This document shows, one piece after another, positions 1 through 38,832 of a stretch of DNA of 38,832 nucleotides (the first letter of the stretch is position 1; each line of letters begins with the position of its first letter). The stretch spans positions 1 through 38,832 of the forward strand of contig JAESSA010000001.1 in NCBI GenBank assembly GCA_016764355.1, written 5' to 3'. Position numbers and translations under genes: made by a program. This DNA is from Sneathiella sp. Lineage in GTDB: Bacteria; Pseudomonadota; Alphaproteobacteria; Sneathiellales; Sneathiellaceae. Below the pieces are notes generated by a model that worked only from the letters and a program-made list of their open reading frames with translations, ran no database searches and had not been told where the DNA came from.

Positions 1-358
1 CGCCGATATCTTTTCCAGTTTCTGATTGGATCGCTGCATTTACCGCAGAGGCCGCGAGGCCAATACCGCCTCCAAAAACACCGCCGCCAATCATGCGAGA
101 TCCTGCGCTGATGGTATCTCCGGTGAGTTCTCGGTAGAGAGTGGAGATAATAGGGAGGTGCTGCAGGGGGTTTATAATGTCGAGAAAATCATCAAATCCA
201 AATCCATCCTCACCAAACAACCCTACATCGTCGCCCGTGGCAACATTTGTAGTATCAGTATTTTCTGTTTTTGGCATGTACCGGAACGCATCATTGGCAC
301 CGGGATAGGCTTCATCCAGATAGGCATATTGATTATTTGTTTGAACTGCAAATGACAT
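1..358 (-). CDS. conserved hypothetical protein, 3' end off window
   Basis: The minus strand is open from an ATG at 358-356 to the left edge (119 codons). An AGGAGA ribosome binding site lies about 7 bases upstream of the ATG. The protein starts MSFAVQTNNQYAYLDEAY, has an acidic Gly/Phe/Asp stretch, then a motif INPLQHLPIISTLYRELTGD followed by a glycine-rich, weakly hydrophobic segment (GGGVFGGGIGLAASAVNA). I recall this 'INPLQH...TLYRxLTGD' motif from small uncharacterised alphaproteobacterial proteins, but I know no function. The Gly/Ala-rich segment could be membrane-associated. The plus-strand ORF over the same bases has no such pattern and no ribosome binding site. The gene is incomplete here, so its full length is unknown. 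Confidence 0.75.
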   Translation of the reverse strand, partial: MSFAVQTNNQYAYLDEAYPGANDAFRYMPKTENTDTTNVATGDDVGLFGEDGFGFDDFLDIINPLQHLPIISTLYRELTGDTISAGSRMIGGGVFGGGIGLAASAVNAAIQSETGKDIG

Positions 359-502
359 ATATTTCTCCTGACTTATGAAGAAGCAAGGAGTATGCCAATT
401 AAAAGGCGCAGGTTTCTGCGGTTTTTTGGGAGCTTAGAAAGGGTCGTTATTGTCAGGGCGGCATATAATACCGCTAGAGGGGAATATCCGACCCCTATAT
501 TT

Positions 503-1624
503 CTATAGATAATGACCGCTTCGTTTCTTCTTTGTGGCTAAATATAGCTCGTTATGGGTATTGGAGGGGAATTTATGTTCGACCCGCTCCGTCACCTCGA
601 TACCACAACGGGTAAGCCCCTCAACCTTATCGGGGTTGTTGGTCATAAGGCGTATTTTCTTGAAACCAAGGGAGGAAAGCATCTCAGCCGCTGGTCTGAA
701 GACCCGCTCATCCGCATCGAATCCTAACCGCTCATTGGCATCAACAGTATCAAAGCCATCGCTTTGTAGTTTATAAGCCCGAAGCTTGTTGATAAGTCCG
801 ATGCCCCGTCCTTCTTGTGCCAAATAAAGCAGAACCCCAGCCCCTTCGTCGCTGATTGCCTTGATGGAACCTCGCAGTTGTTCACCGCAATCACATTTAA
901 GGGATCCCACAAGGTCCCCGGTAAAACATTCAGAATGCAAACGGGTCAAGACAGGTTCGTGACGATTTGGATCACCGATCAGGATTGCGAGATGCTCTAT
1001 GCCCCCATCGATGGGCCTGAAAGCGTGAATCCTTGTATTTTCAGCGGCCTGTAGCGGAACCGTGGCAACGGCAACAGGGCGCAGCTCGAACGCAGAATTT
1101 TCATCATACTCAAAAATGTCTTCTGTTGATAACAGCGATAAATCCTCTGTGCGAGCGAAGACTGCAGGATCAGCCACGGGTAGCTCGCAAACGAGTGTTG
1201 ACGGCAACAGGCGCGCCAGCTTTGCAAGCTTAACGGATGCATCCACCGGGGAGATTACAGTCCCTTTTAATCGGGTGAAGGGGCCGCGAAAAGGTTGATC
1301 CAGATCATGGGTCGCATCGGCAAGCGCTCTCATGAGCGGTGCATCCATCCAGTTCTCGATCTTTACCCGGATTGTTCTGTCCCCTGTCGGCTTTAAATGA
1401 AGCACATTTGCCCGATGAGAGGTCAGTGTCAGGCACGGTTCAGTCCCGGCCATTGTCGCCATATTCTGAAGCTCTTCATCAAAAGCCATCTCTGTTGCCA
1501 GGGCAATGATGCAGTTTTGTGCCGACTGTATAATGACCGGAAGTCCCCGACGTAAATCGGCAATTGCCCGGTCTACATTTCTGAGAGATTTTCTGGTTTC
1601 TGGGTTTTTGTTGTTTGTTGTCAT
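503..1624 (-). CDS. ribA: GTP cyclohydrolase II with degenerate RibB-like N-terminal domain
   Basis: This enzyme opens the GTP imidazole ring, the first step of riboflavin synthesis, in the cytoplasm. The C-terminal half (about residues 190-373) is a full RibA domain: HSECFTGDLVGSLKCDCG carries the three zinc cysteines, QEGRGIGL is the GTP-binding/catalytic loop, and DTVDAN and MTNNPDK follow. The N-terminal ~180 residues resemble the fold start of DHBP synthase (RibB), with 'AIADLRRGLPVII' and 'LTLTSHRANVLHL', but the RibB catalytic stretch DRENEGD is absent. That domain is therefore probably catalytically dead and structural or regulatory. No other riboflavin gene is nearby and I see no FMN riboswitch upstream. 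Length (373 aa) fits the two-domain alphaproteobacterial form. Confidence 0.93.
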   Translation of the reverse strand: MTTNNKNPETRKSLRNVDRAIADLRRGLPVIIQSAQNCIIALATEMAFDEELQNMATMAGTEPCLTLTSHRANVLHLKPTGDRTIRVKIENWMDAPLMRALADATHDLDQPFRGPFTRLKGTVISPVDASVKLAKLARLLPSTLVCELPVADPAVFARTEDLSLLSTEDIFEYDENSAFELRPVAVATVPLQAAENTRIHAFRPIDGGIEHLAILIGDPNRHEPVLTRLHSECFTGDLVGSLKCDCGEQLRGSIKAISDEGAGVLLYLAQEGRGIGLINKLRAYKLQSDGFDTVDANERLGFDADERVFRPAAEMLSSLGFKKIRLMTNNPDKVEGLTRCGIEVTERVEHKFPSNTHNELYLATKKKRSGHYL

Positions 1625-1749
1625 TGGATACGCAGTCAGATAGAGGTGGTTTTTCGTGTGATTTTAGCAGTTTGTACAGGAATATGCCTAATCAAAAAAC
1701 GATTCCTGTGCAATTGGTTCGATTAGCGCAATTAGATCCCCTATATTGG

Positions 1750-1765
1750 ATAACATAAATGTTAT
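1750..1765. promoter_or_regulatory. inverted repeat ATAACAT-AA-ATGTTAT
   Basis: This is a perfect 7-bp inverted repeat with a 2-bp spacer in the 296-bp gap between the divergent ribA and response-regulator genes. Its size suits a dimeric transcription factor. Which gene it controls is not evident. Confidence 0.35.
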
Positions 1766-1864
1766 GAGTTTGTAGGAGGCGGTCACTTCTGTGTGATAAA
1801 GTGAAACAAATGCTGCCCCCAACCCTTGAATAAGGCAAAAGGGATCAAACTTAAGACCATAGTG

Positions 1865-1884
1865 ATCATGGTATGTGCCATGAT
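1865..1884. promoter_or_regulatory. inverted repeat ATCATGG-N6-CCATGAT before response regulator
   Basis: Perfect 7-bp arms with a 6-bp spacer end 36 bases upstream of the response-regulator ATG. It could be an operator or a leader hairpin; there is no T-run, so it is not an intrinsic terminator. Confidence 0.4.
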
Positions 1885-1920
1885 ACAGGTGGATTGAAAA
1901 TCAGGAACGGGGAATAAATC

Positions 1921-2610
1921 ATGTCAGGCGTTAAAAAAATTCTTCTGGTGGATGATGACGTAAGTCTACGGGAAACTCTGGCAGAACAACTTGATTTGCA
2001 TGAAGAATTTGCGACCCAACAGGCATCTTGTGCCGCAGAAGGCATGGAAATGGTGAAAAATGGCCATTATGACTTGATCCTTCTTGATGTGGGACTACCT
2101 GACATGGATGGTCGCGAAGCATGCAAAATTATGCGCAACGCCGGCTGCCGGGCTCCAATCATTATGCTCACCGCGCAAGATAGTGATAGTGACCAGATTC
2201 TGGGCCTTAATTCTGGTGCCAATGATTATGTTTTGAAGCCTTTTAAAATTGGGGTTTTACTTGCCCGTATTCGCGCCCAATTGCGCCAACATGAACAAAG
2301 TGAAGACGCCATTTTTACCATTGGTCCTTACAGCTTTCAGCCGGCAAAAAAGCAGCTTATCCACAAAGAAAATGACCAGAAAGTTCGCTTGACTGAAAAA
2401 GAGACTTCAATTTTGAAATTTCTGTATCGCTCGGGCCAGAAAGTTGTCTCGCGGGATATCCTGTTGAATGAAGTGTGGGGTTATAACGCAGAAGTAACAA
2501 CCCACACGTTAGAGACCCATATTTACCGCCTGCGTCAAAAAATTGAAGCGGACCCCTCTTCTGCGTCTATTTTGGTAACGGATACGGGCGGCTATCGTCT
2601 GGCTCCCTGA
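1921..2610 (+). CDS. OmpR/PhoB-family response regulator
   Basis: This is a 229-aa two-component response regulator. The receiver domain (about residues 5-118) has the acidic pocket DDD at 11-13, phosphoacceptor D56 in LLDVGLPDMDG, T84 and K106 (LKPF). The C-terminal half (about 128-229) is a winged-helix DNA-binding domain with LTEKETSILKFL, SRDILLNEVWGY and THTLETHIYRLRQKI. It probably binds DNA and activates or represses transcription when phosphorylated. No histidine kinase gene is adjacent, so its partner and signal are unknown. An inverted repeat lies just upstream and may be an autoregulatory site. Being next to the pseudogene and resolvase gives no functional clue. Confidence 0.93.
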   Translation: MSGVKKILLVDDDVSLRETLAEQLDLHEEFATQQASCAAEGMEMVKNGHYDLILLDVGLPDMDGREACKIMRNAGCRAPIIMLTAQDSDSDQILGLNSGANDYVLKPFKIGVLLARIRAQLRQHEQSEDAIFTIGPYSFQPAKKQLIHKENDQKVRLTEKETSILKFLYRSGQKVVSRDILLNEVWGYNAEVTTHTLETHIYRLRQKIEADPSSASILVTDTGGYRLAP

Positions 2611-2699
2611 ATATACAGAGCTGTTATTCTCCCTTTAACTGATCGCGATGGGCGTGGATTAAGTCGGTCAGCTGATAGCCATTTTGATGGCGGCTAAAC

Positions 2700-3330
2700 A
2701 AGTTGGAGATTAAAGAAGCTTCCTTGAAGCGCTTGGGTGTTGATTACATAGGTTTATATTATATTCACAGGATAGATTCTAACCGCCCTGTGGAAAAGGT
2801 GATGCAAGAGCTTTCAGCGTTGGTAGCTGAGAGGAAAATTGGCCATATTGGCCATATTGGATTACGTGAAGTGAGTGCAGAAACCCTGCGCCAGGCTCAT
2901 GCTGTGCACCCGATCACAGCCACTCAAACGGAATATTCCCTGGGAAGTCGCCACGTAGAAGCAGAGGTTTTATCCACCTGTAATGAGTTGGGAGTGGGCT
3001 TTGTTCCCTATTCTCCCTTAGGACGCGGTTTTCTCCAGATAATTTGACAACGAACCTTTCCTTTGTAGATAAAATTGGAGAACTCGCCAGTGATAAAGGT
3101 TGCACAGCGGCGCAAGTAGCCCTTGCCTGATTATTTACTCAAGGACCAAAAATTGTACCAATTCCAGAGGCGAAACGGATTGGCTATCTTGAACAGAATG
3201 TTTAGGCGCTTGATGTCCAATTAAGCGCAGTGGATTTGGATCGGTTAAACAAAGCGGTTGCTACATCCCCTGTCGTTGGGGAGAGATATACAGAGGACGT
3301 CATGAAAGGTTTGGACGTCCAAATTGATGT
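2700..3330 (+). pseudogene. aldo/keto reductase, truncated and frameshifted
   Basis: Residues matching aldo/keto reductases run from [19 protein letters not shown], through [10 protein letters not shown] and [11 protein letters not shown], to VVGERYTEDVMK. The N-terminal ~100 residues, which carry the catalytic Asp, Tyr and Lys, are missing; only the His of 'HRID' remains. The reading frame shifts near 3040, and the continuing frame has stops at 3128-3130 (where AKRs usually have Trp, TGG to TGA) and 3203-3205. A 9-bp tandem duplication (GGCCATATT twice) produces 'GHIGHIG'. Several independent lesions make this a dead gene and not a sequencing error. Confidence 0.85.
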
Positions 3331-3337
3331 TAGCTGG

Positions 3338-3979
3338 CTACGAGGGTTTCGCTGGATGGTGAAACCTGCTCAGTTGAGCCGGGTCTAGAGAATGCTTTTG
3401 GTCTTCTGCTCTCAGTTTTTTGATCCTGCGATAAAAACTGGACCGCGAAAGGCCAATTGATTTGGCAACCGCCGCCCCTGTTCGCGGGTTGCCGTTCTGA
3501 TCTGGTGTTGCCAGTAAATCTATGCCTTTTTGGATGGTGTCATCAGACACTTTTTCCTTCGGTCCAGAGCGTTTACCAGAAGCCCATGTCGCAATAAGGC
3601 TGCGTATGGTCCTCTCCTGAAGGAGATCTTTCTCAAGTTCAGTAAAGGCAGAGATGATAAGTCGGTAGGCGTCCCCTTTTGTCCCATCCGTGTCCCCGAT
3701 GCTGTCGGTAAGGGATTGAAAACCAATATTTCGACTATTCAGGCCTTCAAGAAAACTTACAAGTTCAATGGTTCGTAACCCTAAGCGGTCGAGTTTTAAC
3801 ACCACAAAGACATCACCGGCACTCATATGGCGAAGGGCCTTTTCCAACTCCGGTTTTATAGTGGTTACGCTTAAAACTTTCTCATAGAAAACTTTGCAAC
3901 ACCCGGCTGCTTTCAGGTCTCTGGTTTGATCATCAAGATGCTCAATTTCAGTGGAGACTCTGGCGTAACCAATTTTCAT
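3338..3979 (-). CDS. serine resolvase/invertase family recombinase, divergent
   Basis: About 213 aa from the chosen ATG at 3979 (MKIGYARVST). An upstream in-frame ATG at 4027 would add 16 hydrophobic residues not seen in the family. The N-terminal catalytic domain has the nucleophile S9 in YARVS, R7, the LDRLG segment with R65, and an E-helix ending in 'LLQERT'. A helix-turn-helix follows (GAAVAKSIGLSRSSFYRRI). Unusual: the second conserved Arg of LDRLGR is Leu (LDRLGLR), the EKxSG segment reads EKVLSV, and the basic linker before the HTH is altered. It may be a degenerate transposon remnant or a divergent active enzyme. No transposase gene or clear res site was found nearby. Confidence 0.8.
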   Translation of the reverse strand: MKIGYARVSTEIEHLDDQTRDLKAAGCCKVFYEKVLSVTTIKPELEKALRHMSAGDVFVVLKLDRLGLRTIELVSFLEGLNSRNIGFQSLTDSIGDTDGTKGDAYRLIISAFTELEKDLLQERTIRSLIATWASGKRSGPKEKVSDDTIQKGIDLLATPDQNGNPRTGAAVAKSIGLSRSSFYRRIKKLRAEDQKHSLDPAQLSRFHHPAKPS

Positions 3980-4604
3980 AAGGGGGTGTCCTGTATTGCA
4001 TGCACTAAAAATAATTATAATACACAATTATAGGAGGCTGGATCGAAAGACACAAAGTGCAAAATGAAAATCAGCATTCATAATTTCAACACGGTTACTT
4101 CTGAATGCCAGGCAAAAACCTAAAAAGCGCATTAAAATATTTGATTGTAAATAAGCAAGGTACAGTGTGCCATGCCAATTTATGCTAAACAACCAATAGT
4201 GTTTTCTGTTGTGTCTATGAACACAATGGGATCTTGTGAATTTGTTAATGTTTTTAGCTGTATTTTATGATCTGTTTTGAAATATAATGACTGGGAACTA
4301 CTTGCGAATGAACTAATATTTAATATAAAATTCAATGGTTTGTTCTTCCCATATCAATTTATAAGAAATTACTCTTGCTCTGTAAGAATGACACTGTATA
4401 AACAAATTTGTTGGCTGTAAGACAGTGTTGGTTGGGTTGATAATAGTAAAGTGTGGGTATTGTTCTAATAAATAAAAACAAGATATTCAACGATAGCGCG
4501 ATATTTTTGTCCGAAAATCTTTGGCTTTAAATAAAAAAAAGATGTCGCCCCTAAATATGCCGCCCTTTTCCTAACCTAAACCTTCATTAAGTGGTGATCG
4601 AAAT
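3980..4604. other. AT-rich intergenic region without a credible gene
   Basis: About 620 bases separate the resolvase start from the large secreted-protein gene. The stretch is clearly more AT-rich than its flanks and I find no ORF with coding character. It holds a TATAAT at 4283-4288 without a good -35, a 6-bp inverted repeat TTGTGT-N6-ACACAA (4209-4226) and a near-palindromic AT tract around 4011-4032 just upstream of the resolvase gene. The promoter of the secretion operon must lie here, but I cannot place it with confidence. Confidence 0.6.
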
Positions 4605-7600
4605 TTGACTGAGGAAACCGCCCCAAGTTCACTGGACCTTGCCCTGGATGCATTATCATCTGGTGAAAACAGTGCGCACCACTTGGATGTGCTTGGCGAC
4701 CTTACTAAGATTGAACTCATCTCAGAAGGGTTTAGCGCGTCCTCTGTAAGTGCTTCTATTGATGTCTTCCTGCCAGCCTTTATTGATAGCTTGGCCGCAG
4801 GACTTCCGCCTAAGGGTGCGTTTGCGCTGGCAAAAGAAGTTACCATTGAGCAATTGAGTATTATCGACGCCGCGCAACAAGATAATTCTGTTGAAGATTC
4901 TTTGCTAAAAGCTCTTGCGACAGGCGAAGAAATTGATCCTTCATTGCTTGAAGTGATGGGGGAGTGGGTCTCCTCTCAAGCGGTTTTTCAGCAAACTATT
5001 CAACAATCCTTGACCGAAGGGACGCCTATTGCAAAAGCAATGGAAAATTCTTCTAAAGCGGTTCTGGAAGATGAATATTTGTCAGCCCAAGGTGACAGTT
5101 TTCTGAAAGCATTGGCTGGGGCCGATGGATTGGCTGAGGCATTCAAAGAATTAGAAGATGCCGTCACAAAGGGAGTGCCTGAAGAATATCGCGAAGTTGC
5201 TTTGAAGGCATTTACGGAAACATTGAAGGAAATGTTGGCCCTTGGTAAATCCCTTGATGATGCAAAAGAGATGGCAAGCACCGAAGTTCAGTCTGCAGTT
5301 GAGCAAGCAAAAGCCCTTCAAGGGGATATGTCGTCTCAAGATGCTTTTCTGACCGCTTTAGCCAGTGGAAATGGTGTCGAAAAAGCGATTGGAGATATGG
5401 GAGCATCTGGGCCAGGTGCCAATGCCCAAAATTTTCAAAATGCACTTGCTAATGCATTAGCGGAAGGTTTGTCTTCAAATGACAGTTTTGAAAGTGCTCA
5501 GGCCGACGCCTTGGCCGTCACCATGGCGGAAGCGTCTGTTGCCATAGAAGTTCCGCCGGGGAATGACTTGTTAGCGGCACTTGCGACTGGCGACAATATT
5601 CAGAGTATTATTGAAAGTTTCACCCAAAACGGAACGGATGCTCAGGTTTTTCAGGCCGCTTTAAGTGAGGCCCTTGCCAGTGGCGCAAGCCCTGCTAATG
5701 CTATTATTCAGGCGGCGGTTCAGGCTGAAGTTGTGGCTCAGCTGGATACGGGGGCAACGGATAGTTTGCTCGCGGCCTTAGCGACGGGAGAAAATGTTCC
5801 TGAGGGTAATGACGGGTCGCAGGAATTCCAAAAAGCCTTGGCGGATGCCCTGGCTAATGAAGAGGACTTTAATACCGCGATGTTCGAGGCTGAAGATACA
5901 GCCCGCGCTATTGATATCGCCAAAAATGCGACGGAAATCCTCCCGCCTTCTGATAGCCCTGTTGCGCCGGAACCGGTTAGTGTGGTTGTCAGTGCCGACC
6001 CTCCCTCGGTACCAGTAGCTACAACGGAAGCGCCAACTGTCGTTGCGTCAATACCACCAGTAATAACTACAGTGACGCTTTTTTCTCCTCCCATCTCTAC
6101 ACCTCAAGTCGTGCCAGCTGAGCCGATAGCCTTTGTTCTGCCTCCTGATGTTTCTGGATTTGGACCTGATGTGCCTGAGGTTTCAGGCGATGAAAGTGAT
6201 CCGGAAGATGGTGATGAAGATCCGGATGAGGACGTTGAACCGGAGCCAACGCCAAGATCCGTTCGCCCAGATGATGATGATCCTCCAACACCGCAACCAA
6301 ATGTAACGCCCAGTACAGACATTAGTTTTTCTATCACTGCATCCTCGCTCAGTATCAGTGAAGAGGCCGGAGCAGGCACTAATTTTACAATTGTAATGAA
6401 CGGTGATGCGCTAACTGGTGCCAATCAGGCGACAGTGAACATAAATTCCTCAGGCTCGGCAACCGATGGTACTGATTATTACATAGCGATAGACGATGCT
6501 ATCGCCAGTGAAGGCGGAGGTGTCAGCCGGTTGGGGTCAATCCTAACATTTACATCAGAATTTGATGGTAGTCTGGAGTTTACTGTGACAGCCATAGATG
6601 ATGGGGAGGTTGAAGATACGGAGACCATTGTCGTGACTTTAAGCGGTGCGACTGTGACCGATGGCAGCGCTACAATCACAACAGCGCAGGCATCGACGGA
6701 CATTACCGAGGTTGATGCCGGGATCAGTTTTGAAATTTCCGCATCCCCGCTCAGTATCAGTGAAGAGGCCGGAGCAGGCACTAATTTTACAATTGTAATG
6801 AACGGTGATGCGCTGGTTGGTGCCAATCAGGCGACAGTGAACATAATTCCGTCAGGCTCGGCAACCGATGATATTGATTATTCCAGTTTTTACGCAGCGA
6901 TAGACGATGCTATCGCCAATGAAGGTGGGGGTGTCAGCCGGTTGGGATCAATCCTAACATTTACATCAGAATTTGATGGTAGTCTGAAATTTATAATCTT
7001 TGCCATTGATGATGCGGCTGCTGAAGGCACTGAAACCATTGTTGCTACCTTAAGCGATGCGGCTGTGACCAATGGCCGTGCTGGGATAACAGCAGCAGAG
7101 GCATCGGTGGATATCACCGAGACGGATCCAGTCGCTGACACGCCCCATATCGTGCCCCCTATGTATAATTATAGTCCGTCCTCGGGGAGTGTTTCTCAAA
7201 TATTAGGCTCCACAGAAGGTATTGCAGTAACCTTCGTTGATAATACATATGGTGACTGGTTTTACTCGAACGATAATTCAACGTGGATAGCCTTTACGGG
7301 ACTTTCTGATACTTCAGCGACATTGCTAAGTGGGGGCGAATATATTCGTTTCGTCGCAGATCCTTTATTTGATGGACAAGCGACATTTACTTTTAAAGTC
7401 TGGGATGAAAGTACAAACACATCCCAAGACACCGGCGTTGATACGACTTCTACAAGCTCAGTCATATCAGGCTATAATGTAGCAAGTGTCTCCGTTGTGT
7501 CTGAAAATCCAACCTCGAATAACTATACCTATAATTATTCCTATGACTTAGCCTCAGATCTCCCGACAGAATGGCTGGCAATTAATTTAACGGCCGGTAA

Positions 7601-8495
7601 AACCTATACATTTACTGTGGAAAACACGGAAACTTATGATGCGGATATCTCCGGTATTTATAATGTTGGGGGTTTTTTTATTCCTGGAACAACTGATGAG
7701 ACCGCAAGCGGTGACTCTGCAACGATAACCTATCTGGCAACCTCATCGGGTTACCATTATATTGAGATAACTTCTGATAGTGATTTGGCCGCGCTAATTG
7801 CTGCCGGAGATCCGACGGCATTTAGTTATGACTTTACCTATAGTGAAGTGGTTGATCCTCTCGTGATTGATCTGGATGGTAATGGCATTGCTTTCATATC
7901 AGCGGATCATGATTTTGCCATGACACCAGATGGTACGTCCGTTGCAGAGGGCTGGGTGAATGGGGATGACGGATTTTTGGTTCTGGATAAAAATGGTGAT
8001 GGTCAAATCGACAATATCTCAGAGATGTTTTCCGAATATTTCAGCGATGAGGCCACAAGCGGAATGGCGGCTCTTATCGCTTTTGATGAAAATGCCGATC
8101 AAGTTCTCAATAGTAGCGACGCCATTTTTAGCGAGCTTTCGATTTGGCAGGATTTGAATTCAAACGGCCTAACCGATCAAGGCGAATTGCGCAGTCTCGC
8201 TGAATGGGGAATTACAGAAATCTCCCTTGCCTCTGAAACTGTCAACGAGGTGGATTCAGGTAATGTTATTTTATCTGAAAGCCAAGTTACTTTTGAAGAT
8301 GGGCGGCAGACCAGCATGATTGAAGCAGGGCTGGTTGTAGAAAACGCGGTTACCTATAGCCAAATGATAACAGCAGCGTCAGATGAGACCCAAGCGATGA
8401 GTGAAGATGAGGCAGCTTATGAATTCACTCAATCAAATGCAGAATTAAACACTCCCCTAGAACAAGAAATCAGCCCCTTAGGGGATATTGCTTAA
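4605..8495 (+). CDS. large multidomain secreted protein, probable type I secretion substrate
   Basis: A 1296-aa acidic, Ala/Ser/Asp-rich protein. Residues about 10-440 contain degenerate repeats built on 'DSLLAALATGEN' and 'FQKALADALANG'. Residues 440-570 are a Pro/Val- then Asp/Glu-rich linker. Residues about 572-704 and 706-840 are two near-identical Calx-beta-like modules. Residues 850-930 form a bacterial adhesin-type module (GDWFYSNDNSTWIAF...IRFVADPLFDGQATFTF), and about 950-1080 resembles a PPC beta domain. Residues 1084-1210 hold calcium-loop motifs (LDLDGNG, DKNGDGQIDNISE, DLNSNGLTDQGE). No N-terminal signal peptide and no GGxGxDxUx RTX repeats are seen. The start appears to be TTG at 4605: a stop lies 11 codons upstream (4572) and no ATG/GTG lies between. 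Genes for TolC-, ABC- and HlyD-like proteins follow, so export by type I secretion is inferred. Confidence 0.85.
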   Translation: MTEETAPSSLDLALDALSSGENSAHHLDVLGDLTKIELISEGFSASSVSASIDVFLPAFIDSLAAGLPPKGAFALAKEVTIEQLSIIDAAQQDNSVEDSLLKALATGEEIDPSLLEVMGEWVSSQAVFQQTIQQSLTEGTPIAKAMENSSKAVLEDEYLSAQGDSFLKALAGADGLAEAFKELEDAVTKGVPEEYREVALKAFTETLKEMLALGKSLDDAKEMASTEVQSAVEQAKALQGDMSSQDAFLTALASGNGVEKAIGDMGASGPGANAQNFQNALANALAEGLSSNDSFESAQADALAVTMAEASVAIEVPPGNDLLAALATGDNIQSIIESFTQNGTDAQVFQAALSEALASGASPANAIIQAAVQAEVVAQLDTGATDSLLAALATGENVPEGNDGSQEFQKALADALANEEDFNTAMFEAEDTARAIDIAKNATEILPPSDSPVAPEPVSVVVSADPPSVPVATTEAPTVVASIPPVITTVTLFSPPISTPQVVPAEPIAFVLPPDVSGFGPDVPEVSGDESDPEDGDEDPDEDVEPEPTPRSVRPDDDDPPTPQPNVTPSTDISFSITASSLSISEEAGAGTNFTIVMNGDALTGANQATVNINSSGSATDGTDYYIAIDDAIASEGGGVSRLGSILTFTSEFDGSLEFTVTAIDDGEVEDTETIVVTLSGATVTDGSATITTAQASTDITEVDAGISFEISASPLSISEEAGAGTNFTIVMNGDALVGANQATVNIIPSGSATDDIDYSSFYAAIDDAIANEGGGVSRLGSILTFTSEFDGSLKFIIFAIDDAAAEGTETIVATLSDAAVTNGRAGITAAEASVDITETDPVADTPHIVPPMYNYSPSSGSVSQILGSTEGIAVTFVDNTYGDWFYSNDNSTWIAFTGLSDTSATLLSGGEYIRFVADPLFDGQATFTFKVWDESTNTSQDTGVDTTSTSSVISGYNVASVSVVSENPTSNNYTYNYSYDLASDLPTEWLAINLTAGKTYTFTVENTETYDADISGIYNVGGFFIPGTTDETASGDSATITYLATSSGYHYIEITSDSDLAALIAAGDPTAFSYDFTYSEVVDPLVIDLDGNGIAFISADHDFAMTPDGTSVAEGWVNGDDGFLVLDKNGDGQIDNISEMFSEYFSDEATSGMAALIAFDENADQVLNSSDAIFSELSIWQDLNSNGLTDQGELRSLAEWGITEISLASETVNEVDSGNVILSESQVTFEDGRQTSMIEAGLVVENAVTYSQMITAASDETQAMSEDEAAYEFTQSNAELNTPLEQEISPLGDIA
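6319..7122 (+). repeat. tandem ~402-bp repeat encoding two Calx-beta-like modules
   Basis: Long stretches are identical at nucleotide level between the two units. For example, 6348 onward matches 6750 onward for more than 60 bases, an offset of 402 bp (134 codons). The second copy then gains 9 bp (YYIAIDD versus YSSFYAAIDD). Conservation is patchy, with diverged sections between identical blocks, which suggests recent duplication or ongoing gene conversion. Confidence 0.85.
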
Positions 8496-8525
8496 AGGCA
8501 AGCAATCGTAAAATTGAGGTAACCC

Positions 8526-11429
8526 GTGTCTAAAAGAAATTTATTAATACTTATTCTCGCAATCATTATTGCTATTAGCGCGATTGGATCTTTCATCGCG
8601 CGGACAATTTTCTTTGCGGAAAAATTGGATCAAAGCATCACTGTCTCCTTGGTTGGCCCCATGAGCGGGGAAGAGGCTCAAACGGGGCTTTCCATGCGCC
8701 GGGGCGCTGAACTGTTCGCCGAACAATTTAATCAAAGCGGTGGGCTGAACGGAAAAGGGATAAAGCTAGACATACGGGACGATGCTAATTCTGCGGAAGA
8801 AACCAGCAAAATCGCGCAACAAATTGTCGCTGAACAGAAAGCCAGCGCGGTTGTCGGACATTGGAGGCAAGATCTGCAAGGAGCCGTTGCCGGGCTTTAT
8901 GAGGCAGATCAATTGCCTTTCATTACGGTATCAGCTAGCGATTCAGCCACATTAAAGAATAATGCGCGGATGTTTGGAGCCCAATATGGCTTGGTTCAGG
9001 AATCTAAATTTCTGGCAAACTACACGCGGAATGTTCTGGGAAAAAAGATCGTCACCATTATTCATGATGACAGTTCATATGGCACAACAGCGCAAAGCAA
9101 TTTTGAACAAGTCTATCTGCGCTTTGGTACAAAAATACGCTATATCCACAGCTTTGAAGCACAGAGCGAGGACCTCGATCAACGGCTTACGGCAATTGTC
9201 ACAGAACTGAAAAGTAAAAAAGATGCGGGCACTTTGTTTTTGGCGACACGGGCACCTATGGCCGCAAAACTTGTGAACCTAATCCGTCGGGCGGGTATTC
9301 GCAGCCAAATTGTCGGCCTGAATGTAATGGCCAGTCAAACTTTCCTAAAAGGATTGAATGAACTTCCCGGCGATCCTGCGCTAAAACCAAAATACACAGA
9401 CGGGATTATCGCCACTTCTCCCTTATTGTTTGATACGGCATCGCAACAAACTCAAGAATTTAAAAATAACTACATCAAGCGGTATGGTGAACAGCCAGAC
9501 TGGATTGCGGCCAATGCTTATGAAGCACTTCAATTAATTGTGGCAGGGTTGAAGGAGAAAACCGTTTCTGAGGGAACCGAGGATGAAGAGGTCGGCGTCA
9601 GCCGTCAAAATATCCAAGAATATCTGTCTAATCTGAAAAAGCCCGGTAAAGAATTTACAGGCGTGGCCGGCATTACAAGTTTCAAACCCAGCGGAGAATC
9701 CTTAAAACCAATTCAAATTGGTGTCTTTAATGGTCAGGATATTGTGGCGGCTATGACCCAGTTGCAGCCTTTAAGTGATGGTAGTCCCAGCAACTATTTT
9801 GATGAGATTAAAAAGGGTCGGATGCTCTATGTGAATGACAAATTCATGTATAAAACGAATGTCGTTTATACAGGTCTGCAATTGGAAAATATATCTGATC
9901 TGGATACGACCAAACGCGTTGCAAATATCGAATTTGCCTTATGGTTTCGCTACCGCGGGGATTTTAAGCCTGAAGAAGTTATCTTTCAAAATGCTGTTGA
10001 GCCCATTGTCCTGACAGAGCCAGAAGAAGCTTTCAAAGATGGTGATATTTCATTCAAGCTTTACCGGATTAAAGCCCTTTTTAATCTTGATTTTCTAGGC
10101 GGTAAACAGCGTTATGGTTATCACACCATTGGTCTTTCGTTCATGCATAAAAATCTGGATCGTAATAACCTGCTCTATGTTGTTGATATTCTCGGCATGG
10201 ATCTGAATAAGGGTGAAACACTCCTCTCCAAAATACAAAATAGCTCAGTAATAAGTCCGACACTTGGCTGGGGTGTTAAAAAAGCGTCCGTTTCTCAAGA
10301 ACTTTTCACCACGAGTGCTTTGGGTAAACCCATCTATGTGGGGTTTGGCTCGTTAGATCCAGAATATTCCCGAATTACCTTAGAGGCCTTGATTCAAGAA
10401 GATAAACTGCACGCCACAGACTTTATACCGGCAGAATATTTTATCTATATTGGTATCTTCGGTTTCGTTGGCGTGTTGTTTGCCTGGGGAATTGACAGAA
10501 AGACGAAAGATTTCTTTTGGGCGACGTCCTCTTGGGTGCTGCGGTGCATTTTTTGGCCGGTTAGTATGCTGGCTGTTGGTAACATCGCTCTCGATCTGTC
10601 TGTATCCTACCTCTCCTATCACTACACAAACATGATATCCCAAGGATATGACATGATGTGGTGGATAATTGGTGCATCACTGGGCAGCATTGCCCTTGAG
10701 CGGTTCCTATGGAGTCCCTTGGAGAAAAGAACAGAAAAGAAAATACCGGATGTAATCCGCTTATTTGCCTCGACAGCGATATACTTGCTCGCCATCTTCG
10801 GTATTGTTGCCTTTGTCTTTGGGGAGACGCTTACCAGTTTGCTTGCAACAGGTGGCTTGTTCACCATGATCATCGGTTTGGCGGTTCAGTCTAATATCGC
10901 CAATGTGTTCTCTGGTATCGTTGTTAATATTGAACGCCCGTTTACTGTTGGGGACTGGATCAAAATTGATAGTCTGGATGACACTGAAGTTCTCGATATT
11001 ACATGGCGTACAACACGCTTGAGAACCATGGCGGGGCTGATGATCAGTTTGCCAAATGCAAAGGTTGCTGAAGCCACCACCATCAACTATGCACGCAATA
11101 ACATTCGCCGGGACATTGAAATAAATGTCTCAACTGAGATTTTACCTGAAAAAGTCTGCTCGATCCTTCAGGAAATCCTCGATAATGATGAAGAACTTAA
11201 TCGGGTTGCCGCACCGTTTGTCGCCTATAAAGGCGTCAATATGGTTTATGGGCAAAATGTAAATACCTTTAAGCTTGGCGTTTGGCGGGATGAATATGGA
11301 ACTTCCTTTGCCATTATGGGGCCTCTTTGGCATAAAATTTGGGAAACCTTCAAGGCAAACGATATCCCCTTTATCCCCCCTGAAGGGGAACGGGTAATTC
11401 CAAAGCAGTATTTAGAACAAGTTTCTTAA
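8526..11429 (+). CDS. fusion of periplasmic binding protein and MscS-type channel
   Basis: 967 aa. Residues about 5-30 are an N-terminal membrane anchor or uncleaved signal. Residues about 38-410 are a type I periplasmic binding fold of the branched-chain amino-acid receptor kind (VSLVGPMSGEEAQTGLSMRRG; DDANSAEETSKIA; VVGHW; FITVSASDS; DWIAANAYEAL). Residues 420-630 are a beta-rich domain with 'LENISDLDTT' and 'EFALWFRYRG'. Four to five membrane helices follow (about 638-800), then the MscS pore-lining helix and beta domain (TGGLFTMIIGLAVQSNIANV; RPFTVGDWIKI; WRTTRLRT; SLPNAKV). It probably sits in the inner membrane with the binding domain in the periplasm, so a ligand-gated channel is a reasonable inference. 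GTG start with GAGGT upstream, 30 bp after the secreted-protein gene. Confidence 0.9.
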   Translation: MSKRNLLILILAIIIAISAIGSFIARTIFFAEKLDQSITVSLVGPMSGEEAQTGLSMRRGAELFAEQFNQSGGLNGKGIKLDIRDDANSAEETSKIAQQIVAEQKASAVVGHWRQDLQGAVAGLYEADQLPFITVSASDSATLKNNARMFGAQYGLVQESKFLANYTRNVLGKKIVTIIHDDSSYGTTAQSNFEQVYLRFGTKIRYIHSFEAQSEDLDQRLTAIVTELKSKKDAGTLFLATRAPMAAKLVNLIRRAGIRSQIVGLNVMASQTFLKGLNELPGDPALKPKYTDGIIATSPLLFDTASQQTQEFKNNYIKRYGEQPDWIAANAYEALQLIVAGLKEKTVSEGTEDEEVGVSRQNIQEYLSNLKKPGKEFTGVAGITSFKPSGESLKPIQIGVFNGQDIVAAMTQLQPLSDGSPSNYFDEIKKGRMLYVNDKFMYKTNVVYTGLQLENISDLDTTKRVANIEFALWFRYRGDFKPEEVIFQNAVEPIVLTEPEEAFKDGDISFKLYRIKALFNLDFLGGKQRYGYHTIGLSFMHKNLDRNNLLYVVDILGMDLNKGETLLSKIQNSSVISPTLGWGVKKASVSQELFTTSALGKPIYVGFGSLDPEYSRITLEALIQEDKLHATDFIPAEYFIYIGIFGFVGVLFAWGIDRKTKDFFWATSSWVLRCIFWPVSMLAVGNIALDLSVSYLSYHYTNMISQGYDMMWWIIGASLGSIALERFLWSPLEKRTEKKIPDVIRLFASTAIYLLAIFGIVAFVFGETLTSLLATGGLFTMIIGLAVQSNIANVFSGIVVNIERPFTVGDWIKIDSLDDTEVLDITWRTTRLRTMAGLMISLPNAKVAEATTINYARNNIRRDIEINVSTEILPEKVCSILQEILDNDEELNRVAAPFVAYKGVNMVYGQNVNTFKLGVWRDEYGTSFAIMGPLWHKIWETFKANDIPFIPPEGERVIPKQYLEQVS

Positions 11430-11446
11430 AGGGTCTCGTACACATT

Positions 11447-12775
11447 ATGAAAATGCATTTTAAGAAGCTTATTCTCCTGTCTGTTTGTTCTCTTGTCGCG
11501 ATATCCGCTCCGCACTCTTCAAGAGCTGTATCCCTGCAAGAACTGTTGCCAGAGATATTGGAAAATCACGAACGCATCCAAAGTAAAAAATATGCATTGG
11601 AGGCCGCACGGGAAGATATTGAGGTTAGACTCGGTGACTGGTATCCAACCGTCGACCTTTCCAGTGATTTTGGTCGTGAAATGCAAAATAAGCCCTCTGG
11701 CTCCGATGACACCTATTTAAACTATAAGCAAGCAAGCCTGGAAATCACCCAACTCATCACTGATTTTGGTGTGACAAGCGCGGCAGTTGATACTGCGAAA
11801 TTGAAATTTGATCGCGCAAAGCTTTCCTATTTTTCGGAAAGACAGGATCTTCTCTCTGATGCTGTTACAGCATATGTGGATGTTATCGGCGCGTGGAAAG
11901 TTTCAAAATTTGCGCAGCAATCGGAAGAAAACATCCGCAACCAGACTGGCCTTGAAGAAGTGCGGGTTTCCGTTGGTGGTGGCCTAACCACTGACGTGTT
12001 ACAAAGTAAATCTCAGTTGGCAGGGGCACAAACCAGACGAATTCGCGCTGATGGCAAATTGAATAAGGCGATCAATCATTTCGAGACAATTTTTGATTTC
12101 TCTCCCGATGATGTTCAGTCTTTTGAAGAATTTTCTCTTCCCTTTGATGTGAAATATGAAGAACAGAGTGACTTTGAAACTGTTCGAAACGGGAATTTCA
12201 AAATTCAAATTTCTGAAAATAAAGTGGAGGCGGCAAAAGCAAAAGTCAGAAGCCGTAAAGCCGGCTCATTTCGGCCTAGACTCGAGCTAAGCGCTAGCAT
12301 GAATGCCAAAGATAATGTCTCTGGTACTGCGGGGGTTCAAACCGAAGCTCTTTGGGGTGTTAAGGCCACTATGCCGTTGAATTTAGGGTTTACAGAATTA
12401 AATTCGATCAAATCGTCAAGGCATAAACTCAATTCCGAAAAAATGAAGCTTTCGACAACATATCGCTCTGTTCGAAAGAGTTATTTAAATGCATTGCAAG
12501 AAGTCAGAACATCGCGCCAGACTTTGGAATCCTTGGAGTTTCAAGTTGGAATTGCTGAGAATTTTTTAAAACTGTCCCGACAAGAACGGGAGCTTGGCCA
12601 GCGATCCTTGATCGATGTTTTATCTGGGGAAACGACGCTTATTAATGCACAAAGTGATGCGGAGGCCGCCAAAACAGATCTTTTGAAGGCCATTATCTCA
12701 CTCCAAGAAATTATGGGGAAACTAGATGTCACGCTCCTGTCTTCCGCTGTAATATCTTCCGAGAAAGTGCAATAA
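11447..12775 (+). CDS. TolC-family outer-membrane channel of type I secretion
   Basis: A 442-aa outer-membrane efflux protein. It begins with a Sec signal peptide (basic KMHFKK, hydrophobic core, likely cleavage after SRA near residue 27). Two repeats of long alpha-helices with TolC-type segments follow: 'ITDFGVTSAAVDTAKLKFD', 'AYVDVIGAWK', 'VSVGGGLTTDVLQSKSQLAGA' in the first half and 'QERELGQRSLIDVLSGETTL', 'EAAKTDLLKAIISLQEIMG' in the second. This is the usual pattern of the trimeric TolC/LapE exit duct spanning the outer membrane and periplasm. It starts 17 bp after the channel fusion gene and ends 10 bp before the ABC gene, so it is part of one transcription unit. It should dock with the HlyD-like adaptor encoded at the operon's end. 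Confidence 0.92.
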   Translation: MKMHFKKLILLSVCSLVAISAPHSSRAVSLQELLPEILENHERIQSKKYALEAAREDIEVRLGDWYPTVDLSSDFGREMQNKPSGSDDTYLNYKQASLEITQLITDFGVTSAAVDTAKLKFDRAKLSYFSERQDLLSDAVTAYVDVIGAWKVSKFAQQSEENIRNQTGLEEVRVSVGGGLTTDVLQSKSQLAGAQTRRIRADGKLNKAINHFETIFDFSPDDVQSFEEFSLPFDVKYEEQSDFETVRNGNFKIQISENKVEAAKAKVRSRKAGSFRPRLELSASMNAKDNVSGTAGVQTEALWGVKATMPLNLGFTELNSIKSSRHKLNSEKMKLSTTYRSVRKSYLNALQEVRTSRQTLESLEFQVGIAENFLKLSRQERELGQRSLIDVLSGETTLINAQSDAEAAKTDLLKAIISLQEIMGKLDVTLLSSAVISSEKVQ

Positions 12776-12785
12776 AGGCAGTAAA

Positions 12786-14429
12786 ATGAGGGAGTTATGG
12801 TTACGCCTACAGTCATATCCGTTTGTTTCTACGCAACTGATTGTGGCGTCTCTTTTTGCTAATCTTTTGGCGCTGGCAACCCCTGTCTTTGTGATCATGG
12901 TGCTTAATCGCTATATCGGGTCTGGCATTGATGCAACGTTAATCACTTTAACAAGTGGTGTTGTGCTTGCCATCCTTTTGGAATTTTGTTTCCGCTTTAT
13001 GCGTTTGAAACTAACGGAAAAAATAAACACCAAACGCAATCATGATTTGATGATTGGGGCGTTTGGGATGGTTTTGAGCGCGAAAATGAGGGCCCTTGCC
13101 GAACAAAGTGCAGGGGAGAAACGTGAGACCTTACAAGGGTTACAGATCATTGAAGCGGCTTATGCACCTTCAAATTTGACAACGCTTTTTGATTTTCCGT
13201 TTGCGCTAGTCTTTGTCTCTGTCCTTTTTCTTCTTGCCCCGGTTTTGGGTATCGTGGTGCTTTGTTTTCTTTGTGCCTCCTTGGGCATCAGCTACGTCGA
13301 TCGCCACCTGTCGCAGGAGAATATTAAAACATTAAGCAAGACGAATGCGTCGGGAAATTCCCTTATCAGTACGGCGGATTTAGCCAGTAAAACAGTTCGT
13401 GCCTTCAATCTTCAGAATGTGGTGATGAAAAAGTGGGGCCAGTATGTGTCTTCTTTCCTGTCCCAAAGAAGAAGATCTGGGCATCAACAAGGCACCGTTC
13501 AGGCTCTGATGGGTATGGTGCAGGCTTTGATGAGTGTCAGTATATATGCCATTGGCGCCTTGCTTGTTGTAAAGGGGGAGCTTGATATCGGCTCCCTTAT
13601 TGGAGCGAATATTCTGGCCTCACGTGCATTTGGTCCCATTACCCAACTTTCCCGCCTGCAGTCCTTGTTCAGCAAAGCCAAAATTGCCTTGGCTCGTATT
13701 CATGTGCTGGCTCAGATTGAGACAGAAAAAGATAAGGGGACAAGTCCGAAAGTGTATAAGGGCGGCCTTAAATTCAAGGATGTCTCGTTTTCTTATCCGG
13801 GCTCTACGATCCCTCTGTTTGAATCCCTTGATCTTACTATTACGCCCGGATCAATTTTAATTCTGGTGGGGGAAAGCGGAACCGGTAAAAGTACGTTTTT
13901 CCATATGGTCACGGGCCTGTTAGAGCCCGACCGAGGGCAGGTTTTGACCGATGGAATTGAAATGCAGCAGCTCTCCTTGCCGTGGTGGCGCCAGCAACTC
14001 ATATATCTCCCGCAGGAGCCCCTTTTCCTCTCTGCGTCCATCTTGGAAAATATGGATAACAGGTCTCCCCTTTTAGTAGAAAATGCCTTACGCCAAGCGG
14101 GTCTTGAAGAGTTTATTGATAATAGTGCGAAGGGGCTGGAGACGGTCTTGCATAATAACGGATTAAATTTACCCGTGGGTATTCGCCGCCGCCTAGCCCT
14201 TGCCCGTGCTTTTTTGAATGATGGGGCGCTTGTATTATGTGATGATCCCACAGAAGGCTTAGATATTGAGGGTCGGAAGATTGTTCTACAATGTCTGAAA
14301 AACCTGTCGGAGCAAGGTAAAACACTGATCATTGCGACAAATGATCCGGCAATCTTACGAGGCGCAAGTGTGGTTCTGGACTTAAATCAGAAACCAGCCC
14401 CGCAGATTCGAAAGATGGTTTCCCAGTGA
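12786..14429 (+). CDS. type I secretion ABC exporter with degenerate ATPase motifs
   Basis: 547 aa: a membrane domain (about 1-310, with NLLALATPVFVIMVLNRYI typical of type I exporters) and a nucleotide-binding domain (about 325-547). No N-terminal C39 peptidase-like domain is present. Walker A is intact (GESGTGKST, 362-370) and the Q-loop has Q410. The signature LSGGQ is replaced by LPVGI (462-466), the Walker B reads LVLCDDP with D487 where the catalytic Glu belongs, the D-loop region is EGLD, and the H-loop His is N519 (IIATND). ATP hydrolysis may therefore be slow, or need another subunit. It overlaps the adaptor gene by 4 bp (GTGA), so translation is probably coupled. Confidence 0.9.
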   Translation: MRELWLRLQSYPFVSTQLIVASLFANLLALATPVFVIMVLNRYIGSGIDATLITLTSGVVLAILLEFCFRFMRLKLTEKINTKRNHDLMIGAFGMVLSAKMRALAEQSAGEKRETLQGLQIIEAAYAPSNLTTLFDFPFALVFVSVLFLLAPVLGIVVLCFLCASLGISYVDRHLSQENIKTLSKTNASGNSLISTADLASKTVRAFNLQNVVMKKWGQYVSSFLSQRRRSGHQQGTVQALMGMVQALMSVSIYAIGALLVVKGELDIGSLIGANILASRAFGPITQLSRLQSLFSKAKIALARIHVLAQIETEKDKGTSPKVYKGGLKFKDVSFSYPGSTIPLFESLDLTITPGSILILVGESGTGKSTFFHMVTGLLEPDRGQVLTDGIEMQQLSLPWWRQQLIYLPQEPLFLSASILENMDNRSPLLVENALRQAGLEEFIDNSAKGLETVLHNNGLNLPVGIRRRLALARAFLNDGALVLCDDPTEGLDIEGRKIVLQCLKNLSEQGKTLIIATNDPAILRGASVVLDLNQKPAPQIRKMVSQ

Positions 14430-15715
14430 AATTATTTTTAAAAGTAAACCTATCTTCGTTCAGCTTGATCAACAATGTTTTCTTTTTGATGACCTTTGGT
14501 CTTGTGGCCATTTTCTGGTGGATGTCACTGGGGACCTTGGATGTTGTCAGTCTCGCCAATGGTGAAGTTATTCCCGTAGGGCAGGTTAAAAAAGTACAGC
14601 ATCTGGAAGGGGGAATCGTCCAGGAAATATTGGTTCGAGAAGGGGAAACTGTCACGAAAGGTCAGGCTGTATTTGTTTTGGATAGCACACAATTAGAAGC
14701 CGACAAAATTGAACTGGAGAGCAGGTTAACGGTCGTATCCGTCAAGATACTACGTTTGAAGGCGGAAATTTCGCAAGATCGGTTATTAAAGATACCATCT
14801 GAATTGATTAGAAAATCCCCTGAAATAGCGGCTCAAGAAACTGACTTGTTCAACACTAGAGGGCAGCGCTTAACCGAACAGTTGGACGTTCAAAAGGAAC
14901 TTATCGCTCAAAAAGAATTGCAAGTAGGCGAGATCGAGACCCAAATTGAACGGGGACTGGACGTAAAAAGACTGTCTGATGAGCAAATCGATATTAGTGA
15001 AAAAATGCTGAAAAACGCACTGGGTAGTCGTTTGGCGCATATATCTTTGTTGAAAGAAGGCACGAACCTAACGGCTAAGATTGAGCAGAATATGGCTCTG
15101 TTGCTTCAAACCCGCGCAGCTCTGAGAGAAGCGAATACGCGCATAAGCATGATCAAAACTATATTTGATGAAGATGTCAAAACCCAATTGAGTGAGGCAG
15201 AGCAGAAAAGGCGCGAACTGTCCCAAGTTGTCATCAAAATCAAAGCACAATTGGATCGTATGACCTTGCGGGCTCCTGTCGATGGTATTGTAAAGGCGCT
15301 TTTTGTCCATTCAGAGGGCGAGGTCATTACGCGCGGTGGTACGGTTCTTGAGATTGTTCCTGCGGGGGATCAATTGGTTATTGAGGCCTTATTGCCAGCA
15401 GTCGAGATTGGTTTTGTGAGCCTTGATCAAGCCGTGCAAATTCGCTTGGCATCCGTAGACGCAGGCCGTTTTGGTAAAATGGACGGTCAAATACACACCA
15501 TCAGTCCGGATTCTTTTGTCGATGAAAAAGGGGTAAGTTTTTACAAAATCTACGTCACCCCAAAGGACGCTGCCTTTAGCCACGGGAAAACAACGTATAA
15601 ACTCTCCCCCGGTGTGCAAGTGATCTGCAGCATTATTACGGATCAGCGGACAATCCTAAGCTACTTGTTTGACCCCTTTTTCCGCCAGTTTGGATCAGCT
15701 CTGACCGAACGATAA
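14426..15715 (+). CDS. HlyD-family membrane-fusion adaptor of type I secretion
   Basis: A 429-aa periplasmic adaptor linking the inner-membrane exporter to the TolC-like duct. A single N-terminal membrane helix lies at about residues 19-37 (FFLMTFGLVAIFWW). The first lipoyl half follows (GEVIPVGQVKKVQHLEGGIV, REGETVTKGQAVFVLD). A long coiled-coil hairpin covers roughly 90-270, and the second lipoyl half and beta-barrel follow (DRMTLRAPVDGIVKAL, HSEGEVITRGGTVLEIVP). This is the standard HlyD/LapC layout. The GTG start overlaps the ABC stop codon. It is the last gene of the operon; no clear intrinsic terminator follows before the convergent folC end 51 bp away. Confidence 0.93.
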   Translation: MKLFLKVNLSSFSLINNVFFLMTFGLVAIFWWMSLGTLDVVSLANGEVIPVGQVKKVQHLEGGIVQEILVREGETVTKGQAVFVLDSTQLEADKIELESRLTVVSVKILRLKAEISQDRLLKIPSELIRKSPEIAAQETDLFNTRGQRLTEQLDVQKELIAQKELQVGEIETQIERGLDVKRLSDEQIDISEKMLKNALGSRLAHISLLKEGTNLTAKIEQNMALLLQTRAALREANTRISMIKTIFDEDVKTQLSEAEQKRRELSQVVIKIKAQLDRMTLRAPVDGIVKALFVHSEGEVITRGGTVLEIVPAGDQLVIEALLPAVEIGFVSLDQAVQIRLASVDAGRFGKMDGQIHTISPDSFVDEKGVSFYKIYVTPKDAAFSHGKTTYKLSPGVQVICSIITDQRTILSYLFDPFFRQFGSALTER

Positions 15716-15766
15716 ATTGAGCCTTAACTGCTGGTGATCTCATATTTATATGCATATGACGGTACG

Positions 15767-17071
15767 TTAACTATTTCGGCGAAGGACGCCTCCGGCTAAA
15801 TAGAGGCTTCCCGCAATAAGCAGGCGGCAGGGGCGCTTTGATAAATGCGGTATAAGCATATCCACAGCGTCTTCAACATTTGGCGCGGGAATACAATCAA
15901 TGCCGGCAGCGCAGCCCATAGCAGCCAGTTCAGCGGCGCTGGTGGTGGCGGCTTCTCCCTCAATGGAGATGGTAATCCCTTTATCCGTAATAGGTTCCAA
16001 TTTCCTGAAAAAAGAAACCTGATCTTTGGTGTTGAGCATACCACAAATAAGATAAGTCGGTTTTGGGTCAACTTCGTCAAAGCTCTGGAAGCTGGCGGCT
16101 ATTTGGGCGCCCGCAGCCTCGTTGTGACCGCCATCAAGCCAAAGTTCCACCCCCTCAGGCAGGCGTTGGGCAAGAGGGCCTTTTACTAAGCGTTGAAGGC
16201 GTGCAGGCCAGATTACATTTTGAAGACCTTGATCAATATGTTCTTTTTCCAGCGTAAAGCCCGGTAACGTCTTCAGGCAGGCAATGGCTGTGGCTGCATT
16301 GGCAATCTGATGATCCCCCAAAAGAGCCGGGTGCACGTAAGTGTGCTTTCCCTCTTCATCCTCATATTCCCAGTGATCTCGGCTTGTAATTGAAAAATGC
16401 CAATCTTTTCCGTGCTGGAAAGTAGGCGCTCCGATTTTCGTCGCCTGTTCAAGCAAAGCCTTTATAACCACTTTAGATTGGGGACCAAGGACGGCAGGGA
16501 CATCTTTTTTCAGGATGCCTGCTTTTTCAAAGGCAATACCGGCAAGATCCGATCCCAGATACTGTTCGTGATCGTGGGAGATGGGGGTTAAGGCCGTAAG
16601 CGCCGGTTTATCCACTACATTGGTGGCATCCAACCGCCCGCCAAGACCTGTTTCCAGCAATAGATAATCTGCGGGCGTATCCGCGAACGCTTTGAGAGCT
16701 GCGGCAGTTGTGATTTCAAAATAGGTTATAGTCTCGGTCCCGTTCACAGTCTTACAGTAAGTGAGTAGGTCGGACAGTTTCGCTTCCGAAATAACCTCGC
16801 CAGCAAGAACAATGCGTTCAGCAAAGCGGACAAGGTGAGGAGAGGTGTAAACATGGACTGTTTTACCCGCCGCCTCCAAAATAGACCGTATGAAGGCAAG
16901 TAAAGAGCCCTTACCGTTGGTTCCTGCAACATGGATGACCGGGGGTAAGTTCTTTTCTGGATGTCCCAGTTTCTGTAGGATATCCGTCATGCGATCCAGG
17001 GATAAGTCAATTATCTTGGGATGGAGCGCCATTAAGCGCTCCAATATCACATCACTTTGCCTTTCGGACAT
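15767..17071 (-). CDS. folC: dihydrofolate synthase / folylpolyglutamate synthase
   Basis: A 434-aa Mur-ligase-type ATP-dependent enzyme that adds glutamate to dihydropteroate and to folates in the cytoplasm. The P-loop is VAGTNGKGSLLAF (about residues 47-60). Other FolC marks are YTSPHLVRFAERI, LLETGLGGRLDATN, SHDHEQYLG, DHQIANAATAI and LWLDGGHNEAAG. Length is normal. It is the last gene of the pyrF-trpF-trpB-trpA-accD-folC string and starts 18 bp after accD, so it is probably co-transcribed with it. It ends convergently with the secretion operon; I see no strong hairpin with a T-run at its 3' end. Confidence 0.95.
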   Translation of the reverse strand: MSERQSDVILERLMALHPKIIDLSLDRMTDILQKLGHPEKNLPPVIHVAGTNGKGSLLAFIRSILEAAGKTVHVYTSPHLVRFAERIVLAGEVISEAKLSDLLTYCKTVNGTETITYFEITTAAALKAFADTPADYLLLETGLGGRLDATNVVDKPALTALTPISHDHEQYLGSDLAGIAFEKAGILKKDVPAVLGPQSKVVIKALLEQATKIGAPTFQHGKDWHFSITSRDHWEYEDEEGKHTYVHPALLGDHQIANAATAIACLKTLPGFTLEKEHIDQGLQNVIWPARLQRLVKGPLAQRLPEGVELWLDGGHNEAAGAQIAASFQSFDEVDPKPTYLICGMLNTKDQVSFFRKLEPITDKGITISIEGEAATTSAAELAAMGCAAGIDCIPAPNVEDAVDMLIPHLSKRPCRLLIAGSLYLAGGVLRRNS

Positions 17072-17089
17072 ACGGTCAAACTCTCATTT

Positions 17090-18013
17090 TTACTCAGCTG
17101 CGGGTTTTTCTACAGGTGCGGTTTCTGGTGTTTTTGCAAAATCAGGGGCTATAATTTCGGCCTTTTTCTGGTTTGCTACAAGGTCGATAATCCGCCCAAG
17201 AGTTTCCTTCATGCTCTGGCGGTGAACCACCATATCAAGCATACCTTTTTCAAGAAGGAATTCAGCGCGTTGGAACCCTTCAGGAAGTTTCTCGCGGATT
17301 GTTTCCTCAATCACACGTGGGCCTGCAAAACAAATCAAAGCGCCGGGTTCAGAAATCTGAAAATCACCAAGCATGGCATAAGATGCGGTAACACCGCCTG
17401 TTGTGGGGTCTGTGAGAACCACGATGAAAGGAAGCTTGGCTTCTTTTAGGCGTTGAACAGCAACCGTGGTGCGGGGCATCTGCATCAAGGACAGGATGCC
17501 CTCCTGCATACGCGCGCCCCCAGCGGCGGTGAACAGAATAAGCGGAGCTTTTTGCAAAATAGCCAGCTTGGAGGCCGCGACAATGGCTTCCCCAACGGCC
17601 ATACCAAGGGATCCACCCATGAAATTGAAGTTCTGAACACCAACTACGGCTGACGTATTCCCAATGGTGCCATGGGCGACGATCATAGCGTCTTTGTCTT
17701 TTGTTTTGGCGCGAGCGTCCTTCAAACGATCCGTATATTTCTTTGTATCACGGAATTTAAGCGGATCAGTTTGTACGTCTGGTAGCTCAATAACGTCGTA
17801 TTTACCGTCATCGAAAGTCATCTCGAGGCGTTCTGTGGGCCCAAGTCGCATGTGATACTCGCAATGGACACACACTTTAAGATTTACTGCCAGCTCACTG
17901 TGAAAGAGCATTTGTGAACATTCAGGGCATTTTATCCACAAATTGTCCGGCGTGTCTTTGGCGTTCGCCAATTTACGGATTTTAGGAAGAACTTTGTTTG
18001 TCAGCCAATTCAT
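17090..18013 (-). CDS. accD: acetyl-CoA carboxylase carboxyltransferase subunit beta
   Basis: 307 aa. With AccA it transfers the carboxyl group from carboxybiotin to acetyl-CoA, giving malonyl-CoA for fatty-acid synthesis. The N-terminal four-Cys zinc ribbon is complete ([13 protein letters not shown] and [10 protein letters not shown], about residues 29-55). The crotonase-type carboxyltransferase domain follows, with [40 protein letters not shown] and [13 protein letters not shown]-like sequence ([11 protein letters not shown]). A charged Ala/Pro/Glu-rich tail ends the protein. It starts 13 bp after trpA and precedes folC by 18 bp, the usual alphaproteobacterial trp-acc-fol linkage. Confidence 0.96.
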
Positions 18014-18026
18014 CGCGAGAATTCCG

Positions 18027-18845
18027 TTATTTCTTTGTGACGCTGCGAATGCCAGCGGAGAGTTCGGTTGCTAAGGCAAGAGTGGCTTGAACGGCCGCTT
18101 GCCTATCGTTACCTGAGGCTATTTGCTCAATCAACGCCGTGCCCACAACAGCGCCATCAGCAATTTCTGCAATTTCTGCGGCCTGAACACCTGTTCGAAT
18201 ACCAAACCCCACAGCAATCGGTATATCGGTAGCCCGCTTGATGCGTTCAAGGGATTTCGCAACATCGGCAGCTTCTGGTGCCGCGGCTCCAGTTGTGCCT
18301 GCGATTGACACATAATAAAGAAAACCTGATGTGTTCTTCAAAATGGTTTGTAACCGCGCGTCATCAGTTGTGGGGGTTGCCAAGCGAATGAAGTTAATCC
18401 CGGCTTTCATGGCAGGTATACAAAGCTCGTCATCTTCTTCAGCGGGCAAATCCACGATGATCAGCCCATCTACACCTGTTTGCTTGGCGTCGGTGAGAAA
18501 TTTTTCAACGCCGTAGGCATAAATGGGGTTGAAATAGCCCATTAAAACGATGGGTGTTTCGTCATTTGTTTCGCGAAAATCACGGATTAAATGCAGTGTT
18601 GATTTTAGTGTGGTGCCAGATGCCAAGGCACGTAAACCCGCTTGTTGAATTGCAGGACCATCAGCCATTGGGTCAGTGAAGGGCATGCCCACTTCAATAA
18701 TATCAGCACCTGCGCCGGGTAGGCTCTTGATGAGTTGCAGGGCCGTCTCATGGTCAGGATCCCCCGCCATAACAAAAGTGATGAAAGCCGCGCGGCTTTC
18801 TTCTTTTAAAGCTGCAAATCGGCGGTCAATACGGGTTTCAATCAC
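18027..18845 (-). CDS. trpA: tryptophan synthase alpha subunit
   Basis: 272 aa. It cleaves indole-3-glycerol phosphate to indole, which is channelled to TrpB. Visible family motifs: '[17 protein letters not shown]', '[20 protein letters not shown]' (with the catalytic Glu of IEVGMP and the Asp of FTDP), '[13 protein letters not shown]', '[11 protein letters not shown]', '[14 protein letters not shown]' and '[11 protein letters not shown]'. Length is standard. Its start overlaps the trpB stop by 4 bp (ATGA), so the two subunits are translationally coupled, as expected for an alpha2beta2 complex. Confidence 0.97.
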
Positions 18846-20053
18846 AATTTAACTCCCAGCGCGTCTGCGACAGTAAAGATATCTTTGTCTCCGCGACCGG
18901 AGAGATTGACCACAATTACATGATCTTTTGGCAATTCTGGGGCAAGTTTTTCCAAATAAGCGAGTGCATGACTGGATTCAAGCGCCGGGATAATACCCTC
19001 TAATTTACAACAAAGCTGGAACGCTTCCAGAGCTTCATCGTCTGTGGCATTCACATAATTTACGCGACCCACATCATTAAGCCAGGAATGTTCTGGCCCA
19101 ATTCCGGGGTAATCGAGCCCGGCAGAGATAGAATGGGCTTCAATAATTTGGCCATCGTCATCTTGCAGCAAATAGGTGCGATTTCCGTGAAGGATGCCGG
19201 GGCGTCCGCCTTTTAAGGAAGCCGCATGTTTATCCGTATCGATACCATGGCCCGCTGCTTCCACGCCGATGATGTCCACGTTCTCATCATCAAGGAAGGT
19301 ATGGAACAAACCCATAGCGTTTGATCCGCCGCCAATGCAGGCAAGCAAAGTGTCAGGAAGACGGCCTTCCGCATCCATAATCTGACGGCGCACTTCTTCG
19401 CCGATCACATTTTGGAAATCACGGACCAAGGTTGGATAAGGATGGGGGCCCGCAACAGTACCGATAATGTAGAAAGTGTCTTCCACATTGGTCACCCAAT
19501 CGCGCAGGGCTTCGTTCATGGCGTCTTTTAAAGTCCGAGACCCTGATTTCACAGAGATAACTTCAGCGCCCAGCAATTTCATGCGGAAAACATTGGGGGC
19601 CTGACGTTCAATGTCAACCTCACCCATATAAATGGTGCAGGGAAGACCAAAACGCGCGGCAACAGTTGCAGTAGCAACACCGTGTTGGCCTGCGCCGGTC
19701 TCTGCAATGATACGTTTTTTATTCATACGCAGAGCGAGTAATATCTGGCCCATGCAGTTGTTAATTTTATGGGCACCCGTATGGTTTAGATCTTCCCGTT
19801 TCAGGTAAATCTTTGCACCGCCAAAATGCTCTGTCAGGCGTTCTGCAAAATACAGCGGGCTTTCTCGTCCCACATAATGTTTGAGCAGACTTTTGAGCTG
19901 CGCAGCAAATTCAGGGTCTTGTTTAGAGCTTTCGTAAGCCTGATCCAATTCCAGAATGAGCGGCATGAGGGTTTCTGCCACGAACTGTCCACCGAAAATA
20001 CCAAAATGGCCTGTATCATCAGGCCCGGCCCGGTATGTATTTAATTGCGTCAT
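18842..20053 (-). CDS. trpB: tryptophan synthase beta subunit
   Basis: 403 aa. This PLP enzyme condenses indole with L-serine to form tryptophan. The PLP lysine lies in '[10 protein letters not shown]' (about residue 97), followed by '[17 protein letters not shown]', the phosphate-binding glycine loop '[13 protein letters not shown]' and '[10 protein letters not shown]' near the C-terminus. The N-terminus [17 protein letters not shown] is typical. Length is normal for TrpB1. It lies 29 bp after trpF and overlaps trpA by 4 bp. The start ATG has only a weak Shine-Dalgarno match. Confidence 0.97.
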
Positions 20054-20082
20054 AGCTTAACCGTTCTCAAAAATCTCAACAT

Positions 20083-20733
20083 TCAAATCGTGCGGACTGC
20101 CTCTAAAAAGCGAGCAATTGCCGCAGGGTCTTTTACCCCCGGCTTCACTTCAACACCGGACGAGGTATCCACGCAAGGCGCGCCACTAATGGTGACAGCC
20201 TCCAACACATTCGCCGCATCCAATCCACCGGCTAACATCCAAGGCAGTGAAGGGGTAACATTTGCCAGCATTCGCCAGTCAAATACAAGTCCATTCCCAC
20301 CCGGTAATGCATTTTCCATGCTTTTAGGAGCTTTTGCATCAAACAGCAACATGTCTGCTGCTCCCACATAGGAATTTGCGTTCTCTATATCAATTTTCTC
20401 GGCAATTTTTAACGCTTTCATGACCGGGATATTGAAAGCTTTTTTAATCTCCAGAACCCGCTCTACGCTCTCACTGCCATGAAGTTGTATCAAGTCTAGT
20501 CGCGCAACTGCTAAAACGTCCCTGATCAGATCATCGTCTGGGTCAACAAATAGCCCCACGATCTTGACTGTATCGGGTACATGTTCCGTAAGCATAGCGG
20601 CTTGTGCAGGGGTAACGGCACGCGGACTTTTGGCAAAAAAGACCATTCCAATATAATCGGCTTTGCCATCAACTGCGGCCTTTACGGATACAGCGTCATT
20701 GAGACCACAGATTTTTGCTTGAACGCGGGTCAT
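20083..20733 (-). CDS. trpF: phosphoribosylanthranilate isomerase
   Basis: A 216-aa TIM-barrel enzyme that performs the Amadori rearrangement of phosphoribosylanthranilate in tryptophan synthesis. The N-terminal 'AKICGLNDA' carries the catalytic Cys; 'ADYIGMVFFAKSPRAV', 'IVGLFVDPDDD' and 'DLIQLHGSE' follow, and the second catalytic Asp lies in 'LLFDAKAPK'. 'LAGGLDAANV' and 'VDTSSGVEVKPGVKD' form the phosphate site. Its start overlaps the pyrF stop by 4 bp, and trpB follows 29 bp downstream, so it belongs to the same transcript. Confidence 0.96.
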   Translation of the reverse strand: MTRVQAKICGLNDAVSVKAAVDGKADYIGMVFFAKSPRAVTPAQAAMLTEHVPDTVKIVGLFVDPDDDLIRDVLAVARLDLIQLHGSESVERVLEIKKAFNIPVMKALKIAEKIDIENANSYVGAADMLLFDAKAPKSMENALPGGNGLVFDWRMLANVTPSLPWMLAGGLDAANVLEAVTISGAPCVDTSSGVEVKPGVKDPAAIARFLEAVRTI

Positions 20734-21440
20734 CGAGCTAAATCTTCTGCAATATTGGCGACGGCCTCAGCTGGATTGGCGGCTCCTGTAATGGGACGGC
20801 CAATGACCAGATAATCTGCACCGTCATTGAGGGCCTCTACAGGAGTTTTGACCCGTTTTTGATCCCCGTGATCACTGCCTGTTGGGCGAATGCCTGGCAC
20901 AACCAACTTAAAGTCGGGTCCGCATTGCACACGAAGGGCTGCAATTTCAAGGGGACTGCATATGACGCCATCTGCGCCGTTTTCTTGTGCAAGGGCGGCT
21001 AACCGCAGAACCTGACTAGCGGTATCGCTCTCCACGCCCGTTTCCAATAAATCAGCGTTATCCATGCTGGTTAGGACGGTAACAGCAAGGATCATCGGGC
21101 GAGCGTCTCCAAATTCGGCGGATGCATCGCTTGCAGCTTTGATCATATCAGCGCCGCCACAGCCATGTATTGTCAGCATATTGGGAGCGACGGACCGCGC
21201 AGCCGCGCGAACAGCACCTGCAACCGTATTGGGTATATCGTGGAATTTTAAATCCAGAAATAGCGGTGTATCTTGACCCACAACCTCAAGAATCCCTTGG
21301 GGGCCAAAACTGGTAAAGAATTCTTTGCCAAGTTTTATGCCGCCTGTATGAGGGGCGATGGCCGCGCCGATGGTCTTGGCAAGACCAAGATCATTTTTGT
21401 CGATCGCTGTAAATATAGGGTTTGCTGGTTGCTTACGCAT
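20730..21440 (-). CDS. pyrF: orotidine 5'-phosphate decarboxylase
   Basis: A 236-aa TIM-barrel enzyme of pyrimidine synthesis that decarboxylates OMP to UMP. The catalytic Asp-Lys-Asp signature is 'FLDLKFHDIPNTV' (about residues 60-72). 'IFTAIDKND' at the N-terminus, 'GGIKLGKEFF', 'LTIHGCGGADM', 'LVVPGIRPTGSDHGDQKR' and 'YLVIGRPITGAANP' complete the family pattern. It is the first gene of the string reading to folC. A TATAAT on the minus strand at 21503-21498 could be its -10 element, but I find no convincing -35. Confidence 0.95.
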   Translation of the reverse strand: MRKQPANPIFTAIDKNDLGLAKTIGAAIAPHTGGIKLGKEFFTSFGPQGILEVVGQDTPLFLDLKFHDIPNTVAGAVRAAARSVAPNMLTIHGCGGADMIKAASDASAEFGDARPMILAVTVLTSMDNADLLETGVESDTASQVLRLAALAQENGADGVICSPLEIAALRVQCGPDFKLVVPGIRPTGSDHGDQKRVKTPVEALNDGADYLVIGRPITGAANPAEAVANIAEDLAR

Positions 21441-21547
21441 AAAGTCTCTATTCGATAAACAGGGCTGGGCCCTATGGATTCGGGTGGATAATAGTCAATT
21501 ATACATGAAAGGAAAGAGATAGAAGGGGCAAATACAAGATTTTACAA

Positions 21548-22249
21548 TTATGAAGGCTTAGGCCATGTCGTGGTCTTCTGAGTTTCTATATATGCATCCA
21601 ATCTGTCAAAAAGCCGATCTGAAAAAGGTGTGCCTAACAAATCGAAGCTTTTAAAACGATCCATTCTGAAATTTCTAAAATCTTGCCGTAGTTCGCACCA
21701 TGCTACAAGGAGCTGGATACTTTCAAAAAAGACAATAAGAAGTGGACATACAATCCGCTCGGTCAGAATGCCGTTTGGTGTTTGGTAACAAGTTTTCGCT
21801 TTTTGCTGCTGCCTTATTGCGCTTCGAACATCTGGCATAGAGACATGGATTATTGTGGTGTTCACGAATTTAGGTATTACTTGGCGAGCAGAATGCATCA
21901 GTCGCCGCCTATCAGGTGGCAGGACCGCTTCGATTTTACTCAACACATTTTCAGAAGCGCGGCTTATATGGGGGTCCCCATTATATTTGACCCATTGAAT
22001 GCCCAGCATGACAGCATCAATCTCTTCTTCTGAGAGCATCATAGGCGGCATATCGAAGCCTTGATCAAGAATGTAGCCCATTCCCGCTTCGCCGCGAATA
22101 GGAACCCGGTTTGCCATCAGGTCTTGGATGTCCCGATAGATCGTTCTAGTGGACACCTCTAGTTCCTGCGCAATAGCCTGTGCCGTTACCACAGATTTAT
22201 TCCGCTGCAACACTTGAATGATCTGAAAGAGTCTCTCTGCGCGCCTCAT
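21548..22249 (-). CDS. YafY-type HTH and WYL-domain transcription regulator
   Basis: A 233-aa regulator. The N-terminal winged helix (about residues 1-60) reads 'RAERLFQIIQVLQRNKSVVTAQAIAQELEVSTRTIYRDI'. A WYL ligand-sensing domain follows from about 130 to 215 (ERIVCPLLIVFFESIQLLVAWCELRQDFRNFRMDR). Such proteins bind a small molecule or nucleic acid through the WYL part and control a divergent gene. The GST-like gene is divergent and 101 bp away, and a perfect CTGACAG inverted repeat lies between them, so this pair is its likely target. Ligand unknown. Confidence 0.9.
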   Translation of the reverse strand: MRRAERLFQIIQVLQRNKSVVTAQAIAQELEVSTRTIYRDIQDLMANRVPIRGEAGMGYILDQGFDMPPMMLSEEEIDAVMLGIQWVKYNGDPHISRASENVLSKIEAVLPPDRRRLMHSARQVIPKFVNTTIIHVSMPDVRSAIRQQQKAKTCYQTPNGILTERIVCPLLIVFFESIQLLVAWCELRQDFRNFRMDRFKSFDLLGTPFSDRLFDRLDAYIETQKTTTWPKPS

Positions 22250-22281
22250 AAATGTTCTCTTTTCGTTTTCCTGACACTCTC

Positions 22282-22299
22282 CTGACAGTATGCTGTCAG
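22282..22299. promoter_or_regulatory. operator-like inverted repeat CTGACAG-TATG-CTGTCAG
   Basis: Perfect 7-bp arms around a 4-bp centre lie midway between the WYL regulator and the GST-like gene. A further half-site (CTGACAC) sits at 22271-22277. I recall TGACAG/CTGTCA-type palindromes beside YafY-family regulators, so this is probably that regulator's site. Confidence 0.7.
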
Positions 22300-22350
22300 T
22301 AGGGGGGTGATATCAAGGGGTATTACAAACCGAATATAAGGAATACCGCT

Positions 22351-23097
22351 ATGACACCGTCCATCACCGTTCATCAGTTCCCAGCTGTTCTTGGCATGCA
22401 GCCCAGCTCCTTTGGGCTGAAGTTGGAAACGTGGCTTCGCATGAGGGGGCAAGAGCACACGGTTATCTCTTCTGTCCGCGAATTGGGACCGAAGGGTAAG
22501 GTTCCGTTCGCCAAAATTGATGGGAAGATCTTAGGGGATAGTGAGTTGATTATCAAACACCTGTCAAAATCTGGGCGTAAATGTCTAGAAGCAGGCCTTG
22601 ATGCACGCCAGAGGGCAAAAGGGATCCTTATTCGCCGCTTGGTGGAGGAGCATTTATATTTTGTTCTGGTTTATTCTCGTTGGGTGGATCCGGATGGGTG
22701 GCGGGGGTTCCAGCCCCTATTTTTTGGCCCTGCACCGGCTATTGTTCGCGGTTTTATCTCCAAAAAAATACGGAAAAAAATTGTTGCTTCACTCGCAGGG
22801 CAAGGCATAGCCCGTCATACACCACAGGAGGTCTATGAGAAGGGGCGGGTTGATTTTTTGGCCTTATCTACTTTGCTTGGGGACAGAGACTATTTTTTAG
22901 GTGAAGGGCCAACCCAAACAGATGCAAGCGCCTATGGATTGCTCGCGAACTTTCACTATTCCCCAATTCATGGGCCTCTACAGGAAATGCTAAAAGAGCA
23001 TAAAAACCTGATCGGGTTTGTTGAGAGAATAAAGAGTGAATATTGGCCGAACTCTAAACTGGGTGGCGGTGATGAGGAGAAGTTTATCCCGGCTTGA
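22351..23097 (+). CDS. glutathione S-transferase-like (metaxin/FAXC-type) protein
   Basis: 248 aa with an N-terminal thioredoxin-like domain (about 1-78) and an all-helical C-terminal domain (about 90-235). The N-terminus reads 'ITVHQFPAVLGMQPSSFGLKLETWLRMRG' and lacks a CxxC. 'GKVPFAKIDGKILGDSELIIKHL' is the cis-Pro and glutathione gamma-glutamyl binding region. The C-terminal 'YFLGEGPTQTDASAYGLLANF' is the conserved N-capping motif of the metaxin/failed-axon-connections branch of the GST superfamily. Substrate is unknown. An AAGGAA site precedes the ATG. Control by the divergent WYL regulator is inferred from the intervening palindrome. Confidence 0.85.
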   Translation: MTPSITVHQFPAVLGMQPSSFGLKLETWLRMRGQEHTVISSVRELGPKGKVPFAKIDGKILGDSELIIKHLSKSGRKCLEAGLDARQRAKGILIRRLVEEHLYFVLVYSRWVDPDGWRGFQPLFFGPAPAIVRGFISKKIRKKIVASLAGQGIARHTPQEVYEKGRVDFLALSTLLGDRDYFLGEGPTQTDASAYGLLANFHYSPIHGPLQEMLKEHKNLIGFVERIKSEYWPNSKLGGGDEEKFIPA

Positions 23098-23135
23098 ACT
23101 GGGCTTACAGACTTCCGCCAGTTAACTATTTGCCC

Positions 23136-23181
23136 TTGACCGATTGGGGTGGTTGTCCTAAATACTAAAAATAGGACAACC
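23136..23181 (+). promoter_or_regulatory. promoter and operator of the TetR gene
   Basis: TTGACC (23136-23141) and TAAATA (23159-23164) are spaced 17 bp and fit a sigma-70-type promoter. A perfect 10-bp inverted repeat, GGTTGTCCTA (23151-23160) and TAGGACAACC (23172-23181), overlaps the -10, so bound repressor would block it. Autoregulation by the TetR protein encoded next is inferred. Confidence 0.7.
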
Positions 23182-23217
23182 GTCCTACACGACGATTTGT
23201 GAGAGGAGGGCTAATCG

Positions 23218-23820
23218 GTGGGCAATAAATCAACACGAGATCATATTGTTGAATCGGCTGATCAGCTATTTTACCAGCAGGGGTTTGAGCATACTTCGTT
23301 TGCAGATATTGCAGGGGTTGTGAAAATATCCCGGGGAAATTTCTACTATCATTTTAAATCAAAAGACGAAATTCTAGATGCGGTGATTAATCTGCGTTTG
23401 ACAGATACAGCAAAAATGCTGGGCTTGTGGGATGGGATGAGCGAAACACCCGCGGATCGAATTAGGAGTTTTATCAATATCCTGGTGACCAATCGGGCCA
23501 AAATAAAACAGCATGGGTGCCCGGTTGGTACGCTAGTCAATGAACTTGCGAGACTCGATCATGCTGCAAAATCCAACGCCAGTAAGATCTTTTCACTGTT
23601 TCGAGGATGGCTAAGCAAACAGTTCTTACAAATGGGGTGCGGCGGTGAGTCTGATGGGCTGGCCATGCACCTTTTGGCGCGCAGTCAAGGGGTTGCGAGC
23701 TTGGCAACCGCTTTTCAAGATGAAGCTTTCATCTACTTAGAAGTCAAACAAATGAATGATTGGCTGGATAAGTGCATAAAAGCGCACCCTTTGCCTGAAA
23801 TTCAAGCCCCTCAAGTTTAA
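23218..23820 (+). CDS. TetR/AcrR-family transcription regulator
   Basis: A 200-aa repressor-type protein. The N-terminal helix-turn-helix (about 8-55) reads 'IVESADQLFYQQGFEHTSFADIAGVVKISRGNFYYHFKSKDEIL'. The C-terminal ligand domain contains 'HGCPVGTLVNELARLD', a pattern common in TetR proteins sensing reactive or lipophilic compounds. GTG start with a strong GAGGAGG site 8 bases upstream. The YciI-like gene starts 12 bp after the stop, and the glycosylase gene follows, so the three may form one operon under the operator just upstream. Confidence 0.92.
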   Translation: MGNKSTRDHIVESADQLFYQQGFEHTSFADIAGVVKISRGNFYYHFKSKDEILDAVINLRLTDTAKMLGLWDGMSETPADRIRSFINILVTNRAKIKQHGCPVGTLVNELARLDHAAKSNASKIFSLFRGWLSKQFLQMGCGGESDGLAMHLLARSQGVASLATAFQDEAFIYLEVKQMNDWLDKCIKAHPLPEIQAPQV

Positions 23821-23832
23821 GAGAGAAAAAAC

Positions 23833-24126
23833 ATGTTTATTATACTCCTCAAATTTTCTGACAATAAATCTCGGGCAGGCCAATTGATGGAAAGCCATAA
23901 AGAATGGATCAAACGCGGCTTTGATGAGAGTGTATTTCTTGTGGTCGGTAGCTTGAAACCAAATTTAGGCGGGGGGATTGTGGCCCATAATACATCGCTG
24001 GAAGCCCTGCAAAACCGTGTGGCGAAGGACCCGTTTGTGGCAGAAAATGTCGTGGTTGCTGAAATTTCGGAAATCTCGCCGGCAAGGGTGGATGAAAGAT
24101 TAAGCTTTTTACTGGACGCCCAATAA
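23833..24126 (+). CDS. YciI-family protein
   Basis: A 97-aa single-domain protein of the YCII/dimeric alpha-beta barrel fold. Conserved pieces are 'HKEWIKRGFDESVFLVVGSLKP', 'GGGIVAHNTSLEAL' and 'RVAKDPFVAENVV'. The His of 'SHKEW' and the Asp of 'KDPF' are the usual putative active-site pair. Biochemical role is unknown for most members. It starts 12 bp after the TetR gene and is probably regulated with it. Confidence 0.85.
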   Translation: MFIILLKFSDNKSRAGQLMESHKEWIKRGFDESVFLVVGSLKPNLGGGIVAHNTSLEALQNRVAKDPFVAENVVVAEISEISPARVDERLSFLLDAQ

Positions 24127-24163
24127 TCATTTCGCAATTTATGATCACGAGGATTCAAGGCAT

Positions 24164-24772
24164 ATGAGCACAGCATTTTTTGGCCCAGACAATAAGCCAC
24201 GTTGTGGCTGGACGGGCGGAGCGCCGGAATTTCTGGACTATCACGATAGCGAGTGGGGATTTCCTGTTAAGGACGATCGCCGTTTGTTTGAGAAACTATG
24301 CCTTGAGAGTTTTCAGTCTGGTTTGAGTTGGCGCACAATTTTGGTAAAGCGCGACAATTTCCGCGCCGCTTTTTGTCATTTTGATTTTGACAAAATTGCA
24401 AAGTTTGATGATCAGGACCGGGACCGCTTATTGAAAGATGCCGGAATTGTCCGTCATCGTGGTAAAATTGACGCTGTGATTAATAACGCAAAAAGAGCTC
24501 AGGAGCTGGTGGCGGATGCGGGATCACTTGCCGCCTTTTTCTGGCGATATGAAGTGGATGCAAAGCATCGAGGTAAACCGCAGTCTGTCTCAACGTCAGA
24601 GCAATCGGTTACCTTGGCAAAAGATCTTAAAAAACTGGGGTGGAAATTTGTCGGCCCCACGACTGTATATGCCTTTATGCAAGCCATGGGGGTGATCAAC
24701 GATCATACTGAAGAGTGCGTGATCCGGACAGAGGTAGACCAGGCGCGAACCCGCTTCAAAAAGCCTGACTGA
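24164..24772 (+). CDS. tag: DNA-3-methyladenine glycosylase I
   Basis: A 202-aa base-excision repair enzyme that removes 3-methyladenine from alkylated DNA. The zinc-site residues appear in 'RCGW', 'YHDSEWG' near the N-terminus and 'NDHTEECV' near the C-terminus. The HhH-type core has 'LFEKLCLESFQSGLSWRTIL' with the catalytic Glu, and 'GIVRHRGKIDAVINNA'. Length fits the family. It lies 37 bp after the YciI-like gene; grouping with TetR would suggest an inducible stress operon. Its last codons overlap the terminator of the convergent lapA gene. Confidence 0.94.
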   Translation: MSTAFFGPDNKPRCGWTGGAPEFLDYHDSEWGFPVKDDRRLFEKLCLESFQSGLSWRTILVKRDNFRAAFCHFDFDKIAKFDDQDRDRLLKDAGIVRHRGKIDAVINNAKRAQELVADAGSLAAFFWRYEVDAKHRGKPQSVSTSEQSVTLAKDLKKLGWKFVGPTTVYAFMQAMGVINDHTEECVIRTEVDQARTRFKKPD

Positions 24773-24788
24773 TGTCTGAATTCAGGCT
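24757..24788 (-). terminator. intrinsic terminator of the lapA transcript
   Basis: AGCCTGA (24762-24768) pairs with TCAGGCT (24782-24788). Read on the minus strand, the hairpin begins in the lapA stop region and ends in a run of five T. The same bases encode the last residues of the convergent glycosylase. Confidence 0.7.
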
Positions 24789-25141
24789 GCGTTTGACTTG
24801 CTTTGATCGCTAAGAGCTGGGGCGTTGGCTGTTGCCTGCCTAGTGGATGTTTTTGTCGCTTCTAATTCACGGGTCAAGCAGGTGACCTCTCCTTGAAGTT
24901 TTACAATCTCCCGTTTTCCCTGGCGGGCTTCACTGCGTGCTTTTGCAACGGATACAGCCGTTCTAACGGCCCCTAAAATCACGCCCAAAAATCCACCTGC
25001 AAGAATGAGAGCAAAGAGAGGGACTTCCATCTCGAACGGAAGGGGGAAGAATGAAAAAGAGACATCTCCCTTATTGCCCATACTCAAAATGACAATTGTT
25101 ACGCCTATTATGGCTAAAAAGGCCCAAGAAAAAATTTTCAA
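24782..25141 (-). CDS. lapA: LapA-domain (DUF1049) inner-membrane protein
   Basis: 119 aa. Two membrane helices, about residues 3-20 (IFSWAFLAIIGVTIVILS) and 38-60 (VPLFALILAGGFLGVILGAV), are followed by a cytoplasmic coiled coil (about 65-105). This is the lipopolysaccharide assembly protein A layout. In E. coli LapA works with LapB in controlling LPS synthesis; here the function is inferred by family only. It starts 33 bp after ihfB, the usual alphaproteobacterial order. A Thr/Ala/Ser-rich tail ends the protein, and an intrinsic terminator starts at its stop codon. Confidence 0.85.
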   Translation of the reverse strand: MKIFSWAFLAIIGVTIVILSMGNKGDVSFSFFPLPFEMEVPLFALILAGGFLGVILGAVRTAVSVAKARSEARQGKREIVKLQGEVTCLTRELEATKTSTRQATANAPALSDQSKSNAA

Positions 25142-25174
25142 CGCTCGTCCTTTGATGTAAGCGGATATGGCCCC

Positions 25175-25465
25175 TTATTTTTCAACAGGGGCGTTTAACC
25201 GTTCTCTTAATTTTTTGCCGCATTTGAAATAGGGCACAAATTTTTTCTCAACTTGAACCGCTTCTCCGGTTTTAGGATTGCGGCCAACCCGTGCCGAACG
25301 TTCCTTTGTGGAGAATGCCCCAAAACCTCTAAGCTCGACCCGGTCCCCCCGTGCCATTGCATTCGAAATTTCGTTAAAGATTGTTGTTACGATATTTTGT
25401 ACATCGCTTCGGTATAGATCTTTGTGCTTTTCTGCAAGAAGATCAATTAGCTCCGATTTTATCAT
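25175..25465 (-). CDS. ihfB: integration host factor beta subunit
   Basis: A 96-aa DNA-bending HU/IHF-family protein. It begins [14 protein letters not shown] and has '[48 protein letters not shown]', including the intercalating Pro in 'GRNPKTGE'. The length and 'GFGAFS' pattern fit IhfB more than HU, and the position between sppA/rpsA and lapA is the usual ihfB place. It is a heterodimer partner of IhfA, involved in nucleoid structure, transcription and recombination. Confidence 0.95.
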
Positions 25466-25526
25466 TCTAAGATGCCCTTAATTCTAAAGAGACTGATGTA
25501 ATCTTGTTTATTATGTATAATTTTAT

Positions 25527-26432
25527 CTAGTTAAGGTGCCAAAGGGAGACCAGTCCGTCAAGTGTAAGTCTTTCAGATATAACGCTTTTCCCCAAACTTG
25601 CTTGAAAAAGGTGCTCTAAAAGGCCTTTTGGCTCACTATAATTTACCGTGATAAGTGGCAATGATGAGGGAATCTCCCTCTCCGATTCCAGCCAAGTGCG
25701 GGCTTCCAACAAGCCGCCAAGTTCATCCACTAGCCCCACTTTTACCGCAGATAACCCAATCAGGACACCGCCATTTGCCAAGGCTGCCGCTTCATCATGT
25801 GAAATGGGACGGCGTTCCGCCACAAGATTTACAAACCAATCATGGGTTTGGGTGACCATGTCCTGCAGATTTTTGCGTCCTGCGTCGGTTATGGGTTTGA
25901 ACGGGGATGGCTCCCCCTTTAACTCGCCTGATGTAATGGCGCTCGCTGTCACACCGATTTTGTCCAATAAGGAGGAGAATTCTGTGAGTTGGACAATAAC
26001 GCCGATTGATCCGGTGATGGAACTCTCACCAGCAAAAATTCGATCTCCTGCCAAGGCTGGTAAATAACCACCAGAGGCACCAATGGTTCCGATAACAGCC
26101 ACAACAGGCTTTTTGGCGGCAACTCGGCGCAAGGACTTATACAGTCTCTCGCTACCATAGGTCGATCCACCCGGGCTGTTTATATAGACAATGACAGCTT
26201 TTACATTGTCGTTTTTGAGAAGGCCTTCAATGGCTGTTTGTCGCAGCTCATTCTCAACAATCACATTGGCTACGTCCAGCCTTGCAATATGATCTTCGTC
26301 GCTGGGTTCACCAAAATCAGAGAATACCAAAACTCCGGCAACAATTACCGCGATTAAGGCGACAAGGCGCCAAAAAAACAGGCGCCGCTTTAAACGGCGC
26401 CTGTCTATCATTGTATCAGTATCAATGGACAT
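25527..26432 (-). CDS. sppA: signal peptide peptidase SppA, S49 family
   Basis: A 301-aa membrane-anchored serine protease that digests leftover signal peptides in the inner membrane. A basic N-terminus (IDRRRLKRRL) precedes one membrane helix (about residues 18-41). The S49 core has 'AVIVYINSPGGSTYGSERLY', the nucleophile Ser in 'GTIGASGGYLPAL', and the likely general-base Lys in 'SGELKGEPSPFKP'. Length fits the short SppA form. It follows rpsA by 46 bp, but a strong terminator hairpin lies inside its first codons, so expression from the rpsA promoter should be attenuated. Confidence 0.93.
   Translation of the reverse strand: MSIDTDTMIDRRRLKRRLFFWRLVALIAVIVAGVLVFSDFGEPSDEDHIARLDVANVIVENELRQTAIEGLLKNDNVKAVIVYINSPGGSTYGSERLYKSLRRVAAKKPVVAVIGTIGASGGYLPALAGDRIFAGESSITGSIGVIVQLTEFSSLLDKIGVTASAITSGELKGEPSPFKPITDAGRKNLQDMVTQTHDWFVNLVAERRPISHDEAAALANGGVLIGLSAVKVGLVDELGGLLEARTWLESEREIPSSLPLITVNYSEPKGLLEHLFQASLGKSVISERLTLDGLVSLWHLN
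26371..26404 (-). terminator. intrinsic terminator inside sppA coding start, downstream of rpsA
   Basis: A 10-bp perfect stem (26378-26387 with 26395-26404; core CAGGCGCCG/CGGCGCCTG) has a 7-base loop. On the minus strand it is followed by T7. It lies about 75 bases after the rpsA stop and encodes the 'RRRLKRRL' stretch of SppA. Confidence 0.8.
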
Positions 26433-26478
26433 GTTGTCCCTTTATCCAGTTAAACATGTTCATCTCCAATACGATTTT

Positions 26479-28194
26479 TTACTCTTCGTCACCTTCGTTG
26501 GCTTTGCGCATAGCAGCACCAAGAATGTCACCGAGGGAAGCGCCAGCGTCAGAAGATCCGTATTGAGCAACGGCTTCTTTTTCTTCAGCAACTTCTTTCG
26601 CTTTGATGGAAAGAGTGATTTTGCGTGTTTTGTTATCGATTGTCATGATACGTGCATCGAGCTTGTCGCCAGCCGCGAAGCGGTCTGGACGCTGTTCAGC
26701 GCGATCCCGTGACAATTCAGCTTTACGGATAAAGCCAACAACACCTTCAGAAATCTCAACGTCGAGACCAGCATCCTGAATTGCAGTTACAGTACATGTA
26801 ACAACAGAACCTTTTTTCAGCTCAGCTGAGCCTGCAAATGGATCTTCAGATGTTTGCTTGATACCAAGGCTGATACGTTCTTTTTCGATGTCGATATCCA
26901 GAACTTTGGCTGTAACTTCGTCACCTTTTTTGTAGGCTTGGATAGCTTTTTCGCCTGGCTCGTTCCAATCGATGTCTGACATGTGAACCATGCCATCAAC
27001 GTCGCTTTCAAGACCAATAAACAGACCAAATTCAGTGATGTTCTTCACTTCACCTGTGATGGTGCTGCCAACTGGAATAGTTTCTGCGAAATCTTTCCAT
27101 GGATTTTCAAGGCACTGTTTCAGACCAAGGCTGATACGGCGACGATCTGAATCTACTTCAAGAACCATTACTTCTACTTCCTGAGAGGTAGAAACAATTT
27201 TACCTGGGTGAACGTTCTTCTTAGTCCAGCTCATTTCTGAAACATGGACAAGACCTTCAACGCCTGGTTCCAATTCAACAAAAGCACCATAGTCAGTGAT
27301 ATTTGTAACACGACCAGTGAATTTGCTTTGAAGTGGATACTTGTCTTCAAGTTTTTCCCATGGATCAGTTAGAAGCTGTTTCATGCCAAGGCTGATACGC
27401 TGAGTTTCTTTGTTCAGACGAATAACCTGTACTTTAACAGTTTCCCCGATTGTCAGGACTTCAGATGGGTGGTTAACACGGCGCCATGCGATGTCAGTAA
27501 CATGCAATAGGCCGTCAACACCGCCAAGATCAACGAATGCACCGTAATCGGTGATATTCTTGACCACACCCTCGAGTGTCTGGCCTTCTTCCAATGTTCC
27601 AATAAGCTCTGCACGGGCTTCCGCACGGCTTTCTTCAAGAACAGCGCGGCGTGAAACAACAATGTTGCCCCGACGACGGTCCATTTTGAGGATTTGGAAT
27701 GGCTGTGGAATACCTTTAAGAGGAGCAATGTCGCGCACTGGGCGAACATCAACCTGACTACCAGGCAGGAATGCAACAGCGCCGGATAGGTCAACAGTGA
27801 AACCACCTTTGACACGACCGAAGATAACGCCTTCAACACGCTCGTTCGCATCGAATGCAACTTGGAGTTTTTCCCAAGCTTCTTCACGGCGGGCTTTATC
27901 ACGGGAAAGTACCGCTTCGCCAGCTGAGTTTTCAATGCGTTCTAGGAATACTTCTACAGTATCACCAATTTTCAAGTCAGAATCTTGACCGGGCGCAGCA
28001 AATTCCTTCAAAGGAACGCGGCCTTCGGATTTCAGTCCGACATCGATGATAGCAAGGTCTTTTTCAATGTTGATGACGGTGCCCTTGATAACCGTTCCTT
28101 CGAGGCTATCGTTAGCACCGTAGGATTCTTCGAGCATTGCGGCAAAATCTTCAAAAGCCGGCATGCCTTCTTCGGCAGCAGTAGTGTTCGACAT
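26479..28194 (-). CDS. rpsA: 30S ribosomal protein S1
   Basis: About 571 aa from the ATG at 28194 (MSNTTAAEEGMPAFEDF), which has AAGGAAAT upstream; an in-frame ATG seven codons earlier overlaps that site and is unlikely. Six S1/OB-fold repeats are visible, for example 'EGTVIKGTVINIEKDLAIIDVG', 'LEGVVKNITDYGAFVDLGGVDGLLHVTDIAW', 'FTGRVTNITDYGAFVELEPGVEGLVHVSEMSW' and 'ITGEVKNITEFGLFIGLESDVDGMVHMSDIDW'. It binds mRNA leaders and helps recruit and unfold them on the 30S subunit. Its place between cmk and sppA/ihfB is the usual one. It probably has its own strong promoter in the 149-bp gap after cmk. Confidence 0.97.
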   Translation of the reverse strand: MSNTTAAEEGMPAFEDFAAMLEESYGANDSLEGTVIKGTVINIEKDLAIIDVGLKSEGRVPLKEFAAPGQDSDLKIGDTVEVFLERIENSAGEAVLSRDKARREEAWEKLQVAFDANERVEGVIFGRVKGGFTVDLSGAVAFLPGSQVDVRPVRDIAPLKGIPQPFQILKMDRRRGNIVVSRRAVLEESRAEARAELIGTLEEGQTLEGVVKNITDYGAFVDLGGVDGLLHVTDIAWRRVNHPSEVLTIGETVKVQVIRLNKETQRISLGMKQLLTDPWEKLEDKYPLQSKFTGRVTNITDYGAFVELEPGVEGLVHVSEMSWTKKNVHPGKIVSTSQEVEVMVLEVDSDRRRISLGLKQCLENPWKDFAETIPVGSTITGEVKNITEFGLFIGLESDVDGMVHMSDIDWNEPGEKAIQAYKKGDEVTAKVLDIDIEKERISLGIKQTSEDPFAGSAELKKGSVVTCTVTAIQDAGLDVEISEGVVGFIRKAELSRDRAEQRPDRFAAGDKLDARIMTIDNKTRKITLSIKAKEVAEEKEAVAQYGSSDAGASLGDILGAAMRKANEGDEE

Positions 28195-28343
28195 ATTTTG
28201 ATTTCCTTTAATCAATCCAGTATCAGGCCAAACCGGTTCCCCGGCGGATCAATGGCCACTTGTTTTCCAGTTTTCAATGCGCACGCTTGGAAAACGCGTT
28301 AAATTTGCCCCTGCGTGGGCGGGGCGATGATGACGAGGTCACA

Positions 28344-28976
28344 TCAGGTTTTTGTCGGCAGATGCTTTTCAATAATCTCATATGCAGCGTCAAGTGCAGC
28401 TTCTATATCTAATTTTGTCGTATCAAGCAAGTGTGCGTCTTCAGCTTTTGCTAGTGGGGCGGACGCGCGGCCTTGATCCCTTGCATCCCGTTCTTTCAAA
28501 TCAGACAAAACCTGAGCCAGTTTGACGTCCTCTCCCTTTGCAGTGAGTTCATCAAAACGGCGCAATGCACGGACTTCTGCACTGGCTGTGACAAACAGCT
28601 TTACCTCGGCTGCTGGGCAGACAACCGTTCCGATGTCTCGACCATCCAACACCGCACCAGGGCTGTGTTCTGCCACCTCTCGCTGATAGTCGAGAAGGGC
28701 TGCTCGGACCCCCTGGTTTGCCGCAACGATGGAGGCGGCGTTGCCCACATGCTCTAATCGAAGCTCCGGGTCTGCAAGGGAAATATCAGCAACATTTCGT
28801 GCCGCCTCTACAGCTAAATCTTCTGCGTTTGGATCTTGCCCTTTTTGTAATAAAGACAGGCCAACGGCGCGATATAACGCCCCGGTATCGAGATATTTAA
28901 ATCCATATTTGTCAGCGATTCGCCGGGCGAGGGTGCCTTTGCCGGCGGCAACAGGGCCGTCTACTGCAATAATCAT
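28344..28976 (-). CDS. cmk: cytidylate kinase
   Basis: A 210-aa enzyme phosphorylating CMP and dCMP with ATP. The P-loop is 'DGPVAAGKGTLARRIA' (about residues 5-20). 'YLDTGALYRAVGL' is the CMP-binding segment, 'VLDGRDIGTVVCP' carries the conserved Arg/Asp, and 'KERDARDQGRASAPL' is the lid region. The ATG overlaps the aroA stop by 4 bp (ATGA), so the two are translationally coupled. rpsA follows downstream. Confidence 0.96.
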   Translation of the reverse strand: MIIAVDGPVAAGKGTLARRIADKYGFKYLDTGALYRAVGLSLLQKGQDPNAEDLAVEAARNVADISLADPELRLEHVGNAASIVAANQGVRAALLDYQREVAEHSPGAVLDGRDIGTVVCPAAEVKLFVTASAEVRALRRFDELTAKGEDVKLAQVLSDLKERDARDQGRASAPLAKAEDAHLLDTTKLDIEAALDAAYEIIEKHLPTKT

Positions 28977-30325
28977 GTGTCAGCCTTTTTGCCAATTTGG
29001 GCGCCAAGCCCGTTCATCAATTGTGTGAAACCTGGAAAACTCGTCTCCATTACCGATCCATCATCGACAGTCACAGGTTCTTGTGAGGCCATGCCTAGAA
29101 CAAGAAAAGACATGGCAATTCGATGATCAAGCTCGGTGGCAACTGTTGCGCCGCCTTTCGGTGGCACTGCGCGACCGTGAATGATGATCCCGTCTTCTAA
29201 CTCCTCAAGTTCAACACCGCAGGCTTTCAAGCCTTCTGCCATAACAGCAATCCGGTCACTCTCCTTGACCCGGAGTTCCTTCAGCCCCCGCATGGTTGTT
29301 GTGCCGGCAGCCATAGCGGCCGCCACAAACAGCACAGGATATTCGTCGATCATTGAAATGGCGCGGGATGGTGGTACTTCAATTCCTTTTAGAAGGCCGC
29401 CCTTAACCTGTACATCGCCTACCTGCTCCCCTGCTTGCAAACGCACATTGGAAATTTGGATGTCGGCGCCCATCTCGCCCAATGTCTCGAAAATACCATC
29501 GCGAAGGGGGTTCAGGCCGACATTTTCGATGGTAACGTCTGATCCGGGTATAATGGCGGCGGCAACGGCAATAAAGGCCGCGGAAGAAGGATCGCCCGGA
29601 ACTATCACATCGGCGGCGCGCAATTCTTGCTGGCCTTCTAACGATATAACACGACTGCCATCATTTTTGAGTTCAACATCGACGCGAGCCCCAAAATGAC
29701 GGAGCATATTTTCCGTATGATCTCGCGTCGGTTTCGGCTCCGTCACTGTTGTTGTACCCGCCGTATCCATTCCCGCCAGCAAAATGCAGGATTTCACTTG
29801 GGCAGAGGCCACGGGCAAAGTGTAGGATATGGGCATAAGGTCTCGCCCGGTTAGGGCAAGGGGAAAGCGATCTTCACTGCGGGATGTAATCTCGGCTCCC
29901 ATTTGGCGAAGAGGGTTCGCAACCCGGCCCATTGGTCTTTTGTGCAGGGACGCATCGCCGCTGAAAAAAGTAGTGAAAGGGGCATTTGCAACCAAACCCA
30001 TCAATAAGCGAGCCGCTGTACCGGAATTTCCCATCTCCAGCACATTTTTAGGTTCCTGAAGCGCGCCGACGCCAACACCCTCAATATGCCAGGTACCAGA
30101 CTCTGATCGGGTGATTCGCGCACCAAGCTGTCGCATGGCCTCGGCAGTGCACAGAACATCTTCACCTTCAAGCAGGCCTGTTACGGTTGTCTCCCCAAGG
30201 GCAAGCGTGCCCAGTATGAGAGAACGGTGTGACATGGATTTGTCACCGGGAACGGTCATTGTACCGGTCAGTGCGCCGCATTTATAAGACGTTACTGGTA
30301 TAGATTCATTTGTTGATATGGTCAT
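28973..30325 (-). CDS. aroA: 3-phosphoshikimate 1-carboxyvinyltransferase (EPSP synthase)
   Basis: A 450-aa shikimate-pathway enzyme joining PEP to shikimate 3-phosphate. Motifs: 'PGDKSMSHRSLILG', 'EMGNSGTAARLLMG', 'KRPMGRVANPLRQMGA', 'VASAQVKSCILLAG', 'RDHTENMLRHFGA', 'SMIDEYPVL', 'LRVKESDR' and 'DHRIAMSFLVLG'. The sequence resembles the alphaproteobacterial/class II type. The PEP-site loop has Gly (GNSGTA) where the glyphosate-tolerant Agrobacterium CP4 enzyme has Ala, so no built-in tolerance should be assumed. It heads the aroA-cmk operon and is divergent from the zinc-ribbon gene. Confidence 0.96.
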   Translation of the reverse strand: MTISTNESIPVTSYKCGALTGTMTVPGDKSMSHRSLILGTLALGETTVTGLLEGEDVLCTAEAMRQLGARITRSESGTWHIEGVGVGALQEPKNVLEMGNSGTAARLLMGLVANAPFTTFFSGDASLHKRPMGRVANPLRQMGAEITSRSEDRFPLALTGRDLMPISYTLPVASAQVKSCILLAGMDTAGTTTVTEPKPTRDHTENMLRHFGARVDVELKNDGSRVISLEGQQELRAADVIVPGDPSSAAFIAVAAAIIPGSDVTIENVGLNPLRDGIFETLGEMGADIQISNVRLQAGEQVGDVQVKGGLLKGIEVPPSRAISMIDEYPVLFVAAAMAAGTTTMRGLKELRVKESDRIAVMAEGLKACGVELEELEDGIIIHGRAVPPKGGATVATELDHRIAMSFLVLGMASQEPVTVDDGSVMETSFPGFTQLMNGLGAQIGKKADT

Positions 30326-30532
30326 AAGCTCAATATTGATCCCGCATGCACCATGCGATTAAGCGATCGATGTGGGGTTGAAAATAATAGATGTTTTTAG
30401 CAACCTTTTTACCAATTGTCATATTTTCCTGCGTCTAAAATGAAAGAAACTTTTGACAGCGGGCCCTTATTCTGGCACTTGAGCAAAAATTCGTTTGGAA
30501 ATTTCATCTATAAAACTGTGTAAGAGGATATA

Positions 30533-30844
30533 ATGGCAAAACCGGAATGGGGCGATAAGCACCTTTGTAATTCCTGTAGCAAACCGTTTTACGACATGAA
30601 GCGCAAGCCGATTATATGTCCTGTATGCGGTGTTGAGCATGTTCCTGAGAAACTTCTCAAATCTCGCAAAATCTCATCAGCAAAATCGGCTCCTGTGAAA
30701 AAAGTAGTTCCGGTCACTGAAGAGGCGTCTGAGGATGACGAGGGTCATGAAAATGTTGGAACGTCGGTTGAGACCGATGATGATGGGGATGACGAAGATA
30801 TCTCCTCTGTTGTGACCAATAAACCAACGATCGAAGACCGCTAA
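30533..30844 (+). CDS. TIGR02300-family zinc-ribbon acidic protein
   Basis: A 103-aa protein with an N-terminal four-Cys ribbon: 'HLCNSCSKPFYDMKRKPIICPVCG' in two CxxC pairs, residues about 12-34, around the family's FYD(L/M) motif (shown in parts here: CNSC, PFYDMKRKP, CPVC). The C-terminal half is strongly acidic and low-complexity (EEASEDDEGH, ETDDDGDDED). The function of the family is unknown. A position divergent from aroA and just before tRNA-Ala is one I recall as common in Alphaproteobacteria. AAGAGGAT precedes the ATG. Confidence 0.88.
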   Translation: MAKPEWGDKHLCNSCSKPFYDMKRKPIICPVCGVEHVPEKLLKSRKISSAKSAPVKKVVPVTEEASEDDEGHENVGTSVETDDDGDDEDISSVVTNKPTIEDR

Positions 30845-30936
30845 GTTAGGCACTTTGAAAAAAAGAGTCTGCATAAGTGAAAAACATCACTTTTTGACTT
30901 GAACTTGAAATCGCTTCGGAATAAGTTGCCGACGCA

Positions 30937-30958
30937 TTGACGATGTACGCATCGTCAA
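30937..30958 (+). promoter_or_regulatory. perfect hairpin in the tRNA-Ala leader
   Basis: TTGACGATG (30937-30945) pairs with CATCGTCAA (30950-30958) around TACG. It ends 5 bases before the tRNA. It is either a processing signal in the 5' leader or part of the promoter/operator region. Confidence 0.5.
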
Positions 30959-30963
30959 ACTGT

Positions 30964-31039
30964 GGGGCCATAGCTCAGTTGGGAGAGCGCTTGGATGGCA
31001 TTCAAGAGGTCGTCGGTTCGATCCCGTCTGGCTCCACCA
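30964..31039 (+). tRNA. tRNA-Ala (anticodon GGC)
   Basis: A 76-nt cloverleaf with encoded CCA. The acceptor arm GGGGCCA pairs with TGGCTCC. The D-arm contains AGCTCAGTTGGGAGAGC. The anticodon arm CTTGG-ATGGCAT-TCAAG gives anticodon GGC, with a G-U pair closing the loop. The T-arm holds GTTCGATC, with one T-T opposition in its stem, which I believe is common in this tRNA in Alphaproteobacteria. Confidence 0.96.
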
Positions 31040-31050
31040 AAATTCTAAAA

Positions 31051-31080
31051 AGCCTCGGCAGCAATGCCGGGGCTTTTTTT
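31051..31080 (+). terminator. intrinsic terminator after tRNA-Ala
   Basis: AGCCTCGGCA and TGCCGGGGCT form a 10-bp stem with one G-T pair and a GCAA tetraloop, followed by seven T. It lies 11 bases after the tRNA 3' end. Confidence 0.9.
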
Positions 31081-31198
31081 GCCTAGCGGTCCGTTAGCCT
31101 TATCGCCTGTAACGCCGCTTTTATATTTCATTTGAAAACTGCATCCAAATATATACCCTGTTGCTTCTTGATTTAAGTTTTGAGTGGTGGTTTAAAGC

Positions 31199-31840
31199 AT
31201 GTCTAGCTTGATGTTGAATTTTTCGGATTTATTGGTGGCTTATTTGGCTTACGTTATCGCAACGGCAAGTCCAGGACCTGCCAATTTAGCCATTATGACG
31301 ACGGCTATGCATCAGGGGCGGAAATCAGGGCTTTATCTGGCGCTGGGCGTTGTTTGTGGATCGCTTTGTTGGGCGATACTGGCGGCGCTGGGGTTATCGG
31401 CTTTGCTGTCTGCTTTTGGTTGGGCTTTCACTGTGATCAAGGTCGTGGGCGGTTTGTATCTTTTGTGGTTGGCGTTTAAAGCCGCGCGGGCCGCTTTAAG
31501 AAAAACGGATATTGCGACAGCTCCAATTATGGCAGATCAGAAATCTGGATCTGCCTATTTCTTGAAAGGTTTTTTAATCCATATGACCAACCCCAAGGCA
31601 GTTTTTGCGTGGGTTGCCATTATATCACTGGGATTAAAACCCGACGCACCGGCATGGATGTCTATTGCTGTCGTAGGCGGTTGTGCCATTCTTGGAGTTT
31701 TTGTTTTTGGCTCCTATGCCTTAGCATTTTCCACCCCGACAATGATCAATCTTTACGCTTCCTTCAAACGGTCCATCGAAGGTGTTATGGCGGTGGCCTT
31801 CGGGCTCGCCGGGATAAAATTACTCACATCCCGGCTTTAA
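31199..31840 (+). CDS. LysE/RhtB-family amino-acid exporter
   Basis: A 213-aa inner-membrane protein with about six hydrophobic helices. The N-terminal signature 'ATASPGPANLAIMTTAMHQGRKSGLYLALGVVCG' is the LysE/RhtB motif, and 'FLKGFLIHMTNPKAVFAWVAI' is the second conserved block. It probably exports an amino acid or similar metabolite by proton exchange; the substrate cannot be told from sequence. It stands alone downstream of tRNA-Ala and converges on the SDR gene. The ATG at 31199 is chosen because the helix and motif spacing match the family, although the ribosome binding site is weak. Confidence 0.9.
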   Translation: MSSLMLNFSDLLVAYLAYVIATASPGPANLAIMTTAMHQGRKSGLYLALGVVCGSLCWAILAALGLSALLSAFGWAFTVIKVVGGLYLLWLAFKAARAALRKTDIATAPIMADQKSGSAYFLKGFLIHMTNPKAVFAWVAIISLGLKPDAPAWMSIAVVGGCAILGVFVFGSYALAFSTPTMINLYASFKRSIEGVMAVAFGLAGIKLLTSRL

Positions 31841-31862
31841 ACCTTCCGATTATGGGCAGCGA

Positions 31863-32561
31863 TTATGCATAATCACTAAGACTACGGGCGGAGAGTTGGC
31901 CCCAGACGTTTTTCTCGTCCGTTATCATGCAATTGATCATGTGGGCGGCGTCATCGGGAGCCATGGCGATATCCAGATCACGGGGGACGCCCGCGGTGTC
32001 ATACATGCTGGACGATACTTTGCCCGGATAGAAACCCATGACACGGACGCCTTTTGGGCCGCATTCCGCTTCCATGCAGCCAGTGAAACCCCGAATAGCC
32101 CATTTACTGCCGGCATAAACACTGATGTTTTTTCGGCAATAGAGGGCGCCGGTGGAAATGACGTTCAGAATGGTGCCTGATTTCCTCTCGAACATACCGG
32201 GGAGGACTGCATGGGTCATAAACATGGTGCCTAGGGTGTTTGTTTCCATGACGGAGCGAATTTGCGATGTGGAATGGCCCTCAAAATCTCCTTCAAGCCA
32301 AATCCCTGCATTATTGACAAGACCCCATAGAGGACCCACCTCCGCCTCCACTTGGGCTACAACAGTCTCGCAAGAAGCCTCGTTGGCGACATCGAGTACA
32401 TATCCCGGAACGCCCACTTCTTTTGCGCAGGCTTCTACTTTTTCAGGTTTGCGGCCAGTTAAGACCATTTGAAAACCGCTGTTTTTCAAGTTTTGAACGG
32501 TGGCAAGTCCAATACCGCTTGTGGCGCCTGTCACTAGAATAACCCGGTTGTCTTTGTTCAT
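31863..32561 (-). CDS. short-chain dehydrogenase/reductase
   Basis: A 232-aa classical SDR. 'ILVTGATSGIGLATV' is the NAD(P) dinucleotide motif, 'LVNNAGIW' the NNAG element, and 'SVYAGSKWAIRGF' has the catalytic Tyr-x3-Lys, with Ser in 'NVISTGALY'. Arg in 'VLTGRKPEK' suggests NADP preference. 'YPGKVSSSMYDTAG' is the usual post-active-site loop. Substrate is unknown. It is convergent with the LysE gene; a palindrome GATTATGCATAATC (31861-31874) covers its stop codon. Confidence 0.92.
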   Translation of the reverse strand: MNKDNRVILVTGATSGIGLATVQNLKNSGFQMVLTGRKPEKVEACAKEVGVPGYVLDVANEASCETVVAQVEAEVGPLWGLVNNAGIWLEGDFEGHSTSQIRSVMETNTLGTMFMTHAVLPGMFERKSGTILNVISTGALYCRKNISVYAGSKWAIRGFTGCMEAECGPKGVRVMGFYPGKVSSSMYDTAGVPRDLDIAMAPDDAAHMINCMITDEKNVWGQLSARSLSDYA

Positions 32562-32650
32562 AGCTCGATACTTCTCGTCAAAATTTGAATTCCGGCGCGA
32601 TGCTACTGAAATTAGCGCAGTGTTGGAACTATAATGTGCAGCAATGTATC

Positions 32651-33247
32651 CTAAATAACTGTCATTAACCCGAACGCTGACGCCATCATGGCAAGGCCCA
32701 ATCCCACTTGTAGATATTTCCCGGCAAATTTTGGGGATAAGCGGGTTTTAAGGGCTCGGCCCAAGAAGGCCCACAAAACCAAGCAAGGCGTGGTTATAAT
32801 TAGGATTATGATACCAAGATACAAGCCCTTAAAATTATCGCCTAAGCTCATGGCGCTAAAGGCTGCAAAACTGGTGCCCACCAAAACCCATGTTTTAGGA
32901 TTTAAAATTTGAAAGAAAAAAAGCCCAATAAATGAATAATTTTGGGTGGTTTTGTTGAGGTTTTTCTTTTTTTCAAAGATCATTTTGATGCTGGCCCATA
33001 AAAGAAAGCCGCAGCCAATTATAACCATCAAAGGTCGAAGCCAGTCTATGGCGTTAAAAGCAGCCTCAAATCCAAAACGGGTGAGCAACAAGACAAATTG
33101 TGTTCCCAAAAGAATGGCGACAATTGGAAGAAGGCTGGCTGCAATTCCTTTCTTTGCAGATAAGCCAAGGACAATGAAGTTATTGGGGCCGGGCGTTATC
33201 GCGGCAAGGAATATCAAACTGACGAGGCTGAAAAGAGCAGGAGTCAT
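32651..33247 (-). CDS. LysE/RhtB-family amino-acid exporter (second copy)
   Basis: A 198-aa membrane protein with six predicted helices. 'FLAAITPGPNNFIVLGLSAKKGIAASL' is the LysE/RhtB signature, and 'FFFQILNPKTWVLVGTSFAAF' the second block. It differs clearly from the other LysE protein in this window, so it is not a recent duplicate. Its ATG overlaps the stop of the upstream glutathionyl-hydroquinone-reductase-like gene by 4 bp, so the two are translationally coupled and probably share a role, perhaps removal of a product or of a toxic compound. Both may be controlled by the divergent LysR regulator. Confidence 0.9.
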   Translation of the reverse strand: MTPALFSLVSLIFLAAITPGPNNFIVLGLSAKKGIAASLLPIVAILLGTQFVLLLTRFGFEAAFNAIDWLRPLMVIIGCGFLLWASIKMIFEKKKNLNKTTQNYSFIGLFFFQILNPKTWVLVGTSFAAFSAMSLGDNFKGLYLGIIILIITTPCLVLWAFLGRALKTRLSPKFAGKYLQVGLGLAMMASAFGLMTVI

Positions 33248-34170
33248 TTGGAGTTCCCCGCGTTTGCTTTTGGGACAATGCCAAAGGGATTGATGGATCT
33301 GTCGTTATAAAAGTAAGCAAACCGGATGGCGTCCAGATTCACCGTGTCGGCAAAGTCATAATGTTGATCCAAATCGCCTAAATATCGCGTGATATTGGAA
33401 TAATCCCGAATTTGACGCAGGCTGCATTTAAAATGGCTGTAATAGACAGGATCAAAGCGGATAAGAGTGGGGTAAAGCTTACAATCTGCCATGGATACCA
33501 AATCGCCAATGAGGAACTTGTTGTTTTCAAAGTGACGATCGAGGTGATCTAACGTTTGAAAAACTTGGATAACAGCGTCATCATAAGCGGACTGAGATTG
33601 GGCAAAGCCGGCGCGATACACTCCGTTATTCAAAGCGTCATACAGGATGTTGTCCCATTCATCAATTTCTCCCCTGTGTGCCGAAGGATACAGATCAGGT
33701 ACCTCATCATCGGGCGTTGCGGGCAGCTCGTTTAAAAGGCGCAGGATTTCGGAAGATTCGTTGTTTAAAATGCAACCCGCCTCGTCATCCCAAAGTACTG
33801 GAATTGTCGAACGGCCGGTGAAGTTTGTTTCGGTTGCAGAATAAAGTTCATGTAAATAAGTGCCTTGTTGCGGAAGGCCGGGAACAGCCACTTCGTGGCC
33901 TTTGTTTAGGGAATACCCTTGCATTCTCGGCTCCCCAACGATGTGGATGGGGAGGAGATCTTGCAGGCCTTTTAACTTATGGACCAAGGTAACCCGGTGG
34001 CACCAAGGGCAGCTTTCAGAAATAAACAACCGATACCGATTTTTTGAGATCATTTCGCCTGTTTTTAGGTGAGGAAAGCCCCTTCGAAACACTGTTTTTG
34101 GTCTATTATAGGAACCGTTATTTATTACAAGGTCACTCTTCGACCACTTACCGTCTATTATCATACCCAT
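33244..34170 (-). CDS. Xi-class glutathione transferase / glutathionyl-hydroquinone reductase-like
   Basis: 308 aa. The N-terminal thioredoxin-like half has 'RLFISESCPWCHRVTLVHKLKGLQ', matching the CPWxHR motif of the ECM4/YqjG family with the catalytic first Cys. 'TIPVLWDDEAGCILNNESSEILRLL' is the glutathione site. The C-terminal helical half includes 'LYDALNNGVYRAGFAQSQSAYD', 'FLIGDLVSMADCKLYPTLIRFDPVYYSHFKC' (in two conserved blocks) and 'YLGDLDQHY', as in Xi enzymes. These reduce glutathionyl-hydroquinones. GAGGAG precedes the ATG. It is co-transcribed with a LysE exporter (4-bp overlap) and divergent from a LysR gene. Confidence 0.88.
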   Translation of the reverse strand: MGMIIDGKWSKSDLVINNGSYNRPKTVFRRGFPHLKTGEMISKNRYRLFISESCPWCHRVTLVHKLKGLQDLLPIHIVGEPRMQGYSLNKGHEVAVPGLPQQGTYLHELYSATETNFTGRSTIPVLWDDEAGCILNNESSEILRLLNELPATPDDEVPDLYPSAHRGEIDEWDNILYDALNNGVYRAGFAQSQSAYDDAVIQVFQTLDHLDRHFENNKFLIGDLVSMADCKLYPTLIRFDPVYYSHFKCSLRQIRDYSNITRYLGDLDQHYDFADTVNLDAIRFAYFYNDRSINPFGIVPKANAGNSK

Positions 34171-34259
34171 TGATTAATCTCCTCTATTGTTGAAGGATAA
34201 CCGAATGGTTCATTAATATGTGGTTCAAAAATTGGGCATATTGGTCTAATATTGGCACC

Positions 34260-35186
34260 ATGTATGATCTTCCTCCGCTCGGTGCCCTTCGCGCCTTTGA
34301 AGTTGTTTGCAGAACCGGTGGTATCCGGGCTGCTGCCCGTGAAATAGGGGTTACCCACAGTTCCATCAGCCGCCATATGGGAGAGTTAGAGACATGGTTG
34401 GGCACAGCCCTGTTTGAAAGATCTGCGGCGCGGCGGAGTATGGAGCTGACATCGGCAGGCAAGCAGCTTGGCTTGATTGCGGGGGAGGCCTTTCAGGATA
34501 TAGCAAGAGGGGTCGCCGCAATTCGGGAGACACGTCGCCACAACGAAGTTGTTGTCTCCACCACACAATCCATCGCTACCCGTTGGTTGCTGCCAAGGCT
34601 TCATATTTTTAATGAACGCTTTCCCCATATCGAGATTTCAGTCCGGGTGGATCAAAGACCAATTGATTTTAAAGGGGATCAAGCAGATTTAGCCATTCGA
34701 ATGGGGCGGGGAAAATGGCCGGGATTAAATGCCACACCGCTTATGGGAGATTATTTAGCCCCCGTAATGAGCCCTGCTTTAAAGGATCAATATCCTTTTA
34801 GAAGTTTGGATGATTGGCTGAGTAGGGGGCCATTGCTCCATGATCTTGATCCCGATGCCAATTGGAAAATATGGAAGGATCGATTTGGCCCCGAAAGCCT
34901 TGATATGAATAAAGGACCGCAAATAACCTCCTCTGATTTAGTGCTGCGGGCTGCGGCTTTAAAGCAGGGTGTGGCCCTTGGACGGCTAGCCCTTGCTATG
35001 GATGAATTGGAAAGCGCACAATTGGTCCGGTTGTCCGATGATTATATGCATATTGAGGAGGCCTATTGGGTCGTGACGCCGCTCAACCGCAAACGCCCCA
35101 ATTATGTGGACGGTTTTATCGACTGGATTTTGGAGGAAGGCGCGGCGCTGCAGAAAGTGATGGCTCGTAAAATGATAGAAGCTTAA
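34260..35186 (+). CDS. LysR-family transcription regulator (GcvA-like)
   Basis: About 308 aa from the ATG at 34260 (MYDLPPLGALRAFEVV), where GcvA-type proteins usually begin; an in-frame ATG at 34218 would add 14 atypical residues. Neither has a strong Shine-Dalgarno. The N-terminal helix-turn-helix includes 'GGIRAAAREIGVTHSSISRHMGELE' and 'LGTALFERSAARRSMELTSAGKQL'. The effector domain contains 'STTQSIATRWLLPRLHIFNERFPHIEISV' and 'ADLAIRMGRGKWPG', typical of the GcvA branch. It is divergent from the GST/LysE pair and probably controls it. Its stop overlaps that of the convergent TetR gene. Confidence 0.92.
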   Translation: MYDLPPLGALRAFEVVCRTGGIRAAAREIGVTHSSISRHMGELETWLGTALFERSAARRSMELTSAGKQLGLIAGEAFQDIARGVAAIRETRRHNEVVVSTTQSIATRWLLPRLHIFNERFPHIEISVRVDQRPIDFKGDQADLAIRMGRGKWPGLNATPLMGDYLAPVMSPALKDQYPFRSLDDWLSRGPLLHDLDPDANWKIWKDRFGPESLDMNKGPQITSSDLVLRAAALKQGVALGRLALAMDELESAQLVRLSDDYMHIEEAYWVVTPLNRKRPNYVDGFIDWILEEGAALQKVMARKMIEA

Positions 35187-35770
35187 GGGATGAGTAAAAG
35201 TTGTGCCATGGATTTCTTCAATGTTTTGGAGGCCCGCATCGGTGACCAGCCGCGATCTCCGACAAACAGATCCCACGACTGCATTGAGACGCTTACCCAA
35301 AGGTAATCCGCCGCATCACTTGCAGACCAAAGGGGAGAGAGCTTTTCATCTCGCGCTAAACTTTCTGTAAGGCGGTGAAATATTCCATGAAGGTCTTTCA
35401 TGCGATCATTCCAGGCAAAGGCAGCGTCGGGGTCGTGTTTACGTAAAGCGATCAGATCAGTGGCAACGGGGTGAATGATGGGCACAAATTCAAACCAGAC
35501 GGTTAGACATTTATCCAAGCGTTCACTTGCAGATACTGTCTCGATTGCCTGTTCCAAATTTTCTATAATATTCTCTCTCTCGTCCGCGCGCTTGACCAAA
35601 GCATCAAGCAGTCCGCCACGGGATTTAAAGTGGATATAGATTGATTGGCGGGTAATTCCCACAGCCTTTGCAATGTCTGCCATGGAAACATTTGCCCCGC
35701 CTTGGGCTACCAAATCCCACGCCTTATCCAGTATTTCTTCTCGCGTTCGTTCGCTTTTCATTTTTTTCAT
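35183..35770 (-). CDS. TetR-family transcription regulator
   Basis: 195 aa. The N-terminal DNA-binding domain reads 'REEILDKAWDLVAQGGANVSMADIAKAVGITRQSIYIHFKSRGGLLDALVKR'. The C-terminal ligand-binding domain (about 70-195) is helical, with no specific ligand signature I recognise. It is divergent from the DUF1330-like gene, and the 85-bp gap holds a perfect 14-bp inverted repeat, so it most likely represses that gene and itself. It ends in a 4-bp overlap with the LysR gene. Confidence 0.92.
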   Translation of the reverse strand: MKKMKSERTREEILDKAWDLVAQGGANVSMADIAKAVGITRQSIYIHFKSRGGLLDALVKRADERENIIENLEQAIETVSASERLDKCLTVWFEFVPIIHPVATDLIALRKHDPDAAFAWNDRMKDLHGIFHRLTESLARDEKLSPLWSASDAADYLWVSVSMQSWDLFVGDRGWSPMRASKTLKKSMAQLLLIP

Positions 35771-35798
35771 AAGACAGCACTAGCACCAATTTCATTTC

Positions 35799-35839
35799 TT
35801 GACACGTGTAAACTTTTAGTATTTTTTTACACGTGTCAA
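35799..35839. promoter_or_regulatory. operator-like inverted repeat with two ACACGTGT cores
   Basis: TTGACACGTGTAAA (35799-35812) and TTTACACGTGTCAA (35826-35839) form perfect 14-bp arms with a 13-bp spacer. Each arm contains its own 8-bp palindrome ACACGTGT, with the cores 27 bp apart. This fits two TetR dimers. Both arms include TTGACA-like sequence pointing in opposite directions. Confidence 0.8.
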
Positions 35840-35855
35840 ATTATTGGAGAACAGA

Positions 35856-36311
35856 ATGAAAAATATAGAAACGAGATTGGCTGTATTGATTAATGTCTAT
35901 GGAGAAGGGGCAGATGAGGGAACCCCCACTAAAGCGCAGTGGCGGCATTTGTTGGAAACGGAATCTGCTGGAAAAACCACTTTAATTAATTTCTTCAAAA
36001 TGCGGGATACTGCGGAATATCCAGGAACATCGATCTATGCACAAAATCCGGGGACCGGGGAGCAGGCCTTTATGCGGTACGCAGAGGTAAGTGTTCCCAC
36101 ATTGGAAAAGGTCGGAGGCAATTTCCTGCTTCACGGACCCTTTGATGGCATGTTCACAGGAGATGCGGAAGATTGGGATGTTATTGTCGTGGGAACTTAT
36201 CCGAACAGGGGGGCGGTGCTCGCCTTATTTGAGAACGCCGATTATCAAAGTGCTTTTGTCCACCGTAGTGCGGCTTGTTCCCGGCAAAAGGTATTTATTT
36301 GTGGTGCATAA
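35856..36311 (+). CDS. DUF1330-like protein
   Basis: About 151 aa from the ATG at 35856 with TTGGAGA upstream; an in-frame TTG 4 codons earlier lies in that ribosome binding site and is rejected. The C-terminal two-thirds looks like a DUF1330/dimeric alpha-beta barrel: 'AFMRYAEVSVPTLEKVGGNFLLHGPF', 'WDVIVVGTYPNRGAVLALFENADYQSAFVHRSAACSRQ' (in two blocks). The N-terminal part (MKNIETRLAVLINVYGEG) is less familiar. Function is unknown. It is transcribed away from the TetR gene across the double ACACGTGT site, and precedes the nitrile hydratase genes by 112 bp. Confidence 0.8.
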   Translation: MKNIETRLAVLINVYGEGADEGTPTKAQWRHLLETESAGKTTLINFFKMRDTAEYPGTSIYAQNPGTGEQAFMRYAEVSVPTLEKVGGNFLLHGPFDGMFTGDAEDWDVIVVGTYPNRGAVLALFENADYQSAFVHRSAACSRQKVFICGA

Positions 36312-36363
36312 TCAGAGCCTTGAGCTTTGCAACACTATAAAATTGATTGTGACTTGAACATGA

Positions 36364-36423
36364 GTTCGAAAATGTATCATGATGGGGTACACGTCTGGCT
36401 ATATTTTCGAACAGGAGGCCTCC
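36364..36423 (+). promoter_or_regulatory. nitrile hydratase leader: inverted repeat and palindromic ribosome binding site
   Basis: GTTCGAAAAT (36364-36373) and ATTTTCGAAC (36403-36412) are perfect 10-bp arms. Directly after them, GGAGGCCTCC (36414-36423) is a perfect palindrome containing the ribosome binding site and touching the ATG. Candidate promoter parts are TTGAAC (36354-36359) and TATCAT (36375-36380), spaced only 15 bp. The repeat may be an operator or fold in mRNA. Confidence 0.6.
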
Positions 36424-37041
36424 ATGGGTCACAACCACAAACATAGCGCGCCGCTCTCAGATACCGTTTTGCGGGTTAAAAGCCTTGAATCCTTGCTTGT
36501 TGAGAAAGGGCTTGTGGATACTGCCGGTTTGGATGCGCTGGTTGAGCGCTATGAGCATCAAGTTGGGCCCAGAAATGGCGCGGCTGTGGTGGCTAAGTCG
36601 TGGGTTGACCCGGGCTTTAAAGAAAGATTGATGAAGGATGCTTCTGCGGCGATCGCCGAGCTTGGTTATAGCGGCGCGCAAGGGGAGGAGTTGGTTGCGG
36701 TGGAAAATACCGATGCGGTGCATAATGTGGTGGTTTGCACATTATGTTCTTGTTATCCGTGGCCGGTCCTCGGGTTACCGCCCGTCTGGTATAAATCAGC
36801 CCCTTATCGGTCGCGTGTAGTGAGAGAGCCGCGAGCAGTCTTAAAAGAATTTGGAACGGAGCTTTCCGCAGATACTGAAGTGCGTGTTTGGGATAGTACT
36901 GCAGAGACAAGGTATCTTGTCATCCCGCAGCGGCCTGTAGGATCCGAGAATATGTCCGAAGAAGCACTGGCTGCCCTTGTGAGCCGTGACAGTATGATCG
37001 GCGTGACTGTTGCTTTAAATCCAACGGAGGAGGCAGCCTGA
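36424..37041 (+). CDS. nthA: nitrile hydratase alpha subunit, cobalt type
   Basis: About 205 aa from the ATG at 36424 ([11 protein letters not shown]), which follows AGGAGG; an in-frame ATG at 36379 lies inside the leader repeat and is rejected. With the beta subunit it hydrates nitriles to amides in the cytoplasm. The metal-binding claw is VCTLCSC with C105, C108, S109 and C110. Thr106 in CTLCSC marks the cobalt type (iron enzymes have Ser). '[19 protein letters not shown]' and '[15 protein letters not shown]' are further family motifs. The stop overlaps the beta-subunit start (TGATG). No amidase gene is adjacent. Confidence 0.96.
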
Positions 37042-37703
37042 TGGACGGTGTTCATGATATGGGCGGCATGCACGGCATGGGTCCGGTAGAGGCGGAAGAA
37101 AACGAGCCTGTTTTCCACGGGGAGTGGGAAAAGAGGATGTTCGCCATGAATAACGCTGTCAGTGCGCTGGGCGTTCGCAATATCGACGAATCCCGCCATG
37201 CAAGAGAGCGCATGAACCCCGGTAAATACTTATCCAGCAGTTATTACGAGATTTGGCTCGATGGGTTGGTTCGTGGCTTGACGGAAAAAGGACTTGTTAG
37301 CGAAGAAGAATTGTCCGGCAAAATTGCGCCGATACCTGTAACAATTGATCATAGGCCCAAATTAACAGCCGAAAACGTGTCAAATATGATGAATAAGGGT
37401 GCGGACTATGTTCGGGACACAGGAAAGCCACCCAGCTTCAAAGTCGGGGACACGGTTCGGGGGCGCAATATTCATCCAAAAGGCCATACCCGACTTCCCC
37501 GTTATGCACGAGGGCATGTAGGAGAGGTCGTAAATGATTACGGCATTCATGTTTTTGCTGATGCCAGCGCCGAGGGCCGGGAAGATCATCAACATTTATA
37601 CAATGTGCGTTTTTCTTCTATTGAGCTTTGGGGAGAAGACGGAACCCCTGGAGATTATATTTATATTGACCTTTGGGATGATCATTTGGAGATGTCGTCA
37701 TGA
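37041..37703 (+). CDS. nthB: nitrile hydratase beta subunit
   Basis: 220 aa. '[16 protein letters not shown]' is the standard beta-subunit N-terminus. 'FHGEWEKRMFAMNNAV', 'SSYYEIWLDGLVRGLTEKGLV' and the C-terminal SH3-like barrel 'FKVGDTVRGRNIHPKGHTRLPRYARGHVGEV' (in blocks), 'LYNVRFSSIELWGE' and 'DLWDDHLE' follow. It pairs with the alpha subunit and supplies Arg residues near the metal site. It overlaps the alpha gene by 1 bp and the accessory gene by 4 bp, so all three are translationally coupled. Confidence 0.96.
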   Translation: MDGVHDMGGMHGMGPVEAEENEPVFHGEWEKRMFAMNNAVSALGVRNIDESRHARERMNPGKYLSSSYYEIWLDGLVRGLTEKGLVSEEELSGKIAPIPVTIDHRPKLTAENVSNMMNKGADYVRDTGKPPSFKVGDTVRGRNIHPKGHTRLPRYARGHVGEVVNDYGIHVFADASAEGREDHQHLYNVRFSSIELWGEDGTPGDYIYIDLWDDHLEMSS

Positions 37704-38062
37704 GCGATTTTGATAAAGCGCTGATTGAGATGGCGATTCCGCGCAATGATGAAGGGCCAGTTTTTGATGAGCCCTGGCAAGCACAAGCCTTCGCATTGAC
37801 GGTCAAATTGAACGAGTCCGGGCATTTCACTTGGGGTGAATGGGCGGATATTTTTGGCGCTGAAATTGCGCGGGCGTCGAAAGACGGGCGTGGATGCGGC
37901 AACGAAAATTACTATTTGTGCTGGCTTGCGGCATTGGAGACAATTGTGACGGCTAAGAATATTTTAAGTGCTGCGCAGATTGCTGACCGAAAAGAAGGGT
38001 GGCGTCACGCGAACGAGCATACGGAATATGGAAAATCCATTGAACTGGATCATGCTCACTAA
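37700..38062 (+). CDS. nitrile hydratase accessory/activator protein
   Basis: A 120-aa protein like the p14K/NhlE activators of cobalt nitrile hydratases, which deliver cobalt and carry out alpha-subunit maturation by self-subunit swapping. 'FDEPWQAQAFALTVKLNESGHFTWGEWADIFGAEI' (in blocks) resembles the beta-subunit N-terminal region from which this family derives. 'NENYYLCWLAALETIV' follows. The His-rich tail (HANEHTEYGKSIELDHAH) could bind metal. ATGA overlap with nthB. It is the last gene of the operon. Confidence 0.9.
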   Translation: MSDFDKALIEMAIPRNDEGPVFDEPWQAQAFALTVKLNESGHFTWGEWADIFGAEIARASKDGRGCGNENYYLCWLAALETIVTAKNILSAAQIADRKEGWRHANEHTEYGKSIELDHAH

Positions 38063-38129
38063 AGACTATGCAAAAACACCGTTTGGGATTATGTCTCTGT
38101 CCAATTGTTCTTAATTGATAGGTGATCGT

Positions 38130-38402
38130 GTGCAAGATACTCCTTCTTTTTCCATGCCGGACATGGAAACAAAAGCCAAATTGGATAAAGCCGCAGAAAT
38201 ACTGACGGCCCATATGGATCAAGCTCTTCTAGAATGTGTTGAAGGGGGCCTTGAGCGGGATCATTTCAATGCGGCTGTGGTTGCAACTTTGCTCCAGACT
38301 ATGGAGACAAGCCTTGGCGGTTCCGCGCAAGTTGCAGGCGCACTCCACGAAATGGCCCATATGGCCGCCCAAGCGGCGGAACGTGACGCGCAAGCTAAGT
38401 AA
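38130..38402 (+). CDS. small hypothetical protein
   Basis: About 90 aa from a GTG at 38130 preceded by AGGTGA; a TTG at 38115 is less likely. I do not recognise the family. The sequence is mostly helical by eye, Ala/Met/Glu-rich, with 'LDKAAEILTAHMDQALLECVEG' and 'ALHEMAHMAAQAAERDAQAK'. It has no signal peptide or membrane helix. It follows the nitrile hydratase operon by 67 bp with a separate ribosome binding site, and an intrinsic terminator starts 7 bases after its stop. It may or may not belong to the nitrile hydratase transcript. Confidence 0.65.
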   Translation: MQDTPSFSMPDMETKAKLDKAAEILTAHMDQALLECVEGGLERDHFNAAVVATLLQTMETSLGGSAQVAGALHEMAHMAAQAAERDAQAK

Positions 38403-38408
38403 GCCATA

Positions 38409-38435
38409 AAAAAGGCGCCAATCTGGCGCCTTTTT
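38409..38435. terminator. bidirectional intrinsic terminator
   Basis: AAAAAGGCGCCA (38409-38420) and TGGCGCCTTTTT (38424-38435) form a perfect 12-bp stem with a 3-base loop and T-runs on both strands. It serves the small hypothetical gene and the convergent dehydrogenase gene. Confidence 0.9.
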
Positions 38436-38455
38436 GTTGTTCAGGATATTTGTAA

Positions 38456-38832
38456 TCAGTCCCGTGTATGAATAGGCAAACCCAACAAGGCGCGGCGACG
38501 GAGCCATAGGCTCGGACGGTAGCGTTCTTCCCCTGTAATGGCTTGTAACTGCTCAAGAATACGCAATGTGTTTTTGCTGCCCATGTAATCGGCAAGCTCC
38601 ACGGAACCCAGCGGATAGTTGAGGCCAAGTTTCATGCCCTTGTCGATATCCTCAGGGGTGGCAACGCCAATCTGTGCCATTTCGCAACCAAGATTGGCCA
38701 CCATGGCGCGGATGCGCTGGGCGATAAAGCCGGGGCAATCTTTGATACGTGTTACAGCATTGGCATTTTTGGATAAGGCTGCCATGACACTTTCAACAAT
38801 TGTATCGTCAGCGCCGGGGGCTGCCATGACGG
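38456..38832 (-). CDS. 3-hydroxyacyl-CoA dehydrogenase, C-terminal part, 5' end off window
   Basis: About 125 codons are open to the right edge; the frame continues past the internal ATG at 38827, so the start is outside. The sequence 'KDCPGFIAQRIRAMVANLGCEMAQIGVATPEDIDKGMKLGLNYPLG' (in blocks) is the C-terminal 3HCDH domain, with 'VELADYMGSKNTLRILEQL' and 'YRPSLWLRRRALLGLPIH' after it. The ending resembles the last domain of long (about 500-aa) PaaH/3-hydroxybutyryl-CoA dehydrogenase-type proteins. It oxidises 3-hydroxyacyl-CoA with NAD in fatty-acid or aromatic degradation; the exact pathway cannot be told here. Confidence 0.88.
   Translation of the reverse strand, partial: VMAAPGADDTIVESVMAALSKNANAVTRIKDCPGFIAQRIRAMVANLGCEMAQIGVATPEDIDKGMKLGLNYPLGSVELADYMGSKNTLRILEQLQAITGEERYRPSLWLRRRALLGLPIHTRD

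Follow-up and report, generated by a model that had tools for sequence, protein, structure and literature searches.

A putative natural channel chimera in a type I secretion operon of Sneathiella: a periplasmic clamshell and a Cys-loop-receptor-type extracellular domain on an MscS-type pore

The window analysed here, a stretch of 38,832 nucleotides from a Sneathiella sp. genome (GenBank assembly GCA_016764355.1), carries five codirectional and closely spaced genes, namely those of a giant surface protein, a channel protein (second in order), a TolC-family protein, an ABC exporter and an HlyD adaptor (Table 1). ABC exporter, HlyD, TolC and a large substrate lie together between positions 4605 and 15715 as a type I secretion (T1SS) operon, and this HlyD is the only type I adaptor over its cut-off in the 66%-complete genome. 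The surface protein is built of an N-terminal helical domain, Ala-rich repeats, Calx-beta and a C-terminal ‘DLDGNGI’ EF-hand-like region. Note that a promoter and terminator scan performed no better than on shuffled sequences.

Table 1. Coordinates of the operon genes and of the parts of the channel protein (positions in the window)
Feature	Position	Strand	Residues or length	Evidence or remark
Giant surface protein, predicted T1SS substrate	4605..8495	+	1296 aa	
Conserved N-terminal domain of the surface protein	4629..4856	+	~75 aa	leave-one-out HMM matches
Channel gene: PBP-I clamshell, pLGIC-type extracellular domain, 5-TM MscS-type pore	8526..11429	+	967 aa	
N-terminal transmembrane helix; predicted anchor, possibly signal peptide	8541..8597	+	6-24	Kyte-Doolittle peak 3.02
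Periplasmic binding protein type I (PBP-I) domain	8637..9755	+	38-410	Peripla_BP_6; LivJ-type PDB chains
pLGIC (Cys-loop/Pro-loop receptor) type extracellular domain	9813..10421	+	~430-632	AF2 with Foldseek/VIA, hhalign, alignment; PFD lost
TM1-TM4; TM1-2 extra as in YnaI, TM3-4 = MscS TM1-2	10434..10823	+	~637-766	
MscS pore helix; Met781/Leu785 presumed gate ring	10833..10925	+	770-800	conserved in 25 MscS-type sequences
MscS beta domain and putative C-terminal cage domain	10896..11372	+	791-857 and 861-949	PF00924, PF21082 (below cut-off), profile
TolC-family outer membrane protein	11447..12775	+		PF02321 3.6e-47; TIGR01844 9e-55, below cut-off
Type I secretion ABC permease/ATPase	12786..14429	+		best TIGR03375 1e-98, below cut-off
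HlyD-family type I secretion adaptor	14426..15715	+		TIGR01843 3e-98, over cut-off

The channel gene forms one open, intact frame with a GTG start that is preceded by a plausible GAGG-type ribosome site (ttgaggtaaccc), and the strand opposite to it shows many stops. Its product shares 34–38% identity with full-length relatives found in separate assemblies, and the fusion is therefore neither a chance event nor a misassembly, both of which are ruled out by these independent genomes. The single polypeptide of the initial annotation is thus borne out by an intact ORF of 967 residues that holds a Peripla_BP_6 domain together with an MscS pore and beta domain, and the three-part architecture of the protein is near certain. 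Two elements were absent from that annotation, namely a third domain of ~200 residues (~430–632) and a membrane part made of five helices.

The MscS pore helix and beta domain, first read at residues 769–960, were recovered by domain search, since MS_channel_2nd (PF00924) matched residues 791–857 over its cut-off (2.4e-15) and the solved relatives by sequence of residues 679–922 are YnaI and MscS. The expected MS_channel match stood for this domain and fell short for MS_channel_3rd (PF21082), which the single sequence matched at residues 861–949 (0.0059) with 17.4 bits, just under the cut-off of 21. In addition, an 8-row profile (A7) matched MscS (2vv5) with 8e-22 and aligned through MscS residue 283, and the family profile covers YnaI from residue 17 to 320 (YnaI profile positions 14–317) and MscS from 35 to 283, with the five-helix layout of YnaI. 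The pore-helix region is highly conserved (G777, G784, N801, E803, R804, G809 and hydrophobic residues at 781 and 785), with G777, G784, M781, L785 and Q788 being conserved or near-conserved among the 25 MscS-type sequences, and the hydrophobic constriction at 781/785 occupies what we take to be the place of the MscS Leu105/Leu109 ring. The topology predicted at first, with a periplasmic clamshell, agrees with the positive-inside rule: the helix at residues 6–24 lies behind ‘SKRN’, the positive loops ‘DRKTKD’ and ‘PLEKRTEKK’ are inside, and both the clamshell and the extracellular domain (ECD) are placed in the periplasm. A derivation of TM1-3 from a pLGIC pore was also tried and rejected, with no signal in the comparison (score of 12 against 14.7 in shuffles).

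The N-terminal part belongs to the PBP-I fold. Peripla_BP_6, which the initial annotation had anticipated, matched residues 38–344 over its cut-off (5.2e-39), and the solved relatives by sequence of residues 43–406 are LivJ-type binding proteins. The Leu/Ile/Val-type reading given to residues 38–410 therefore holds for the fold, whereas its ‘amino-acid-type’ label is unsupported because the leucine-site residues are absent from the clamshell. Indeed, at the positions of LivJ Ser79, Thr102 and Glu226 (verified against 1z15), which we take to be the alpha-amino-acid site residues, the channel protein has Gln, Ser and Asn. These residues are kept in 6/25, 3/25 and 0/25 of the MscS-type receptors, in contrast to 7/8, 8/8 and 7/8 of the sister receptors with a 4-TM pLGIC pore described below. 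With the leucine site lost, the ligand is probably not a branched-chain amino acid, it may vary among species or be a protein partner, and the clamshell may even bind no small molecule. Moreover, the clamshell is the most variable part of the protein, with 25–37% identity between the channel protein and its relatives, against 42–51% for the ECD and 49–59% for the pore within the close group.

Between the clamshell and the membrane lies the domain with the stretch (VNDKFMYKTNVVYTG) that is best conserved across the family. Pfam found no relevant match in this middle domain alone, and because an hmmsearch of its profile against PDB sequences returned nothing relevant either, a route through structure and intermediate sequences was chosen. 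AF2 modelled the domain by itself with modest confidence (pLDDT 56, pTM 0.58, with the core 41–147 mostly at 60–84), and the full-length model built from four sequences was too poor for use (pLDDT 46). Searched with the domain model, Foldseek returned AChBP or a pLGIC in all of the best 50 matches listed, and pLGICs likewise filled all 50 matches listed by VIA-align, with ELIC at Z 12.9 (154 residues, 3.4 Å) and DeCLIC at Z 12.1. At the sequence level, hhalign aligned the MscS-type middle domain with the ECDs of PBP-bearing pLGICs (99.6%, E 7e-25, score 158; at most 21 in 100 column shuffles), and these ECDs in turn with those of classical bacterial pLGICs (E 1.6e-8, score 58.5 against 21.5 shuffled). 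Compared directly with the ECDs of classical pLGICs, the middle domain matches weakly (E 0.004, 33 columns, score 26.5 against 21.2), although in the same register, and the homology therefore rests on the intermediate receptors together with the modest AF2 model. On this model and profile chain, which gave an AChBP-like extracellular beta-sandwich with shuffled controls, we take it as established that residues ~430–632 correspond to a pLGIC-type ECD.

The Pro-loop of pLGICs touches the pore domain and couples the ECD to the pore. In the alignment, its PFD motif is lost in MscS-type receptors, which have YG.HT instead, and the channel protein shows FNLDFLGGKQRYGYHTIGL instead of FDFHDYPFDHQQLKV. 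The four-helix M1–M4 pore of pLGICs is also replaced by the MscS pore. Since it has neither the pLGIC pore nor the Pro-loop, we do not class the channel protein as a pLGIC but as a member of the MscS superfamily whose sensor is of a new kind.

The phylum search found the middle domain in a second group of proteins, of 710–765 residues, in which the clamshell of the PBP-I type and the middle domain recur but the C-terminal part is a four-helix pLGIC pore, and which have the ‘YPFD.Q’ Pro-loop of prokaryotic pLGICs. The pores of these PBP-pLGICs (loci L059 and L061–L068, of the ART-LGIC type) aligned with those of classical bacterial pLGICs (98.1%, E 1e-13, score 80; at most 17 in 50 shuffles). 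As an example, the C-terminal part of L062 (residues 500–705) matches the solved channel DeCLIC, and L064 gave sub-threshold matches to Neur_chan_memb and Neur_chan_LBD. In a tree of the periplasmic half, which is unrooted and has long branches, one branch (100/99) separates all 8 pLGIC-type from all 25 MscS-type sequences; since the two groups lie on opposite sides of a single branch, one pore swap suffices. The pLGIC pore was apparently exchanged for an MscS one once, and the resulting chimera was then kept across proteobacteria. The fused pores also separate from 8 standalone MscS pores (96/91), and because the two best-scoring of these standalone channels carry cNMP_binding domains, the pore may, on this small sample, have been donated by an MscS of the cyclic-nucleotide type, in line with the family member P0015, which has an extra C-terminal cNMP_binding domain (4.4e-20). 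These domains also give the proposed ligand gating a background in the family.

The architecture of the channel protein recurs in more than 20 relatives, whose hosts are alphaproteobacteria, gammaproteobacteria and one putative Campylobacterota MAG, with Azospirillum megaplasmids among the carriers. When one genome per species was scanned, full-length relatives emerged at three loci, each with ~35% identity over nearly the whole length, in two Rhodospirillales MAGs (L018 and L020) and a sulphur-cave MAG (L019). In addition, nine Azospirillum plasmid records carry the channel gene at ~35% identity over at least 95% of the length. A profile of the middle part was found in 5 of 385 sampled alphaproteobacteria, the source genome included, and of 349 genomes sampled in the phylum-wide search, 39 gave hits of one or the other architecture, ~21 of them with the MscS type (a reading of the search table, used for the co-occurrence count below). 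Within the genus of the window none of 24 genomes held a full-length relative, and its presence in the genus is therefore patchy; viral contigs gave no relative.

The genomic context is largely shared by the MscS-type receptors, with the same type of surface-protein gene adjacent in relatives. Type I secretion genes lie nearby in 17 of the 25 MscS-type loci (16 on the same strand, L079 divergent), the giant surface protein directly adjoins the receptor in five further loci (L018, L020, L028, L074 and L083), and the remaining three are L030 (the cNMP variant), L076 (a second copy) and L082 (at a contig end); it should be noted that several of these loci come from one genus or are near-copies (L018/L020), and they do not amount to 25 independent observations. 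The surface proteins have in common the N-terminal domain of ~75 residues. In 14 of 17 cases among the 349 genomes, this domain and the receptor were found together, and at the genus level both were present in 8, the domain alone in 1, the receptor alone in 1 and neither in 175, counts that are inflated by related genomes and seed sequences. None of the five PBP-pLGIC loci examined showed a T1SS/adhesin operon, their neighbours being MCP-like genes or an OppA gene, with HlyD and M50-HlyD genes near two of the five. Of 19 genomes that encode the middle domain, 10 have a LapG-type peptidase, and the module therefore neither needs nor excludes one.

What we infer, beyond the computed architecture, its conservation, the kinship to PBP-pLGICs, the YnaI-like membrane layout and the operon context, is ligand gating, the class of the ligand, the flux direction and a role in surface sensing or in secreting the adhesin. 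On balance, we hold it probable that the protein is a natural channel chimera gated from the periplasm, in which a PBP-I clamshell sits on a pLGIC-type ECD, itself on a five-helix MscS-type pore. A binding event in the periplasm would alter the clamshell; what binds could be a small molecule outside the LivJ-type amino acids, or else part of the co-encoded secretion machine or adhesin. The beta-sandwich domain would relay this change through its last strand to TM1, the MscS pore would then open, ions or osmolytes would flow, and a periplasmic signal would thereby be coupled to the type I secretion/adhesin module of the same operon. The lost Pro-loop and leucine-site residues speak against this reading, as do the weak direct match of the middle domain to classical pLGIC ECDs and the modest AF2 model. 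So does the symmetry, the MscS structures found being all sevenfold rings and the pLGICs all fivefold. We regard as evenly balanced the further proposal that a Cys-loop-receptor ECD drives a pore of a foreign family, through a sevenfold ECD ring, a fivefold MscS pore or a symmetry mismatch, and reads the state of the adhesin or the environment for the secretion module.

Foremost among the rival explanations is a channel gated by force or docking that reads the adhesin or the T1SS. According to this explanation, which we judge unlikely while giving it real weight, the pore is that of a tension- or force-gated MscS, the PBP and pLGIC-type domains dock onto the T1SS machine or a retained adhesin N-terminus, and the pull of the adhesin or the state of secretion, not a diffusible ligand, opens the pore. 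The operon with T1SS and adhesin, the co-occurrence of receptor and adhesin N-terminal domain, and a highly variable clamshell devoid of its ligand residues all argue for it, whereas the physical contact, the topology of the adhesin and its periplasmic retention are assumed, and the standalone MscS relatives that score best carry cyclic-nucleotide domains. The initial annotation proposed instead that a Leu/Ile/Val-type amino-acid clamshell, joined directly to the MscS pore, gates it as in glutamate receptors in principle. We consider this improbable: although the fold is related to LivJ and the pLGIC-type sister receptors keep the LivJ site, MscS-type receptors have lost the Ser79/Thr102/Glu226 signature (Glu226 in 0/25), and the pLGIC-type domain intervenes between clamshell and pore. 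Still less credible is a protein without channel function, i.e., a membrane-anchored periplasmic sensor or T1SS assembly factor whose MscS part would be an oligomeric scaffold; the operon context and the unusual combination of symmetries fit such a role, but the pore helix is highly conserved at the residues listed above. That the middle domain is an unrelated beta-sandwich drawn towards pLGICs by chance in the model and alignments, as the weak direct profile match and modest model confidence might suggest, is very unlikely given a Z of 12.9 over 154 residues with pLGIC chains alone among the matches listed, the strong profile match to receptors with a 4-TM pLGIC pore, and the fact that both receptor groups have the domain in the same place, after the PBP and before the membrane part.

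The proposed chimera combines elements that are known separately. Receptors with PBP-I, LBD and a 4-TM pore are known already from bacteria, as are MscS channels with cytoplasmic cyclic-nucleotide domains. The gating of bCNG channels (cyclic-nucleotide-domain MscS) is a precedent for a ligand-gated MscS, and they too join an MscS pore to a sensor domain. Their sensor, however, is cytoplasmic and C-terminal, whereas Pfam found no C-terminal cNMP_binding domain in the channel protein, which would sense from the periplasm if at all. In E. coli, YnaI and MscS align with it in the pore helix, the beta domain and the layout of five helices, and at profile level over the cage, but are without a PBP or pLGIC-type periplasmic domain. 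With a pLGIC-type ECD between clamshell and pore, the nearer precedent is therefore the PBP-bearing pLGIC, and not the ionotropic glutamate receptor to which the protein was first compared. In the latter, PBP folds are also joined to a pore, but the likeness is analogy only, since the channel protein lacks a PBP-II ligand domain interrupted by a P-loop pore, and its pore and proximal sensor belong to other families. Prokaryotic PBP-I-fused pLGICs were described as ART-LGICs, with the LBD and 4-TM core preserved in the bacterial forms (Tasneem et al., Genome Biol 2004, PMC549065). They share with the channel protein the order of N-terminal helix, PBP-I clamshell, pLGIC-type ECD and membrane channel. 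Their own features are the 4-TM pLGIC pore, the YPFD Pro-loop and the amino-acid-site signature, whereas the channel protein has an MscS-type pore and has lost the latter two; their neighbours are MCP-like or OppA genes, whereas those of the channel gene are T1SS genes. DeCLIC, a pLGIC with N-terminal domains (PMC12664993), also has extra periplasmic domains before the ECD but, unlike the channel protein, keeps the 4-TM pore and has no PBP-I clamshell. In the open-licence PMC literature, we found no description of an MscS pore that carries a PBP or pLGIC domain, and among the membrane receptors described there, the sensor domain of nicotinic receptors always sits on its own four-helix pentameric pore.

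Public annotation hides the channel, as in the copy of Azospirillum sp. B510 (WP_012976639.1), which is annotated only as ‘ABC transporter substrate-binding protein’. Altogether, if the chimera is confirmed, Cys-loop gating would be able to drive a foreign pore, which would raise the question of how a five-fold and a seven-fold ring fit together and would provide a testable ligand-gated MscS. The finding further suggests that an ion channel is a standing component of a type I adhesin secretion module.

The resolvase gene flanking the operon in the window, together with the absence of a full-length channel relative from 24 congeneric genomes, suggests that the channel locus was acquired horizontally. 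The giant surface proteins encoded next to receptors, in the window and at five loci of other genomes, share 'ALA.G' helical repeats and an N-terminal domain of ~75 aa, for neither of which Pfam or NCBIfam gave a match among the proteins scanned; the two are a candidate module for periplasmic retention or docking. HlyD-type gene pairs recur close to both MscS-type and pLGIC-type receptor loci (assigned by sequence resemblance only at L077 and L087), and one member of the L085 pair is fused to an M50 peptidase.

Coordinates of features in the window and at receptor loci (L) of other genomes
Feature	Position	Strand	Remark
Resolvase, adjoining operon	window 3338-4027	-	PF00239, 5e-26
N-terminal domain of giant surface protein, ~75 aa	window 4629-4856		common to L018, L026, L069, L079, L083
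MscS-pore receptor, Azospirillum sp. B510	L026 11875-14943		WP_012976639.1
Channel family member with extra domain, 1179 aa	L030 (G299:C102) 2493-6032	-	C-terminal cNMP_binding
Response-regulator GGDEF gene in receptor/type I secretion cluster	L075 2815-4458	-
dCache-adenylate/guanylate cyclase gene in receptor/type I secretion cluster	L076 8894-11122	+
HlyD-type gene pairs	L077 11915-15399; L085 3221-6728; L087 12312-17465
Neighbours of PBP-pLGIC (4-TM) receptors	L085 10217-11935, L086 7215-8804, L087 9894-11450; L084 3256-4917		MCP-like chemotaxis or OppA

Among the public records, the name 'ABC transporter substrate-binding protein' is misleading for WP_012976639.1, which has an MscS pore, and the sulphur-cave MAG titled Helicobacter cetorum (DZAY01000001.1), in which a run of N interrupts the surface-protein gene, is probably a mislabelled Campylobacterota genome. 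The L030 protein combines clamshell, pLGIC-type ECD, MscS pore and cyclic-nucleotide domain in a single chain, and its gene adjoins an ABC exporter gene.

The cyclase and GGDEF genes lie within receptor/type I secretion clusters and may connect these two clusters to cyclic-nucleotide or c-di-GMP signals. Finally, the PBP-pLGIC receptors (L084-L087) are adjoined by an OppA gene or MCP-like chemotaxis genes, in line with the chemoreceptor role proposed for such receptors by Tasneem et al. (PMC549065).

Follow-up and report, generated by a model that had tools for sequence, protein, structure and literature searches.

The window, by which we mean the whole 38,832-nucleotide stretch of DNA analyzed here, contains an operon whose genes are ordered on one strand as putative substrate, PBP-MscS channel, TolC, ABC, and HlyD (Table 1). 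The GTG start of the HlyD gene overlaps the stop codon of the ABC gene by 4 nt, and the latter is the single ABC gene of the operon, with no second half-transporter encoded alongside. The C-terminal region of the putative substrate (residues 988-1240) recurs beside four related operons. The PBP-MscS protein combines a Leu/Ile/Val-type periplasmic binding domain, a beta-rich domain, and an MscS channel; PF00924, a profile that matches MscS and YnaI, scored above its cut-off in this protein. The beta-rich domain in the middle of the fusion (residues about 400-625), which separates the binding domain from the channel, is strongly conserved and had no Pfam match. When the AF2 model of the fusion (pLDDT 75.2) was used with Foldseek, only binding-protein matches were found among the best 50. 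Overall, the fusion protein resembles a ligand-gated channel of the MscS type. A serine-recombinase-like gene, judged by eye from its translation, is located just upstream of the operon (window positions 3338-4027). The genome is an alphaproteobacterial draft that is 66% complete, and no second ABC of the clade described below was found in that 66%. No close homologue of the window ABC was found in 23 congeners, in which the best matches had about 30% identity or less and were of the canonical kind (according to the motifs of those sampled); recent gain of the gene is therefore possible.

Table 1. Genes of the window operon and motif positions within its ABC gene.
Feature	Position	Strand	Details
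Putative secreted substrate, 1296 aa	4605..8495	+	Calx-beta
PBP-MscS fusion, 967 aa	8526..11429	+	PF13458, residues 38-344; PF00924, residues 791-857
TolC-family outer-membrane channel	11447..12775	+	PF02321, 161.1 bits (above cut-off); TIGR01844, 186.3 bits (below cut-off 225.15)
T1SS-type ABC half-transporter (TMD + NBD), 547 aa	12786..14429	+	ATG start, single open frame
Walker A, GESGTGKST, residues 362-370	13869..13895	+	Intact
Signature, LPVGI, residues 462-466	14169..14183	+	Placed by alignment
D487 at the catalytic Glu position	14244..14246	+	Codon GAT; placed by alignment
N519 at the switch-His position	14340..14342	+	Codon AAT; placed by alignment
HlyD-family periplasmic adaptor	14426..15715	+	TIGR01843, 329.6 bits (cut-off 208.65)

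Sequence and fold of the window ABC

The window ABC scored above the cut-offs of both PF00664 (75.3 bits; cut-off 28) and PF00005 (88.8 bits; cut-off 25), and a peptidase-like N-terminal domain was absent. The top PDB match of its AF2 model (pLDDT 91.8) was ATP-bound HlyB (8dck_A, TM 0.93). Motif columns were placed by aligning the protein with canonical T1SS transporters, which have LSGGQ, DE, and H at the corresponding sites. A preliminary description had assigned an intact Walker A, LPVGI, D487, and N519 to this protein; the alignment confirmed all four, and none of the canonical LSGGQ, catalytic Glu, and switch His is present. The Walker B motif reads VLCDD with D486 unchanged, the D-loop reads EGLD with D493 unchanged, and both Q410 of the Q-loop and the second signature Gly (G465) are also unchanged; the P463 codon is CCC. 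Judged from the alignment, residues that serve ATP binding and closure of the NBDs are retained, those for hydrolysis are altered, and the E-to-D substitution is a conservative one that preserves the carboxylate.

The description had further stated that the gene shows no other decay, and this was borne out: the window ABC keeps 57 of the 59 columns in which 90% or more of 98 relatives agree, the departures being N364S and E487D. General decay of the gene was rejected on this basis. Early decay in this strain, or assembly errors accounting for D487 and N519, appears very improbable to us. The assembly is a metagenome-type draft, the two codons are a single base from GAA/GAG and CAT, and the congeners yielded no close homologue, as such an explanation would allow; however, the frame is full length with nearly all conserved columns kept, L056 and L278, both close relatives, likewise have Asn at position 519, and constraint is evident in relatives that share the losses (see below).

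The LSxGIRRR clade and the lineage of the window ABC

The window ABC falls in a clade that we name LSxGIRRR, characterized by a non-Gly residue at signature position 3 and by a hydrophobic residue and a basic run after the second Gly (pattern L[SAP]xG[IVL]RRR); it displays these features and its own branch on the tree. The alignment kept 153 of 182 matches after 29 near-duplicates at 95% identity were dropped, and 106 clade rows entered the tree and census once matches of 202 bits or less or of 480 aa or less, as well as L006, L104, L109, and L189, had been removed. In a tree calculated without the motif columns, the 106 relatives split from 8 canonical T1SS rows with a support of 100. Of 385 alphaproteobacterial genomes, 14 contain a homologue at E 1e-70 or better, and many contigs recorded as Rhodospirillales, Azospirillum, Magnetococcales, Desulfobacterota, SAR11, or gammaproteobacterial also carry one. 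A gene for an RTX-type protein lies directly upstream of the clade ABC at many loci, with a FecR domain in two of three sampled. Two clade ABCs stand in tandem at L086 (6328-9644), the sole such pair in the 67 loci L043-L109, and in a subgroup comprising L314, L328, and L338 the Pro after the catalytic Glu is replaced by Met (DEM), with SHK or SHR at the switch.

Gly was found at signature position 3 in none of the 106 rows, most of which retain Glu and His. Position 2 is Ser in 42, Ala in 33, Pro in 30, and Thr in 1; position 4 is Gly in 102 and Asp in 4; and Gln occupies position 5 in 4. All rows have K368 and D486 (106/106), the catalytic acid is Glu in 97 rows and Asp in 9 (a carboxylate thus being present throughout), and the switch residue is His in 74 and another residue in 32. 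The minimum numbers of changes on the tree were one for signature position 3, five for Glu/Asp, and eleven for His/other, and we conclude that the odd signature is ancestral to the clade, with Asp and the loss of His having arisen repeatedly. Because the whole clade shares the signature change, the window gene has not lost the canonical signature on its own, and the candidate explanation of three independent losses in that gene was rejected. The three motif changes described earlier stand as residues but are of different kinds: the signature marks the clade, E487D is rare as well as conservative, and the switch His is missing from about a third of the rows. Among the 106 rows, neither Glu nor His is present in the window ABC (P0001), L074, L078, and L187, and further sampling added L276, L277, and L343.

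The closest kin of the window ABC come from Magnetococcia and a Rhodospirillales-type order. L167, L168, L171, L172, L173, L187, and L056 cluster with it in an 8-row group, with a support of 93/88 for the full protein without motif columns and 98/96 for the TMDs alone. Since the group was recovered both without the motif columns and from the TMDs, decay of the NBD does not account for it; a long-branch artefact of the NBD was likewise rejected because the TMD-only tree recovers the group. In that TMD-only tree, the intact PBP-MscS rows do not form the nearest sister of the window group. The most altered members (L167, L168, L171, L172, and L173) are found in five Magnetococcia operons that share the window order PBP-MscS, TolC, ABC, HlyD, and a substrate-like C-terminal region is nearby in four of the five. 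Scored over 7 catalytic features, the losses amount to 1 in L056, 2 in the window ABC, 3 in L171 and L172, 4 in L167, and 5 in L168, L173, and L187. The mean is 3.50 for this group, compared to 0.05 for 20 intact PBP-MscS-linked rows (the link was checked where neighbourhoods or genome matches existed and was otherwise taken from the tree) and 0.44 for 78 others. In the Magnetococcia members the losses extend to residues of Walker A, the Q-loop, or the D-loop, or to the signature Gly; L172 retains His despite its membership of the group. The E-to-D change of the window ABC is seen among the Magnetococcia kin only in L187, and close kin have N, S, A, D, or R at position 519, the Asn being common to the window ABC, L056, and L278. 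A larger tree yielded a 14-row group that includes the window ABC (SH-aLRT 90), in which all 14 rows come from genomes with a window-type PBP-MscS, 13 are without the switch His, and some carry the E-to-D change.

These data bear on the possibility that the window ABC is an ordinary ATP-driven exporter, in which the rewired LSxGIRRR signature and D487 would be adequate, the switch His would be dispensable, and export would be ATP-powered though slower. A carboxylate at the catalytic position in every row (97 E, 9 D), the absence of His from 32 of 106 through at least 11 state changes in otherwise well-conserved exporters, the 57 of 59 conserved columns kept, and the hydrolysis still reported for E-to-D sites (PMC7756269) are all consistent with such an exporter; the additional losses of Walker-A, Q-loop, signature-Gly, and D-loop Asp residues in members of the group go beyond a His-free cycle, and the slow rate of E-to-D sites is reported to be unable to sustain transport directly (PMC7756269). 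We regard this explanation as a real possibility, without considering it probable.

Association with PBP-MscS and evidence of selection

PBP-MscS proteins with at least 38% identity over most of their length are here labelled window-type, the match in G906 being partial. The ABC and PBP-MscS genes share an operon in the window and in five Magnetococcia, in G813, G827, G794, and G792 some 3 to 8 kb separate them, and in the remaining genomes the PBP-MscS gene is on another contig or 30 kb from the ABC. In the genomes containing L056 and L187, a window-type PBP-MscS is encoded away from the ABC; that of the former genome adjoins a protein with 2485 residues or more. The PBP-MscS tree mirrors the main split of the ABC tree. 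Window-type PBP-MscS is also held by G497 and G507; the neighbouring ABC in G497 (L140), however, is placed elsewhere and has both Glu and His. Nine PBP-MscS matches were observed in the one Magnetococcia genome G507, and in one operon (L236, 3115-5418) the TolC frame is extended to 768 aa and the ABC is absent between TolC and HlyD.

For Magnetococcia, PBP-MscS was found in 20 of 48 genomes (the inclusion of all 48 in the ABC search was judged from their numbering), and a clade ABC was present in 20/20 of these versus 11/28 of the others (Fisher 6.5e-6, kinship ignored). Five of the 385 alphaproteobacterial genomes have PBP-MscS, 4 of them among the 14 with a clade ABC. The order of G764 contains a clade ABC in 75 of 199 genomes, PBP-MscS in 16 of 199, and both in 13. 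Among the first 19 new ABCs from this order, seven were His-less, and PBP-MscS is carried by exactly those seven genomes. A His-less ABC was present in 11/12 genomes with window-type PBP-MscS and a clade ABC, versus 3/55 without it (Fisher 3.2e-9, kinship ignored); the PBP-MscS-free set covered 55 of 62 clade-positive genomes with one ABC each, all copies being counted for PBP-MscS genomes, and the contrast was still 11/12 versus 3/55 when only the best match per genome was used. The exception is G906, and G957, which carries the other PBP-MscS type, keeps His. As within-genome controls, the other clade ABCs of G894 and G914 keep His, as does one other copy each in G892 and G813. After correction for kinship, about 3 informative independent pairs were obtained, 3 in the same direction and 0 in the opposite one (p 0.25), a result that is not significant because most of the signal is one lineage.

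Glu and His are kept by 20 more distant PBP-MscS-linked tree rows. No full PBP-MscS was found in the genomes of L074 and L078 (Desulfobacterota-type), one giving a weak 28% match to the binding domain only and the other no match. As L074 and L078 show the triple state in such genomes, the changes do not require the channel, and these two cases together with the 20 intact rows led us to reject the idea that the channel causes the loss. The adjacent PBP-MscS is nevertheless a conserved companion in this operon type. The unusual or gated export with the adjacent channel that had been suggested for this locus is partly supported, in that the ABC motifs are repeatedly eroded in this operon type and the channel accompanies them. 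Canonical motifs in homologues of the operon type would speak against that suggestion, and they are seen in part: the 20 distant PBP-MscS-linked rows keep Glu and His, whereas 13/14 rows of the window's own group are His-less.

An altered half-transporter could also act with an intact ABC from elsewhere, in mixed dimers or trimers of dimers whose intact partner hydrolyzes ATP. We find this heteromer unlikely: the window operon has one ABC and the 66%-complete genome yielded no second one of the clade; G792, G794, G812, and G838 each have a single clade ABC match, which is His-less; the L074 and L078 genomes have one clade ABC each; and the altered signature would damage the partner's site too. 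In its favor are the degenerate sites known in the heterodimers TAP and TmrAB (PMC7756269, PMC8277102), the presence of at least one other clade ABC in 6/6 Magnetococcia genomes with an altered member, the 6 HlyB chains listed in solved HlyB entries, and tandem T1SS ABC pairs in two genomes of the window's genus. Those pairs (L271 and L273; 598 + 710/720 aa, with LPGGI and LPAGF) are possibly heterodimers.

The altered ABC of the Magnetococcia pair G439/G465 gave a dN/dS of 0.187 (NBD 0.157, TMD 0.217), and two intact paralogues from the same genomes gave 0.125 and 0.081. The values were 0.067, 0.239, 0.039, and 0.036 for four other His-less pairs and 0.058, 0.059, and 0.199 for intact pairs; several pairs approach saturation of dS (pS 0.63 or more), and their dN/dS is rough. 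As gauged by these ratios, the comparison shows purifying selection acting on relatives with the same losses, and the low values imply that the NBD is kept functional. Constraint at residue 519 itself looks relaxed, rather than selection favoring Asn, because the residue varies among N, S, A, D, and R. For the earlier view that the changes were selected, the purifying selection on these relatives speaks in favor and the variable residue 519 speaks against.

Proposed mechanism and comparison with known systems

On the basis of these results we favor, with a probability of roughly 45%, the reading that the window ABC is an ATP-binding, slow- or non-hydrolyzing gate in a PBP-MscS-linked T1SS. For this pump ATP may be a switch and not a fuel, as the loss of the same parts in many PBP-MscS-associated relatives suggests. 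ATP binding would close the NBD dimer so that the conduit opens or stays open, hydrolysis would be slow or absent with ATP serving as a gate or reset signal, and the long Ca-binding-type substrate would be driven largely by folding outside the cell and by membrane energy. PBP-MscS would sense a periplasmic ligand and regulate the same system or its substrate, as is thought for SiiAB; we infer this regulatory role from linkage only, SiiAB being the nearest analogue. According to published work, a TAP D-loop mutant is a nucleotide-gated facilitator and Glu-to-Asp sites in heterodimers hydrolyze ATP slowly and cannot directly sustain transport (PMC7756269), the RTX domain has been given a Brownian-ratchet role in secretion (PMC8486122), and the HlyB variant H662A binds ATP and dimerizes with no hydrolysis and no surface HlyA (PMC5018854). 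From these reports together we infer an ATP-gated, slowly or non-hydrolyzing conduit; the lack of surface HlyA with H662A also indicates that hydrolysis is needed in the HlyB system, which counts against the gate reading, and D487 could still act as a base. Also counting against it are the non-significant association after correction for kinship, the His of L172, the nearest TMD-only sister of the group, and the near-absence of the E-to-D change from the Magnetococcia kin. Rather doubtful is the broader proposal of a T1SS class in Alphaproteobacteria and Magnetococcia in which the ABC would be an ATP-gated, essentially non-hydrolyzing valve, its partner a dedicated ligand-sensing MscS-type channel, and export achieved via outside folding and membrane energy.

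The share of ATP hydrolysis, as opposed to ATP binding, membrane energy, and outside folding, in type I secretion is an open question, and natural exporters that keep their binding residues while their hydrolysis residues drift, beside paralogues of the same genome in which they do not, make it directly testable. After SiiAB, the conserved pairing of a T1SS with a binding-protein/MscS fusion supplies a second case of an ion channel that is accessory to adhesin secretion; in the portions of the literature retrieved by our search, we recognized no description of a PBP-MscS fusion with a T1SS.

The window ABC resembles the HlyB-, LapB-, and PrtD-type transporters in its TMD + NBD fold and in its operon with HlyD and TolC, and PrtD is likewise without the peptidase-like domain. 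In contrast to these types, it has a non-canonical signature, D for E, and N for H, and it scored under all three of their cut-offs (TIGR01846, 240 bits versus 725.55; TIGR03375, 331.2 versus 693.1; TIGR01842, 267.5 versus 510.15). A 733-aa T1SS ABC outside the clade (L272, 6659-8857), with TolC and HlyD in its operon, provides a separate instance of the triple change: its signature is LATGL, Glu is replaced by Asp, and His is replaced by Asn. The E-to-D change and an altered signature are shared with TAP, TM287/288, TmrAB, and BmrCD, and degenerate sites of heterodimeric exporters are described as binding ATP and hydrolyzing it slowly (PMC7756269, PMC8277102). These four pair a degenerate site with a consensus site, whereas the window ABC has all of its changes in one polypeptide and no adjacent partner gene. 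PBP-MscS has the PF00924 domain in common with MscS/YnaI-family channels and differs from them in carrying, fused to the channel, a conserved beta-rich domain and a binding domain of the Leu/Ile/Val type. The Salmonella SPI-4 T1SS, which secretes a giant adhesin, has a dedicated inner-membrane channel, SiiAB, in the same locus, as PBP-MscS is here, and its ABC, SiiF, is reported to supply energy by ATP hydrolysis (PMC12607715); SiiAB is a proton channel of the Mot/Exb/Tol family, whereas the channel of the window operon is PBP-MscS.
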